A stretch of 36,677 nt of DNA from a virus, in the IMG/VR virus record IMGVR_UViG_3300033550_000017, positions 1 through 36,677 of that record; one strand, given 5' to 3'. Both the position numbers and the translations under genes were made by a program. How positions within the stretch are numbered: position 1 is the stretch's first letter; every line of letters begins with the position of its first letter. Positions 1 to 36,677 of this stretch are shown in pieces. The notes under the pieces were generated by a model. The model worked only from the letters and a program-made list of their open reading frames with translations. It was not told the origin of the DNA and did no database searches.

Positions 1-127
1 CAGCGTGCAAATCCTCAAAGCAATCCCCCGCGCTCGTAAACATAACTTGTTGCTGCCCATTCTACGTTAGACGAGTTGCTTTGCACCTTCAATCTAATAG
101 CCGCTGCACGGTAAATCCCGCCTACGG
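1..127. repeat. Terminal redundancy, left copy
   Basis: These bases are identical to 36551-36677. The repeat is exactly 127 bases, a common assembler k-mer length, and it joins the two window ends into a circle that keeps genes open across the junction. It is best read as an assembly overlap of a circular or circularly permuted genome rather than as a biological terminal repeat. Confidence 0.95.
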
Positions 128-1571
128 CATTCCAATTCGAAAGTTGCGTTAGTGATCCGCCCCAAATCATCGATCCCCATACCATCGACCCCCACACCAT
201 CCCGCCAGGCGGCGTATAGCTAAGCGTTCCTGTCGGTTCCTGAGGAACATAGTCACCATTGATAGAGTACAAAACCGAAGGGCGCCCGTCCGTTTGCAGG
301 AACGGCCTAACCATCGTAAAAGATTTGTTTTGTGCGCTAGAACCAAAATCTTGGAATGAAGGAAGCCCGTCAGCAACAATAAGGTTTTGGCCGTCAGAAT
401 TACCCTCCCACGCCAACTTAACCGAATTGGCATCGCCAAAGTACAGCCCCGACAACGTATTCCGAAACGTATGAGCTTGCCAGCCAGTAAACTTGGTCCA
501 TGCTCCGCTGATGCTGTTCATCGCGTACTGATAATTCATCCCGTTTTCAGTCGGGACATTCAATATCAGCGCGTTCTGTTGCGGAACAATCGTCAATTGC
601 CAACCAAAGCTATTGCGATTTGCCTGCACAGCAGCAGCGATACCGTTCTGTATCTTGTCCGTAATGGCAGTGCGACGATCAATGGCACTTGAAAGCAACG
701 ATGCACCCAGCGGCAGCACCCCACGCTCGCACAGTATTAATAGGTCCCCACCATACTTAACCGCACATCGGCGACCAATAGGAACACCGAGATAGAAAAG
801 GCCCACTAGCCTCCAGTCCATAGCATTCCCGGGGTCTGAGCCATCATAAACAGCAATCTCGCCATTACTCGACAGAAATACGGCATGGTCATCCGCCCCG
901 CTACCCGCATCGATGGTCCAGGAATACATCCCAACCAGATAGCCGCCCCGGGTGAAAATTGAGCCTAGATCATATTGAACAGCAGCACCACCAACTTGTG
1001 TGGTAGGCAGATACCACGCACGCATCGATGCGTTTTCAACCATCCAAAGACGATTCTTAAACACGCATCCCTGAATCAGCAACGACGTGTTCACCCCTGT
1101 GATGGCGATAGGGGCAGAACCGTTGTTAACGGCTTGCCATGTCGTACCGTCATACAGTTGCGGATCATCAACGCCGTTAAAAAGGTAGAGAAAATTTCCC
1201 CCAGGCGTAGTCATACTGGCGTCTTGCCATCTGCTGCTGCTCAGCCCCGTCACTTCGGCCACACCTATCGGGCCTGGGTTGGTTACGTTAAATATGGAGT
1301 CGCCAGACGCAGCAAAAAGCTCATTAGACCCGCTAGGAGGGGCGTACTCGACAATCGTGTTAACGGCCAGGGAAAATCCGGTTGCCCAGTCCACCGAGCC
1401 ATTGCGAACACGCAACTTTGACGGCAAAGGCCACCAGTTTTCAAGAATTACAGCATCTTGAGGCGGCATATCGGCCAGGGAATCACGGTCGTTCAACCCC
1501 CCAACAGGAGCCGGGATATTTACCGCGCCCGCCTTTTGACGACCGATACTCAAGTTCCTGGTAGGAATCAT
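15..1571 (-). CDS. Tail hub/nozzle-like structural protein (518 aa)
   Basis: This is a long structural protein opening with a conserved-looking N-terminal stretch (NIPAPVGGLNDRDSLADMPP, then an ENWWPLPSKLRVRNG segment). I know that pattern from podovirus tail proteins occupying the position of T7 gp12 or P22 gp10. The remainder is beta-rich with many Trp and Gly, as expected of a propeller-like hub. The start is the ATG at 1571, which overlaps the TGA of the upstream gene as ATGA and follows a GATGGGG ribosome site. A TTG two codons upstream is less likely. The gene sits directly after the adaptor-like gene and before the acetyltransferase across the circle junction. The tail role is inferred from family style and position, not from catalytic motifs. 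Confidence 0.7.
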   Translation of the reverse strand: MIPTRNLSIGRQKAGAVNIPAPVGGLNDRDSLADMPPQDAVILENWWPLPSKLRVRNGSVDWATGFSLAVNTIVEYAPPSGSNELFAASGDSIFNVTNPGPIGVAEVTGLSSSRWQDASMTTPGGNFLYLFNGVDDPQLYDGTTWQAVNNGSAPIAITGVNTSLLIQGCVFKNRLWMVENASMRAWYLPTTQVGGAAVQYDLGSIFTRGGYLVGMYSWTIDAGSGADDHAVFLSSNGEIAVYDGSDPGNAMDWRLVGLFYLGVPIGRRCAVKYGGDLLILCERGVLPLGASLLSSAIDRRTAITDKIQNGIAAAVQANRNSFGWQLTIVPQQNALILNVPTENGMNYQYAMNSISGAWTKFTGWQAHTFRNTLSGLYFGDANSVKLAWEGNSDGQNLIVADGLPSFQDFGSSAQNKSFTMVRPFLQTDGRPSVLYSINGDYVPQEPTGTLSYTPPGGMVWGSMVWGSMIWGGSLTQLSNWNAVGGIYRAAAIRLKVQSNSSNVEWAATSYVYERGGLL

Positions 1572-2479
1572 CCCCAAACCCCATCAACACCCCAATTCCC
1601 ATCCGGGATATTCTGAGTTGTAAGCAACACAGTCCCATTCCACGGGGTTAGGCTAAGCTTAGGCGCAGAGCGATCCTGAGCCTTGCAGTTCTCCAAAAGG
1701 ATGTTGAACCTGGACAGCTCGAATGTCACATCGAGGCCCTTAGCCTGCTTGAACGCGACTTTCAGCCCCTCGACCATCAAGGAGTCATCAAAGAGGCAAT
1801 TATCGGCGTCTTCAGTAAAGGACGTCTTATAAGTCGTTCCGTCAGCAGATACAACATAGGCACTGCTGATGTACTCAAACGACAACACCAGGCCGCTAGG
1901 CGGGGGGGGATTGAGGGCAATCGTATTCCCAAGGATGCGGAACCGCTCCCGAGGGCCTGCATATACAATTCCGGACTTGAACGATTGCCATGCCTGCGGG
2001 GTTTGAGGACCCATCAGTGGCCATCGGTTCGTGCGATCCCATTCCGTTTGCTCGATCTGTTTTTTCCAGTCAGATGGCAACGGATACTGAACCTGCGCAT
2101 AGTTCAAATCAAACGTGCCCGTTTGTGTCGCGGGCATGTTCATGGTGATTTGCGTGGCAGAATCAATGCTGACAATCTGGGCAAATGGGTTTACCCCAAG
2201 CCCATCGATACCCCAGTTTTTGCTAAGGCCGCTGGTATCCACCACCGTTGCTACGGCGCTTCCCTCTACCAGCGTGGTCGAAATATTCTGCGCAACCGTG
2301 ATTAGAATGTGCTCACGGTCAAGACGGCGCCAATCATCCTGGCGGCACAAATCCCCACCAAATCGATTCAGCAGGGCGTACATCTGGATAATCTGAGGGT
2401 CGGTAGACGACACCACGCTATCCGGTGCTACAAGCGCCATTTCCCTGCACGCCTGCTGAACGATCTGGAGAAGATTCAT
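1568..2479 (-). CDS. Head-tail adaptor / tail tubular A-like protein (303 aa)
   Basis: The N-terminus (MNLLQIVQQACREM, then LNRFGGDLCRQDDWRRL) matches a family found in many podoviruses after the capsid genes, in the position of P22 gp4 or T7 gp11. It would form the ring joining portal to tail nozzle. A Pro-rich NPPPPSG segment is encoded by a run of eight G on the coding strand (1911-1918 on plus). The ATG at 2479 follows immediately after the stop of the 181-aa gene, and its own stop overlaps the next start as ATGA. No enzymatic motif is present. The assignment rests on family resemblance and gene order. Confidence 0.65.
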   Translation of the reverse strand: MNLLQIVQQACREMALVAPDSVVSSTDPQIIQMYALLNRFGGDLCRQDDWRRLDREHILITVAQNISTTLVEGSAVATVVDTSGLSKNWGIDGLGVNPFAQIVSIDSATQITMNMPATQTGTFDLNYAQVQYPLPSDWKKQIEQTEWDRTNRWPLMGPQTPQAWQSFKSGIVYAGPRERFRILGNTIALNPPPPSGLVLSFEYISSAYVVSADGTTYKTSFTEDADNCLFDDSLMVEGLKVAFKQAKGLDVTFELSRFNILLENCKAQDRSAPKLSLTPWNGTVLLTTQNIPDGNWGVDGVWG

Positions 2480-3025
2480 TTATGCCTCTGCTTGTTCCTT
2501 CGGCGGGCGACCAGGGCCGCGCTTGCCGATTTCCTTGATTTGGGCTTGCAGGTCTTCAATCATGAGTTTCATTCGCTCATTTTCAGCAGCCTGAGCCGTC
2601 ACAGCAGCCGTTTCGTGTGCCGCCATGAGGTACGCCTTGGCCTTTGCTCGCAGGTCGGTAAAGCCCATCCCCATTTTACTGCACTGGGTATCGCTCATCC
2701 CCGCCATGTGTTCGACCGTATGAATGTTGAAATGCTTTGCTTCCTTCACCAACGCCCGATTGATCTGCGGCCACTGCTCCAGAGGCGTGCCGTCGTGTCC
2801 GGTCTGCACCGAGTTCTGGTAACGCATCCAAGACTTCGGGTACTTCTGCTTGTCCTCGTCCGTTGCGCGGCGCTCAATCACATTGAACGGATCGCCGGGA
2901 ACAACGATCTTGACGTGATCGAATTCCTTGTAAATCGGGCGCCCTTGAGATTCAGACTCAGCCGCCATATGCACAGCGTCCGAATAGAACTCAACAAACA
3001 TCTTGTCTTCTTGGGTAAGGTTCAT
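2480..3025 (-). CDS. Conserved virion-module protein with AT-hook-like tail (181 aa)
   Basis: I do not recognise a defined function. The protein is charged and mostly helical. Residues about 125-170 form an Ala/Glu/Gln-rich probable coiled coil, and the C-terminus carries RGPGRPPK, resembling an AT-hook DNA-binding core. An AAGGAA ribosome site lies seven bases before the ATG. It lies between the small capsid-associated proteins and the adaptor, so a role in head completion or in contacting packaged DNA is possible. That role is inference. Confidence 0.65.
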   Translation of the reverse strand: MNLTQEDKMFVEFYSDAVHMAAESESQGRPIYKEFDHVKIVVPGDPFNVIERRATDEDKQKYPKSWMRYQNSVQTGHDGTPLEQWPQINRALVKEAKHFNIHTVEHMAGMSDTQCSKMGMGFTDLRAKAKAYLMAAHETAAVTAQAAENERMKLMIEDLQAQIKEIGKRGPGRPPKEQAEA

Positions 3026-3100
3026 TGCATTTCCTTGGGGGTTTGCCCCGACAGTAAATAAAGAGAGAGGCGGCCGTTAGACCGCCCCTTATGGTACTAC

Positions 3101-3469
3101 TTAGGCAGACAACAAACTCGTCCAGCGCGTTCCAGATGCGCCAAAGAACATCGCAGACTTCCCGGTCGGAACGGTAAAACCACCGGTCGTTGCAGTAAGC
3201 GCGTTGATTTGAACGCCAGTACCCGGATACACCAGGATATCGTTTGCTCCCAGGTTGGAGACGTACACCGAAGCGCCCGTTTCCACCCGGGGGAGAACGA
3301 CACCCGTACCAGCAGCTGCCGTCGTGACGATGTTGATTTCGTTGGAGAGAGCCAGCGCGTTGGCGTTCGTCGTACCCACAGCCGTGAGGGTATTAGCCAC
3401 ACGACCGCAGATAGACGCCGCCGATTGCGCCGAGTTCCCAGTCCCCATAACACGGCTAGGAATAGGCAT
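3101..3469 (-). CDS. Small capsid-associated protein, possible decoration protein (122 aa)
   Basis: The protein is small and rich in Ala, Thr, Gly and Val, with a beta-like pattern and almost no charged residues. This is typical of phage decoration or minor head proteins. AAGGAA precedes the ATG. It follows the 100-aa protein of similar composition, and both lie just downstream of the major capsid gene, where head decoration proteins usually map. Other overlapping frames here are longer but lack this composition. Function is inferred from composition and position only. Confidence 0.6.
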   Translation of the reverse strand: MPIPSRVMGTGNSAQSAASICGRVANTLTAVGTTNANALALSNEINIVTTAAAGTGVVLPRVETGASVYVSNLGANDILVYPGTGVQINALTATTGGFTVPTGKSAMFFGASGTRWTSLLSA

Positions 3470-3478
3470 GTCGGTTCC

Positions 3479-3781
3479 TTAGACAGAAGCCGCAGCAAAC
3501 CAGCCGCGATCACCAGAGGCCATCGTGACAGGAGGCGACGTATACGCACCGCCCGAGGCCGTAGCCAGGAAGGTAGTCGCGCTCACGGTTGCCACTGCCG
3601 TGCTGGCGGTGATTGCCGCGTTGGCTTGCGCGTACACGTAGCGCTTGCCGTCGTTGGCCCAGATCTGCGAGCCCAGACGGTGCGAAGAGCCGTTGGCGGT
3701 GCCGTCAGCCAGTTGCGCCGCAGTGTCGATGGTGCGCAGCGACGGGCCGATCTTGGGGGTATCGGTAAAGGGAGTAGCCAT
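3479..3781 (-). CDS. Small capsid-associated protein, possible decoration protein (100 aa)
   Basis: The protein is Ala/Thr/Ser-rich and predicted to be beta-structured (repeated AITAST, VATVSATTF). It starts at the ATG at 3781 behind AAGGAACA. It is the first gene after the major capsid gene and resembles the following 122-aa protein in size and composition, although I cannot align them convincingly. A capsid surface or cementing role is plausible. A minor structural protein of the head-tail joint is the main alternative. Confidence 0.6.
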   Translation of the reverse strand: MATPFTDTPKIGPSLRTIDTAAQLADGTANGSSHRLGSQIWANDGKRYVYAQANAAITASTAVATVSATTFLATASGGAYTSPPVTMASGDRGWFAAASV

Positions 3782-3808
3782 GATATATGTTCCTTGTCTA
3801 GTCCGTTG

Positions 3809-4801
3809 TTAGGCGAAGAGCACGCCTTGGAACTGCGCGCCCGACGTGGTGAGGTTGCCAGCCCATCCGATAAGCCTGACAATCGCGTCTTGGTTGACCG
3901 ATTGACGATCACCACCGATGGGGACGAAGTTGCGTTCGCGGTGCGGGCGGAAGAAGATGTAGTCCGTGTTCAGGAAGTACATCGTGTTTGCCGGGATCGA
4001 GCCACCGATACCGCCATCCAGCACCACGTCCGCGTTGGAGCCTGCACCCATGTACTTGAGCGACATGAAGCCCGCAGCCGCCATGTCTTCCGACGTGACG
4101 CGCTGGATCGCCTGGAGTGATTCCAGGTAGGCGCGGTAGTAGTTGTTGTCGGCGACGATCAGGTCAGGGCGATCCGTGCCGCGAACCAGGCGAACGGCCA
4201 GTTGGTTCATGTACGATTGGATGTTGGCCGGAGTCACAGCAGCACCGCCGTCCACCGAAGCGGAGAAGGCCTGGTTGCGCCAGAACGTCCACGTAGCACG
4301 GTTGATGCCGCCATAGGTGCCAGAGGTTGGCGCAGTCGAGACAGCAGCGGCCAGACCGGTAATGTTCTTGCCGCCGTTGCCGGTACCGTCGCCGTAGATG
4401 CCCGAGCTGATCGAGTTTTCCAGCTGAGCCTCAGCCACACGCATACGACCTTCGAGCAGGTCGATAATGCGCTCTTTGCCCGAGTTTTGCAGACCTTCCA
4501 GCCCGGAAATGGTAACTGCCGACGCATACTGCTTAATGTCGTACTGAGCCGAGGAAATCGGGCTGTTCGGCGTAATGTCGATCACGTCGTAGCCGGAATA
4601 CGAACCGGCGTTGATCGTGTTCGGGTCGTTGTACATGATCTCTTCGAGGATCACGTTACCGCCCGAGAACAGACGGACATTGCCCCGACGCTTGAGCTTG
4701 TACAGTAGTGCGTTGTTATTGGTGACGTTATCGGCAAGCTTGCCGGAACGGCTTTGGATAGTGGTAGTGACAATGTCACTCAGGTTGGCAAAGGTAGCCA
4801 T
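3809..4801 (-). CDS. Major capsid protein (330 aa)
   Basis: The sequence has the features of an HK97-fold coat protein of the type found in podoviruses with P22-like portals. There is a helical N-terminus with NNALLYKLKRRG, then a GSYSGYDVIDITP stretch and an AEAQLENSISSGIYGDG segment that resembles the spine helix. An A-domain follows (RPDLIVADNNYYRAYLESL), and the C-terminus has FFRPHRERNFVPIGGDR. It lies directly downstream of the scaffold gene with AAGGA seven bases before the ATG. Length and order agree with a coat protein. No prohead protease gene is seen, which fits scaffold-directed assembly. Confidence 0.9.
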   Translation of the reverse strand: MATFANLSDIVTTTIQSRSGKLADNVTNNNALLYKLKRRGNVRLFSGGNVILEEIMYNDPNTINAGSYSGYDVIDITPNSPISSAQYDIKQYASAVTISGLEGLQNSGKERIIDLLEGRMRVAEAQLENSISSGIYGDGTGNGGKNITGLAAAVSTAPTSGTYGGINRATWTFWRNQAFSASVDGGAAVTPANIQSYMNQLAVRLVRGTDRPDLIVADNNYYRAYLESLQAIQRVTSEDMAAAGFMSLKYMGAGSNADVVLDGGIGGSIPANTMYFLNTDYIFFRPHRERNFVPIGGDRQSVNQDAIVRLIGWAGNLTTSGAQFQGVLFA

Positions 4802-4814
4802 GAGGAATCCTTAA

Positions 4815-5819
4815 TTAAGAAGCATCAGAGAAGGCCGCTTCGATTTGATCTCGAAGTGACCCCTTTACGGGCGTTGCCGCACTGCCAGCAGGTGAACTAC
4901 CCCGGACGCTTACCGCTGCGGCTTTCGCACGGTTGGCCTGGTTCTGTTCGGTTGCTGCGCGTTGGGCTTCGGCGCGTTGCTGCTCAATCAGGGATTGCCT
5001 GATATCGCTACGCATCCATACCGCTTTATCGTACGCGTCCTGAAGGTTTTCCGCCGTGCCGGTTGACAGCAAGCGGGCCATATCCTCTCGGACCTCGTTA
5101 AAATGCACGTTCGCAGGATCGGACATAAACTTCTGGATCTCGGTCTGATACCCAGACATTTCCGCCTGTTCCTGCTGCTGGCGGAACTGCTGCAATTGCT
5201 GCTGCAACTGCATAGTTTGTTGTTGCAAATATTGTACGTTAGGATCAACCTGCGGCGCATTAATTACTTGGCCCAGGTCAACACCGTATTCTTGCGCCAA
5301 TTGACCCAAGAAACGAGCCTTGGTTGCCGGATCCGAATACCTCAGCGTATGGTCAGCCTGGAATAGCTTGGCCACCGCAGTAGGAGCATCCACCCCCAAC
5401 CCTCGGATGGTCTGCATATACGGCTCTACAGCCCGTTGATATGCCTGCGCTTCCTGGGCGTGCGACTTATACTGCTCGATCCCCTTGTGGTAATCCGTCT
5501 CACGGCGATTGGCTTCTGCCGTCAGCAGCTTGATTTCTGCCGGCGTCAATGGCTCGCCAGATTCTGCCTTCATATAGGCAGCCTGCGCGTCTGGCTTCCA
5601 GCTAGAAGGGGCGCGACGGGGAGGCGCTACCTCTGTCTGGGCCGGTTCAGCCTGAACCCCAGGCTTAGCCTCCTGTTCCTGCTTGGCGGCAAATCTCCCT
5701 GCTTCGTCCCGTTCCCGGGTAGCCACTTCGACTTCAGGTTTGGCAGCAGCCTGGGTTTCTTCAGCCTGCTCAAACGCTGCGGTCAGCGTGCTTTGCAGGT
5801 CATCCTGTGGGTTTTCCAT
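4815..5819 (-). CDS. Scaffolding protein (334 aa)
   Basis: The protein is highly charged, with Glu, Gln and Ala dominating and almost no Cys or Trp. It contains a long Gln-rich helical stretch (about residues 195-225) and a short basic C-terminal region, as in coat-binding ends of podovirus scaffolds. It lies immediately upstream of the major capsid gene, the standard place for a scaffold, with AAGGAAATCCAA before the ATG. The scaffold would assemble with coat protein into the procapsid and then leave. Identification rests on composition plus position. Confidence 0.8.
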   Translation of the reverse strand: MENPQDDLQSTLTAAFEQAEETQAAAKPEVEVATRERDEAGRFAAKQEQEAKPGVQAEPAQTEVAPPRRAPSSWKPDAQAAYMKAESGEPLTPAEIKLLTAEANRRETDYHKGIEQYKSHAQEAQAYQRAVEPYMQTIRGLGVDAPTAVAKLFQADHTLRYSDPATKARFLGQLAQEYGVDLGQVINAPQVDPNVQYLQQQTMQLQQQLQQFRQQQEQAEMSGYQTEIQKFMSDPANVHFNEVREDMARLLSTGTAENLQDAYDKAVWMRSDIRQSLIEQQRAEAQRAATEQNQANRAKAAAVSVRGSSPAGSAATPVKGSLRDQIEAAFSDAS

Positions 5820-5849
5820 TTGGATTTCCTTGTTGTGCCTTACGGCGGG

Positions 5850-6128
5850 TTAACTGTGTCGCCGGACGGCATCCACAATATGCTGTTTCAGTCCCGAATC
5901 TTCCCGTCGTTTTGGCGCAACAGGTTTCTCGTTTCCGATCTCAATCAATCGGTGCTGCCTCAGATGCTCTCGATGCTGGCGCCGACCATTGATCATCTCG
6001 CCAGTGGCCATCGACTTGTATGGGGTAATGTCCCCCATAACCATCGGCGCGTTCACCTCAGGGCGGTCGTATTCGTCAGCGGGAACGAGCTTGAGCGTCA
6101 CCGGGTCTTGGATATAGCGCGTTCTCAT
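5850..6128 (-). CDS. Conserved head-module protein (92 aa)
   Basis: The pattern MRTRYIQDP..LVPADEY, VMGDI.PYKSM..G and RRQHREHLRQH is familiar from small proteins encoded between portal and scaffold in many tailed phages. I know no assigned activity. The His/Arg-rich helix at about residues 50-65 may bind nucleic acid or metal, but there are no paired cysteines. The start is the ATG at 6128, which overlaps the previous TGA as ATGA. An in-frame start seven codons upstream is rejected on that basis. Confidence 0.65.
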   Translation of the reverse strand: MRTRYIQDPVTLKLVPADEYDRPEVNAPMVMGDITPYKSMATGEMINGRRQHREHLRQHRLIEIGNEKPVAPKRREDSGLKQHIVDAVRRHS

Positions 6129-6373
6129 TTTTGGCTCATCCGAGAGCACAGAGCCTGCACGGCATAGGTAACATCAATTTCTCCCTTACGACGTATACCA
6201 ATGCGAGAAAGTAGGCGCCGAGCATGATACTCAAATGCATGAGCAAAAAAACCAGGAACGCTTTTCACTGATGCAAAGAAATAATACTCAATAACTGGCA
6301 GCCCCAATCGTGCAAACTTACCGGGCTGGCGGCCATATATCGACCAGGGCCATGCTTTGTATGCTGGTTTCAT
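6125..6373 (-). CDS. Hypothetical protein (82 aa)
   Basis: This is a short protein rich in aromatic and basic residues (MKPAYKAWPWSIYGRQPGK, then HARRLLSRIGIRRKGEIDVTYAV). It has no recognisable domain. The ATG at 6373 overlaps the TGA of the 66-aa gene as ATGA and its own stop overlaps the next start the same way, which argues strongly for translation. It sits between portal and scaffold genes in the late module. The reading YFFASVKSVPGFFAHAF is only mildly hydrophobic and not a convincing membrane segment. Confidence 0.55.
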   Translation of the reverse strand: MKPAYKAWPWSIYGRQPGKFARLGLPVIEYYFFASVKSVPGFFAHAFEYHARRLLSRIGIRRKGEIDVTYAVQALCSRMSQK

Positions 6374-6570
6374 CGGTTGCCCCCAAAAATTCGCCTCTTC
6401 ATCTGGTAATAGCGCCAGCACAGATTAGTCCAGACATTCAACACCCACGCTTCGTATGGATTGGGGCCACCATGCCAGCCAAGGTAAAAAAACTTGGTAT
6501 ACGTGGCATCTGCTCTCCCTTTTCGCATGCCATGGATAAGCCTTCGCAAATCAAATCCGGTGCTGTTCAT
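6370..6570 (-). CDS. Hypothetical protein (66 aa)
   Basis: This is a small basic, aromatic protein (FFYLGWHGGPNPYEAW, WTNLCWRYYQMKRRIFGGN). It is coupled on both sides: its ATG overlaps the portal stop as ATGA and its own stop overlaps the following start as ATGA. There is no known domain, no Cys pairs and no signal peptide. The Trp/Tyr richness is shared with the next protein, so the two may act together. No function can be given. Confidence 0.55.
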   Translation of the reverse strand: MNSTGFDLRRLIHGMRKGRADATYTKFFYLGWHGGPNPYEAWVLNVWTNLCWRYYQMKRRIFGGNR

Positions 6571-8747
6571 TGCCTCACCTCAGTAGCAATCTCGTTCGTA
6601 GCCGCAGCAGTAGCCGCGTTCTCCGCGCCCTTCTCCGCGCTGATCTCCGCAACCTGAACCTTCACAGCCGCATCAAGCTCTGCCTTCCAGCGCTGGAATT
6701 CCAACTGCCGCAGCTCGTTCGCCTGATCCAGCTGTGAACGCAGGGACTGCAATTCTGCTTCGTTCTGGATCTTCATCGCGTGCTGCTCAGCTTCTGCGCG
6801 CTGGCGGTTGATATCAACCTCTGCCTGCATGCGCGCCTTGGCCATTTCCACTTCGATATCTGCCTGAGCCTTGGCCCGATCACCCTCAAGCTGCACCTGC
6901 ATCTGCGCCTGCTTGATCTGCATATCCATCTGCAATTTCTGCTGCTGCATCTGAATGTCGGCCTGCATCTTCTGCATGGCAGGATCCGGCTTATCCTGTT
7001 GCGGCTGGCTCATCGTATCGACAAACTGTTGGAATACGCCCTCAAGCTCGCGGCCACCCTTGAATGCCCGCACGCCAAACATGAGCATTTCGCCCAGGAC
7101 GGGCGCCAATGCCGGGATCTGCTCAGCAGCAGGTACAGCCTGGCGCAGGAAACCGCTAGCCGCCGTCAGAAACTCAACCCGCGATTGCTTTTCCTGCTCC
7201 TGATCCATCTCCACCAGCGAATCCGCAGCCACTTCCACGCGGTAGGCCCGCATCGGCTCAGACTTCATCATCTGGATAGCCTGCTCAACATACTGGCCGT
7301 CGTACGTGTCCAGAATGCCCGAAATGGCAATCAGCGTCTCTGGGCTGTATACGTCCATCATCAACTGAGCCTTGATGCGCAGGATCTCGCTGGCGAACAT
7401 TGCCATATCCTGCTGACGCGGACGCAAACGCAGCGATCCAAACTGGCGCTTGATATTCTGAGCGGTTGCCGTCTCCGAAGCTTGCGTGGAACCTCGGATA
7501 ATGTCCGAAATCCCCGTAACCTCGTAGATAACCTGCTTGGTCTGCTCACGAGCCATATAGCACTCGTTCAGCGCCCGGATAACCTGCTCAAGCGGCAACC
7601 AGTCAATCGTGCCCTTAATTCCGCCCTTCTCAGCAAACGCAGCCCAATTATTGACCGGGATGAGCGTATTCTCTGCCGACTCGCTCAGCATGCGCTCCAC
7701 ACCAGTCGCGCTGGCGTCATACACCCCGGCAACCTTCACGGCCTGTACCAGCAGGCCTATCCGGCGCGTCAGGTTATCCAGCTCCGTCGCTTGGTCCTGA
7801 TACAGCACGTAATCAGCAACCGGCGTGATAGTGTCGGTCGTCTGCGTGGCAAAGAGAGGCTTGGGGCACGGCCAGAACTCGTCCAGCCCATACGGATCGT
7901 TGGTAAGATCCAGAAGGTCGTCGTAGCCCTCAGCAACCCAGTAAACGCGCCGCGTCTTCTTATCCCACAGTTCCCACACCTCAGCCTTCTTCAGGCATTC
8001 AGTGTCTCCATACTCGCCGCTCTCGTTCAGATGATCCAGGCCGATAGGCGCGTTCACTAAGGGGATGTTCATGTAGCTCAGGTCCCGAGCTTGCATTTTC
8101 TCCCCAAACCGGGCCTTCAGCTCGTCCCGCGTCAGGTAAACCCGGCGAGCAACCCACGTCACCTCCCCCCACACACGCGCAGGTGAGCAGCGGAAGTCTT
8201 CCCAGTACACGTAATCGGTGGCCGAGCACTCCTTGACCTGAGGCTGAGAGATTTGAGCCTGCATCCCAGGCGCCACAATCGTGGCATCAGGCGGCGTGTC
8301 CACTTCCCTTTGCTCGTAGCGTACCCAGGCTGTACCACGCCCCGGCAACAGACGATCTAGCGCTGCACCACGCAACGCCTCATCAAAGTCAGGGTAATGG
8401 TCAATCTCATACTGAAGGCAGCGCTCCAGGATCTCGGATGCGCAGCGGGAAACGGGGTCGTTGTCCTTGTTGCGGCGCTCTGCTTCAGCCTTCGGAGGCT
8501 TTGCATAGGTCGCAGGAAGCAGGGTTTGAATGTTCGACCAGAGGATGTTGAACCGAACGCCTCCGACCCCACCCGTATTGGTATTGCGCTCATCCCGATA
8601 GCGTTTGACGATCCGCTTGCCCTGGCGAATCCATTTCTCGTCTTTGCGCTTGGCAAGCTCAAGCTCCGCCTTGAATTTGCGGGCAATCTCTACCGTGCTC
8701 TCGACGGTAACCTGAACTTCCGTCACTCCCACAACTTCGGGCTTCAT
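6567..8747 (-). CDS. P22-like portal protein (726 aa)
   Basis: This is a very long portal of the P22 type. The N-terminus has a charged helix (ARKFKAELELAKRKDEKWIRQGKRIVKRYRDE) followed by NILWSNIQTLLPATYAKPP, the usual opening of this family. The central wing/stem/clip region includes DFDEALRGAALDRLLPGRG and a YRVEVAADSLV segment. About the last 130 residues form a Gln/Met/Glu/Ala-rich coiled coil, corresponding to the barrel of P22 portal. The ATG at 8747 overlaps the preceding stop as ATGA, so an upstream GTG is rejected. It would form the dodecameric DNA channel at one capsid vertex and dock TerL. Confidence 0.9.
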   Translation of the reverse strand: MKPEVVGVTEVQVTVESTVEIARKFKAELELAKRKDEKWIRQGKRIVKRYRDERNTNTGGVGGVRFNILWSNIQTLLPATYAKPPKAEAERRNKDNDPVSRCASEILERCLQYEIDHYPDFDEALRGAALDRLLPGRGTAWVRYEQREVDTPPDATIVAPGMQAQISQPQVKECSATDYVYWEDFRCSPARVWGEVTWVARRVYLTRDELKARFGEKMQARDLSYMNIPLVNAPIGLDHLNESGEYGDTECLKKAEVWELWDKKTRRVYWVAEGYDDLLDLTNDPYGLDEFWPCPKPLFATQTTDTITPVADYVLYQDQATELDNLTRRIGLLVQAVKVAGVYDASATGVERMLSESAENTLIPVNNWAAFAEKGGIKGTIDWLPLEQVIRALNECYMAREQTKQVIYEVTGISDIIRGSTQASETATAQNIKRQFGSLRLRPRQQDMAMFASEILRIKAQLMMDVYSPETLIAISGILDTYDGQYVEQAIQMMKSEPMRAYRVEVAADSLVEMDQEQEKQSRVEFLTAASGFLRQAVPAAEQIPALAPVLGEMLMFGVRAFKGGRELEGVFQQFVDTMSQPQQDKPDPAMQKMQADIQMQQQKLQMDMQIKQAQMQVQLEGDRAKAQADIEVEMAKARMQAEVDINRQRAEAEQHAMKIQNEAELQSLRSQLDQANELRQLEFQRWKAELDAAVKVQVAEISAEKGAENAATAAATNEIATEVRQ

Positions 8748-9088
8748 ACGCACACCCCGCCCAAGGCAGCAAAGGGAATTCCGTTAGCCCAATAGGCCAC
8801 AGCAGCGGTAGAAGTCACCAAACCCTTTGTATGGATCGGAAAGCCATTCTGCCATTTCGTTCCTGCAGGAATGCCAGCAGTGCCGTCTGTCAGCACTACA
8901 GAGCCATTGCCATCGGTCGGGATCCCCTGCGAATACCGGACGATACCCATGTCGTAATCACCCATGACGGGCATGTTTGGGTTGAATACTGCATCGCCTT
9001 CCTGGATGAATCCATTATGGCCGACACGGGTAGGCTGGTCTGTCCAGCCAAACTTTACCTTTCCAGCCACCACAGGGAATAACGCCAT
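8744..9088 (-). CDS. Hypothetical virion-module protein between terminase and portal (114 aa)
   Basis: The protein is Gly/Val/Thr-rich with a beta-type pattern (ALFPVVAGKVKFGW, GSVVLTDGTAGIPAG, VAYWANGIPF) and few charges. It is similar in character to the two small proteins after the capsid gene. An AGGACAG ribosome site lies in front of the ATG, and the stop overlaps the portal start as ATGA. A structural or decoration role is plausible. I do not recognise the family. Confidence 0.6.
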   Translation of the reverse strand: MALFPVVAGKVKFGWTDQPTRVGHNGFIQEGDAVFNPNMPVMGDYDMGIVRYSQGIPTDGNGSVVLTDGTAGIPAGTKWQNGFPIHTKGLVTSTAAVAYWANGIPFAALGGVCV

Positions 9089-9098
9089 TTTCTGTCCT

Positions 9099-9271
9099 TT
9101 AATTCAATCCGCGTCGACGTACCAGCTCTTTAATGGCGTCCGTTAGTTGCTGAGGCAACCCTTCCCCTCTGTCCACAAGACGAATAGCCGTTTTTAGAAC
9201 ACGCCTATCCCTGGACTCCCCCCCCCCCCGGAGCAAACGGCCTGAAGCATCAATAATTGCCGGGTATCCAT
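9099..9271 (-). pseudogene. Small basic protein gene interrupted at a 12-G run
   Basis: The ATG at 9271 shares its A with the TerL stop (TGATG). The frame reads MDTRQLLMLQAVCS and then enters 12 consecutive G on the coding strand. With 12 G translation ends about 8 codons later at a TAA. With 10 or 13 G the frame continues as ESRDRRVLKTAIRLVDRGEG and further to a TAA at 9099-9101, placed just before the ribosome site of the 114-aa gene. The full protein would be about 57-58 aa, basic and helical. Either the run is miscounted or mixed, or the gene switches on and off by slippage. Confidence 0.6.
9218..9229. repeat. Homopolymer run C12 (G12 on coding strand)
   Basis: Twelve consecutive C on the plus strand, read as G12 by the leftward transcript. 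It is the longest mononucleotide run I see in the window and lies inside a small gene whose two halves are in frames differing by one base. Confidence 0.95.
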
Positions 9272-10653
9272 CAAATCCTCTCTGAGCGCGTGGGCGCCGT
9301 TGCCCATAGTTCGTCTAGCGTTGCCGTCACAATACGGCCATTCTGCCCCATAGCAGGATAACGCGCAGGCTCTACCGGATCGGGAGCCTTATGCTCTGCC
9401 ATTACCTGAGCACCGTATGAAAACGCATCTGCCGGATGAGACGCCCAATTATGCAACGGCTCGCGTGAGAATACTCCGGTGTCCTGATTATATTCAAATT
9501 CCCACGCACGTAACCCATCCACACCAGATTCCGTCAAATCCCGGTTAAATGCGCATCTAGGGATAATCGCCCTGGCCGCGCTGATCTGGTCCAGCTTGCG
9601 AGTCTGCGGCACAACCGCCACTCGCCCAGCGCCAAACGCAGATAGAAACTTCTCCATCGACGTGTGCTTACTTTGGAATGTCTTAGCCCGTGCGTCATGC
9701 GGCAACCAGATACGGCCTACACCCCTTCCTCCTAGCTCCAGAATGTTCTCCTGGATCTTTGGTATCCAATCATCCGCATCTAGCCCTGACTCGCCCTCGT
9801 ACTTCAGCACATTGAAGCCACCAGGCACACGCTGCCAGTACCACCACGCAGCAGTATCCCGAAAGCCTAGATCGCTAGACACCTCGATAGGCGATCCATT
9901 CGGGTCGAACACCACTTCGTCATTGATTCTGCCTTCCCTCTCCGCCTGGTTGACCCAGCGGCCCAGGATAGAGCCTGTGATATTGCCGTATGCGCCTTCC
10001 CAGATATGATCGTATTCATCCGGCCGCTCAGCTAAATCACGCTGGCGAGCACGTTCAAGCATCTTGGGGAATTTGGGATTGTCGCGCCAGTTAAGCTGCA
10101 CGACCTTGATACGAGCATCCTTGGATTGGCGGAACCGCTTATCCGTCGGGCTACCCTTGCGCCTAGGGTTCCACGTCACCCAAAGCTCAGCGTTCCAGCC
10201 GTCACCCTCTTCCCGCAGCGTAGGGATCAGCACCTGCCAGGAGTAGTCAACCACATCTTCAGCTTCGTCCACCCACGTCAGCAACAGGCGACCCTTGGAC
10301 TTCACGCTGGCAATGTTGCGGTCCAGGCCTGCAAACGCAAAGCTGATGCGCCCATCCCTGGATTTGATGTACTTCTCGCCTATCTCGTAATAGGACGCCA
10401 GAAACGGCTCATCCTCGATAGCGCGCTTGCACTCTTCGAGGGACGAGTCTTCCAGGGAGTTCATGAACTGACGGGCGCACAGGAGAATGCCCTTGATACC
10501 CTGCATCCCGTACATATAGCCTCTGACGGCTACCATCTTGGCAAAGCTGCGCGTCTTGGCGCTTCCCCGGCCTCCCCATGCTCCCCGTACGTCAGCCTCA
10601 CCTGTGAAGACAGGGATCAGCCTCTTGGGGATCTCAATCGTTACTGCCGTCAT
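9271..10653 (-). CDS. terL: Terminase large subunit (460 aa)
   Basis: This is the packaging motor ATPase and nuclease. The Walker A motif is GGRGSAKT (27-34), with Walker B LLLTWVDEAE around 123-132 (D129, E130 catalytic). A coupling motif VTWNP lies near 159-163. The C-terminal RNase-H-like nuclease shows acidic residues at D261 (SSDLGF), D320 (LPHDA) and D409 (HPADAFSYG). The length suits the PBSX/P22-like Terminase_3 group. It overlaps the TerS-like gene by 20 bases and sits upstream of the portal, the usual order. A weak ribosome site suggests coupling to TerS translation. Confidence 0.93.
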   Translation of the reverse strand: MTAVTIEIPKRLIPVFTGEADVRGAWGGRGSAKTRSFAKMVAVRGYMYGMQGIKGILLCARQFMNSLEDSSLEECKRAIEDEPFLASYYEIGEKYIKSRDGRISFAFAGLDRNIASVKSKGRLLLTWVDEAEDVVDYSWQVLIPTLREEGDGWNAELWVTWNPRRKGSPTDKRFRQSKDARIKVVQLNWRDNPKFPKMLERARQRDLAERPDEYDHIWEGAYGNITGSILGRWVNQAEREGRINDEVVFDPNGSPIEVSSDLGFRDTAAWWYWQRVPGGFNVLKYEGESGLDADDWIPKIQENILELGGRGVGRIWLPHDARAKTFQSKHTSMEKFLSAFGAGRVAVVPQTRKLDQISAARAIIPRCAFNRDLTESGVDGLRAWEFEYNQDTGVFSREPLHNWASHPADAFSYGAQVMAEHKAPDPVEPARYPAMGQNGRIVTATLDELWATAPTRSERI

Positions 10654-10912
10654 CGCTCATGGGCTTTAGCAGAATCTGCGTCACGGTCTGAATCGGACCC
10701 CCACCCTCTCCGCTCACCTGTAGCGGTAGCAGCTTCGGGTAGATAGTCCCCCAGAACACTTTCTCGTTCAGAGGATCTTCCTTCGCCCACTCCACTAGGC
10801 GTTCCGTTCCCCCAAGTGCTTCAGCCGCCTGGGCAATTGCGTCCTTGGCGGCTGTCGTTACCTTGTTCGGTGTTCCCTTGACTCGGCCACCGGTCTTTAC
10901 ACCCTTAGCCAT
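10634..10912 (-). CDS. Terminase small subunit-like DNA-recognition protein (92 aa)
   Basis: The N-terminus (KTGGRVKGTPNKVTTAAKDAI) is the typical opening of small phage proteins encoded directly before TerL, and a helical core follows (QAAEALGGTERLVEWAKEDP). It would bind the packaging site and regulate the motor. GAGG lies five bases before the ATG. It overlaps TerL by 20 bases. At 92 residues it is shorter than classical small subunits (often 140-180), so a partial or minimal version is possible. Confidence 0.75.
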   Translation of the reverse strand: MAKGVKTGGRVKGTPNKVTTAAKDAIAQAAEALGGTERLVEWAKEDPLNEKVFWGTIYPKLLPLQVSGEGGGPIQTVTQILLKPMSDDGSND

Positions 10913-10933
10913 CTCTACCTCAATCTACTTTAC

Positions 10934-10951
10934 ATAATGTTGGTACATTAT
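10934..10951. other. Perfect AT-rich palindrome before the terminase genes
   Basis: ATAATGT and ACATTAT are perfect 7-base arms around a TGGT loop. The palindrome overlaps the stop of the 76-aa gene and lies 22 bases before the TerS-like start. It could be an operator for a regulator of the late genes or a small RNA hairpin. There is no T-run, so it is not a standard terminator. Confidence 0.5.
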
Positions 10952-11178
10952 TCCACAGACCAATCTCCGTCCGATCCAGGAATACCGCTTTGATAGACTG
11001 AGCGTGGCTCAGCTTTTGATAGGGCGTTAGCCACCTGCTCTGCTTGCGTCTGGTTATCGAACGAACCGATGGTTTCGCACCCGGCGTGGTAAAGACCGTT
11101 CGGCATTTGTTCGCTGTGATAGCGAGTGATGATGTAGCGAGTCACCGGGCGCACCCGATACTCCACTTCTTTGTTCAT
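10948..11178 (-). CDS. Hypothetical protein (76 aa)
   Basis: The start is the ATG at 11178 (MNKEVEYRVRPVTRYIITRY) because GAGG lies eight bases upstream. The longer in-frame reading has no ribosome site. The protein is a short mixed alpha/beta protein with FDNQTQAEQVANALSKAEPR, similar in style to small phage proteins that build one domain around a beta-sheet and a helix. No function is known to me. It is the gene immediately before the terminase pair. Confidence 0.55.
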   Translation of the reverse strand: MNKEVEYRVRPVTRYIITRYHSEQMPNGLYHAGCETIGSFDNQTQAEQVANALSKAEPRSVYQSGIPGSDGDWSVE

Positions 11179-11206
11179 GTCTATATCCTCAGATATATGA
11201 TTTGTC

Positions 11207-11464
11207 TTAGTGCTGGTCAGTACCACGCCACTTATGGCCCTTCTGCAGCGGAGCAGGCACCGAGCCCGTACCCTCTACTTCCAGTACCCATAAGCCACCG
11301 TCCCAGTATAGCGACTTTCGGCCTTCACGGTCGTTAGTCTCGGGCGGACCTTCCACTTCGTACCAGCCTTCGTACACAGGGTGAATGTCAAAGCCCAGCC
11401 AGTTACCGGAGTCTTGCTGCTTCTCCGTGGCCTTCTTCTGCTTGGTGTCGTCTTGCTTTTTCAT
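11207..11464 (-). CDS. Hypothetical protein (85 aa)
   Basis: A Lys/Gln-rich, probably disordered N-terminus (MKKQDDTKQKKATEKQQDSG) is followed by a compact region with several Trp and Gly (NWLGFDIHPVYEGWYEVEG, SLYWDGGLWV). AGGAG lies nine bases before the ATG. The second half looks like a small beta-barrel. No family is recognised. It lies between the membrane-anchored 111-aa protein and the pre-terminase gene. Confidence 0.55.
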   Translation of the reverse strand: MKKQDDTKQKKATEKQQDSGNWLGFDIHPVYEGWYEVEGPPETNDREGRKSLYWDGGLWVLEVEGTGSVPAPLQKGHKWRGTDQH

Positions 11465-11523
11465 GCTCTGCTCCTGAGTTATGCCTAGGGATAGGCGGTT
11501 TTCAGTATCAGCAAATCTTGTTC

Positions 11524-11859
11524 CTAGATCAGCGCAATAACTCCAGCCACCATGATTAGGAGCCCAATTAGGAAAATCTGGACTCCCCTACGTTTTTTGG
11601 GGATCAGCGGCTTAGGCTCTTCCTGCGTAGGCTTGATCTCAGCTTTTATCCAATACACTCCGCGTGGTCCGCAAAACCCCGTCGTCCTACGAGCGTCAAT
11701 CGGGTTCCATACACTGAGCGTCCCATCTACTGCGTAACGTTCGCCTTTAGGCCTATCAGGCGAAAAACAAAATTCTCTCTGTGCTGAAGGCGGGGCCAGT
11801 GGACCCAAATTAAGTTTCCTGTAGTGGCCGCAGTCCCTGCAAAACTTATCCTCTTCCAA
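11524..11859 (-). CDS. Putative zinc-binding, C-terminally membrane-anchored protein (111 aa)
   Basis: CRDCGHYRK near the N-terminus, plus two later Cys (REFCFSP, TGFCGPRG), form a possible zinc site. The last 18 or so residues (VQIFLIGLLIMVAGVIALI) are a clear membrane segment preceded by KKRR, so the body should be cytoplasmic. I chose the TTG at 11859 because GGGAG lies seven bases before it. A GTG at 11907 would add 16 residues but has no good ribosome site and lies against a stem of the structured element at 11916-11990. Function is unknown. Confidence 0.55.
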   Translation of the reverse strand: MEEDKFCRDCGHYRKLNLGPLAPPSAQREFCFSPDRPKGERYAVDGTLSVWNPIDARRTTGFCGPRGVYWIKAEIKPTQEEPKPLIPKKRRGVQIFLIGLLIMVAGVIALI

Positions 11860-11915
11860 TCCCTGTCTCCCAATAGATTCCCTACTATCGCTGTACGCGT
11901 CAAACACATATTGAA

Positions 11916-11990
11916 AGGGAGCCTACGAAGGGCGAAGTGCCGCAGGGAGAAGCGCCGGAGGGAGGGCCGGTTTCCGCCCCGAGGCTCCCT
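11916..11990 (-). other. Structured leader element A (9-bp closing stem)
   Basis: AGGGAGCCT at 11916-11924 and AGGCTCCCT at 11982-11990 form a perfect 9-bp stem enclosing 57 bases with further pairing potential (GGGC-GG...CC-G-GCCC). The leftward RNA contains the pyrimidine runs CCTCCCTCC and CTTCTCCCT, which could pair with Shine-Dalgarno sequences. It lies between a terminator and the first gene of the late block. It may act as a leader RNA, a small antisense-type RNA or a processing site. None is demonstrated. Confidence 0.45.
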
Positions 11991-12002
11991 ATCAATGTAT
12001 GC

Positions 12003-12038
12003 TTGAAAAGATCCCCCGGCGTCTGTCACCACCGGGGG
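12003..12038 (-). terminator. Rho-independent terminator of the leftward early block
   Basis: In the leftward transcript CCCCCGGTG pairs with CGCCGGGGG (nine pairs, one G.U), the loop has eight bases, and ATCTTTTC follows. The wobble pair would be a C.A mismatch in the opposite strand, so the hairpin fits leftward transcription. It separates the replication/regulation genes from the packaging and virion block, implying a separate late promoter or regulated read-through. Confidence 0.65.
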
Positions 12039-12141
12039 GGTAAAGCTCTGGAATTGAACCCGTCAGGTCCAGTCTTCAGTATGCCTATTTAATGTGGGAT
12101 TAGCAAGTAAGTGCATGATTCTTATTGCTATATTTCCATCC
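12039..12141 (-). other. Intergenic stretch, possible small RNA with own terminator
   Basis: The spacer between the 59-aa gene and the terminator has no gene. On the minus strand TTGCTA, 17 bases, then CATACT is a weak candidate promoter, which would give an RNA of about 70 bases ending at the terminator. CTGGA...TCCAG forms a short hairpin within it. The evidence for transcription is only suggestive. Confidence 0.25.
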
Positions 12142-12321
12142 TTAGTCCCGGTAGAAAATCTGGAAGTCGGTAATCTGCCCTCCCATCGACAACAGCTTAG
12201 GCTGATACTTCGCCCTCTCTGCTGCTTGCCGCATGCTGGAGTCCAAGACGTACGGCCTTCCCTTCTCTGCCAGCAACTTGCCGGGGGTAACCTTGCGGTC
12301 AATCAGTGTCTTTTTGCTCAT
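12142..12321 (-). CDS. Hypothetical protein (59 aa)
   Basis: A small basic protein (MSKKTLIDRKVTPGKLLAEK, then SSMRQAAERAKYQPKLLSM) with helical character and no known domain. GGGAG lies about ten bases before the ATG. The start is one base past the stop of the 42-aa membrane protein, which implies translational coupling. It is the last gene before the leftward terminator. Confidence 0.55.
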   Translation of the reverse strand: MSKKTLIDRKVTPGKLLAEKGRPYVLDSSMRQAAERAKYQPKLLSMGGQITDFQIFYRD

Positions 12322-12322
12322 T

Positions 12323-12451
12323 TCATTTCTCCCTTAATACTTTTGCCAGTGATTTCCCAAGGTATACCGTGACGAATATGCCAGCCAACGCAGCCACACC
12401 AAGCCAAATTCCTGCCACAAAATAGACAATCACCGCTAAAACGGTAGACAT
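12323..12451 (-). CDS. Small membrane protein (42 aa)
   Basis: GGGAGG lies seven bases before the ATG. Residues about 3-31 (VLAVIVYFVAGIWLGVAALA and beyond) form one long membrane segment followed by a basic cytoplasmic end (GKSLAKVLREK). It adjoins another single-span 40-aa protein. Membrane proteins of this size in early regions may act on the host envelope or in superinfection exclusion. It is far from the lysis cassette, so a holin role is less likely. Confidence 0.6.
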   Translation of the reverse strand: MSTVLAVIVYFVAGIWLGVAALAGIFVTVYLGKSLAKVLREK

Positions 12452-12462
12452 AAGAATCCTCC

Positions 12463-12585
12463 CTAATCTTTGTCCATCAATATTCTGACCATTGCAACTA
12501 ACACACCGATACTTATAACTGCCACCGCTATGGCTATGCTGATTATCATCGCTGATAGCGCAATGTCAACAATTCCCGAACACAT
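12463..12585 (-). CDS. Small membrane protein (40 aa)
   Basis: After MCSGIVDIA the sequence is almost entirely hydrophobic (ALSAMIISIAIAVAVISIGV and beyond) and ends RILMDKD, giving one membrane span with a short charged tail. The ATG shares its A with the stop of the nuclease gene (TGATG), so translation is coupled. It is paired with the next 42-aa membrane protein. No family is recognised. Confidence 0.6.
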   Translation of the reverse strand: MCSGIVDIALSAMIISIAIAVAVISIGVLVAMVRILMDKD

Positions 12586-12926
12586 CAGAATTCCTCCACT
12601 TCCCAGCCGCCTCCATGCTTCTTTGCTCGTGGCTTCAAGGCCACGAACTTGAACGGGTACATGTCAGCAGCCACCTTGATCTTTACCCTGGCGTCGTCTT
12701 GCCAGAATCCCTTTACTTCGTGCATCTCAAGCTGGCCGTCTGCCTGCATGACGGCGAAATCCGGGCTGTAGAACGTGTTGTCAGCCAGCCTCAGCTTCAC
12801 CCCCTCAAACTTGTGCCAGAGGATCCCCCCTACCGCCTGAAGCTGTTTCAGGTACTCAGCATAGGCAGCCTCCGTTTTGTTCATCTGGCCAGTTTTTAAG
12901 CGGCCTGCGGCGAATGACCTATTCAT
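12585..12926 (-). CDS. DUF1064-like PD-(D/E)XK phage nuclease (113 aa)
   Basis: The protein shows the DUF1064 layout: TEAAYAEYL (E19), then SPDF (D56) and MHEVKGF (E70, K72), which make a PD-(D/E)XK nuclease core, then DDARVKIKVAADMYP. Such small proteins occur in recombination/replication regions of many phages and are thought to cut branched or foreign DNA. The ATG at 12926 overlaps the preceding stop as ATGA. A longer frame starting at 13007 is rejected. The activity is inferred from motifs only. Confidence 0.75.
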   Translation of the reverse strand: MNRSFAAGRLKTGQMNKTEAAYAEYLKQLQAVGGILWHKFEGVKLRLADNTFYSPDFAVMQADGQLEMHEVKGFWQDDARVKIKVAADMYPFKFVALKPRAKKHGGGWEVEEF

Positions 12927-13087
12927 CCTTCCCCCTTCATCTCTACCTGCGTGATCATTACGGTTATCTCTTTTCCGCTGACAACTGGTTCGATTTGCAC
13001 AGTGCAAGGGGCCTTGAATAGCGACCTTTTCTCAACATATTCATGGATAGCATCCAGCACTTCGTCATGGGAAAGGATTACCTGCAT
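12923..13087 (-). CDS. Hypothetical protein (54 aa)
   Basis: This small protein has a helical front half (ILSHDEVLDAIHEYVEKRS) and a beta-like back half (CTVQIEPVVSGKEITVMITQ). AGGAA precedes the ATG and the stop overlaps the nuclease start as ATGA. The pattern is common for small phage regulators or inhibitors, but no family is assigned. An upstream ATG is in a frame that stops at once. Confidence 0.5.
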   Translation of the reverse strand: MQVILSHDEVLDAIHEYVEKRSLFKAPCTVQIEPVVSGKEITVMITQVEMKGEG

Positions 13088-13088
13088 T

Positions 13089-13280
13089 TCATTTTTCCTT
13101 AGGTACATAGGTAACCTTGCGCTCAAGCCCCATGTCTTCAAGAATCCATGCAGGCGGCTGGACTACCCCATGCACAACCTGCGACACCATTGACGTAGAT
13201 ACCCCCCATGCCTTGGCTGCCGCCTGCTGCGTCCCGTACTTCTGGATGATGTGGGCGCGAACTTTATCGCCGATATTCAT
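13089..13280 (-). CDS. Cro/CI-type HTH protein (63 aa)
   Basis: Residues about 12-40 (YGTQQAAAKAWGVSTSMVSQ) form a helix-turn-helix of the small YdaS/Cro class, probably DNA-binding. AGGAAG is five bases before the ATG at 13280. A longer reading from 13361 lacks a ribosome site. It sits in a cluster of three HTH proteins at 13089-14565 inside the leftward operon and may set the switch from early to late transcription. Target sites are not identified. Confidence 0.65.
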   Translation of the reverse strand: MNIGDKVRAHIIQKYGTQQAAAKAWGVSTSMVSQVVHGVVQPPAWILEDMGLERKVTYVPKEK

Positions 13281-13288
13281 TACTCTTC

Positions 13289-13465
13289 CTAAAGATTTGG
13301 ATAGAAAAACGATGCCAACAGGAATATTGGAGACACGATCCCACTCGAAAACAGCATGCAAACAATTGCACTGTTATCCGTCGTCTCGTTTCTGGACTCG
13401 ATGAAATTTAGCAATACAGCAGCAGCCAAAAACAAAGCCACGAGCCAGCAAAGTATGAGTGTCAT
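13289..13465 (-). CDS. Small two-span membrane protein (58 aa)
   Basis: Two hydrophobic segments, about residues 2-19 (TLILCWLVALFLAAAVLL) and 34-54 (IVCMLFSSGIVSPIFLLASF), flank a short polar loop. GGGAGGG lies six bases before the ATG at 13465, three bases past the preceding stop. A longer reading to 13654 overlaps the winged-helix gene and is rejected. Function is unknown. An envelope or exclusion role is possible. Confidence 0.55.
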   Translation of the reverse strand: MTLILCWLVALFLAAAVLLNFIESRNETTDNSAIVCMLFSSGIVSPIFLLASFFYPNL

Positions 13466-13467
13466 GA

Positions 13468-13824
13468 TTACCCTCCCAGGTGCATTCTCAAAAGCGTAAA
13501 TGGGTCTATCGGCTGAGCACGGAGCTTGGAAATGAACGCATCCGATTCCGCTACCAGCTGCGCCTTTTGGTATGGCAGAAGCTCCCACACGCAGCACTTT
13601 TGATCCAACTTCTTTTCGGCCAATCGGACAATGCGCAAACCTCTGCACGTCCATTTCGCTGGAACACGATCCAGCATTTGCTCGGCGGCGCCGCTCTTGA
13701 TGAGCGATCTGAACGCCATGTCCACGTTCTGAACCGTCAGTCCGGTGCTCCGAGCAACATCCCGGCTTGTAGAGGGTCCATGCTCAGCCAGATAGACCCT
13801 GACTATCTGTGTGTTCGTTCCCAT
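13468..13824 (-). CDS. Winged-helix regulatory protein (118 aa)
   Basis: The N-terminus (VRVYLAEHGPSTSRDVARST, then GLTVQNVDMAFRSLIKSGAAEQ) is a winged-helix DNA-binding domain. A CCVW motif and a helical tail follow. GGGAGAG precedes the ATG. The 81 bases upstream hold no gene, with a possible TATAGT promoter element but no good -35. It resembles the first half of the next gene's product, so a duplication is conceivable. Its likely role is transcription control within the leftward arm. Confidence 0.65.
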   Translation of the reverse strand: MGTNTQIVRVYLAEHGPSTSRDVARSTGLTVQNVDMAFRSLIKSGAAEQMLDRVPAKWTCRGLRIVRLAEKKLDQKCCVWELLPYQKAQLVAESDAFISKLRAQPIDPFTLLRMHLGG

Positions 13825-13905
13825 TTTGCTCTCCCTGTTAACTTCACAACTTAACTATACTCTTCCTATTGGTTGAGTAAAGCCCTTTATTCTAAGTACT
13901 TACCC

Positions 13906-14565
13906 CTATGGCACAAGTTGACAACGAAGCGAGAAGAATGGATCGAACCGACCAGGCACGAAAGCAGCCTTCATTGCCTTTACCGTCTTGTCGGCCAGCG
14001 TTACGCGCCCTATCCTCTCACGCACCGTCAGCATCTTTTGATGCTCTACTGGCATTACCTCAACAGAGATCACCACAGAGCCCCGGAGGCCTCCTGGGCA
14101 TGCTTCGTACTGGTAGGATGCCAGCCCACCAGCCGTTCTCCCTTGGCCGACACGTCTGATTTCGCCGTTCTTTAGCATGCGGTTGATCATCTTGCGCACG
14201 CTCTCCTGGTTCTGGCGCAAGTCGTTGACGATTTCAAACACCATCTTCGGTCCGTTCTTGGCCAGATACCGGTATATTTCCTCCTTCATGCCTCCCTTTT
14301 TTGAGGGATAAGCCCTCTCCAGGCTACGGCGCACTTCCTCAATGCGCTCATTCGAGACTTGCTCCCCGACTTCGCACCAAATTGCCCGTGGTCCACGGAT
14401 GCAGATGATCACTGCCTGGTAGATGAGTTCGTTCACCTTCAGCCCCCGAATCGCCGATTTGACTTCCTCTAGCGATATCCCAAGAGCGTCTGCGACCTGT
14501 TGAGACGTACTCGGCATGTCGCAAATGAATTCGTAGACGCGCCGGATGTTGGTTTTCCCCTGCAT
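13906..14565 (-). CDS. Protein with two winged-helix domains (219 aa)
   Basis: Two winged-helix units are visible: residues about 6-45 (RRVYEFICDMPSTSQQVADA) and about 92-140 (EEIYRYLAKNGPKMVFEIVN, then KMINRMLKNGEIRRVGQG). The second half ends in a basic region. GGGAG lies before the ATG at 14565. It follows the primase-helicase gene and may be a regulator or a replication accessory factor. There are no catalytic motifs. Confidence 0.65.
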   Translation of the reverse strand: MQGKTNIRRVYEFICDMPSTSQQVADALGISLEEVKSAIRGLKVNELIYQAVIICIRGPRAIWCEVGEQVSNERIEEVRRSLERAYPSKKGGMKEEIYRYLAKNGPKMVFEIVNDLRQNQESVRKMINRMLKNGEIRRVGQGRTAGGLASYQYEACPGGLRGSVVISVEVMPVEHQKMLTVRERIGRVTLADKTVKAMKAAFVPGRFDPFFSLRCQLVP

Positions 14566-14575
14566 GATTTCTCCC

Positions 14576-16354
14576 TTAGACGTATTCCGGTTCACCGGAG
14601 TACTTCACGTATTGATAAGGCCTACGCTGCGGATTGGTCGTGAACTGCATAGCCGGTCGGTTGAAGAACAGGCAAAGTTTCTTGGCCTGAACATCCCCGT
14701 TGCGCTGCTTCAAAAGCTCCAGGATCGCATCAAAAGTATCCGGGCTTTCCCCTTCTTCTTTCTTGGCGGACCAGACCGAAAACACGTTGTCCGCCGCGTC
14801 TGTCACTTTCGAGCTGCCAGCAACGTCCAACTTCCCCGGGCTTTTCTTCTCGTTCTCGCCCTTTCTAGGGTGCGCCACAAGATGAATATGTACACCCAAT
14901 TCCCGGCAGAACCCCGCCAGCTTGCGCATCGCCTCCTTCTGAGCGGACATAGCTCCCGCGCCATCCTCAGGAACATCCGTCATCATCAGACTATCAATGA
15001 CGAAATGGCGGATCCCATACCGCTTGAAGCCGTAGCGAAAAACTTCCAGTAGGCGGTCAATGGTGGCCGTGCCAGTCAGGTTAAACAACCACGACTTATC
15101 CTCGATCCACTCCCCGCAATGCTCGAAATACGCCTGTGTAGGCCGATCCTGTCCGGTTAGCTGCTTGACTAGGCGGCGTCCTTGGTTAACCGGCGTCATT
15201 TCGCCAGAGAACACGCAGACGCGTTCACCTTGGCATTGCAGCCCGATCAAAACCTGATTGAGCAGAAGTGATTTCCCGTGGCCGTTGTAGCCGGTCCACA
15301 CCGTCAACTCACCATTGCGGAACTGAAACCACGGCTGGTCGATACCGTTGAACGTCAAACACGGGTCTACCAGCTTTTCCCCGTTTGGCCAGAATGAATG
15401 CTTGATCTGCCCCCAAAACTCAGAGACGGGGCGCAGTTCGTCCGGGTCAAACGTCCTGCCAGCACGCAAACAATGATCAAAGTCCACCCGCTCGGCGCCG
15501 GACAACAGGTATTCGTTAGCGTCCTTGCATTTGTCGAACACGACGACTTTGCACCGCTCCAGGCCCAGACGGTTAGCGACTTCGCGCGCCCCCTTCTGGC
15601 CGGCATCGTCATTGTCGTAGCACAGGTAGATTTCCGAGAACCTCTCCAGACGGTCCCAGTCACTGTCAATCCACTGGTGATTGCCAGCGCCAGCGTTGAC
15701 CGACAGGGACGGGATCCCTACCTGATGCCCCGTCATGGCGTCTATCTCGCCTTCAAAGATAGCCACACTACGAGCTTTAGGGTCGATCAGGTCCCATCCA
15801 AACAAGCACGGTTCCGCGCCGCCTTCCTGCCGCATGTCCTTTTTGTCCGAAACGTTGCGGTACTTGGCGTTGACGAACTCGCCTTCACGCAAATACGGGA
15901 ACACCGCATAAAACTTCCCGCTTCGCTCCTGCTCTGCGATCTTGAAGGCCTCTAGGGTTTCCTCCGTGATTCCCCGGGTAGCAAACCAGTCCTTCACGGG
16001 ACTGCGAGGCTTGTAGGCGGTAGGCTTGGCCGGACGTTTGTAGGCCTGGCGCTCCTTCTTTGGCATGGAATCCCGGATTCCAAGAAAGGATTTGGCTTCC
16101 GCCATAGCTTGGCCGACAGACAGAATCCTGACCGCGCACCACAGGTCGATCAGGTCTCCAGCCTGACCAGTATTGAAGTCCTTCCATACGCCGCGTTTAG
16201 AGCCCGTAAGACGCACTGAAAGGGATGACCCTGGCTCACCCCCTACCCCACCTACTTTCCACTCTCCTGAGGCCTTCTTGCCAGCCGGAAGCAGGTATTC
16301 AGCGATTCGGGCTGCGTCTTCCGCCATTTTCTGGCTAAGTTCTGCTGCGTTCAA
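14576..16354 (-). CDS. Primase-helicase with TOPRIM and DnaB/RecA-fold domains (592 aa)
   Basis: This is the main replication enzyme. The N-terminal region (GSKRGVWKDFNTGQAGDLID) resembles the primase lead-in of T7 gp4-like proteins but lacks a clear zinc ribbon. The TOPRIM core shows IFEGEIDA (199-206) and DNDD (247-250). The helicase has Walker A GYNGHGKS (355-362), Walker B FVIDSLMM (451-458) and a later HLVAHPRK sensor-like segment. It should prime and unwind DNA at phage forks. No DNA polymerase gene is seen, so the host replicase is probably used. The gene overlaps the initiator gene as ATGA. Confidence 0.9.
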   Translation of the reverse strand: MNAAELSQKMAEDAARIAEYLLPAGKKASGEWKVGGVGGEPGSSLSVRLTGSKRGVWKDFNTGQAGDLIDLWCAVRILSVGQAMAEAKSFLGIRDSMPKKERQAYKRPAKPTAYKPRSPVKDWFATRGITEETLEAFKIAEQERSGKFYAVFPYLREGEFVNAKYRNVSDKKDMRQEGGAEPCLFGWDLIDPKARSVAIFEGEIDAMTGHQVGIPSLSVNAGAGNHQWIDSDWDRLERFSEIYLCYDNDDAGQKGAREVANRLGLERCKVVVFDKCKDANEYLLSGAERVDFDHCLRAGRTFDPDELRPVSEFWGQIKHSFWPNGEKLVDPCLTFNGIDQPWFQFRNGELTVWTGYNGHGKSLLLNQVLIGLQCQGERVCVFSGEMTPVNQGRRLVKQLTGQDRPTQAYFEHCGEWIEDKSWLFNLTGTATIDRLLEVFRYGFKRYGIRHFVIDSLMMTDVPEDGAGAMSAQKEAMRKLAGFCRELGVHIHLVAHPRKGENEKKSPGKLDVAGSSKVTDAADNVFSVWSAKKEEGESPDTFDAILELLKQRNGDVQAKKLCLFFNRPAMQFTTNPQRRPYQYVKYSGEPEYV

Positions 16355-17058
16355 TTGTTCTCTCCCTTCTTACCGTTGCGCCACAGGTACGCCGTCTTTT
16401 CCGTACACCCTGTGTTGATCGCTTCGTACTCGTGCTCAAACCCTGCCTTCACCCACCATGAGCCCGTCGTATCAAGTGCGCCAGCATATTGAGCAAACTT
16501 GCGGGCACCGAACAAAGTCTCCGGCCTGAGGTATTGGGCCATCTTCTCGTCATCGCCCCATTGCCCAACCTTCGCGTCAATCACAGCCTTGATTTCGTCA
16601 GCCGTGAATCCTTCCTTCAACCTTGCCTTCACCAGATTCAGGTTAGTCTCGACCGGCTTGAAATTGCTCCCGGTTTTTTGGTTCAGGTAGTCCAGGATTT
16701 CCTTAGGTTCCTTTCCTGGTTCAAAACTTCCTGGTTCTGTAGGCGTTTGGCGACCCACCCCCGGCGTATTACGACCCACCTCAGACACCAGTATATTCAA
16801 CTTATACGAGTTACTAAGTTGGATGCCTTCCTGGAATCTTTGCTCAACAGAAATCACTCCGCGCTCAACCAACGACTTCAATGCGTTCTTCGTTGCCGTT
16901 TCCGAAAGGCCACAATCAGATGCCAGCAGCTTGATCCGAGGAATGCAGCAGCCGGTATCACCGTTCACACGATTAGCCAGCATCAGGAGAACCATTTTTT
17001 GCGTGCAGGGCAAATCCTGCTCGACAGCCCACGTCATAGCTTGGAAGCTCATGGTCAT
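16351..17058 (-). CDS. Replication initiator / helicase-loader-like protein (235 aa)
   Basis: The first 90 residues form a winged-helix domain (TWAVEQDLPCTQKMVLLMLA, then LLASDCGLSETATKNALKSL). A linker rich in Pro/Thr/Gly follows, then a C-terminal domain (ILDYLNQKTGSNFKP, RPETLFGARKFAQYAG) typical of the phage conserved C-terminus found in lambda O/DnaD-like proteins. It would bind the origin and recruit the helicase encoded next. The ATG at 17058 overlaps the stop of the 43-aa gene as ATGA. Origin repeats are not obvious in the gene. Confidence 0.8.
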   Translation of the reverse strand: MTMSFQAMTWAVEQDLPCTQKMVLLMLANRVNGDTGCCIPRIKLLASDCGLSETATKNALKSLVERGVISVEQRFQEGIQLSNSYKLNILVSEVGRNTPGVGRQTPTEPGSFEPGKEPKEILDYLNQKTGSNFKPVETNLNLVKARLKEGFTADEIKAVIDAKVGQWGDDEKMAQYLRPETLFGARKFAQYAGALDTTGSWWVKAGFEHEYEAINTGCTEKTAYLWRNGKKGENN

Positions 17059-17186
17059 TCCGCCTTGAGATCGAATATTTTGAACAGGCGAATGACCGTC
17101 ACCGGGCTAAGGTAGCCGTTGACGTACAGGCGCATGGTGAGGGATTTGATAGCGCTGCGAATGCCGCGCCGAGGGGATGATGGCAT
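17055..17186 (-). CDS. Small basic protein before the initiator (43 aa)
   Basis: MPSSPRRGIRSAIKSLTMRL continues to a hydrophobic LSPVTVIRLFKIFDL end. GGAG lies eight bases before the ATG and the stop overlaps the initiator start as ATGA. The same general pattern is familiar from short proteins placed before replication genes in proteobacterial phages. The structured element at 17199-17279 ends 13 bases upstream, so its folding could hide this ribosome site. Function is unknown. Confidence 0.6.
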   Translation of the reverse strand: MPSSPRRGIRSAIKSLTMRLYVNGYLSPVTVIRLFKIFDLKAE

Positions 17187-17198
17187 GGAAGTTCTCCA

Positions 17199-17279
17199 GC
17201 TCATTAGGAGAGGGGGTCGAAACCCCTGTACAAATTCAGGGTGAGGCCCTTACGGGTAGACTCGCCCCTCCTAATGAGC
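17199..17279 (-). ncRNA. Structured leader element B (12-bp closing stem, GNRA hairpin)
   Basis: GCTCATTAGGAG and CTCCTAATGAGC form a perfect 12-bp stem around 57 bases. In the leftward RNA the interior shows CCC-GTAA-GGG, a GNRA-type tetraloop hairpin inside GAG/CTC, and a second hairpin AGGGG-loop-CCCCT. Size and two-hairpin layout recall c4-type antisense RNAs of phages, but I cannot confirm the family. It lies in front of the 43-aa gene and the initiator gene, whose expression it may control. A 29-codon frame runs through it. Confidence 0.6.
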
Positions 17280-17293
17280 ATTTGTATAGACAT
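17204..17293 (-). CDS. Possible leader peptide running through element B (29 aa)
   Basis: ATG at 17293 with AGGCGGG five bases upstream opens MSIQMLIRRGESTRKGLTLN and ends at a TAA inside the closing stem, 18 bases before the next gene. Ribosomes on this frame would disrupt the 12-bp stem, so it could couple translation to folding. The frame may equally be a by-product of the RNA sequence. Confidence 0.35.
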   Translation of the reverse strand: MSIQMLIRRGESTRKGLTLNLYRGFDPLS

Positions 17294-17378
17294 GGAATCC
17301 CGCCTGGTTTCGACAACAAACGGGTGCCTTGGTGTATTACGACTAGCAGGTACTATCTTACTTACTACTGCATAAAAA

Positions 17379-17726
17379 TCAACTGAAACCTGCGGCTTCG
17401 AGCGCATCTTTTGGCACTTCGTAGCCAGAAGCCTGTAAACGTTCGATGGCCCATTGCAGCAACGTGCGCTGCTTGCCGTAGCTAGCTTCAAATTTGGTCT
17501 TCCAGGGGTGGACCGCGATCAGGCCAGGCGCTCCGGTATTCTCTTGGTGATGCCCGGCACACAAAGGCAAGACGAGCCAATGCGCATCCGGCTTCGTGCG
17601 GCCATCTATATGATGCACCGACACGTTGAAATTGCCGATGCCGTCGATCCGGCAGGCCACGCAACCTTGCTGGCATAATGCGTCGTGGAACCGCTTCTGA
17701 GCAGCGGAGGGAGATTTGCCTTTCAT
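17379..17726 (-). CDS. HNH nuclease, Ref-like recombination enhancer (115 aa)
   Basis: The protein shows C22-x-x-C25 (GCVACRIDG), VHHIDGR (38-43) and LPLCAGHHQ (H59, H60), the zinc-supported HNH pattern of RecA-dependent nucleases related to P1 Ref. A C-terminal helical part follows (LLQWAIERLQASG). Such genes lie beside ninB in lambdoid recombination clusters, as here, where its ATG overlaps the ninB stop as ATGA. It would nick DNA at RecA filaments or branched intermediates. The 92 bases downstream before the leader peptide hold no gene. Confidence 0.8.
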   Translation of the reverse strand: MKGKSPSAAQKRFHDALCQQGCVACRIDGIGNFNVSVHHIDGRTKPDAHWLVLPLCAGHHQENTGAPGLIAVHPWKTKFEASYGKQRTLLQWAIERLQASGYEVPKDALEAAGFS

Positions 17727-18139
17727 TTATGCCACCCTGGGATATGAGGGTCATCAGACCACTGAACACTATTCATGGCTCCGAAAGCCTGGATGCTTTC
17801 GATCAGGTCAGCCATATCCTTGACCCCTAGCGTGCGCGTTTGCTGGCCAAGAGCAACAACACCTTTCCCGTCAAGCGATGGCACCAGCTGCATGCGGTTC
17901 GTTTCTCGAAGCCAAGAATCCACCAACAGACGCTTCCAGTCTTCAACGCCAAGCTTGCGATCCATCCACTTCATTTGCGCCGCGATATCGCCACAAAGAG
18001 CATGTAGCTTGGCATTCTGGTTCAGGCTGCGGTTAGGCTCTTGGATAGTGACGAAGTGGCCATCAGGAGCCGTGAGCATGGCCTGCACCAACATTTGCCT
18101 GGTGGCGGGAGTTACGCGGATGCGTCGGTGTTCTGACAT
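17723..18139 (-). CDS. ninB: NinB/Orf-family recombination protein (138 aa)
   Basis: The sequence has the NinB hallmarks: EPNRSLNQNAKLHALCGDIA, KWMDRKLGVEDWKRLLVD, then a MQLVPSLDGKGVVALG and TRTLGVKDMADLIESIQAFG region. The family includes lambda Orf, a recombination mediator that binds SSB and ssDNA. Length agrees with the family. It overlaps the upstream HTH gene by 28 bases and the HNH gene by four. It probably works with the ERF annealase and SSB encoded on the other arm. Confidence 0.88.
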   Translation of the reverse strand: MSEHRRIRVTPATRQMLVQAMLTAPDGHFVTIQEPNRSLNQNAKLHALCGDIAAQMKWMDRKLGVEDWKRLLVDSWLRETNRMQLVPSLDGKGVVALGQQTRTLGVKDMADLIESIQAFGAMNSVQWSDDPHIPGWHK

Positions 18140-18336
18140 TTCGCTTCCCGTGCTTTCTTCGCCTGCTCCATCGTCAGGAGTGCTTGAAGGGACATTACCG
18201 TCCTGTGTAGCCCACCTGTGCGCATCCCACGGCTGATGAGCGATACCGTGGATTCGCTCAGCCCCGTATCCTTTGCGATGCGGTACTGAGACAGGCCCAG
18301 GGCCTTGAGTTGGTCGATCAGATTTTTAGCGTCCAT
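18112..18336 (-). CDS. Cro-like HTH regulator at the divergent switch (74 aa)
   Basis: Residues about 14-42 (GLSQYRIAKDTGLSESTVSL) form a classical helix-turn-helix, followed by a helix and a basic end (EQAKKAREAKCQ). It is the first leftward gene, beginning about 100 bases from a 9-bp inverted repeat that flanks the rightward promoter. It is thus a candidate to bind that operator and control both arms. It is too small to be a CI-type repressor with a cleavable C-terminal domain. Confidence 0.75.
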   Translation of the reverse strand: MDAKNLIDQLKALGLSQYRIAKDTGLSESTVSLISRGMRTGGLHRTVMSLQALLTMEQAKKAREAKCQNTDASA

Positions 18337-18437
18337 GCCTCATGATACTTTACCGCGCCGAAGCCATCAAGTAAGATGGGAACTAGATAGAACCGTGGCG
18401 AGGAGTGGAGTTGCCTCAGAGCTACAACAGATATATA
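18337..18437. promoter_or_regulatory. Leftward leader/promoter region
   Basis: No gene is present. On the minus strand TTGATG, 17 bases, then TATCAT ends six bases before the ATG of the HTH gene, so it would give an almost leaderless transcript with GAGG too close to the start. A TATATA stretch near 18431 is the alternative -10 and would lie next to the inverted repeat. Which one is used is unclear. Confidence 0.35.
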
Positions 18438-18467
18438 AGTTGAGATGGGCATAAAAATATCTCAACT
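18438..18467. promoter_or_regulatory. Operator candidate: 9-bp inverted repeat
   Basis: AGTTGAGAT and ATCTCAACT are perfect inverted 9-base arms with 12 AT-rich bases between, a centre-to-centre distance of two helical turns. The repeat ends five bases before the -35 of the rightward promoter and covers possible leftward promoter elements, as expected for an operator of the neighbouring Cro-like protein. Confidence 0.65.
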
Positions 18468-18472
18468 ATTGC

Positions 18473-18502
18473 TTGACAAATAGAAAGCCAGTCGTCTATA
18501 GT
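18473..18502 (+). promoter_or_regulatory. Rightward sigma70 promoter
   Basis: TTGACA (18473-18478), an 18-base spacer and TATAGT (18497-18502) make a near-consensus promoter. It drives the plus-strand early operon, whose first gene starts more than 300 bases downstream, leaving a long structured leader. Confidence 0.8.
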
Positions 18503-18575
18503 TCATTCAACGCAGCACGAAACGCACCGCTTAGGCCAAAGGCCAGCACCGCGAAGCTGCAAGTACCGCAAGACC

Positions 18576-18628
18576 GCTCTTTAACAACCAGCTAAGCGAT
18601 AGAACAGGCTCTATGTCCCTCTTGGGAC
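18576..18628 (+). promoter_or_regulatory. boxA antitermination site with two hairpins (nut/put-like)
   Basis: GCTCTTTAACAA at 18576-18587 is identical to the boxA of bacterial rRNA leaders, which recruits the NusB/NusE antitermination complex. Two small hairpins follow: ATAGA-6-TCTAT (18599-18614) and GTCCC-TCTT-GGGAC (18615-18628). The order resembles a lambda nut site, but no N-like Arg-rich protein is encoded nearby. An RNA- or host-factor-based mechanism is therefore likelier. Confidence 0.7.
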
Positions 18629-18683
18629 GCTCGGCCCCGGACGCACTCTCCACCGGAAGCGAAGTTTGCTCAAGACGAGAGAC

Positions 18684-18767
18684 GAGAAGACAGTTTGGAT
18701 ACCTTGGCCCGTAAAGCCCGGCTCCCGTTAGGGTGACTGAAAAACTAGGTATGCCGACTGTCTTCTC
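18684..18767 (+). ncRNA. Structured leader element C (11-bp closing stem)
   Basis: GAGAAGACAGT and ACTGTCTTCTC form a perfect 11-bp stem around 62 bases. Inside, ATACCT pairs with AGGTAT, and CCC-GTTA-GGG plus GGCCCGTAAAGCCC offer more hairpins. It lies in the untranslated leader between boxA and the first early gene. With the preceding hairpins it could form a put-like antitermination RNA or regulate the first genes. A weak hairpin (18783-18803) follows before the 51-aa gene. Confidence 0.55.
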
Positions 18768-18825
18768 CAGATTCATCTGAATGTGCCTTCTAAGAGGGCG
18801 CACCCAAATGAATTAGGGGATTGAT

Positions 18826-18981
18826 ATGAGCAAATATAAGATCGTGGATAGCGCGGACGGATGGGTTAGGCAGTGCGAAATCGAAGCCGAAGACCACGAA
18901 GTAGCTCAAGAGATTTACATAGACCAATGCGATCAGGCTGGCCTGATTCTTGGAACGCTTCGGATTTGCCGAATTGACTGA
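18826..18981 (+). CDS. First early gene, hypothetical acidic protein (51 aa)
   Basis: MSKYKIVDSADGWVRQCEIE continues through EAEDHEVAQEIYIDQCDQAG to an ICRID end. It is acidic, which argues against an N-like antiterminator (those are Arg-rich) and fits a small inhibitor of a host protein. GGGG lies eight bases before the ATG. It opens the rightward operon directly after the long structured leader. No family is recognised. Confidence 0.6.
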   Translation: MSKYKIVDSADGWVRQCEIEAEDHEVAQEIYIDQCDQAGLILGTLRICRID

Positions 18982-19025
18982 TTCTGCGACGTGACAGGAC
19001 ACAGACACGTGAACAAGGAGAACTA

Positions 19026-19301
19026 ATGGACTACCAGATTCACTGGCCCGCCAGCATCGACGTGTTGATCTACATAACGGACGGCGACCACCAGCAAGGC
19101 ACCGCGACGGTCAGCTTCAAGCCCGGCAAGGAAATTACCAAGCAAGACGTTCGTGAAGCCGTGGCGGAGTTTGAGCGCGACAACATGCCCCCGGGCTTCC
19201 GCTTGATGACGAAGCCTGAGGTGTGGGACTGGATTTGCCAGGACATGGCAGGCCGCGGCGCTCACTTCGCCATGCCGGGTGGCCCTGACTTCGACGACTG
19301 A
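19026..19301 (+). CDS. Early hypothetical protein (91 aa)
   Basis: An AAGGAGAA ribosome site precedes the ATG and shares the 12-mer AACAAGGAGAAC with the next gene's leader. The protein opens with a beta-like stretch (IDVLIYITDGDHQQGTATVS), continues with an acidic helix (ITKQDVREAVAEFERDN) and ends acidic (GPDFDD). There is no catalytic motif. High expression soon after infection is likely from position and ribosome site. Confidence 0.6.
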   Translation: MDYQIHWPASIDVLIYITDGDHQQGTATVSFKPGKEITKQDVREAVAEFERDNMPPGFRLMTKPEVWDWICQDMAGRGAHFAMPGGPDFDD

Positions 19302-19346
19302 TCCCGCTTCTTTCAGGATTCATACCGATTAACAAGGAGAACGAGA

Positions 19347-19619
19347 ATGGAATTACCGCGCAAGGTTTGGGTGCTGACGCCCTCATTCAAGCCGAAGGAA
19401 ATTGAGGTCGAGACATTCAAAACCAGCGGCATATGGGGCGACTGGTATCACATGGCATCAGGTAAGGGCTACCGCGCACGTGATGTGTACGAGTCGAAAC
19501 AAGACGCCATCGAGGGCGGCTTCAAGAAGCTTGAAGAGCGCGCTCAGTACCTCGACAAACAGCTAGAGCAGCAGGCCAAGCGCCGAGACGCTTTGATGAA
19601 AGCAAAGCTCAGCATCTAG
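19347..19619 (+). CDS. Early hypothetical protein (90 aa)
   Basis: MELPRKVWVLTPSFKPKEIE leads into an aromatic, glycine-containing core (SGIWGDWYHMASGKGYRARD). A long charged C-terminal helix follows that is likely a coiled coil (KKLEERAQYLDKQLEQQAKR). A strong ribosome site (AAGGAGAACGAGA) precedes the ATG. It is a small two-part protein of unknown role. The AT-richer flanks contain no other features. Confidence 0.6.
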   Translation: MELPRKVWVLTPSFKPKEIEVETFKTSGIWGDWYHMASGKGYRARDVYESKQDAIEGGFKKLEERAQYLDKQLEQQAKRRDALMKAKLSI

Positions 19620-19658
19620 CCTCTCCCTATTAGCAGCCCGAATGGAAAAGGAGAAGAT

Positions 19659-20045
19659 ATGACACCCGAACAGAAGATCAAGCAACTGATCCTGAACCTT
19701 CAGGCTCGCTGGTCCGGAGAGACCGCGCCTGATGTGAATGCGGAAAACATTGATGAGGTTTTCGACGCCGCCAACGAAGATTGGGCACTTCAAGACTCCA
19801 TCAACGAAATTCGCTGCTCAGGGATCGAGACGGGTCTTAAGTGCGATTGGTCGCGGCACTACGAAAGCGAAGCCGTCGCCATGCAGGCCGTAGATGGTTC
19901 GTGGGTGGGCTGGACCTACTGGTTTGGCGGGGGAAAGCACGGTGAGCCTGAAGCCATGCCGTGGATGGAGCATGCCTACGACGTTGATTGTGCGGAAGAA
20001 GTGAAGGTAGTCACTGTCAGGACTTTCACCAAGCCAGCGGCATAG
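19659..20045 (+). CDS. Early hypothetical protein (128 aa)
   Basis: The N-terminal helix MTPEQKIKQLILNLQARW is followed by an acidic segment and a Trp/Gly-rich part (DGSWVGWTYWFGGGKHGEPE), ending with a beta-like EVKVVTVRTFTKPAA. The middle (LKCDWSRHYESEAVAMQ) and the Trp-rich part recall small phage proteins of unknown function in early regions. AAAAGGAGAAG precedes the ATG. No activity is assigned. Confidence 0.6.
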   Translation: MTPEQKIKQLILNLQARWSGETAPDVNAENIDEVFDAANEDWALQDSINEIRCSGIETGLKCDWSRHYESEAVAMQAVDGSWVGWTYWFGGGKHGEPEAMPWMEHAYDVDCAEEVKVVTVRTFTKPAA

Positions 20046-20054
20046 GAGTTCGCC

Positions 20055-20222
20055 ATGACAACCACCCACTACGCAGCATCCTCCAGCAACGCAATGGCCA
20101 GCTGGTACCAGATGTGGGACCAGGCCGACGCTACGTACTGGGTAACGCTAGGCCGTGACGGCTGGTACTCGTTCGGTCTTGGCGTGATGGATGACTTCGG
20201 CAATCTGGTGAAGGTGAAGTAA
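20055..20222 (+). CDS. Early hypothetical protein (55 aa)
   Basis: MTTTHYAASSSNAMASWYQM and YWVTLGRDGWYSFGLGVMDD give a Trp/Tyr-rich small fold, possibly one beta-hairpin domain. GGAG is close to the preceding stop. It is the last clear gene before the gene-poor structured region. No family is recognised. Confidence 0.55.
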   Translation: MTTTHYAASSSNAMASWYQMWDQADATYWVTLGRDGWYSFGLGVMDDFGNLVKVK

Positions 20223-20250
20223 CGCGCTCAGGGCCGCGCAAGCCCTGAAC

Positions 20251-20338
20251 CTCCAAGGATGCGGAGCCTTTTATTCATTCGTTCCGCGAAAAAGCGCATG
20301 AGTCCCACAGCAGTACCGGTGGCTCCGCATCCTTGGGG
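20251..20338 (+). repeat. Element D: 16-bp perfect inverted repeat, extendable to 18
   Basis: CCAAGGATGCGGAGCC (20253-20268) and GGCTCCGCATCCTTGG (20321-20336) pair perfectly around 52 bases. Two further pairs at the base include a U.G that is valid only in plus-strand RNA. A 9-base direct repeat ATGCGCAGT (20343-20351, 20356-20364) follows. Confidence 0.85.
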
Positions 20339-20400
20339 GTGAATGCGCAGTGCTGATGCGCAGTAGCTTGAATTGGAATCGGGTGTTAAGGGCCTCGGGC

Positions 20401-20577
20401 ATGTCTGACACCAAGCCGGAGATTCAGCACCGGCCACCCCCACCCAAATCTCCCTGGCGCCGTGCAACAGTCGGCCGTCTCCCGGACGAAACCCGGGGTC
20501 CTCAAGTCGGAATCCTGATCGGGAACGCGATGAAGGCGCTGGTCATGCCTGAACCAGCAACGTGCCGGAGCAAGTAG
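20401..20577 (+). CDS. Doubtful small ORF inside the structured region (58 aa)
   Basis: An ATG with AAGGG upstream opens MSDTKPEIQHRPPPPKSPWR and ends at a TAG before the second arm of the 18-bp stem. Codon choice is not clearly unlike its neighbours, so it cannot be excluded. It is Pro/Arg-rich without a recognisable domain, and it overlaps strong RNA stems, which better explain the sequence. Confidence 0.25.
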   Translation: MSDTKPEIQHRPPPPKSPWRRATVGRLPDETRGPQVGILIGNAMKALVMPEPATCRSK

Positions 20578-20597
20578 AGCAGGGTTCCGACTTGAGG
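20500..20597 (+). repeat. Element E: 18-bp stem with one G.U
   Basis: CCTCAAGTCGGAATCCTG (20500-20517) pairs with CAGGGTTCCGACTTGAGG (20580-20597). The single non-Watson-Crick pair (U20513.G20584) is a wobble in plus RNA and would be A.C in the other strand. The 62-base interior contains the hairpin GCTGGT/ACCAGC. Confidence 0.85.
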
Positions 20598-20640
20598 GTT
20601 GTGAATAAGGCAGATCGGGTATCCACCCGTCCGTTCCCTC

Positions 20641-20701
20641 CTTGACCCAGTGGGAGTCTGCCGAAATAGATTGGGCACCCTCACCCACCGGCTGGGTTAA
20701 G
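20641..20701 (+). repeat. Element F: 10-bp stem with one G.U
   Basis: CTTGACCCAG (20641-20650) pairs with CTGGGTTAAG (20692-20701). G20644.U20698 is a wobble only in plus-strand RNA. The interior of 41 bases is rich in GGG and CCC runs that may pair further. Confidence 0.7.
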
Positions 20702-20946
20702 TCCGGTTGTCGAAAGCGGATGCCGTGTCACATGGTCCAAAAGGGGATCGGCACGGATGTAGCGAGTAGAACCGCAACGAGCGTGCAGCGCCGAGCGCGT
20801 ACGCAGCAGACGAGCGGAATCAATACGGCGGTGGAAGTCCGCGCCGGAGACGTAACCGGCACATTTCTAAGTTCCCCTCTTCCCCTAATTCTCCCGTGCA
20901 GGGTATGCCGGGGGAGAGCGGGGTCTTACCTGATTGGAGAACTGCG

Positions 20947-21297
20947 ATGAGCAAGATCAATCTGCCCGAGTTGCCCAGCCTGGGAAGTTGTGTCGTCAAT
21001 GAAGCTTGCTGGAAATTCATCGAGAACCTTCCCCACACCATACCGGGGCCGATCTTCAACGATCTGAAGCCGGCCATTTACGCAGCTTTGTGCCATGCGC
21101 TTCCCGCCTACGCCGAGCAGGCTGTACGCGAAGCTCTGGCGGCGCTGGAGCCGGTGGCCTACCTGAATGCCGAAGCGCTTGACCGGTTGCAAAAACCATA
21201 CGTCGCCGGTTGCGCTGCGGCGCTGGAGAACGCTCCTCGCGGCGGATTTGTGGCTATAGCCATCATCCCCAACCCCGACAAGGACCCGCCATGCTAG
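20947..21297 (+). CDS. Early hypothetical protein (116 aa)
   Basis: GGAG lies nine bases before the ATG at 20947. An in-frame ATG farther up (20896) lies in the structured region without a ribosome site. The protein is helical, with FIENLPHTIPGPIFNDLKPA, HALPAYAEQAVREALAALEP, and ends IAIIPNPDKDPPC. It is similar in style to modular phage proteins with short repeated units of unknown role. Confidence 0.6.
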   Translation: MSKINLPELPSLGSCVVNEACWKFIENLPHTIPGPIFNDLKPAIYAALCHALPAYAEQAVREALAALEPVAYLNAEALDRLQKPYVAGCAAALENAPRGGFVAIAIIPNPDKDPPC

Positions 21298-21389
21298 CCG
21301 CCCTCAAGCACATGCTGCACAACGCCTGGGCCATGCGCTGGTACTACGCAACCCTAATTATCCCGCTCGCGTGCGTTGTGGGGTGGTAG
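21291..21389 (+). CDS. Tiny membrane protein (32 aa)
   Basis: The ATG overlaps the preceding stop by seven bases (ATGCTAG). MLAALKHMLHNAWAMRW leads to one hydrophobic segment (YYATLIIPLACVVGW). Overlap and continuous operon spacing support translation, though there is no clear ribosome site, so it would depend on coupling. Confidence 0.45.
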   Translation: MLAALKHMLHNAWAMRWYYATLIIPLACVVGW

Positions 21390-21399
21390 GAGATAACCA

Positions 21400-21654
21400 A
21401 TGAGCAAGAACTATCTGCCTGCATACCCGGAGCCGCATCCTGTTGCTGGGCACCGCATGTTCAGCGCCTCTCAAGTAGAGGCGCATGTCAAAAAGGCAGT
21501 TTGTGATGCGCTGAAGGTGGCGGCTGAGATCTGTTCCGAAGAAGGCCGCGAATGGGACTCGGATGCCGTTATCACCGAGAAGAATTATGCAGAGCATTGC
21601 GCCCAGAGAATACGCACCATCATCCCGGAGAAAGATCATGGGGAGCCATCCTAG
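21400..21654 (+). CDS. Early hypothetical protein (84 aa)
   Basis: An N-terminal Pro-rich stretch with AYPEPHPVAGHRMFSASQVE is followed by a helix with conserved-looking residues (VKKAVCDALKVAAEICSEEG) and an acidic end. This arrangement is common among short phage early proteins (the FSAEQVE..VR.AL...A style). GGAG precedes the ATG. It overlaps the next gene by 17 bases. Confidence 0.6.
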   Translation: MSKNYLPAYPEPHPVAGHRMFSASQVEAHVKKAVCDALKVAAEICSEEGREWDSDAVITEKNYAEHCAQRIRTIIPEKDHGEPS

Positions 21655-21970
21655 ATTCACCTTCGACCCCCCCCAGCACATCTACGACGAGAAGTACGCA
21701 GAAGTCGCCAAGGCAATCGAGGCGGATCTGTTCAAGTGGCGGCACCAGATCGTCGAAGAACTCGGGCAGGAGCGCCACAACCCGGATGCTTGCGAGCTTT
21801 ACCACTTCGCATCAGAGGCAGACAAGCCCGAAGTGATTCTCAGACAGGCTCACGACGGGATCATGGGGCAAGCAGCCCAAGACATGGTGAAGCTGGCGAT
21901 AGGCCATCTTACCGACTACCAAACCAAGAAATTCGTTCGCGGCTTCTGGCCGGAATGGGAAAAATCATGA
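21638..21970 (+). CDS. Early hypothetical protein (110 aa)
   Basis: I chose the ATG at 21638, with GGAG nine bases upstream. The longer reading from 21563 overlaps the previous gene deeply. The protein is helical and acidic (HIYDEKYAEVAKAIEADLFK, KPEVILRQAHDGIMGQAAQD). A run of eight C encodes Pro-Pro near residue 10, a possible slippage site. The stop overlaps the next start as ATGA. Confidence 0.6.
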   Translation: MGSHPRFTFDPPQHIYDEKYAEVAKAIEADLFKWRHQIVEELGQERHNPDACELYHFASEADKPEVILRQAHDGIMGQAAQDMVKLAIGHLTDYQTKKFVRGFWPEWEKS

Positions 21971-22155
21971 GCATCAAATATCCGCCAGAGATTCTCGCAT
22001 TGATCGAGGTCTGCAAGTTTTTCCCCACCGACTCCGACATGGAAATGGCTGGGTGGTCAGAGGACTACATCAAACGAGCTGGCGATGCCTATGACGCTGC
22101 TCAGGAGGTTATTGCTAACTACGGCGGCACGACCTACTTCAGGGGACCTCAATGA
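21967..22155 (+). CDS. Early hypothetical protein (62 aa)
   Basis: MSIKYPPEILALIEVCKFFP and WSEDYIKRAGDAYDAAQEVI are two amphipathic helices, ending TTYFRGPQ. Both ends are coupled by ATGA overlaps, which supports translation strongly. No domain is recognised. Confidence 0.6.
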   Translation: MSIKYPPEILALIEVCKFFPTDSDMEMAGWSEDYIKRAGDAYDAAQEVIANYGGTTYFRGPQ

Positions 22156-22325
22156 AACGCCTGCTGACCTTCCTCAAAATCCACGGCCTCACGATTCTTT
22201 TCGGGGCCGTTTTTATTACTGCCACCTGCATTCTGCGTCCCACGCTCGACAAACTGGAAGAGGACCGGGTTGCGAAGGAAGGCGGAACCCGATACGCGGC
22301 AGGTGACAGCTATGGATCGCGATGA
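22152..22325 (+). CDS. Small membrane protein (57 aa)
   Basis: A short basic start (MKRLLTFLKIHG) is followed by a membrane segment at about residues 12-28 (LTILFGAVFITATCILRP) and a charged soluble tail. The ATG overlaps the previous stop as ATGA. It could be a signal-anchor protein with its tail in the periplasm. Function is unknown. Confidence 0.55.
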   Translation: MKRLLTFLKIHGLTILFGAVFITATCILRPTLDKLEEDRVAKEGGTRYAAGDSYGSR

Positions 22326-22485
22326 CGAAGCCGCCGCGCTGGCCTACCAGCAACAACTAGATCAACAGGAACAGGATCATGAAACACAGCGAGTCAGTGA
22401 AGTCTATCGCTCCGGCCCTCTTGGCTGCTCAGAAGGCTACGGAGTTCGCCAAGAAGGATGCCACGAACCCGCATTTCAAGAATAA
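22312..22485 (+). CDS. Possible small protein overlapping ERF (57 aa)
   Basis: AGGTGA lies six bases before the ATG. The first 25 residues (MDRDDEAAALAYQQQLDQQE) look like a real acidic, Gln-rich helix of the kind often encoded just before recombination genes. The second half is read in a shifted frame inside the annealase gene, over 107 bases, and looks random. It may be genuine with an overlapping end, or simply a fragment. Confidence 0.35.
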   Translation: MDRDDEAAALAYQQQLDQQEQDHETQRVSEVYRSGPLGCSEGYGVRQEGCHEPAFQE

Positions 22486-23041
22486 GTACGCCGACCTGCC
22501 CGCCGTCATTGAGGCCGTCAAACCGGCTCTGAACGCTGCTGGCATCGTGTACATCCAGACCGCCAGCCCGTCCGACGATAACCGCCTTCACCTGACGACG
22601 ATGCTGATGCACGAGTCGGGGGAGTGGATCTCCGACACGCTGGTTATGCCGCTTCCGAAGCAAGACCCGCAGGGGTACGGATCGGCGATGACCTACGCCC
22701 GTCGTTACGCTCTGGCGGCTATCACTGGCGTCTACCAAGACGACGATGACGGCAATGCGGCATCTGGTGCGGGAGAGAAGAAGGCGGCGGTTATCAAGCC
22801 GACCAGCGGGGCGATGGATGCCCTAGGGAAGGCCGCTCAAGCTCAAGCGCGGGATTTGGCCTCACTGATCCAGACGAATTTCAACGAAGGAAACGACTGG
22901 GCGGCATTCGAAGAATGGGACGGAATGGACGCTGATGTGGACTTCCGAACCGCCGTTTGGAGCCAGTTGGACAGCAAGGTCCGCGCCTACATCAAGAAAG
23001 CGAAAGCCGAGGCCGACAAACCCGCTACTCAAGGAGCCTAA
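22379..23041 (+). CDS. erf: ERF-family single-strand annealing protein (220 aa)
   Basis: The ERF signature is clear: PALLAAQKATEFAKKDATNP with HFKNKYADL (about 32-40), AVKPALNAAGIVYIQ, then DPQGYGSAMTYARRYALAAI (about 96-115) and GVYQDDDDDG-like acidic residues (about 117-125). The C-terminal third is a variable linker plus helix. The protein anneals complementary ssDNA during phage recombination and circularisation. It is directly followed by SSB, its usual partner. No dedicated 5'-3' exonuclease is seen. Confidence 0.9.
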   Translation: MKHSESVKSIAPALLAAQKATEFAKKDATNPHFKNKYADLPAVIEAVKPALNAAGIVYIQTASPSDDNRLHLTTMLMHESGEWISDTLVMPLPKQDPQGYGSAMTYARRYALAAITGVYQDDDDGNAASGAGEKKAAVIKPTSGAMDALGKAAQAQARDLASLIQTNFNEGNDWAAFEEWDGMDADVDFRTAVWSQLDSKVRAYIKKAKAEADKPATQGA

Positions 23042-23042
23042 T

Positions 23043-23456
23043 GTGGCAAACGATTTGAACCGTTGCGAATTCATCGGGAGGCTAGGCAAGGATCCTGAGA
23101 CGCGCCACTCACCCGATGGTGCAGCTATCTGCAACTTCTCCCTGGCAGTTGGTTGGAAGACTTCCGGCAAAGAAGGCACCGAATGGGTACGCATTGTCGC
23201 CTTCGGCAAGCTGGCTGAGATTTGCGGCGAGTACCTGACCAAGGGCAAGCAGGTCTACGTGTCTGGTCGGATGACGACTCGGAAATGGACGGACAAGGAC
23301 AGCGGCCAAGATCGCTACAGCACTGAAATCGTCGCTGACCAGCTTCAGATGTTGGGTGGCAAGAACGACGAATCTGAGCAGCGCCCGACCTCTAAGCCAG
23401 CAGCGCGTCAGGTCGCACCAAGCACCAGCGACGACCTGTCGGACATACCTTTCTAG
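23043..23456 (+). CDS. ssb: Single-stranded DNA-binding protein (137 aa)
   Basis: An OB-fold SSB: NRCEFIGRLGKDPETRHSPD, FSLAVGWKTSGKEGTEWVRI and GKLAEICGEYLTKGKQVYVS. The tail is disordered and ends in the acidic DDLSDIPF tip that recruits SSB partners. The start is a GTG at 23043 with AGGAG seven bases before it. The ATG two bases earlier is in a frame that stops at once. It protects phage ssDNA and probably contacts NinB/Orf and ERF. Confidence 0.92.
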   Translation: MANDLNRCEFIGRLGKDPETRHSPDGAAICNFSLAVGWKTSGKEGTEWVRIVAFGKLAEICGEYLTKGKQVYVSGRMTTRKWTDKDSGQDRYSTEIVADQLQMLGGKNDESEQRPTSKPAARQVAPSTSDDLSDIPF

Positions 23457-23464
23457 CCTTCCCC

Positions 23465-23527
23465 GGCAGCTCCCCGCACAACCCACCTGGAACCCTCAGC
23501 ATCCGCTGGGGGCTGCCACCCTATTAC
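23465..23527 (+). repeat. Element G: 10-bp stem between SSB and the next gene
   Basis: GGCAGCTCCC (23465-23474) pairs with GGGGGCTGCC (23518-23527). The single wobble is U.G in plus RNA. The interior has 43 bases. No T-run follows, so it is not a normal terminator. It may stabilise or process the mRNA downstream of SSB. Confidence 0.6.
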
Positions 23528-23541
23528 TTGGAGAAATGCGA

Positions 23542-23691
23542 ATGCCTACGCACATTTGGGTAACCGAAGTTCTTAAGGGCGGCAAGTGGCATTTCCTTGT
23601 ATGCCACAAGACTCGCCATATAGCGCGCCATTCAAAGAAGTTTGTATTCACTGGCACAACTACGCGCATCCGCAAGTACGTCCCCGCCTAA
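23542..23691 (+). CDS. Small basic protein (49 aa)
   Basis: MPTHIWVTEVLKGGKWHFLV, then a Lys/Arg/His-rich part (TRHIARHSKKFVF) ending RIRKYVPA: a compact basic protein that may bind nucleic acid. I chose the second ATG (23542) because GGAG is eight bases away. The first (23536) is too close. Function is unknown. Confidence 0.5.
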   Translation: MPTHIWVTEVLKGGKWHFLVCHKTRHIARHSKKFVFTGTTTRIRKYVPA

Positions 23692-23701
23692 CGGAGCAGA
23701 T

Positions 23702-23866
23702 ATGGACCTCGCGCAACAACTCGAACAAGCCGACGCAGACCGCGTTGACGGCATCACGACCGACAAGCAGTACCTGGAGCGCCGTGCCGAGATTGTGGCG
23801 CGGGCGTTAGACCTTGATGACGCATATGACCGATACAAGGAGCGTGCGCTCCTGAGGGGGATGTGA
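23702..23866 (+). CDS. Small acidic helical protein (54 aa)
   Basis: MDLAQQLEQADADRVDGITT and ERRAEIVARALDLDDAYDRY are two charged helices. GGAG is six bases before the ATG and the stop shares a base with the next start (TGATG). No family is recognised. Confidence 0.55.
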   Translation: MDLAQQLEQADADRVDGITTDKQYLERRAEIVARALDLDDAYDRYKERALLRGM

Positions 23867-24003
23867 TGGAAAGCGATCTTTCTGACCTGTCACGTAGAGA
23901 AGACGACTTGGACGACGGGTGCGTAGGTCCCAATCCTATCGCGTGGTTCTTCGGGATTCTCGGCGCTTATGCCGTCCTTTCGATCATCTGGATACTGATA
24001 TGA
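23866..24003 (+). CDS. Small C-terminally anchored membrane protein (45 aa)
   Basis: An acidic, hydrophilic first half (SDLSDLSRREDDLDDG) is followed by one membrane span at about residues 25-45 (IAWFFGILGAYAVLSIIWIL). Start and stop overlap neighbours (TGATG, ATGA). The layout fits a tail-anchored inner-membrane protein. Function is unknown. Confidence 0.55.
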   Translation: MESDLSDLSRREDDLDDGCVGPNPIAWFFGILGAYAVLSIIWILI

Positions 24004-24395
24004 CCCAACAATGGAAGCTTGTCCCGGTTGAGCCGACCGAAGAAATGGAGGCGGCGGCCGTTGGCGACTACGAGCAGTCTGGCGGCACGTATCGGAAGTC
24101 AGCCTACGCCGCCATGCTCGCCGCTGCCCCCACCCCTCCCGCCAGCGCACAGGACGATGCGAAGCACAAGCGGCCGGACTGGATGACGTGCGCAATGCGT
24201 CACCGCATGGTGACGGACAACCTGCGATTCAGCGCATCGCATATGCGCGACAAAGAAAAGCGCTGCCGAGCCGCCTACCAGCAGGAATACATGGGCGCAC
24301 CTATGCGCTGGCTGGCGGGCGTGTACGCCGATGCTGCGGCGGTGTTTGAGGCCAAGCTCGCCGCCCTTTCGGCCTCTCAGCAGCAGGAGGGGTAG
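24000..24395 (+). CDS. Modular early protein of the WKLVPVEPT type (131 aa)
   Basis: MTQQWKLVPVEPTEEMEAAA followed by YRKSAYAAMLAAAPTPPASA is a widespread N-terminal module of phage early proteins with no assigned function. The linker AAAPTPPA is a typical recombination joint. A helical, Cys-containing module with YQQEYMGAPMRWLAGVYADA closes it. The ATG overlaps the preceding TGA as ATGA. Mosaic construction is likely. Confidence 0.65.
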   Translation: MTQQWKLVPVEPTEEMEAAAVGDYEQSGGTYRKSAYAAMLAAAPTPPASAQDDAKHKRPDWMTCAMRHRMVTDNLRFSASHMRDKEKRCRAAYQQEYMGAPMRWLAGVYADAAAVFEAKLAALSASQQQEG

Positions 24396-24397
24396 AC

Positions 24398-24688
24398 ATG
24401 GGCGACATGGGAGATTTCTGGCGCGATGTGAAGCCAGCCATGAAAGAGCGCAGCCAGCAAAAGCGGGCCGGCAACCGCGAGCAGTCCGCGCGATCTCTGA
24501 CGGACGCTGGCATCCAGTTCCTTAGCCGGAACGCCGGGGCGCATTTGATCGTGATCGGCGCTAACGGCCACACCTACGACTTCTGGCCTGGCACCGGCCT
24601 ATGGCGCATGCGCGGCAGCACCAGGGACCATCGCGGCGTGCGCAGCCTGATCCGTGCCGCCCAGCCCACCACCAAGGAAAGGACATGA
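24398..24688 (+). CDS. Early hypothetical protein (96 aa)
   Basis: A basic helix (FWRDVKPAMKERSQQKRAGN) precedes a compact mixed part: LTDAGIQFLSRNAGAHLIVI, HTYDFWPGTGLWRMRG, ending in a basic tail. It resembles a recurrent phage early domain in which a short beta-sheet ends in a GTGLW.. turn. No known activity. Its stop overlaps the next start as ATGA. Confidence 0.6.
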   Translation: MGDMGDFWRDVKPAMKERSQQKRAGNREQSARSLTDAGIQFLSRNAGAHLIVIGANGHTYDFWPGTGLWRMRGSTRDHRGVRSLIRAAQPTTKERT

Positions 24689-25755
24689 CCGACAACAACA
24701 CCCCCGCCCCGGCGCCGAAGGATGCCGTGCTGACGGATGACGAAATCCTCGACGCCATTGCTGTATCAGCGAACTTTGACGAGTTAGATAGGGCCGCTTG
24801 GAGTCCCGAGTCACTGGCGCTGGGGCGCGCCATCGAATCCGCCCTGCTGTCCAAGCTGGGCGCCCCTGTAGGCGGTGAGCGGGAGACGACCGCACCCGTT
24901 ACTGGCGTGGCACAGTACACGAAGAAGCCCGTAACAATCAGTGCAATCCGTTGGAACGGGAAGAATCTGCGGCAAGTCATCGCCTTCACTGATGGGCCTC
25001 CCGAAACTCGCACGATTCACGCAGGGATGGCCTGGGAAAGCTACGAAGGCCTTGTCGGTCGCGGAGGCCTGAAAATCTATACGCTGGAAGGGGAAATGCT
25101 CGCCAATAAAGGCGACTGGATCATACGGGGGGTCAAAGGCGAGTTCTACCCCTGCAAGCCGGACGTATTCGTTGCTACTTACGAACCGGCAAGCGCCCCT
25201 GTAGCCGATGAGCTGCCCGAGTGGGAGCAAATCTCGGCCAAGCTGGAGCGCGACGAGACGCTAACCCCGCTGGAATTGTTCGTCTATGACAACGAACCGG
25301 CAGGCGACGACGACGCTTGGCGCGACCAACTTGCCGCTGCCCTGGCAAGCGCCCCTGTAGCCGGGAACGCACTTCAGGTGGCGACCGTTGCCATGCAGCT
25401 TATCCGCCGTTCGGCGCTGAACGCCTTCGACCGCCAGCAACACGACAAGCTGGTTCAAGACTTTGCCGCGCTACACGAGCGCCCGGCCAGCGAGGCGCAA
25501 TGCTCCTGCCCCAGCGGCGACGGCTCCCTGCGTCATCCGTGCTCGGTGCACCAGGCCAGCGAGGCGGTGCGCGATGCCGAAGACGCCGCACGGTGGCGAT
25601 GGGCCACAACTGTCGATGACAACGCTGAAACGCTCCATTCCATCATGCTGTGCCACGGCGGCGACCAGCGGAAGATCAATGAGCGCGCAGACTTTTACCG
25701 CGCAGCCCTGTCCGCGCAACCGGGCGCGCAGAAGAACGGAGGCGGCGATGCCTGA
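24685..25755 (+). CDS. Mosaic early protein of several short phage modules (356 aa)
   Basis: The protein looks assembled from separable modules: an N-terminal part (about 1-65), a module with ISAIRWNGKNLRQVIAF and GDWIIRGVKGEFYPCKPDVF known as a stand-alone phage domain (about 80-170), an acidic helical module (about 175-215), a helical module (about 230-265), a Cys/His-containing stretch (CSCPSGDGSLRHPCSVH) and a C-terminal helix. Joints repeat the linker APVA or ASAPVA, and two of them are encoded by identical 20-base sequences. No single function is recognised. Recombination at the linkers probably built it. Confidence 0.65.
   Translation: MTDNNTPAPAPKDAVLTDDEILDAIAVSANFDELDRAAWSPESLALGRAIESALLSKLGAPVGGERETTAPVTGVAQYTKKPVTISAIRWNGKNLRQVIAFTDGPPETRTIHAGMAWESYEGLVGRGGLKIYTLEGEMLANKGDWIIRGVKGEFYPCKPDVFVATYEPASAPVADELPEWEQISAKLERDETLTPLELFVYDNEPAGDDDAWRDQLAAALASAPVAGNALQVATVAMQLIRRSALNAFDRQQHDKLVQDFAALHERPASEAQCSCPSGDGSLRHPCSVHQASEAVRDAEDAARWRWATTVDDNAETLHSIMLCHGGDQRKINERADFYRAALSAQPGAQKNGGGDA
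25188..25363 (+). repeat. 20-bp direct repeat encoding an inter-module linker
   Basis: GGCAAGCGCCCCTGTAGCCG occurs identically at 25188-25207 and 25344-25363, 156 bases apart and in frame. A shorter related copy, CGCCCCTGTAG, lies at 24861-24871. All encode the ASAPVA or GAPVG joint. Confidence 0.9.
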
Positions 25756-26008
25756 TATCCGCGTCAACTTCGGCGGCGGCGTGGCGATCCTGACCGTCTC
25801 CGGCGACTACAAGCCCGGCGATCCGCCGCCCACCGGCTACAGCGCGAGAGAGGATTGGTTTAACGCGCAGATCAAGGGTGGTCTGCGCCAAGTTGAATGC
25901 CCGCGCTGCCGCCGCTGGGCGTTCCCTCAAGAGCTCGCACCGGGCGGTCGCATCTGCAAGCCTTGCGCCCACCCCGGCCACAAGGATGGAGGGGCTGTCT
26001 ATGAATGA
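25748..26008 (+). CDS. Putative zinc-ribbon early protein (86 aa)
   Basis: A beta-like start (DIRVNFGGGVAILTVSGDYK) and YSAREDWFNAQIKGGLRQ are followed by C-x-x-C twice (CPRCRRW, CKPCAHPG), a likely zinc ribbon. Overlap with the previous gene is eight bases, in another frame. It may bind nucleic acid or a host protein. No family name can be given. Confidence 0.6.
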   Translation: MPDIRVNFGGGVAILTVSGDYKPGDPPPTGYSAREDWFNAQIKGGLRQVECPRCRRWAFPQELAPGGRICKPCAHPGHKDGGAVYE

Positions 26009-26231
26009 CCTGATCACACGCCTGCGCGAGAACGCGGACTTGGACGCAGCAGAAGGCGGCAACCCGGAAGTGATCGCGCTGGAGTTGGAGGCCGCCGATG
26101 TTATAGAGCGCCTCACCGCCCAGCTCCGCGAGTGCGCCGAAACTCTCGGGGCCGACCTGATCGACGAGCAGCGCGCCATGCGGGCCTATGCCGATGCAAC
26201 GAAGCTGCTGGATGAATTGAAGGAGAAATGA
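26001..26231 (+). CDS. Coiled-coil early protein (76 aa)
   Basis: MNDLITRLRENADLDAAEGG, then LELEAADVIERLTAQLRECA and a helical tail: a nearly continuous amphipathic helix of a type often seen in early phage regions. GGAGGGG lies upstream. The stop overlaps the following ATG as ATGA. Oligomerisation is likely, function unknown. Confidence 0.6.
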   Translation: MNDLITRLRENADLDAAEGGNPEVIALELEAADVIERLTAQLRECAETLGADLIDEQRAMRAYADATKLLDELKEK

Positions 26232-26569
26232 TGCGTAAGGAAGACTTAGACGCCATCGCAGAGCGCCAGCCGTATTGTCGGAACTTCGGGGAGAGCGTCA
26301 GCTTGAGCCGAGCCGAAAGGGATGGGCTGGTGGCACTGGCGAAGAAGGCAGTAGTGTGGAGGCGATGCGATAAAGAAGTTCCAGATACCGATGTCTGGCT
26401 GTTGGTAGCCGGGATGTTCGATGGTCCGCATGATTGGCGAACTCGTCAGGGCTTCTATTCTGGCGAGACCAAGACATGGCATGTATCGAATGCTTCCTGG
26501 AAGCCTATTTATTGGGGCTACATGCCAATCTTTAACGCAGACGCCGAGATGGCGAAGGAGGGAACGTGA
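26228..26569 (+). CDS. DUF551-like early protein (113 aa)
   Basis: The second half shows WRRCDKEVPDTDVWLLVAGM, GFYSGETKTWHV and W.PIYWGYMP, the pattern of DUF551 (a small phage domain with conserved Trp and a P.TD..VL start). The N-terminal 40 residues are a helix, possibly an added module. AAGGAG precedes two adjacent ATGs; the first overlaps the previous stop as ATGA. Function unknown. Confidence 0.65.
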   Translation: MMRKEDLDAIAERQPYCRNFGESVSLSRAERDGLVALAKKAVVWRRCDKEVPDTDVWLLVAGMFDGPHDWRTRQGFYSGETKTWHVSNASWKPIYWGYMPIFNADAEMAKEGT

Positions 26570-26940
26570 AGGTAGCTGATCTGGAAGGAGCACTGCTGGA
26601 CGCTTGGGTTGTCAAGGCGTTGGGCGGGTATCGAGGTCCTTACCAACTGGTCAAAGATGGGCGGCCAGAGAAGAACTGTCTGATCTTTCCTGACGGCGTT
26701 CCGTTCCGCGCGACCACCGGCAACCTGATGCCGTCGTCCGATTGGTCGCACGGTGGACCCATCATCGAGCGCGAGCGGATCCGCCTACACCACAGAAGCG
26801 ACGGAATTCCCTGGGCGTCCCAGATATTTGTCGATGGGAACTCAGTGATGCCGATATACGGCTATGGCGATACGCCCCTGATCGCAGCCATGCGCGCCTA
26901 CGTGGCCAGCAAGTACGGAGTAGAAGTACCCGATGAATGA
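26566..26940 (+). CDS. NinX-like protein, DUF2591 (124 aa)
   Basis: MKVADLEGALLDAWVVKALG at the start, FRATTGNLMPSSDWSHGGPI in the middle and DTPLIAAMRAYVASKYG at the end match DUF2591, the lambdoid NinX family, whose role is not established. The start is GTG, overlapping the previous stop as GTGA. It is the last clear gene before the terminator. A 19-codon frame begins inside its end (26933-26992) and is probably not significant. Confidence 0.78.
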   Translation: MKVADLEGALLDAWVVKALGGYRGPYQLVKDGRPEKNCLIFPDGVPFRATTGNLMPSSDWSHGGPIIERERIRLHHRSDGIPWASQIFVDGNSVMPIYGYGDTPLIAAMRAYVASKYGVEVPDE

Positions 26941-26982
26941 CCAAATCCAGCGCGTGCTGGAAGTAACCCGCAAGTATTGGAT

Positions 26983-27007
26983 GCCCGCCTAGCCCGGGCT
27001 TTGTTTT
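26983..27007 (+). terminator. Probable rho-independent terminator after NinX
   Basis: GCCCG, a seven-base loop, then CGGGC and TTTGTTTT. The stem has only five pairs, so it may be partial. The 40-aa gene beyond it has its own strong ribosome site, so read-through may be intended. Confidence 0.55.
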
Positions 27008-27016
27008 GGAGGCAAT

Positions 27017-27139
27017 ATGAAGGAATGGGGCCTGTTTGTATTGATCACTATCTGGGTAGTTCTTTTCTCTGGGACGCCTGATCTACACGACAAGATCATG
27101 GACTTGTTAGATCGGCAAGCAGTGTGCCAGAAGGGTTAA
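27017..27139 (+). CDS. Small membrane protein at the arm junction (40 aa)
   Basis: MKEWGLFVLITIWVVLFSGT is a signal-anchor-like hydrophobic start, then an amphipathic tail with one Cys (DLLDRQAVCQKG). GGAGG is six bases before the ATG. Its stop meets the stop of the minus-strand lipoprotein gene at 27136-27139. It is probably read through the weak terminator upstream. Function unknown. Confidence 0.5.
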   Translation: MKEWGLFVLITIWVVLFSGTPDLHDKIMDLLDRQAVCQKG

Positions 27140-27360
27140 TCGTCCATCCCAGGCCAATCGCATAGGCGAGCCCCCAGCTCGTTATGATAGAGTATCTGAC
27201 GGGCTGTAGAGTCCGTCAGCACATCTTCTGGCTCGATGAAGATCATACGAGCTACCAAGCAGAACTCAGCCCCCATCGGCTCCCTTGTTGCGCATCCACT
27301 TGCGCCGAAGCTCAGCAGCAGCCCCACCGTCAGGCATCCGATCAATCTTGGCTTGAACAT
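27136..27360 (-). CDS. Outer-membrane lipoprotein, o-spanin-like (74 aa)
   Basis: MFKPRLIGCLTVGLLLSFGA leads to a lipobox ASGC with Cys23, a lipoprotein signal. The mature part (about 52 aa) has FCLVARMIFIEPEDVLT and TARQILYHNELGARLC, a pattern seen in small lysis-cassette proteins. It starts inside the i-spanin-like gene, 95 bases overlapped in another frame, as in Rz/Rz1 pairs. It lacks the usual Pro-rich o-spanin stretch, so a different envelope role is possible. Confidence 0.65.
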   Translation of the reverse strand: MFKPRLIGCLTVGLLLSFGASGCATREPMGAEFCLVARMIFIEPEDVLTDSTARQILYHNELGARLCDWPGMDD

Positions 27361-27520
27361 GGCTGCTTTCCTTGGCGGCTTCTACCGCCTGCTTGTTGAT
27401 CTGATCTCGCACTTCCTGTTTGCCGTCAGCTTTGCCCTTCATGCGCACACCGAAGTACGTCAGGACGATAGCAAAGCCGCCAGCAAGATAGGGCCAGAAT
27501 TCAGCGATTAGAGCGGTCAT
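27266..27520 (-). CDS. Inner-membrane i-spanin-like protein (84 aa)
   Basis: One N-terminal membrane segment (about residues 8-25, FWPYLAGGFAIVLTYFGVRM) is followed by a charged helical periplasmic part (QEVRDQINKQAVEAAKESSH). With the embedded lipoprotein it forms an i-spanin/o-spanin-like pair that would join the two membranes at lysis. It is shorter than lambda Rz. The ATG overlaps the endolysin stop as ATGA. Confidence 0.65.
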   Translation of the reverse strand: MTALIAEFWPYLAGGFAIVLTYFGVRMKGKADGKQEVRDQINKQAVEAAKESSHVQAKIDRMPDGGAAAELRRKWMRNKGADGG

Positions 27521-27969
27521 TTCGTGTCCCTCAATGCGATTTTAATGGCTTCCTTGGCGTCATAACCCTGGAACACCAGGGACTCAGCAGCACGCCGACG
27601 GCGCAACCCCAGGAGTGATACGCCGCCTGCTAGTGTCCAGCGCTTGAATTGATCCGCAGCGCCTTTAGGATTGCCTGCGTTGAGCATCTTGAGCAGCGTG
27701 GACGACTGGAATGCGCCTACCCCTAGATTGTAGGCAAAGGACACGCAGGCGTCGAAATGGGCCTGAGAGTACGGCACCTTGATTGCATCCTTCACGCCAG
27801 GCTCAAATTCGTCGTAGAGATCCTTTGCCAGCAAGCGGTCAGCCTCTGCCTGCGTGATCTTCATACCCGGTTTGACGCCCTTAGTCGTTCCCCAGCCGAT
27901 GGTCCAAATGCCCACCGAATCCCTATAAGCCTCCAGCTTGCAGCTTTCATAGTGCTTTATCAGAGTCAT
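27517..27969 (-). CDS. Endolysin, T4/P22-type lysozyme GH24 (150 aa)
   Basis: The catalytic triad spacing of T4 lysozyme is kept: E8 (KHYESC), D17 (AYRDSVG) and T23 (WTIGWGTT). HFDACVSFAYNLG and WTLAGGVSLLGLRRRRAAES complete the family. It cleaves peptidoglycan. The ATG at 27969 is used here, but the bases upstream in frame encode SLISQNG, which matches the usual family N-terminus, and have no nearby start codon. The long reading up to 28158 overlaps the holin gene almost entirely and is unlikely. There is no signal peptide, so export depends on the holin. Confidence 0.88.
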   Translation of the reverse strand: MTLIKHYESCKLEAYRDSVGIWTIGWGTTKGVKPGMKITQAEADRLLAKDLYDEFEPGVKDAIKVPYSQAHFDACVSFAYNLGVGAFQSSTLLKMLNAGNPKGAADQFKRWTLAGGVSLLGLRRRRAAESLVFQGYDAKEAIKIALRDTK

Positions 27970-28219
27970 CCCGTTCTGGCTGATTAAGCTTGGGCTGGTG
28001 AATGCCTCTGGAGAGGATACCGATTGCGATGATTGCGTAGCTTGCCCACTGTACGAATTTCGGCGGAACGACAGCCTTGAAATCAACCGGAAGAGCGTTC
28101 CAAATATCGATTGCATGTTGCGGGAACTCCAGAAAATAGCCGCCCACCAGAACCCCAAAGGTGGATATGCGGACCGACCAGAACTTCCAGAATAACCGCC
28201 ATTGTGGGATAAGTCTCAT
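27947..28219 (-). CDS. Holin with two membrane segments (90 aa)
   Basis: Membrane spans lie at about residues 16-33 (VRISTFGVLVGGYFLEF) and 57-71 (VQWASYAIIAIGILSRG). LPVDFKAVVPPKF lies between them, and the tail is charged (QPKLNQPERDDSDKAL). Size, topology and position before the endolysin fit a holin. It would form the inner-membrane lesion that releases the endolysin. Overlap with the endolysin start is 23 bases. Confidence 0.75.
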   Translation of the reverse strand: MRLIPQWRLFWKFWSVRISTFGVLVGGYFLEFPQHAIDIWNALPVDFKAVVPPKFVQWASYAIIAIGILSRGIHQPKLNQPERDDSDKAL

Positions 28220-28228
28220 GTTTACACC

Positions 28229-28531
28229 CTATTCCTCGATGATGGATTTTGAAACATCGGGGATCCCCTTTTTTACCATCGAATTGATGAGACGGCGTTC
28301 CCAGTCTTTGCGCTGATTATCCTGTTTTATCAAAAGCACATCGGTCTGGATGGTGCTTATGCTCGCCATCATAAATTCGAGCTTATCCACGCTCTTATTG
28401 GCATACCACCAATAGCCCCCACCCATGAATAAAACCACGGCGATTGCAGCCCGCAGCGTGGACTTAAGGCCGAACATTTCCCGCTCTAGCGCCGACACTC
28501 GGCCCTCTATGCTCGCCGGGTTGACTTCCAT
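28229..28531 (-). CDS. Membrane-anchored coiled-coil protein of the lysis module (100 aa)
   Basis: IEGRVSALEREMFGLKSTLR is an amphipathic helix, followed by a membrane span (about 28-44, AAIAVVLFMGGGYWWYAN) and a helical tail. The layout resembles XhlA-like or antiholin proteins that sit beside holins. It starts two bases past the preceding stop. It may modulate the holin, but there is no direct evidence. Confidence 0.6.
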   Translation of the reverse strand: MEVNPASIEGRVSALEREMFGLKSTLRAAIAVVLFMGGGYWWYANKSVDKLEFMMASISTIQTDVLLIKQDNQRKDWERRLINSMVKKGIPDVSKSIIEE

Positions 28532-28533
28532 GT

Positions 28534-28680
28534 CTACTCCTCAGGTTTTGGTGCAGGCTGGTTTAGCCCAAGCGGATCAGAGTAATACGGCGGTTCATCA
28601 ACCCATTCCGTATAGCCAAGGTCAGGTTGCGGAACTTCAGACCATCCGCCGATTTCTCCATTTGGATCAACGTAAGGCAT
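28534..28680 (-). CDS. Small acidic, Pro-rich protein after the tail fibre (48 aa)
   Basis: MPYVDPNGEIGGWSEVPQPD and a tail of EPPYYSDPLGLNQPAPKPEE: acidic, proline-rich and probably unstructured. GGAG lies seven bases before the ATG, two bases past the tail-fibre stop. Its place directly behind the fibre gene recalls fibre-assembly helpers, but sequence gives no confirmation. Confidence 0.55.
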   Translation of the reverse strand: MPYVDPNGEIGGWSEVPQPDLGYTEWVDEPPYYSDPLGLNQPAPKPEE

Positions 28681-28682
28681 CT

Positions 28683-29930
28683 TTAATCTCCTAGAAAATC
28701 GGTGTACCACTCGGTGTTGATATTCAACCCGTTAGCGGGTAGAAATCCTGCTGCACCGCCAAAAAGTTGAGCCGAAGGGTTAGTTACGGCTTCGCAAATG
28801 CCTAGCCCTGAAATCCCAGGACCAGACACGGTAATCGCCGTTACACCCGATGCAACCCGCGTTTCATCCGGCGCGTACAAAAGATAGGATGTTGTTCCAC
28901 CCGCGTTTGCATTAGAAAAAACCCGAGCTTTTGCAATGGTACTGAATCCGGGAGGGGTGCCCATATTGACAGTTGCGATTGTGCCGTTATAGGGCGCGTT
29001 CGACAAAATGACCCGAGGCGTAACGAACCGGAATATATTCCCCGTTTGAAGCACCGGCAAAATCCCTCCTGCGGATTGATTAAAAACCGATCCGACGCGC
29101 CTTGCTGCCGTCCACCCTGCGGGGATGTTGGCGCCAGATGGGGACGTGTCAAAACCGGCATCCACAGCACCAGTAGTGGCATTTTTTATAACGAACATGT
29201 GATACCACGTACTGAGCGCCGCCACCCCGCTAAAAATGCCATTGTTGCCGCTACCTGGCGTCCAAGACCCCGATGTATTCAAAAGCTTTACCAGCGCGGT
29301 ATTCAGTATGATATCTGTTGCATCGCTACCGCTACGCCACGCCCCTGGAGCAATACTGACAGAGGCGGTCGACACCGTAATCGCCCCACCTGATCGATAA
29401 AGCGGGGGCAATCTATTAACAGTACCCACGCAAGCCCAGATGCCTGGGGCAGTATTACAAAATGCATAGACTTCATTGGGGAAAGGTCGCAGGTCTTTCC
29501 CTTGTAGCATAACCAATGAAGCCGAATTAGTAAGTATCGGCGCGGCCATAAACCGAAGATAAACAATGCGGCCAGGATAGGAACCACTGAAGGATGTAAT
29601 GGTTGTGGTCCCCGTCACATCGAATAGCGCCCCCTCATTCGGGATAGGAAGCGCGGCGGCAGATGCTATGTCAGGACCTTTTGTTAGCTGCTCCCAGCGC
29701 AATGCATTACCATTCCCCGAAGGAGCACCTACCGCTGAAATAGGAAATCCGCCCATATTCAGCGCGCCAATCATTGGCGTTTGACCGTCATTAGAGAGGG
29801 ATTGGGTTAATGCTGATGCGATATCATTAGCTAGCGTTTGCCAATCCGCTGCCGTCGCTGCATTACCGTTGATGGCCGGATTCCACCCGTTGTTTACCAA
29901 ACTGAAAGTGCCGGACCCATTACGAGGCAT
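28683..29930 (-). CDS. Tail fibre/receptor-binding protein (415 aa)
   Basis: The N-terminus (MPRNGSGTFSLV, then DIASALTQSLSNDGQTPMIG and ALNMGG) is the anchoring pattern of many phage tail fibres. The rest is Gly/Ser/Thr/Ala-rich and beta-structured with repeated short strands, ending in a possible receptor-binding tip (FLPANGLNINTEWYTDFLGD). It is placed between the internal proteins and the lysis cassette. There is no S74 chaperone domain in this protein. Confidence 0.78.
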   Translation of the reverse strand: MPRNGSGTFSLVNNGWNPAINGNAATAADWQTLANDIASALTQSLSNDGQTPMIGALNMGGFPISAVGAPSGNGNALRWEQLTKGPDIASAAALPIPNEGALFDVTGTTTITSFSGSYPGRIVYLRFMAAPILTNSASLVMLQGKDLRPFPNEVYAFCNTAPGIWACVGTVNRLPPLYRSGGAITVSTASVSIAPGAWRSGSDATDIILNTALVKLLNTSGSWTPGSGNNGIFSGVAALSTWYHMFVIKNATTGAVDAGFDTSPSGANIPAGWTAARRVGSVFNQSAGGILPVLQTGNIFRFVTPRVILSNAPYNGTIATVNMGTPPGFSTIAKARVFSNANAGGTTSYLLYAPDETRVASGVTAITVSGPGISGLGICEAVTNPSAQLFGGAAGFLPANGLNINTEWYTDFLGD

Positions 29931-29968
29931 GGTGATTTTCCTTTAACTTCATCCACACAAGAGATTAT

Positions 29969-30064
29969 ATGGACTATATAGATTTCAAAATCTGGAAAGC
30001 CGTAGCTTTGGTAGTTGCCTTCTGCATTTACTGCTTTTGGCGCGGATTTACTGGGCGGAAATGA
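29969..30064 (+). CDS. Reverse-oriented tiny membrane protein (31 aa)
   Basis: MDYIDFKIWKAVALVVAFCI followed by YCFWRGFTGRK is one membrane span between short polar ends, encoded on the plus strand inside the minus-strand late block. Short proteins of this DFK.WK..ALVVA..G.TGR pattern recur in phages. The ribosome site is weak (AAGAGAT). It fills almost the whole 117-base gap between the fibre gene start and the 803-aa gene stop, and overlaps the latter's end by 17 bases. Confidence 0.5.
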   Translation: MDYIDFKIWKAVALVVAFCIYCFWRGFTGRK

Positions 30065-32459
30065 CCGGTACAGATTTAGCCACAGGAGCCGACATAAGCC
30101 TCAGCGCTTCAATAATTTTCGAGTTTTTCGGATCAGCTAGCAACCCAGCCGCTTGTTTCGGGTTAAGAAGTGCTGCACCTAGTTTCTCCTGAATCCCTTG
30201 ATTTGCTAGGCCATAGGGAAGCTGAAGTAGGCGTCCAAGCGTGGCTCGTGCCGGAGTAGACCCGCCGATAGTGCGGCCCAGAGCCTGAGTCATAAGATTG
30301 TCTACAGCCAAATTCTGGAACGTCGAAGAACCGACCATACGCCCCGCCGATTCTGCCAGCTGGGAGGCGTTCAGATCAGCAGAAAGATTCCGCAGCAATG
30401 CCATCTGATCAGGGCTTAGAAGCTTGGCCAGGTCGTCACCCTCGTTTTTGAGGATATTGTTTAGCTTCGCTCCAGAAAGCTCCAGGCTTCCGCGTTGATC
30501 TACCCGGCTGTTCTGGATCCTCTTGAACACGTCATCCAGCTTTTCCATCTGATTGATGGGCATGCTCTCGTCGGCGTAGGTCTTAAGGTACTTCTTCCAG
30601 GAAGTGCGCGGGCCTGCGCTAGCTGGGGGGGCCATGCCGGCACGTTCTATATTCGCGCCATACGGCATCAATTCCGTCCCCGGCGTTTTTACTGCCCGGC
30701 TGGCCTTATCAATGGCGTCATCGATCAATTCTCTAACTTTGATAAGCTGGGACGAGGCATAGCGGATATTGCCCGCCTCCCCTTGTAGCTTGCCGCCCAG
30801 AACATCCCCAATATCCTTTCGGATGGCGTACAAGGCCCGAGCATCGATGGCGCCCTCTTGGGTAAACTGGGCAATGCGGCCCTTGAATTCGTTCAAGGCC
30901 TGCTGCGAGAGCTTCCCTGCATTACTGGGATTGGTAATCAGCCTGTCTATGGATTTAAGCAGATTCCCAGAAGGCACCTGACCAGCCGCGTCCAGAACGC
31001 TTTCCCGCATCGGCGCAGTAAGGGCGTCCCGTGCAGCTTTCGCCGTCGCCAGCTTCCCAGGATTGCCCGCAACAGCCTCAAGAGCAGCCGTCCGCGCTTG
31101 GTTCTGCGCGGTTTGCCGTGCGGCCAAGGCCCCCGCATATTCAAGATTGGCGCCTTGCATAGACCGAGATAGCGCAGCCAGCCCTGCATCCCCCGCTGCC
31201 ATTGCCGTTGTTGGAGCCGACCCAGGGACAACCTCCGTGGAATAGCGCAGGGCCGAAGATGCCGCAGCCGGGTTATCTGCAAACTCCCGCAAGGTGTTCC
31301 TAACGATGGCATTTTGACCACCAGAAAAGAACGGTTGCAGGGCCGCACCCGCAGCACCAGCAGCCTTTCCTAGCCCCATCATCGCAGGCGGCAATACCGC
31401 CCCGATAACAGCGCCTGTGCCTACCGATTCAGGATCGACAAGACCCGCAGTAGCTGCGCCAGTGCCAGCGCCACCAACCATGCGAGTAAGCAGATTCCCC
31501 GCTTGCCCAGCCACAGTTGACGCCGGCATACCTCCCAGCGTCATACCACCAGAGCGCAAAGCACTAGCCAGCTTCTCAGCCTGGGGGGCAACACGGCCCA
31601 AATACGGCGCTACAGACGATACGCCACGACCAAGCACGCCACCAACAGGAAGCGTAGCCGCAATATTGCCGGCAAGCTCTCCACCGCCAGCGGCCCAGGG
31701 GCTTACCTCTTTGTAGGGGGCAACCTCAGCGGCAAGCTTTCGGCGCCCAGATTGCGCATCATCGACAAGCCAATTCCCGGCTTGCTCCATCCCCAGGCCG
31801 CGCATCCCCTTCCCAAGCCATTCCTGAGCACCCAACGCCACCTGACCCACTCCGGAGCCAAGACCAGCGCCCAGGGCTACCAGAGAGTTATCAGATACCG
31901 ACTCTTGAACAGCCGGAGCGGTCCCGCCCATCTCGACGCGCATTACGCCATCCGGGCCGCGAGTCGTCACGGCTTCCCCGGGCTGCTCCGCAAGCGGCGC
32001 GTTTTGCCACCACGACTCATCAGCCGGGATCCTGGACGCAACCTGATCGGCATACTGCAACGTGTTAGGTGCATTCGGGTTGCGCGGATCAGACACTGCT
32101 TGGCCAGCCCTGGCTTTCGGAATCGCTCCCTCCCCACCATAGTAGCCAGCAGCGGTTAGACGCGGATCACCCTCTGCCAAGTCATATAGCCGATTGACAT
32201 AGCGCAGGCCAGCCCGCGCATTGTCTAGCGGATCATTGATATCCCACCCCTTGTCAGCCATGCGGTTAAACGTCGCAGGGATGACTTGCATTCCACCTAC
32301 CGCGCCGGCATTGGATGTGGCCGTGTTTCGACCCGAGCCAGATTCCTGCTGATAGATAGAACGTGCGATAGCTGCCCGCGTAGGATCCAACCCCTCAAGG
32401 CTAACAGCAGCCTCGAAAGGGTCCACCTTGGGAGCCGATTCCCACCATTGGCCAGCCAT
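30048..32459 (-). CDS. Internal/ejection protein with lytic transglycosylase domain (803 aa)
   Basis: Residues about 25-145 show a lytic transglycosylase: ARSIYQQESGSG (catalytic E39), NAGAVGGMQVIPATF, and AGLRYVNRLYDLAEGDPRLT with AAGYYGGEGAI. The remaining 650 residues are Ala/Gly-rich with hydrophobic and helical stretches, as in virion proteins ejected with DNA. The enzyme end would open peptidoglycan for DNA passage, like T7 gp16. The start overlaps the preceding stop as TAATG. Confidence 0.85.
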   Translation of the reverse strand: MAGQWWESAPKVDPFEAAVSLEGLDPTRAAIARSIYQQESGSGRNTATSNAGAVGGMQVIPATFNRMADKGWDINDPLDNARAGLRYVNRLYDLAEGDPRLTAAGYYGGEGAIPKARAGQAVSDPRNPNAPNTLQYADQVASRIPADESWWQNAPLAEQPGEAVTTRGPDGVMRVEMGGTAPAVQESVSDNSLVALGAGLGSGVGQVALGAQEWLGKGMRGLGMEQAGNWLVDDAQSGRRKLAAEVAPYKEVSPWAAGGGELAGNIAATLPVGGVLGRGVSSVAPYLGRVAPQAEKLASALRSGGMTLGGMPASTVAGQAGNLLTRMVGGAGTGAATAGLVDPESVGTGAVIGAVLPPAMMGLGKAAGAAGAALQPFFSGGQNAIVRNTLREFADNPAAASSALRYSTEVVPGSAPTTAMAAGDAGLAALSRSMQGANLEYAGALAARQTAQNQARTAALEAVAGNPGKLATAKAARDALTAPMRESVLDAAGQVPSGNLLKSIDRLITNPSNAGKLSQQALNEFKGRIAQFTQEGAIDARALYAIRKDIGDVLGGKLQGEAGNIRYASSQLIKVRELIDDAIDKASRAVKTPGTELMPYGANIERAGMAPPASAGPRTSWKKYLKTYADESMPINQMEKLDDVFKRIQNSRVDQRGSLELSGAKLNNILKNEGDDLAKLLSPDQMALLRNLSADLNASQLAESAGRMVGSSTFQNLAVDNLMTQALGRTIGGSTPARATLGRLLQLPYGLANQGIQEKLGAALLNPKQAAGLLADPKNSKIIEALRLMSAPVAKSVPVISAQ

Positions 32460-33832
32460 TACGGCTTCCTCCGCAAAGATCCATCAGGAGCACGAAACAA
32501 GGCGCCTGAAGGTAGCGCCTGCATTTCCTGAGCAGTTTTTGGCGCGGCGATTCCTCCAGGCGCAGCAGAGGGTTGGCCTTGTGGCGTATATTTCTGCTGT
32601 AGCTCGATAATCGTTTGTAGAGCGGCCTCCCGGGTTTCTCGGGGGACTTTCGGGTTAGCAATATCGCCTGCCATCTGCTGATACAGCAGACGATCCGCAT
32701 CCGATTGGGGGCCTTCCATACGGGGCATGTTCATAACCAGCTGACCGGAAATAACCTTCAGCCGGGCATCCGCCTTAGACGAATCCGTACTCATGCCGAC
32801 AGCCTCTGCTGCCTGCGTCTTGAGGCCACTGATCACGCCGCTACTGGCATCTTTCAGAATCCCCCTTGCCTCATTGGCGAGATTTATTAGTTCACCCGCC
32901 TTCTTTGCCCTCGGGTCTTGTTCTGCAATCGGGGGGTTGCCTGCCTGTGCTTGCAAAGCCAAATTCTCCCGGGTGTTGAACGTCTTGCCCTGCCCGTTTG
33001 CGCCCTGTTGCGTAACGAGATCAAAGGCCGCGTTCCCCTGGGCTGCTGCGCGGGCCTTTGCGCCTTCCTGCTGAGCCGTGATATCGGAATAGCCCTGCAC
33101 GGGGATAGCGATTGCTTCCCCGTTTGGTCCATATTGCATTTGCATCCCGTTCTGCGGCGCGTTGAACATCGGACGCCCTGAGCGCGGGTCTATAAGCGTT
33201 GCACCTGGCGCAGCGCTCGGAGGGGCAATGTAGTTCTGTTTCTCCAGGTTCCCAGATAGGGCCGCATTCCATTGCGGCGTTCCAGGCTGAATGCCCTGGG
33301 CTACCAAGTTTTTCTGAATGTCCGTCATTGTGTTGCCCTGCTCGCCAACCATCTTGAAGTAAGCAGGAAGACCGACGTTTTGAGCAACCATGAAAGATTC
33401 TTGAGCCGACCGTCCGGGCAGCAACGGAATCTGCGGTTGCCCCATCCCTGTGGGTTGTTGTGGCGCCTGTTGACCTCCTTGCGAGATCGGGAAAGATTGC
33501 GCGCCTTGAGGCTCCATCTGCCCCAGGCCGAACTGGCTCGCAAGGCGCTGGTTTTGCATCTGCTGCAACTCCATCTGCTGTTGCGGCATGTCGGCCATAG
33601 ACTTTGCGCCCAGGTATGCTCCGAGCGCCTTTGCCAGCCCTTGAGTCCAGGACGGTGCGATATATTGACCGCCCACCATCTGACCCTGCAATGGCTCTTG
33701 CGATTGCTGCATGAGCGCCTGAGCATAGGCCTGGCGCTGAGCAAGCTGGTATTGCTTCTGCGCAATGTCAGGCGCCATCATGGGCGATCCAAAGCCCATG
33801 TTCTGCCCCATACCGGTGTTCCGCTGTGCCAT
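32459..33832 (-). CDS. Internal virion/ejection protein, Gln-rich (457 aa)
   Basis: The N-terminus is rich in Met and Gln (MAQRNTGMGQNMGFGSPMM, IAQKQYQLAQRQAYAQALMQ), and the later part is helical with ARGILKDASSGVISGLKTQA. Composition and its position between the Gly-rich 281-aa and the transglycosylase protein fit one of the three ejection proteins usual in podoviruses. No enzymatic motif is visible. The specific role is inferred from order. Confidence 0.7.
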   Translation of the reverse strand: MAQRNTGMGQNMGFGSPMMAPDIAQKQYQLAQRQAYAQALMQQSQEPLQGQMVGGQYIAPSWTQGLAKALGAYLGAKSMADMPQQQMELQQMQNQRLASQFGLGQMEPQGAQSFPISQGGQQAPQQPTGMGQPQIPLLPGRSAQESFMVAQNVGLPAYFKMVGEQGNTMTDIQKNLVAQGIQPGTPQWNAALSGNLEKQNYIAPPSAAPGATLIDPRSGRPMFNAPQNGMQMQYGPNGEAIAIPVQGYSDITAQQEGAKARAAAQGNAAFDLVTQQGANGQGKTFNTRENLALQAQAGNPPIAEQDPRAKKAGELINLANEARGILKDASSGVISGLKTQAAEAVGMSTDSSKADARLKVISGQLVMNMPRMEGPQSDADRLLYQQMAGDIANPKVPRETREAALQTIIELQQKYTPQGQPSAAPGGIAAPKTAQEMQALPSGALFRAPDGSLRRKP

Positions 33833-34678
33833 TTAATAACCCCGTAGCTGTGCCGCTAGGCGCTGGTTATATCCGTCTCTCTGTTGCGCAGCCTGGGCCT
33901 CAGCATTATTGAACTGCAAGAGTGCCATTGCTTGGGCCTGACGTTTAGCCTGATTTCGCGCAACTACTTCTTCAATCCCGGTATTCTTCCTAGACTGCTG
34001 CGATTGCTGCTGTTGCTGGTTGCTCTGCTGGCCCATAAACTGCTGTGCCATATCCAACCAGTTACTACCTTGTGGACTCATACCGGACAGATTGCCCGTA
34101 TAACTTCCGCCTGACTGGTAGTAAGGAGATACTGATAGAGAGTTTAACCCGCCGCCAGCGACAGCGCCTGAACCTCCTCCCATAAAAGACCCCAAACTAC
34201 CACCAACGCCACCGAGATTGCCCATTGCAGTGCCGCCAGAGACAAAGCTAGGCGAAACAGTAAGACCGCCCAAACCACCGCCAGCAGCCCCCCCACCAAG
34301 GCCGCCAGCACTAGCGCCACCAGCCGCACCACCACCAGCGCCCCCCATAGCTCCCGCAATCGCCGGAGCAGCAAAGTAGCTACCGATGGCCAACCCGATT
34401 GCATCGCCCGGCTTATCCCGTACCGCATCCCCGATCTGATCAACAATCGGGATCTTGCGCACAGGGTTAATCGTCTCGTCGATCCGGTCAAAAGGCGTCA
34501 TTACCTTGGACAAGACACGATTGGTAGCCGTGGGTATCTTGTTGCTGGTCAGATCCACCCATTTATCGCCGACACCTGGGATCATGGCGATAGGATCCGT
34601 GAACTTCTGGATCTTTCCGCCAAGTTTCCCAAGCACCGACGAGTGGTCGCCGCTTCCGAACATTCCGCCTAGGCCCAT
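33833..34678 (-). CDS. Internal virion protein, Gly-rich (281 aa)
   Basis: An amphipathic start (SVLGKLGGKIQKFTDPIAMI) precedes a hydrophobic Ala/Gly-rich centre (LAIGSYFAAPAIAGAMGGAG and multiple GG repeats, about 100-190) and a Gln/Ala-rich tail. The hydrophobic glycine-rich region suggests membrane insertion during DNA ejection. It follows the S74 protein by one base and precedes the 457-aa protein without a gap. Low complexity makes homology hard to judge. Confidence 0.65.
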   Translation of the reverse strand: MGLGGMFGSGDHSSVLGKLGGKIQKFTDPIAMIPGVGDKWVDLTSNKIPTATNRVLSKVMTPFDRIDETINPVRKIPIVDQIGDAVRDKPGDAIGLAIGSYFAAPAIAGAMGGAGGGAAGGASAGGLGGGAAGGGLGGLTVSPSFVSGGTAMGNLGGVGGSLGSFMGGGSGAVAGGGLNSLSVSPYYQSGGSYTGNLSGMSPQGSNWLDMAQQFMGQQSNQQQQQSQQSRKNTGIEEVVARNQAKRQAQAMALLQFNNAEAQAAQQRDGYNQRLAAQLRGY

Positions 34679-34679
34679 G

Positions 34680-36131
34680 TCACACCGCCTCGTAATTGAC
34701 CATCTTCAATCCGCCAACCGTCGTGACGGCATTGGGGGCCACCTTTTCAACCTCATCGGCCATATAGCCAAGCATCGACGGTCCGCCCCAAATGTACTGA
34801 TAGGCATAGACGTTCAAGCCGTTCTCCGCATTGCCGACACGTTGAATGTTTTTCTTCAGGCGCCTATCAGAGAACATGCCCATTCCGTAGCCCATAAGGC
34901 CCATCTGACCTAGGCCAAATAGCCCACTCATCATGTTGGATTGGCCAGCCGCACTGGCATTGTTAGCCGCCATCTGCGACTGATACGTGTTCTGAGCAGC
35001 ACCTGTGTAGTCAGTTCCACCCGTCGTTGCCTGTTGCGCATACCCCGGGAATTGCGGCATTTCTATCTGGGAGCCGCTACGAAGCGCGTTAAGCTCGTTC
35101 AACGGCAGGGACCGCAGGAAAGCCTGTTCTTGTAGCGCAGAACCTCGAAGCTGATTCTGCTGGCCAAACTGCTGGCCCTGCAACGCAGCGGCTAGTTGCC
35201 GGTTCTGCATCTGCTGGGCATACGTCTGCCCTTGCTGCTGCATACCAAGATTGATCCCCTGCAATCCCGCTTGCGTGACAGCATCGTTACGCTGCTGCCC
35301 AAAAGACCCCATCGCGTTGTTCCATGCCGCCGAACCTTGCGCAATCCCCTGATTGGCCAGTTGCGTGCGCAAACCTTCCTGCTGACGGTCTAGCTCAGGA
35401 TTGATTCGAGAAAGCAACGCCTGGGTTGCATTATTGGTCGCAATGTTGGGGTCATAAGCTAACCCGACGCCAGGAAGGTAGTTAGGATCCAGGGCAGTAC
35501 CAGCAGCCGGGATACTCGACATATCAAACCCGCTGCCCATCATTTGCTGAACACGAGCGAGCGCCGCATCTTGAGAGCCAAACAGGCCCTGCGACAACTT
35601 CATTTGCTGGTCATAAATGGCCTGCATCTCAGGCGAGAGCGAGATAGTTTGCGTCCAGTCGTCACCGCCAGAATAGAAATTATTGATATCTGGAGCAGCA
35701 AGCGAACCGCTACGACCAGAAGACGAGCTATCAGGAATCCACTGGCGGTTATATGCCGGCCCGTCATTTCCGGCATAGCCATAGCTCCCCGGCGTTTCAA
35801 TCCACCTACCGCCGCTTGAGCTGCCTTGGTTCGCCAAGCTTTGGTTATAGGCTGCCATCGCGGCATCATAGCCAGCCTGATCGAACGAGCGATTGTTACT
35901 CCATGTCAGATTGCCATATGGAGTAACCTGATTCACGCGGTTTGCTTGCGTGGCATACTTGGCCATAGCCATGTTTGATGCCGCATCTTTGTCCGCAAGC
36001 GCCATGTAATCCGGCGTCTTAGGCGAACTTCCGCCCTTACCGCCGCCGCCTTGCGGTTTGATGGAACGGCCAGGGCCACGCTGAAACGCTGCACCAGGCA
36101 AGTCGGGAATATCATGCGAGGAATATCTCAT
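34680..36131 (-). CDS. Virion protein with C-terminal S74-type chaperone-like domain (483 aa)
   Basis: The last 65 or so residues read FSDRRLKKNIQRVG, then GLNVYAYQYIWGG, MLGYMADEVEKVAPNAV and LKMVNYEAV. This is the pattern of S74 intramolecular chaperone domains, which trimerise and often cleave themselves from tail fibres or spikes. Residues before it are Gln/Ala/Asn-rich and helical, with a Gly/Ser-rich N-terminus. The Ser of FSDRRLKKN is the expected nucleophile. The start (36131) overlaps the acetyltransferase stop as ATGA. Confidence 0.75.
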   Translation of the reverse strand: MRYSSHDIPDLPGAAFQRGPGRSIKPQGGGGKGGSSPKTPDYMALADKDAASNMAMAKYATQANRVNQVTPYGNLTWSNNRSFDQAGYDAAMAAYNQSLANQGSSSGGRWIETPGSYGYAGNDGPAYNRQWIPDSSSSGRSGSLAAPDINNFYSGGDDWTQTISLSPEMQAIYDQQMKLSQGLFGSQDAALARVQQMMGSGFDMSSIPAAGTALDPNYLPGVGLAYDPNIATNNATQALLSRINPELDRQQEGLRTQLANQGIAQGSAAWNNAMGSFGQQRNDAVTQAGLQGINLGMQQQGQTYAQQMQNRQLAAALQGQQFGQQNQLRGSALQEQAFLRSLPLNELNALRSGSQIEMPQFPGYAQQATTGGTDYTGAAQNTYQSQMAANNASAAGQSNMMSGLFGLGQMGLMGYGMGMFSDRRLKKNIQRVGNAENGLNVYAYQYIWGGPSMLGYMADEVEKVAPNAVTTVGGLKMVNYEAV

Positions 36132-36568
36132 TTCTTTTCTTCCAGCCAGCGGCAATCACGTTTAAACATGCGGTAGATTTGCAAATCGCCCAAAGGGTGC
36201 GAGCCTTCTAACGCTGTCTCAAATTCAAAGCCAAGCTTCTTCACAAACTCCTGGCTTTTTACATTCTGAGGCTCGATTATCGTGGTTATGCGATTCAAGC
36301 CAAGCTGCACAAATGGGTAATTGAAAATCACCCAAAGGAAATGCCTGTTTGCCCATCGCCCCTCACCCGCGATATGACAAACAATACTGACCCCGTTTGT
36401 TTCCTCGTACAGCACGCCGGCCATTATCTGGCCTTCCTCGGTAACCCTGCCGATAGCCTTGAATCGCCCCCTTTGATACTGACCACCTGCACGCTCACAC
36501 ACCCACGGGCCTATTGCATCCTCATCGAACGACAGCCACGTGTGGTTATCCAGCGTGCAAATCCTCAA
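36128..36568 (-). CDS. GNAT-family N-acetyltransferase-like protein (146 aa)
   Basis: The C-terminal half has the GNAT pattern: a strand FLWVIFNYPFVQLGLNRI, then TTIIEPQNVKSQEFVKKLGF and EFETALEGSHPLGDLQIYRM. The N-terminal half has GVSIVCHIAGEGRWANR, near the CoA-binding turn. The best start is a TTG at 36568 that overlaps the tail-protein stop (TTGA across the circle junction), with GGGGG six bases before it. An ATG at 36610 would overlap the tail gene by 46 bases. Such genes lie between tail genes in podoviruses. The substrate is unknown. Confidence 0.7.
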   Translation of the reverse strand: MRICTLDNHTWLSFDEDAIGPWVCERAGGQYQRGRFKAIGRVTEEGQIMAGVLYEETNGVSIVCHIAGEGRWANRHFLWVIFNYPFVQLGLNRITTIIEPQNVKSQEFVKKLGFEFETALEGSHPLGDLQIYRMFKRDCRWLEEKK

Positions 36569-36677
36569 AGCAATCCCCCGCGCTCGTAAACATAACTTGT
36601 TGCTGCCCATTCTACGTTAGACGAGTTGCTTTGCACCTTCAATCTAATAGCCGCTGCACGGTAAATCCCGCCTACGG
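36551..36677. repeat. Terminal redundancy, right copy
   Basis: An exact copy of 1-127. It contains the last codons of the tail hub gene and the start of the acetyltransferase gene. Removing one copy gives a 36,550-base circle. Confidence 0.95.

Follow-up and report, generated by a model that had tools for sequence, protein, structure and literature searches.

The early leader of the virus studied here carries what looks like the boxA of rRNA operons, and the genes behind it offer no obvious N-type antiterminator. We therefore asked whether host factors alone might carry early transcription through the untranslated RNA of this phage. The window, by which we mean the whole stretch of DNA that was analysed, is IMG/VR virus record IMGVR_UViG_3300033550_000017, positions 1 to 36,677 (36,677 bases, one strand). 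Its features are collected in Table 1.

Table 1. Features of the early control region and operon in the window
Feature	Position	Strand	Basis or remark
Xre-type regulator	18112-18336	-	
Early (PL-like) sigma-70 promoter, TTGACA-18-TATAGT	18473-18502	+	11/12 against consensus
5' transcribed segment preceding boxA	18508-18575	+	sequence comparison
rRNA-type boxA, GCTCTTTAACAA	18576-18587	+	exact match; identical in L100, L364 and L244
First small hairpin (AUAGA/UCUAU)	18599-18614	+	predicted
Second small hairpin (GUCCC-UCUU-GGGAC)	18615-18628	+	
Long leader-module hairpin around conserved core GGCCCGUAAAGCCCGGC ... UGAAAAACU	18684-18767	+	
Distal leader hairpin, immediately 5' of the first gene	18771-18815	+	predicted fold
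First early gene	18826-18981	+	51 aa, not basic, no family
Early gene of phrog_25120 (unknown function)	19659-20045	+	E 9e-41
Untranslated structured-RNA stretch (about 720 nt)	20224-20946	+	fold and frame comparison
RNA of two hairpins; insert variable, loops complementary and possibly kissing	20322-20444	+	model R2, 83 bits (this sequence is itself part of the model)
Relative of RF03011 (Methylophilales-1 RNA)	20591-20685	+	52.1 bits, E 1.8e-9
Short element common to a Pseudomonas viridiflava prophage (L158) and L097	20822-20861	+	92.5% over 40 nt, E 4e-9
Erf-type recombinase, in the early operon	22379-23041	+	

A single exact boxA follows the early promoter

A protein-family search of the window's genes gave the region around the leader a lambdoid-type layout, with NinB and primase-helicase genes behind the Xre-type regulator. 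The PL-like promoter is the sole promoter-like site within 18400-27400; boxA lies 73 nt downstream of the end of its -10 element, and the untranslated leader extends for about 320 nt, up to the start of the first gene. Terminator-like sites on the plus strand are few before 26 kb, so that Rho would be the chief obstacle to early transcription.

The published gamma-proteobacterial boxA consensus, GYTCTTTAANA (PMC5725501), has one perfect match in the window, and this is also the only exact copy of the 12-mer. By chance we would expect 0.11 consensus matches (the mean of shuffles, 9 of 100 of which held at least one) and 0.003 copies of the 12-mer (a first-order Markov estimate). When two mismatches are allowed, the number of matches in the window is at chance level, and the evidence for boxA is therefore the exact match together with its position. 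The perfect rRNA-type boxA of the original prediction is thus present, and it can be assigned to that type on its consensus match, its place in a leader after a promoter and its conservation in relatives.

Relatives that keep the leader keep its boxA

To find relatives we searched IMG/VR with an interior pattern of the window's leader from which boxA was excluded. The three contigs recovered (L100, L244 and L364) all carry an exact boxA at the same spacing. Absence of boxA from close relatives with the leader had been named as evidence against the proposal, and this outcome therefore favours boxA; the relatives without boxA have exchanged the leader, as described below. The module of L244 has diverged by 23%, yet its boxA is exact, and its main hairpin shows two-sided base-pair changes. 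A blastn search returned no phage record with the window's leader, and a leader model (R1) found no further clear member among 69 sources and 274 genomes of the class, the one other match being partial, at 19 bits.

By a second route, the boxA-centred 18-mer GACCGCTCTTTAACAACC retrieved 68 IMG/VR stretches, in which boxA mostly lies just 3' of a promoter. That GACC and ACC flank boxA so regularly at these 68 loci is due in part to selection by the search pattern, and we gave it no evidential weight. The stretches include or match the P. aeruginosa phages D3, PMG1, phi2 and PAE2, with boxA in the leader adjoining cI. A promoter score of at least 9 was found upstream of 59% of the leader boxA sites, mostly 45-50 nt away, against 5% of shuffles. 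A third route, which started from sequence inside the D3-type module and not from boxA, yielded nine contigs, 9/9 with boxA and all already within the boxA set.

As a control for order we searched the whole IMG/VR collection for TATAAT-35..65-GCTCTTTAACAA and for the reverse arrangement. With redundant contigs included in the counts, the promoter-then-boxA order gave at least 120 stretches and the reverse order 77; contigs with GC >0.45 made up 35 of 119 among the matches listed for the former and 1 of 77 for the latter. As a separate observation, GACCGCTCTTTAACAACC in L124 (2394-2519) lies directly 5' of a tRNA-like sequence, in which ARAGORN called no tRNA; the contig has a tRNA cluster some 2.5 kb further downstream.

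boxA lies at a mosaic joint between leaders and promoters

Starting just ahead of boxA, the window and L100 share more than 120 nt without a difference; upstream of this point they have diverged. In L364 the module of the window follows an upstream part resembling that of L106. Across 82 boxA sites we distinguished 20 downstream modules and 36 upstream types in 49 combinations. The roughly 20 boxA-headed modules, found mostly in temperate phages of P. aeruginosa (D3, PMG1, PAE2), stand behind many different promoters. One boxA with so many modules and promoters places it at a mosaic joint, and the comparisons indicate that the leader RNA with its boxA is exchanged between related phages as a unit. 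Four contigs (L104, L113, L138 and L143) have two boxA-headed modules in tandem in the early leader, 221 nt apart.

Other leaders lack boxA. L356 shares part of the segment preceding boxA in the window, ACCGCTTAGGCCAAAGGCCAGCACCGCGAAGCTGCA, and then runs on into a different module that lacks boxA; it also has sequence similar to the distal leader hairpin. This second module (CAGGCAGGTTTATGGCGCCACCTG ... GAGTACCCCTTGGGAGACGTGGACG, in two 5' versions) occurs in eight contigs (L356-L363; for example L356, about 9625-9800) and in the leaders of L006 and L063, the nearest boxA-less relatives, whose primase (L006, 84% identical) and an early gene (L063, 69% identical) resemble those of the window. 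These nearest relatives thus swapped the whole leader module rather than losing boxA from it, and such phages can evidently live without boxA. We also considered GCAGTACC as a general cassette joint and rejected it: it marks several leader joints and is not enriched elsewhere.

These leaders bear on the comparison with the put RNAs of HK022, which had been drawn for the window. The put RNAs are not known to contain boxA or to need Nus factors. The window resembles put in the structured RNA of its early leader, for which we found no phage protein, but boxA is the conserved part of the window's leader, which argues against the comparison. The boxA-less module of L006, L063 and L356 would be a better candidate for a put-like RNA.

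Leader structure and the search for an N protein

Over its full length the leader folds better than shuffles (z -3.7). Relative to L244 (77% identical), 14 of the 57 predicted pairs of the module have changed on both sides, mainly in the long hairpin; these changes lend moderate support to the structure, the four sequences amounting effectively to two lineages. Both of the small hairpins originally predicted in the 320-base leader were located, and they fared differently in L244, where the second has two of its five pairs kept through two-sided changes and the first has two of five broken. In the predicted final fold the CUCUU of boxA can pair with a conserved GAGAG that lies about 100 nt further on. 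When nascent transcripts were modelled, the shortest of them left most bases of boxA largely unpaired. The leader matched no Rfam family, and nothing in the whole window reached a gathering score.

Among the first early proteins, PHROG and Pfam searches found no antiterminator (N) family. We found no Arg-rich N-like protein within about 5 kb downstream of the leader, in agreement with the original prediction, and the first small frame with an arginine-rich (ARM-like) stretch lies beyond 24 kb. No basic protein is common to the window, L100, L364 and L244. N proteins are too diverse for exclusion by profile. We also examined an Arg-rich frame in the D3-type leader as a hidden N and rejected it: in its 3' part the stem GATGCGC/GCGCATC is replaced by GATGCCC/GGGCATC, so that pairing is kept and the reading frame lost, and the region behaves as RNA.

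The boxA might nevertheless be half of a lambda-like nut site, with the structure of the leader bound by a phage protein that has escaped recognition and that would complete an N-type complex. Such sites (for example nutL and nutR of HK620) likewise place boxA in a PL-like early leader next to the immunity region, and the rRNA-type variant occurs there too: in the nutR of HK620 and that of HK140, phages that encode N, GCTCTTTAACA is accompanied by a strong boxB hairpin, so an rRNA-type boxA alone is compatible with N. The first small hairpin of the window, 11 nt after boxA, is boxB-like in position and size, and the structure of the module is conserved. We nevertheless think this unlikely. In L244 two of the five pairs of this boxB-like hairpin are lost, which puts a conserved boxB in doubt; the small Arg-rich protein that a lambda N/nut system has in the same early operon was not found near the leader; the carriers of the module have no basic protein in common; and the one Arg-rich leader frame, that of the D3-type modules, behaves as RNA. 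Of the earlier proposal that the phage uses host rRNA-type antitermination, what stands is that boxA is genuine and kept with its module, that no Arg-rich N-like protein was found within about 5 kb, and that the long stretch is untranslated; that the phage manages without a protein of its own does not follow from the type of boxA, given the N-type nutR of HK620 and HK140.

Untranslated structured RNA in the early operon

The long stretch predicted to be untranslated does prove to be untranslated structured RNA. Compared with L100 it shows conserved blocks, out-of-frame gaps and no conserved reading frame, and it folds much better than shuffles (z -5.25), an excess that coding controls lack. 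Its C content is not unusually high, and Rho loading there is therefore not evident. Thus the early operons of this phage and its relatives contain RNA that is not translated and would lie open to Rho.

Within this stretch lies an RNA of two hairpins. Its outer stem covaries strongly: it has two-sided changes in 7 of 10 pairs and 95% of all cells pair, whereas pairing drops to 30-45% in slid controls. All copies keep the frame of the RNA, whereas the insert that separates the hairpins has a length of 49-121 nt and a sequence that changes from phage to phage. Complementarity between the two loops spans 5-6 nt of hardly varying bases, and the loops may possibly form a loop-loop (kissing) contact. 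Other copies lie in L158 (6286-6430), L154 (6747-6870), L379 (2893-3039) and L380 (2911-3033). The RNA is found in prophages of Pseudomonas viridiflava and P. laurentiana and in the P. aeruginosa phages PAE2 and phi2, and also in Erwinia phage phiEt88, where it is shortly 5' of a tRNA gene, in Klebsiella phage KlebP_265, where two copies precede a tRNA cluster, and in enteric-type prophages. In the genome G174 the outer stem, GTTCGTGGG/CCCACGAAC, is of other sequence and fully paired. The RNA matched no Rfam family and its sequence was not found in the literature searched; with its hypervariable inserts, it is an undescribed RNA and the most interesting by-product of our analysis. An obligate link between boxA and this RNA was considered and rejected: the RNA is present, and boxA absent from the stretch examined, in each of G174, an Erwinia phage and a Klebsiella phage.

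Several further RNA features were noted. In L087 (4844-5032) and its identical copies in L092, L099 and L140, a sequence resembling a tRNA T-arm (GAGGGTTCGACTCC) closes the variable insert of the two-hairpin RNA; ARAGORN called no tRNA there. The score of the RF03011-like element is below the gathering score of that family (79.9 bits), and its E value suggests a distant relative. Directly 5' of it, at 20506-20591, is a weak DUF3800-X-like match (RF02984, E 0.5). L063 has a permuted tmRNA at 5560-5810 (RF04321, 106 bits; predicted tag ANDDYIRAAA), at the place in its early operon that matches the untranslated stretch of the window.

In rRNA itself the Nus complex serves maturation more than antitermination (PMC4807359), and this is the ground for another explanation, in which the complex formed at boxA would hold the 5' end near the polymerase for proper folding or processing of the leader and the RNAs downstream. 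The structure of both leader and untranslated stretch fits such a role, as does the position of the tmRNA of L063, and E. coli rRNA is Rho-resistant even without Nus factors (PMC4807359). We regard it as quite improbable as the chief function, given that boxA leaders with quite different RNAs are common and that we found no processing site shared among the interchangeable modules. The two roles of boxA, in RNA maturation and in antitermination, are compatible.

A proposed host-dependent antitermination site

The reading that we prefer is antitermination by host factors. It draws on direct observations: the sequence and position of boxA, its conservation with the module, the shuffling of boxA-headed modules, the untranslated structured RNA and the lack of a detectable N-like protein. 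From these we infer Nus binding, Rho resistance and independence of N, and we give a probability of roughly 0.55 to boxA being a working Nus-factor loading site that confers Rho-resistant elongation with no phage N needed. RNA polymerase from the early promoter would transcribe boxA within about 80 nt. Host NusB-S10 would bind it and, with NusA, NusG and SuhB, would turn the polymerase fast and Rho-resistant, as on rRNA. The modified polymerase could then cross the leader and the structured stretch and reach the recombination genes behind, and a phage N protein would not be required. The remainder of the leader module would be a structured RNA, probably tuning or stabilising the complex.

There is precedent for such an action of boxA. 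In E. coli it rescues transcription across a 567-bp untranslated insert, for which SuhB is required (PMC4807359), and in Legionella it gives about tenfold more expression along untranslated CRISPR arrays (PMC7862264). The CRISPR-array boxA (Stringer et al., cited in PMC7862264) is also a non-rRNA boxA before an untranslated transcript, whereas the window's boxA fronts a phage early operon. The boxA of rrn leaders has the same core sequence (PMC5725501), shortly after the promoter and with untranslated structured RNA downstream; the window's boxA differs in heading a phage operon with protein genes, where it is a putative Nus site not accompanied by a demonstrated rrn boxB-boxA-boxC order. The early leaders of D3, PMG1, PAE2 and phi2 have the same rRNA-type boxA behind a PL-like promoter beside cI, although their downstream RNA modules are others and boxA is unannotated in their records.

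Several observations count against the preferred reading: the possible pairing of boxA with GAGAG in the final fold, the existence of near relatives without boxA, the rRNA-type boxA of N-type nut sites, and the ordinary C content of the untranslated stretch. There is little to recommend the view that boxA now serves chiefly as a conserved point at which phages recombine by homology, with little or no regulatory effect: the mosaic joint does lie at boxA, and the CUS-3 region matching the boxA leader of L250 is annotated as a boundary sequence, but exact conservation of 12-15 nt of rRNA boxA and the usual 45-50 nt from promoters call for a functional reason, and modules without boxA use GCAGTACC-like joints to recombine at this very position.

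Implications for temperate phages

Beyond this phage, we suggest only tentatively that in a wide range of temperate phages, those of Pseudomonas and of other Pseudomonadota, leaders headed by boxA act as interchangeable, N-independent antitermination cassettes that need only host Nus factors, for early operons with long untranslated structured RNAs, among them the undescribed two-hairpin RNA family with its hypervariable inserts. In the genomes compared, leader modules are seen to move between phages as units together with their boxA, and the arrangement probably serves the passage of transcription, by means of host factors, across the untranslated RNA downstream. If the proposal is true, it would fill a gap for many Pseudomonas temperate phages, including D3, for which our search downstream of the leader gave no N-like protein: the rRNA machinery of the host would take the part of antiterminator. 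It would also give a testable reason why structured RNAs that are not translated can sit midway along a phage early operon.

Follow-up and report, generated by a model that had tools for sequence, protein, structure and literature searches.

How does a compact phage early operon come to hold some 720 nt in which no gene can be recognized? The question is posed by positions 20223-20946 of the IMG/VR virus record IMGVR_UViG_3300033550_000017, the whole 36,677 nt of which are referred to hereafter as the window. The record is that of a tailed phage, with amidase, tail, portal, terminase and primase/helicase genes all carried on the minus strand and an early operon on the plus strand (from about 19026 to 26940, encoding an Erf-like annealing protein at 22379-23041). 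The stretch lies inside this operon, bounded by the stop of the upstream ORF at 20222 and the next plausible ATG at 20947, which falls within ORF 20896-21297 and would open an early gene (20947-21297, plus strand) with no family found. Our gene test comprised the eight ORFs inside or overlapping the stretch (shorter ORFs lie outside that set), none of which could be assigned to a family, six having been compared with Pfam and PHROGs and two with PHROGs only (best E about 0.2); the view of the first-pass annotation that there is no convincing gene here is thus borne out. No Rfam model reached its gathering score in the window, which also lacks tRNA and tmRNA (ARAGORN, Rfam), and between 20000 and 21200 neither GOLLD, ROOL, group I/II introns nor self-cleaving ribozymes were matched even at E<=10 (ribozymes likewise failed to match family F1, described below, in 12 loci at E<=1). 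Introns, ribozymes and tRNA/tmRNA were therefore rejected as identities.

The annotation had described the stretch as highly structured, and against shuffled sequence this holds: the plus-strand minimum free energy is -318.1 (shuffled mean -281.1, z -4.0, with none of 20 shuffles as good), that of the minus strand is -296.5 (z -2.85), and among 49 consecutive 724-nt windows of the record (plus strand, 12 shuffles per window) the stretch ranks first for stability (z -4.65). The third most stable of the 49 (18051-18774, z -3.5) overlaps the divergent control region that precedes the early operon. Most of the fold signal comes from a pair of long stems (20249-20340, z -6.4; 20499-20598, z -3.35), seven other pieces having z values between -1.8 and +0.5, and fixed 120-nt windows within the stretch are no more stable than those elsewhere (plus-strand mean 0.37, n=7, versus -0.23, n=298). 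With the energy signal residing mostly in two hairpins and short fixed windows uninformative, thermodynamics alone is weak evidence, and it is the comparative evidence that decides. As to strand, the annotation had relied on G.U pairs in the long stems; one such pair is indeed found in each of the two when read on the plus strand, but the counts over the whole fold are alike on both strands (21 of 229 pairs on the plus, 25 of 235 on the minus), such that the argument lends slight support. The plus strand is better supported because relatives sit co-directionally between genes. Counts of G.U versus A.C in the stems of F1 (14 versus 81 for outer cells, 66 versus 37 for inner cells to the first break, two sets that are by design not comparable) are not usable as strand evidence, since we read the A.C excess as a fifth outer-stem position that is mostly unpaired.

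Comparison with related phages leads us to conclude, with high confidence, that 20223-20946 is a modular non-coding RNA array of at least four separately inherited structured modules together with further hairpins. The search for relatives covering the stretch in full yielded locus L005 alone, identical over 808 of 808 bases and regarded as the same phage, and related phages carry common pieces beside different neighbours. L008 shares 20681-20861 with the window (95.6% identity), L107 matches it in three separate blocks (20335-20361, 20415-20500 and 20678-20769), L006 shares 20591-20684 and L004 20601-20676, and L029, L087 and L119 each have 20711-20860. Blastn against phages returned 20711-20859 in Bordetella phage IFTN6, 20770-20860 in IFTN2 and, at looser settings, 20711-20862 in Bordetella phage PHB04; in IFTN6 and IFTN2 the match stops immediately ahead of a tRNA-Arg, and the PHB04 match is found downstream of a tRNA/tmRNA cluster. 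F1 is present and the 20770-20862 block absent in L107, the opposite being true of L002 and L007, and the arrays of L008, L107, L006, L029 and L119 have further hairpins in common that are absent from the window. By sequence comparison, the units that separate are family B with its linker, a Methylophilales-1 relative, F1, and the 20770-20862 block. Pieces occurring in other combinations across relatives argue for independent gain, loss and shuffling, and not for one RNA.

The annotation had suggested that this may be a large RNA like GOLLD or ROOL, or a distant member, and several features do accord with a single ornate RNA spanning some 720 nt: the whole-stretch fold (z -4.0 to -4.65), the length of the gene-free block within a compact operon, and the stem arms that adjacent modules have in common (20333-20340 between hairpin H1 and family B; 20591-20598 between module D and the Methylophilales-1 relative), overlaps that count against an array insofar as they would permit alternative pairings in one longer RNA. 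GOLLD and ROOL are likewise long structured non-coding RNAs of phages and prophages, a general resemblance judged from parts of PMC12286853; the stretch differs from them in being modular, in matching neither covariance model, and in having relatives with no conserved single long architecture. Given that these relatives, L005 aside, hold only separate and recombined pieces, we regard the single RNA as highly unlikely. What survives of the earlier proposal is structured non-coding sequence in the early transcript region, its structure being conserved in relatives.

The modules themselves differ widely in how far they can be followed (all on the plus strand). H1 (20249-20340) is a long hairpin with a 20-bp stem, for which no homologue appeared among the 20 of 45 matching records that were listed, nor in the pieces common to nine related loci. 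Between family B and module D lies a small linker hairpin (20455-20487), conserved in L107 together with the family B 3' end (88.5% identity over 20415-20500) and folding no better than shuffled sequence (z 0.47). Module D (20499-20598) is long-stemmed and has no phage homologue by blastn at E<=1. Its segment 20506-20591 matches DUF3800-X (RF02984) at 20.9 bits (E 0.23), short of the gathering score of 38.2, and this identity is doubtful. By eye, there are strands similar to those of DUF3800-X (GAAAG-GAUG and GCAAGUAG), and F1 too contains GAAAGCGGAUG and GCGAGUAG; models do not detect this resemblance, the 12 F1 loci searched having no DUF3800-X hit at E<=1 and the matches of the F1 model (E<=10) not including module D. 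DUF3800 genes lie near DUF3800 RNAs, and the association here is weak, a DUF3800 gene being present at any position in two of the 30 records searched and missing from that of the window. In the parts of the two sources that concern it, DUF3800 has a predicted RNase H fold and is linked to putative ncRNAs (PMC10910872), and the updated families of Rfam 15 include DUF3800-I and DUF3800-IX (PMC11701678).

The 5' arm of the next module (20591-20685) overlaps the 3' arm of module D. This module aligns end to end with the Methylophilales-1 RNA (RF03011, model positions 1-103; 52.1 bits, E 8e-10) and differs from the curated family in scoring below its cut-off of 79.9 bits, in being phage-borne and in lying within an array. 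The DUF3800 and Methylophilales-1 motifs reportedly both come from a paper of 2017. Homologues of this module occur in L004, L006 and L009-L017; the viral ones score 55.8 bits (L004) and 44.5 bits (L006), and a pattern search returned nine genome loci, mostly of Methylotenera, of which all five that were scanned (L009-L013) exceed the cut-off. Downstream of F1 there follow a hairpin module (CCGCAACGAGCG ... GCAGCAGACGAGCGG, 20770-20820), present without F1 in L002 and L007, and two small hairpins (GGUGGAAGUCCG and GCCGGAGACGUAACCGGC, 20826-20862), both recovered among relatives in alignment A5; relative to L008 the 20845/20858 pair has changed between C-G and U-A, and the block matching through 20862 stops 4-6 nt before tRNA-Arg in L001, L002 and L007. 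A GC-rich hairpin (20882-20923; z -1.8 for 20880-20935) precedes the next gene.

Family B (20333-20443, plus strand) is framed by an outer stem (20334-20341 with 20435-20442) that encloses a hairpin (20345-20361), a variable middle (20362-20412) and a second hairpin (20415-20434). In an alignment of 58 sequences (A4, dereplicated at 85% and hence chosen to differ) the outer stem covaries, with double changes in six of nine pairs, and the structure as a whole contains 81 double-change cells versus 26.3 in shuffled alignments. The loops of the two conserved hairpins are complementary (GCUGA/UCAGC), and we propose from this that 20352-20356 may form a kissing pair with 20424-20428; four of its five pairs never vary, and an almost invariant pair is one for which covariation does not prove pairing. 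The middle (41-87 nt) is unlike across the 58 sequences and its folding does not surpass that of shuffles (mean z -0.34; z below -1.5 in 9 of 58). No two loci were found whose middles differ while both flanks are nearly identical, the closest being L184/L219 (flanks 0.92 and 0.75, middle 0.51), so that replacement of an inner part, as described below, is established for F1 only.

The ends of family B are common to RNAs of Klebsiella, Erwinia and Pseudomonas phages, and its pattern occurs in 71 viral contigs. One Klebsiella copy is matched by 166 phage records, 39 of them across 80% or more of its length, and, mostly partially, by 930 of 5426 E. coli genomes, where among the matches listed one covers at least 80% and the other 14 are at both ends only. 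Pantoea phage PA-1 and Pseudomonas phage ZC08 have the 3' hairpin only, no full element being found in PA-1; in the former (L155, 1235-1300) an int-alpA RNA match above cut-off (44.4 bits) overlaps this piece. Family B gave no Rfam match in the window or in 12 further loci (L149-L152, L154, L165, L168, L170, L184, L188, L195 and L208), the one overlap there being in L188, with the margin of an adjacent tRNA. A tRNA is close to family B in four of the seven named phages examined and also in L029 and L087; a general link to tRNA genes was dropped, any tRNA being found by ARAGORN in six of 60 loci scanned of the 71. In the 80 family B loci examined, F1 is also present by pattern in five (the window, L005 of the same phage, L022, L029 and L087), and L107 has both by eye; over wide sets of loci, each family is thus mostly found where the other is not. 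In L022 (oriented, 456-716) they form a tandem, each with almost the same leader (CAGTCYCCAGCCGTGTTGG) ahead of it, as though a common type of sequence served family B and F1 as insertion site or as driver.

F1 (20701-20777, plus strand) consists of an outer stem closing on two conserved strands (20711-20722 and 20759-20769) that surround a variable hairpin, in the order outer stem, CGAAAGCGGAUG, hairpin, short linker (mostly AC, AU or U), GCAGCGAGUAG and outer stem. Model R1 scores the window copy at 46 bits (E 6e-13), the window being itself among the 75 sequences of the model. An exact core pattern was found in at least 120 viral contigs, versus one of 399 and none of 398 bacterial genomes (two overlapping samples), and F1 therefore appears, on this pattern, to be restricted to phages; a covariance-model search of nine bacterial genomes, in which only 150 candidates were scored per genome, returned no match. 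A core will seem invariant when a strict pattern is what finds it, and we accordingly rescanned with half of the core free. When the 5' half and outer stem were fixed, the 3' half was present in 79 of 82 loci (66 with GCAGCGAGUAG, 10 with GUAGCGAGUAG and three with further AGUAG variants). Fixing the 3' half instead, we found the 5' half in 127 of 131 loci, exact in 98 and otherwise as a near variant, though some of these loci had originally been collected by the exact pattern. The GAA opposite AGUA presumably resembles a G-bulged loop-E motif, a reading weakened by the variants CCAAAG and CAAAAG (16 of the 131 loci), which break the GAA. No second copy of F1 was seen in any of the loci examined, which are parts of contigs.

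Covariation, for which the annotation had suggested that homologues be searched, is found in F1 as in family B. In alignment A1 (75 sequences) five of the six outer-stem pairs change on both sides, and the whole structure contains 124 double-change cells versus 45.7 in shuffled alignments (none of 500 as high) and 26-43 in slid controls. This bears directly on whether the stretch is a non-functional remnant of decayed genes, a reading that the want of any ORF with a family match might encourage. Conservation and covariation across phages contradict it for family B and F1, as does the regular placement of F1 between genes, and we consider it extremely unlikely for the stretch, the contradicting evidence so far coming from family B and F1 and not from H1 or module D.

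F1 also keeps a consistent position with respect to genes. Among the 168 unique elements, a co-directional ORF of 50 aa or more stops no further than 25 nt upstream in 130, an ORF of 45 aa or more begins 8-60 nt downstream in 137, and both are present in 111, the remaining 57 lacking one or both close co-directional ORFs under simple ORF calling. The element mostly lies 8-15 nt after the stop codon, with gaps of 9-11 nt commonest (first set, 124 loci). The upstream proteins (50 scanned of 56 dereplicated, six omitted) include DUF669 (seven), SSB (five), Enc34 SSB (one), RecT (one) and several PHROG ssDNA-binding families, whereas those downstream are diverse (55 scanned of 58, three omitted). 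An acidic tail ending in P[FIL] is the SSB-type tip, and it terminates 39 of 130 ORFs upstream of F1 versus 68 of 3327 background ORFs (six-frame, at least 100 aa). Among eight named-phage stretches examined, F1 was found in one (MW202710, reached via blastn), where the annotated order is exonuclease, SSB, a near-variant F1 and NTP-PPase; in phage DSL-LC04 a plain hairpin occupies the same gap. The repeated occurrence of F1 after genes for unrelated ssDNA-binding-type proteins points to a common, testable step in phage early expression.

This setting raises the alternative that F1 serves solely as an intrinsic attenuator or as a stabilizer of mRNA 3' ends, with no specific partner. Its GC-rich outer stem followed by T-rich bases, its short distance past the stop codon and the simple hairpin of DSL-LC04 would all suit such a role. 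A plain stabilizer has no need, however, of two conserved strands (12 and 11 nt), and a T-run of at least four at +5 to +20 after the element, although enriched over background, is seen in only 27% of 169 elements (background 5%); an attenuator or stabilizer alone seems to us rather unlikely.

The variable hairpin of F1 changes in a manner of its own. The comparison took in 131 pairs of F1 loci in which both 300-nt flanks exceed 80% identity (the pairs are not independent), its reference being the mean identity of 0.56 between unrelated F1 hairpins. With flanks of at least 99% identity the hairpin was the same in 46 of 46 pairs; at 95-99% it was the same in 12 and random-like in four; at 90-95% the same in 12, intermediate in one and random-like in 12; and at 80-90% the same in one, intermediate in eight and random-like in 35. 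In L072/L300 and L290/L295 the 16 nt before, the 34 nt after and both conserved strands are identical and the hairpin alone differs, while in L043/L127 and other pairs the outer stem differs as well. Apical sequences moreover recur in phages with unrelated flanks (30 twelve-mers common to at least three groups). Gradual drift would not easily give wholesale swaps of this kind, which point to exchange and argue for an F1 hairpin that is either under diversifying pressure or freely exchangeable; full replacement between close phages is the pattern expected of an arms race, here at the RNA level.

Such replacement invites a reading in which the modules are cut from the early transcript and act in trans on host or rival-phage RNAs, the replaced F1 hairpin or the variable family B middle supplying specificity. 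The strongly variable interior that a constant frame encloses in each of two unrelated families, different F1 hairpins in phages with flanks more than 90% identical, shared apical sequences where flanks are unrelated and the T-rich bases 3' of F1 are all consistent with this. Antisense matches to the own locus, on the other hand, show nothing beyond the control (7.84 versus 7.54 nt for F1, n=122; 8.24 versus 8.36 nt for family B, n=46), with none of at least 13 nt in either set; the variable part of F1 is itself a closed hairpin, and its tight placement between genes suggests a local role. We accord this reading, and the source of specificity that goes with it, a minor though appreciable chance.

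The reading we prefer combines the array with protein docking and, taken as a whole statement, is in our judgement somewhat favoured; the docking mechanism on its own, whose function is inferred, is tentative. The array would be transcribed together with the early genes, and each module would fold alone and present a putative protein partner, most likely a host RNA-binding factor, with an internal loop or a pair of loops that does not vary. For F1 the docking site would be formed by CGAAAGCGGAUG and GCAGCGAGUAG, conserved strands inside variable stems and hence a putative binding site. That F1 is placed co-directionally speaks for a function exerted as RNA, and the ssb-type context with the plain hairpin of DSL-LC04 argues for a role at the message junction; the enrichment of T-runs after the element likewise supports a local role. 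In most phages F1 may act in place between an upstream gene (often of ssDNA-binding type) and the next gene, where it would shield the 3' end of the upstream message and set how much transcription or translation continues, its apical hairpin being the diversifying part exchanged among phages. The F1 of the window does not adjoin an SSB gene, so a local role cannot be general, and that most modules are thermodynamically ordinary weighs against a docking array.

More speculatively, and with only a small chance of holding, the two families may exemplify a class of RNA built as a handle with interchangeable heads, in which an invariant protein-bound core carries a hypervariable hairpin (F1) or middle (family B) exchanged as an allele between unrelated phages. 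If so, the variable head would make the RNA act strain-specifically in conflicts between phage and host or between phages, with several handle/head families gathered into arrays by some phages. Both families are common in phage sequence and, on the searches made here, appear widespread and uncatalogued: where tested against Rfam 15 neither has a match (for F1, 12 loci at E<=1), such that annotation reliant on Rfam would miss both. Literature searches of titles and abstract openings, including the core strings (sequences are seldom text-searchable), returned no description of either, nor is one given in the relevant passages of PMC12197685, PMC9004378, PMC13192938, PMC10910872 and PMC11701678.

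Some known systems offer partial parallels. AgvB, AsxR and the Pas sRNAs, as described in part of PMC13192938, are likewise small RNAs of prophages (lambdoid) that sometimes lie near tRNA genes; family B differs from AgvB and AsxR in its closing stem framing two conserved hairpins and has no match to Rfam, which holds both. The Pas models are apparently outside Rfam, and the likeness of family B to Pas is by description only (PMC13192938, in part). Non-coding modules are packed together in phage tRNA clusters too, and some relatives of the window modules adjoin tRNAs, whereas the window has none. Such clusters can contain extra stable RNAs, as with RNA C and D of T4. A region of Bordetella phage PHB04 (L003, 1984-4690) that contains a single annotated CDS (114 bp), a permuted tmRNA (RF04321, 104.5 bits), three tRNAs and F1 is probably another RNA array. 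In L027 (6508-6595) an anti-hemB-like RNA match, sub-threshold at 37.8 bits, ends about 30 nt before F1. Bordetella phage IFTN6 (L001) has a C4 antisense RNA above cut-off (6161-6248, 52.8 bits) and a sub-threshold C4 target match at 6047-6100. Limnohabitans phage DC33 (L143, PQ492659.1) is filed under Inoviridae, yet has 39 kb and a peptidase lysis gene, so that its taxonomy line looks wrong.
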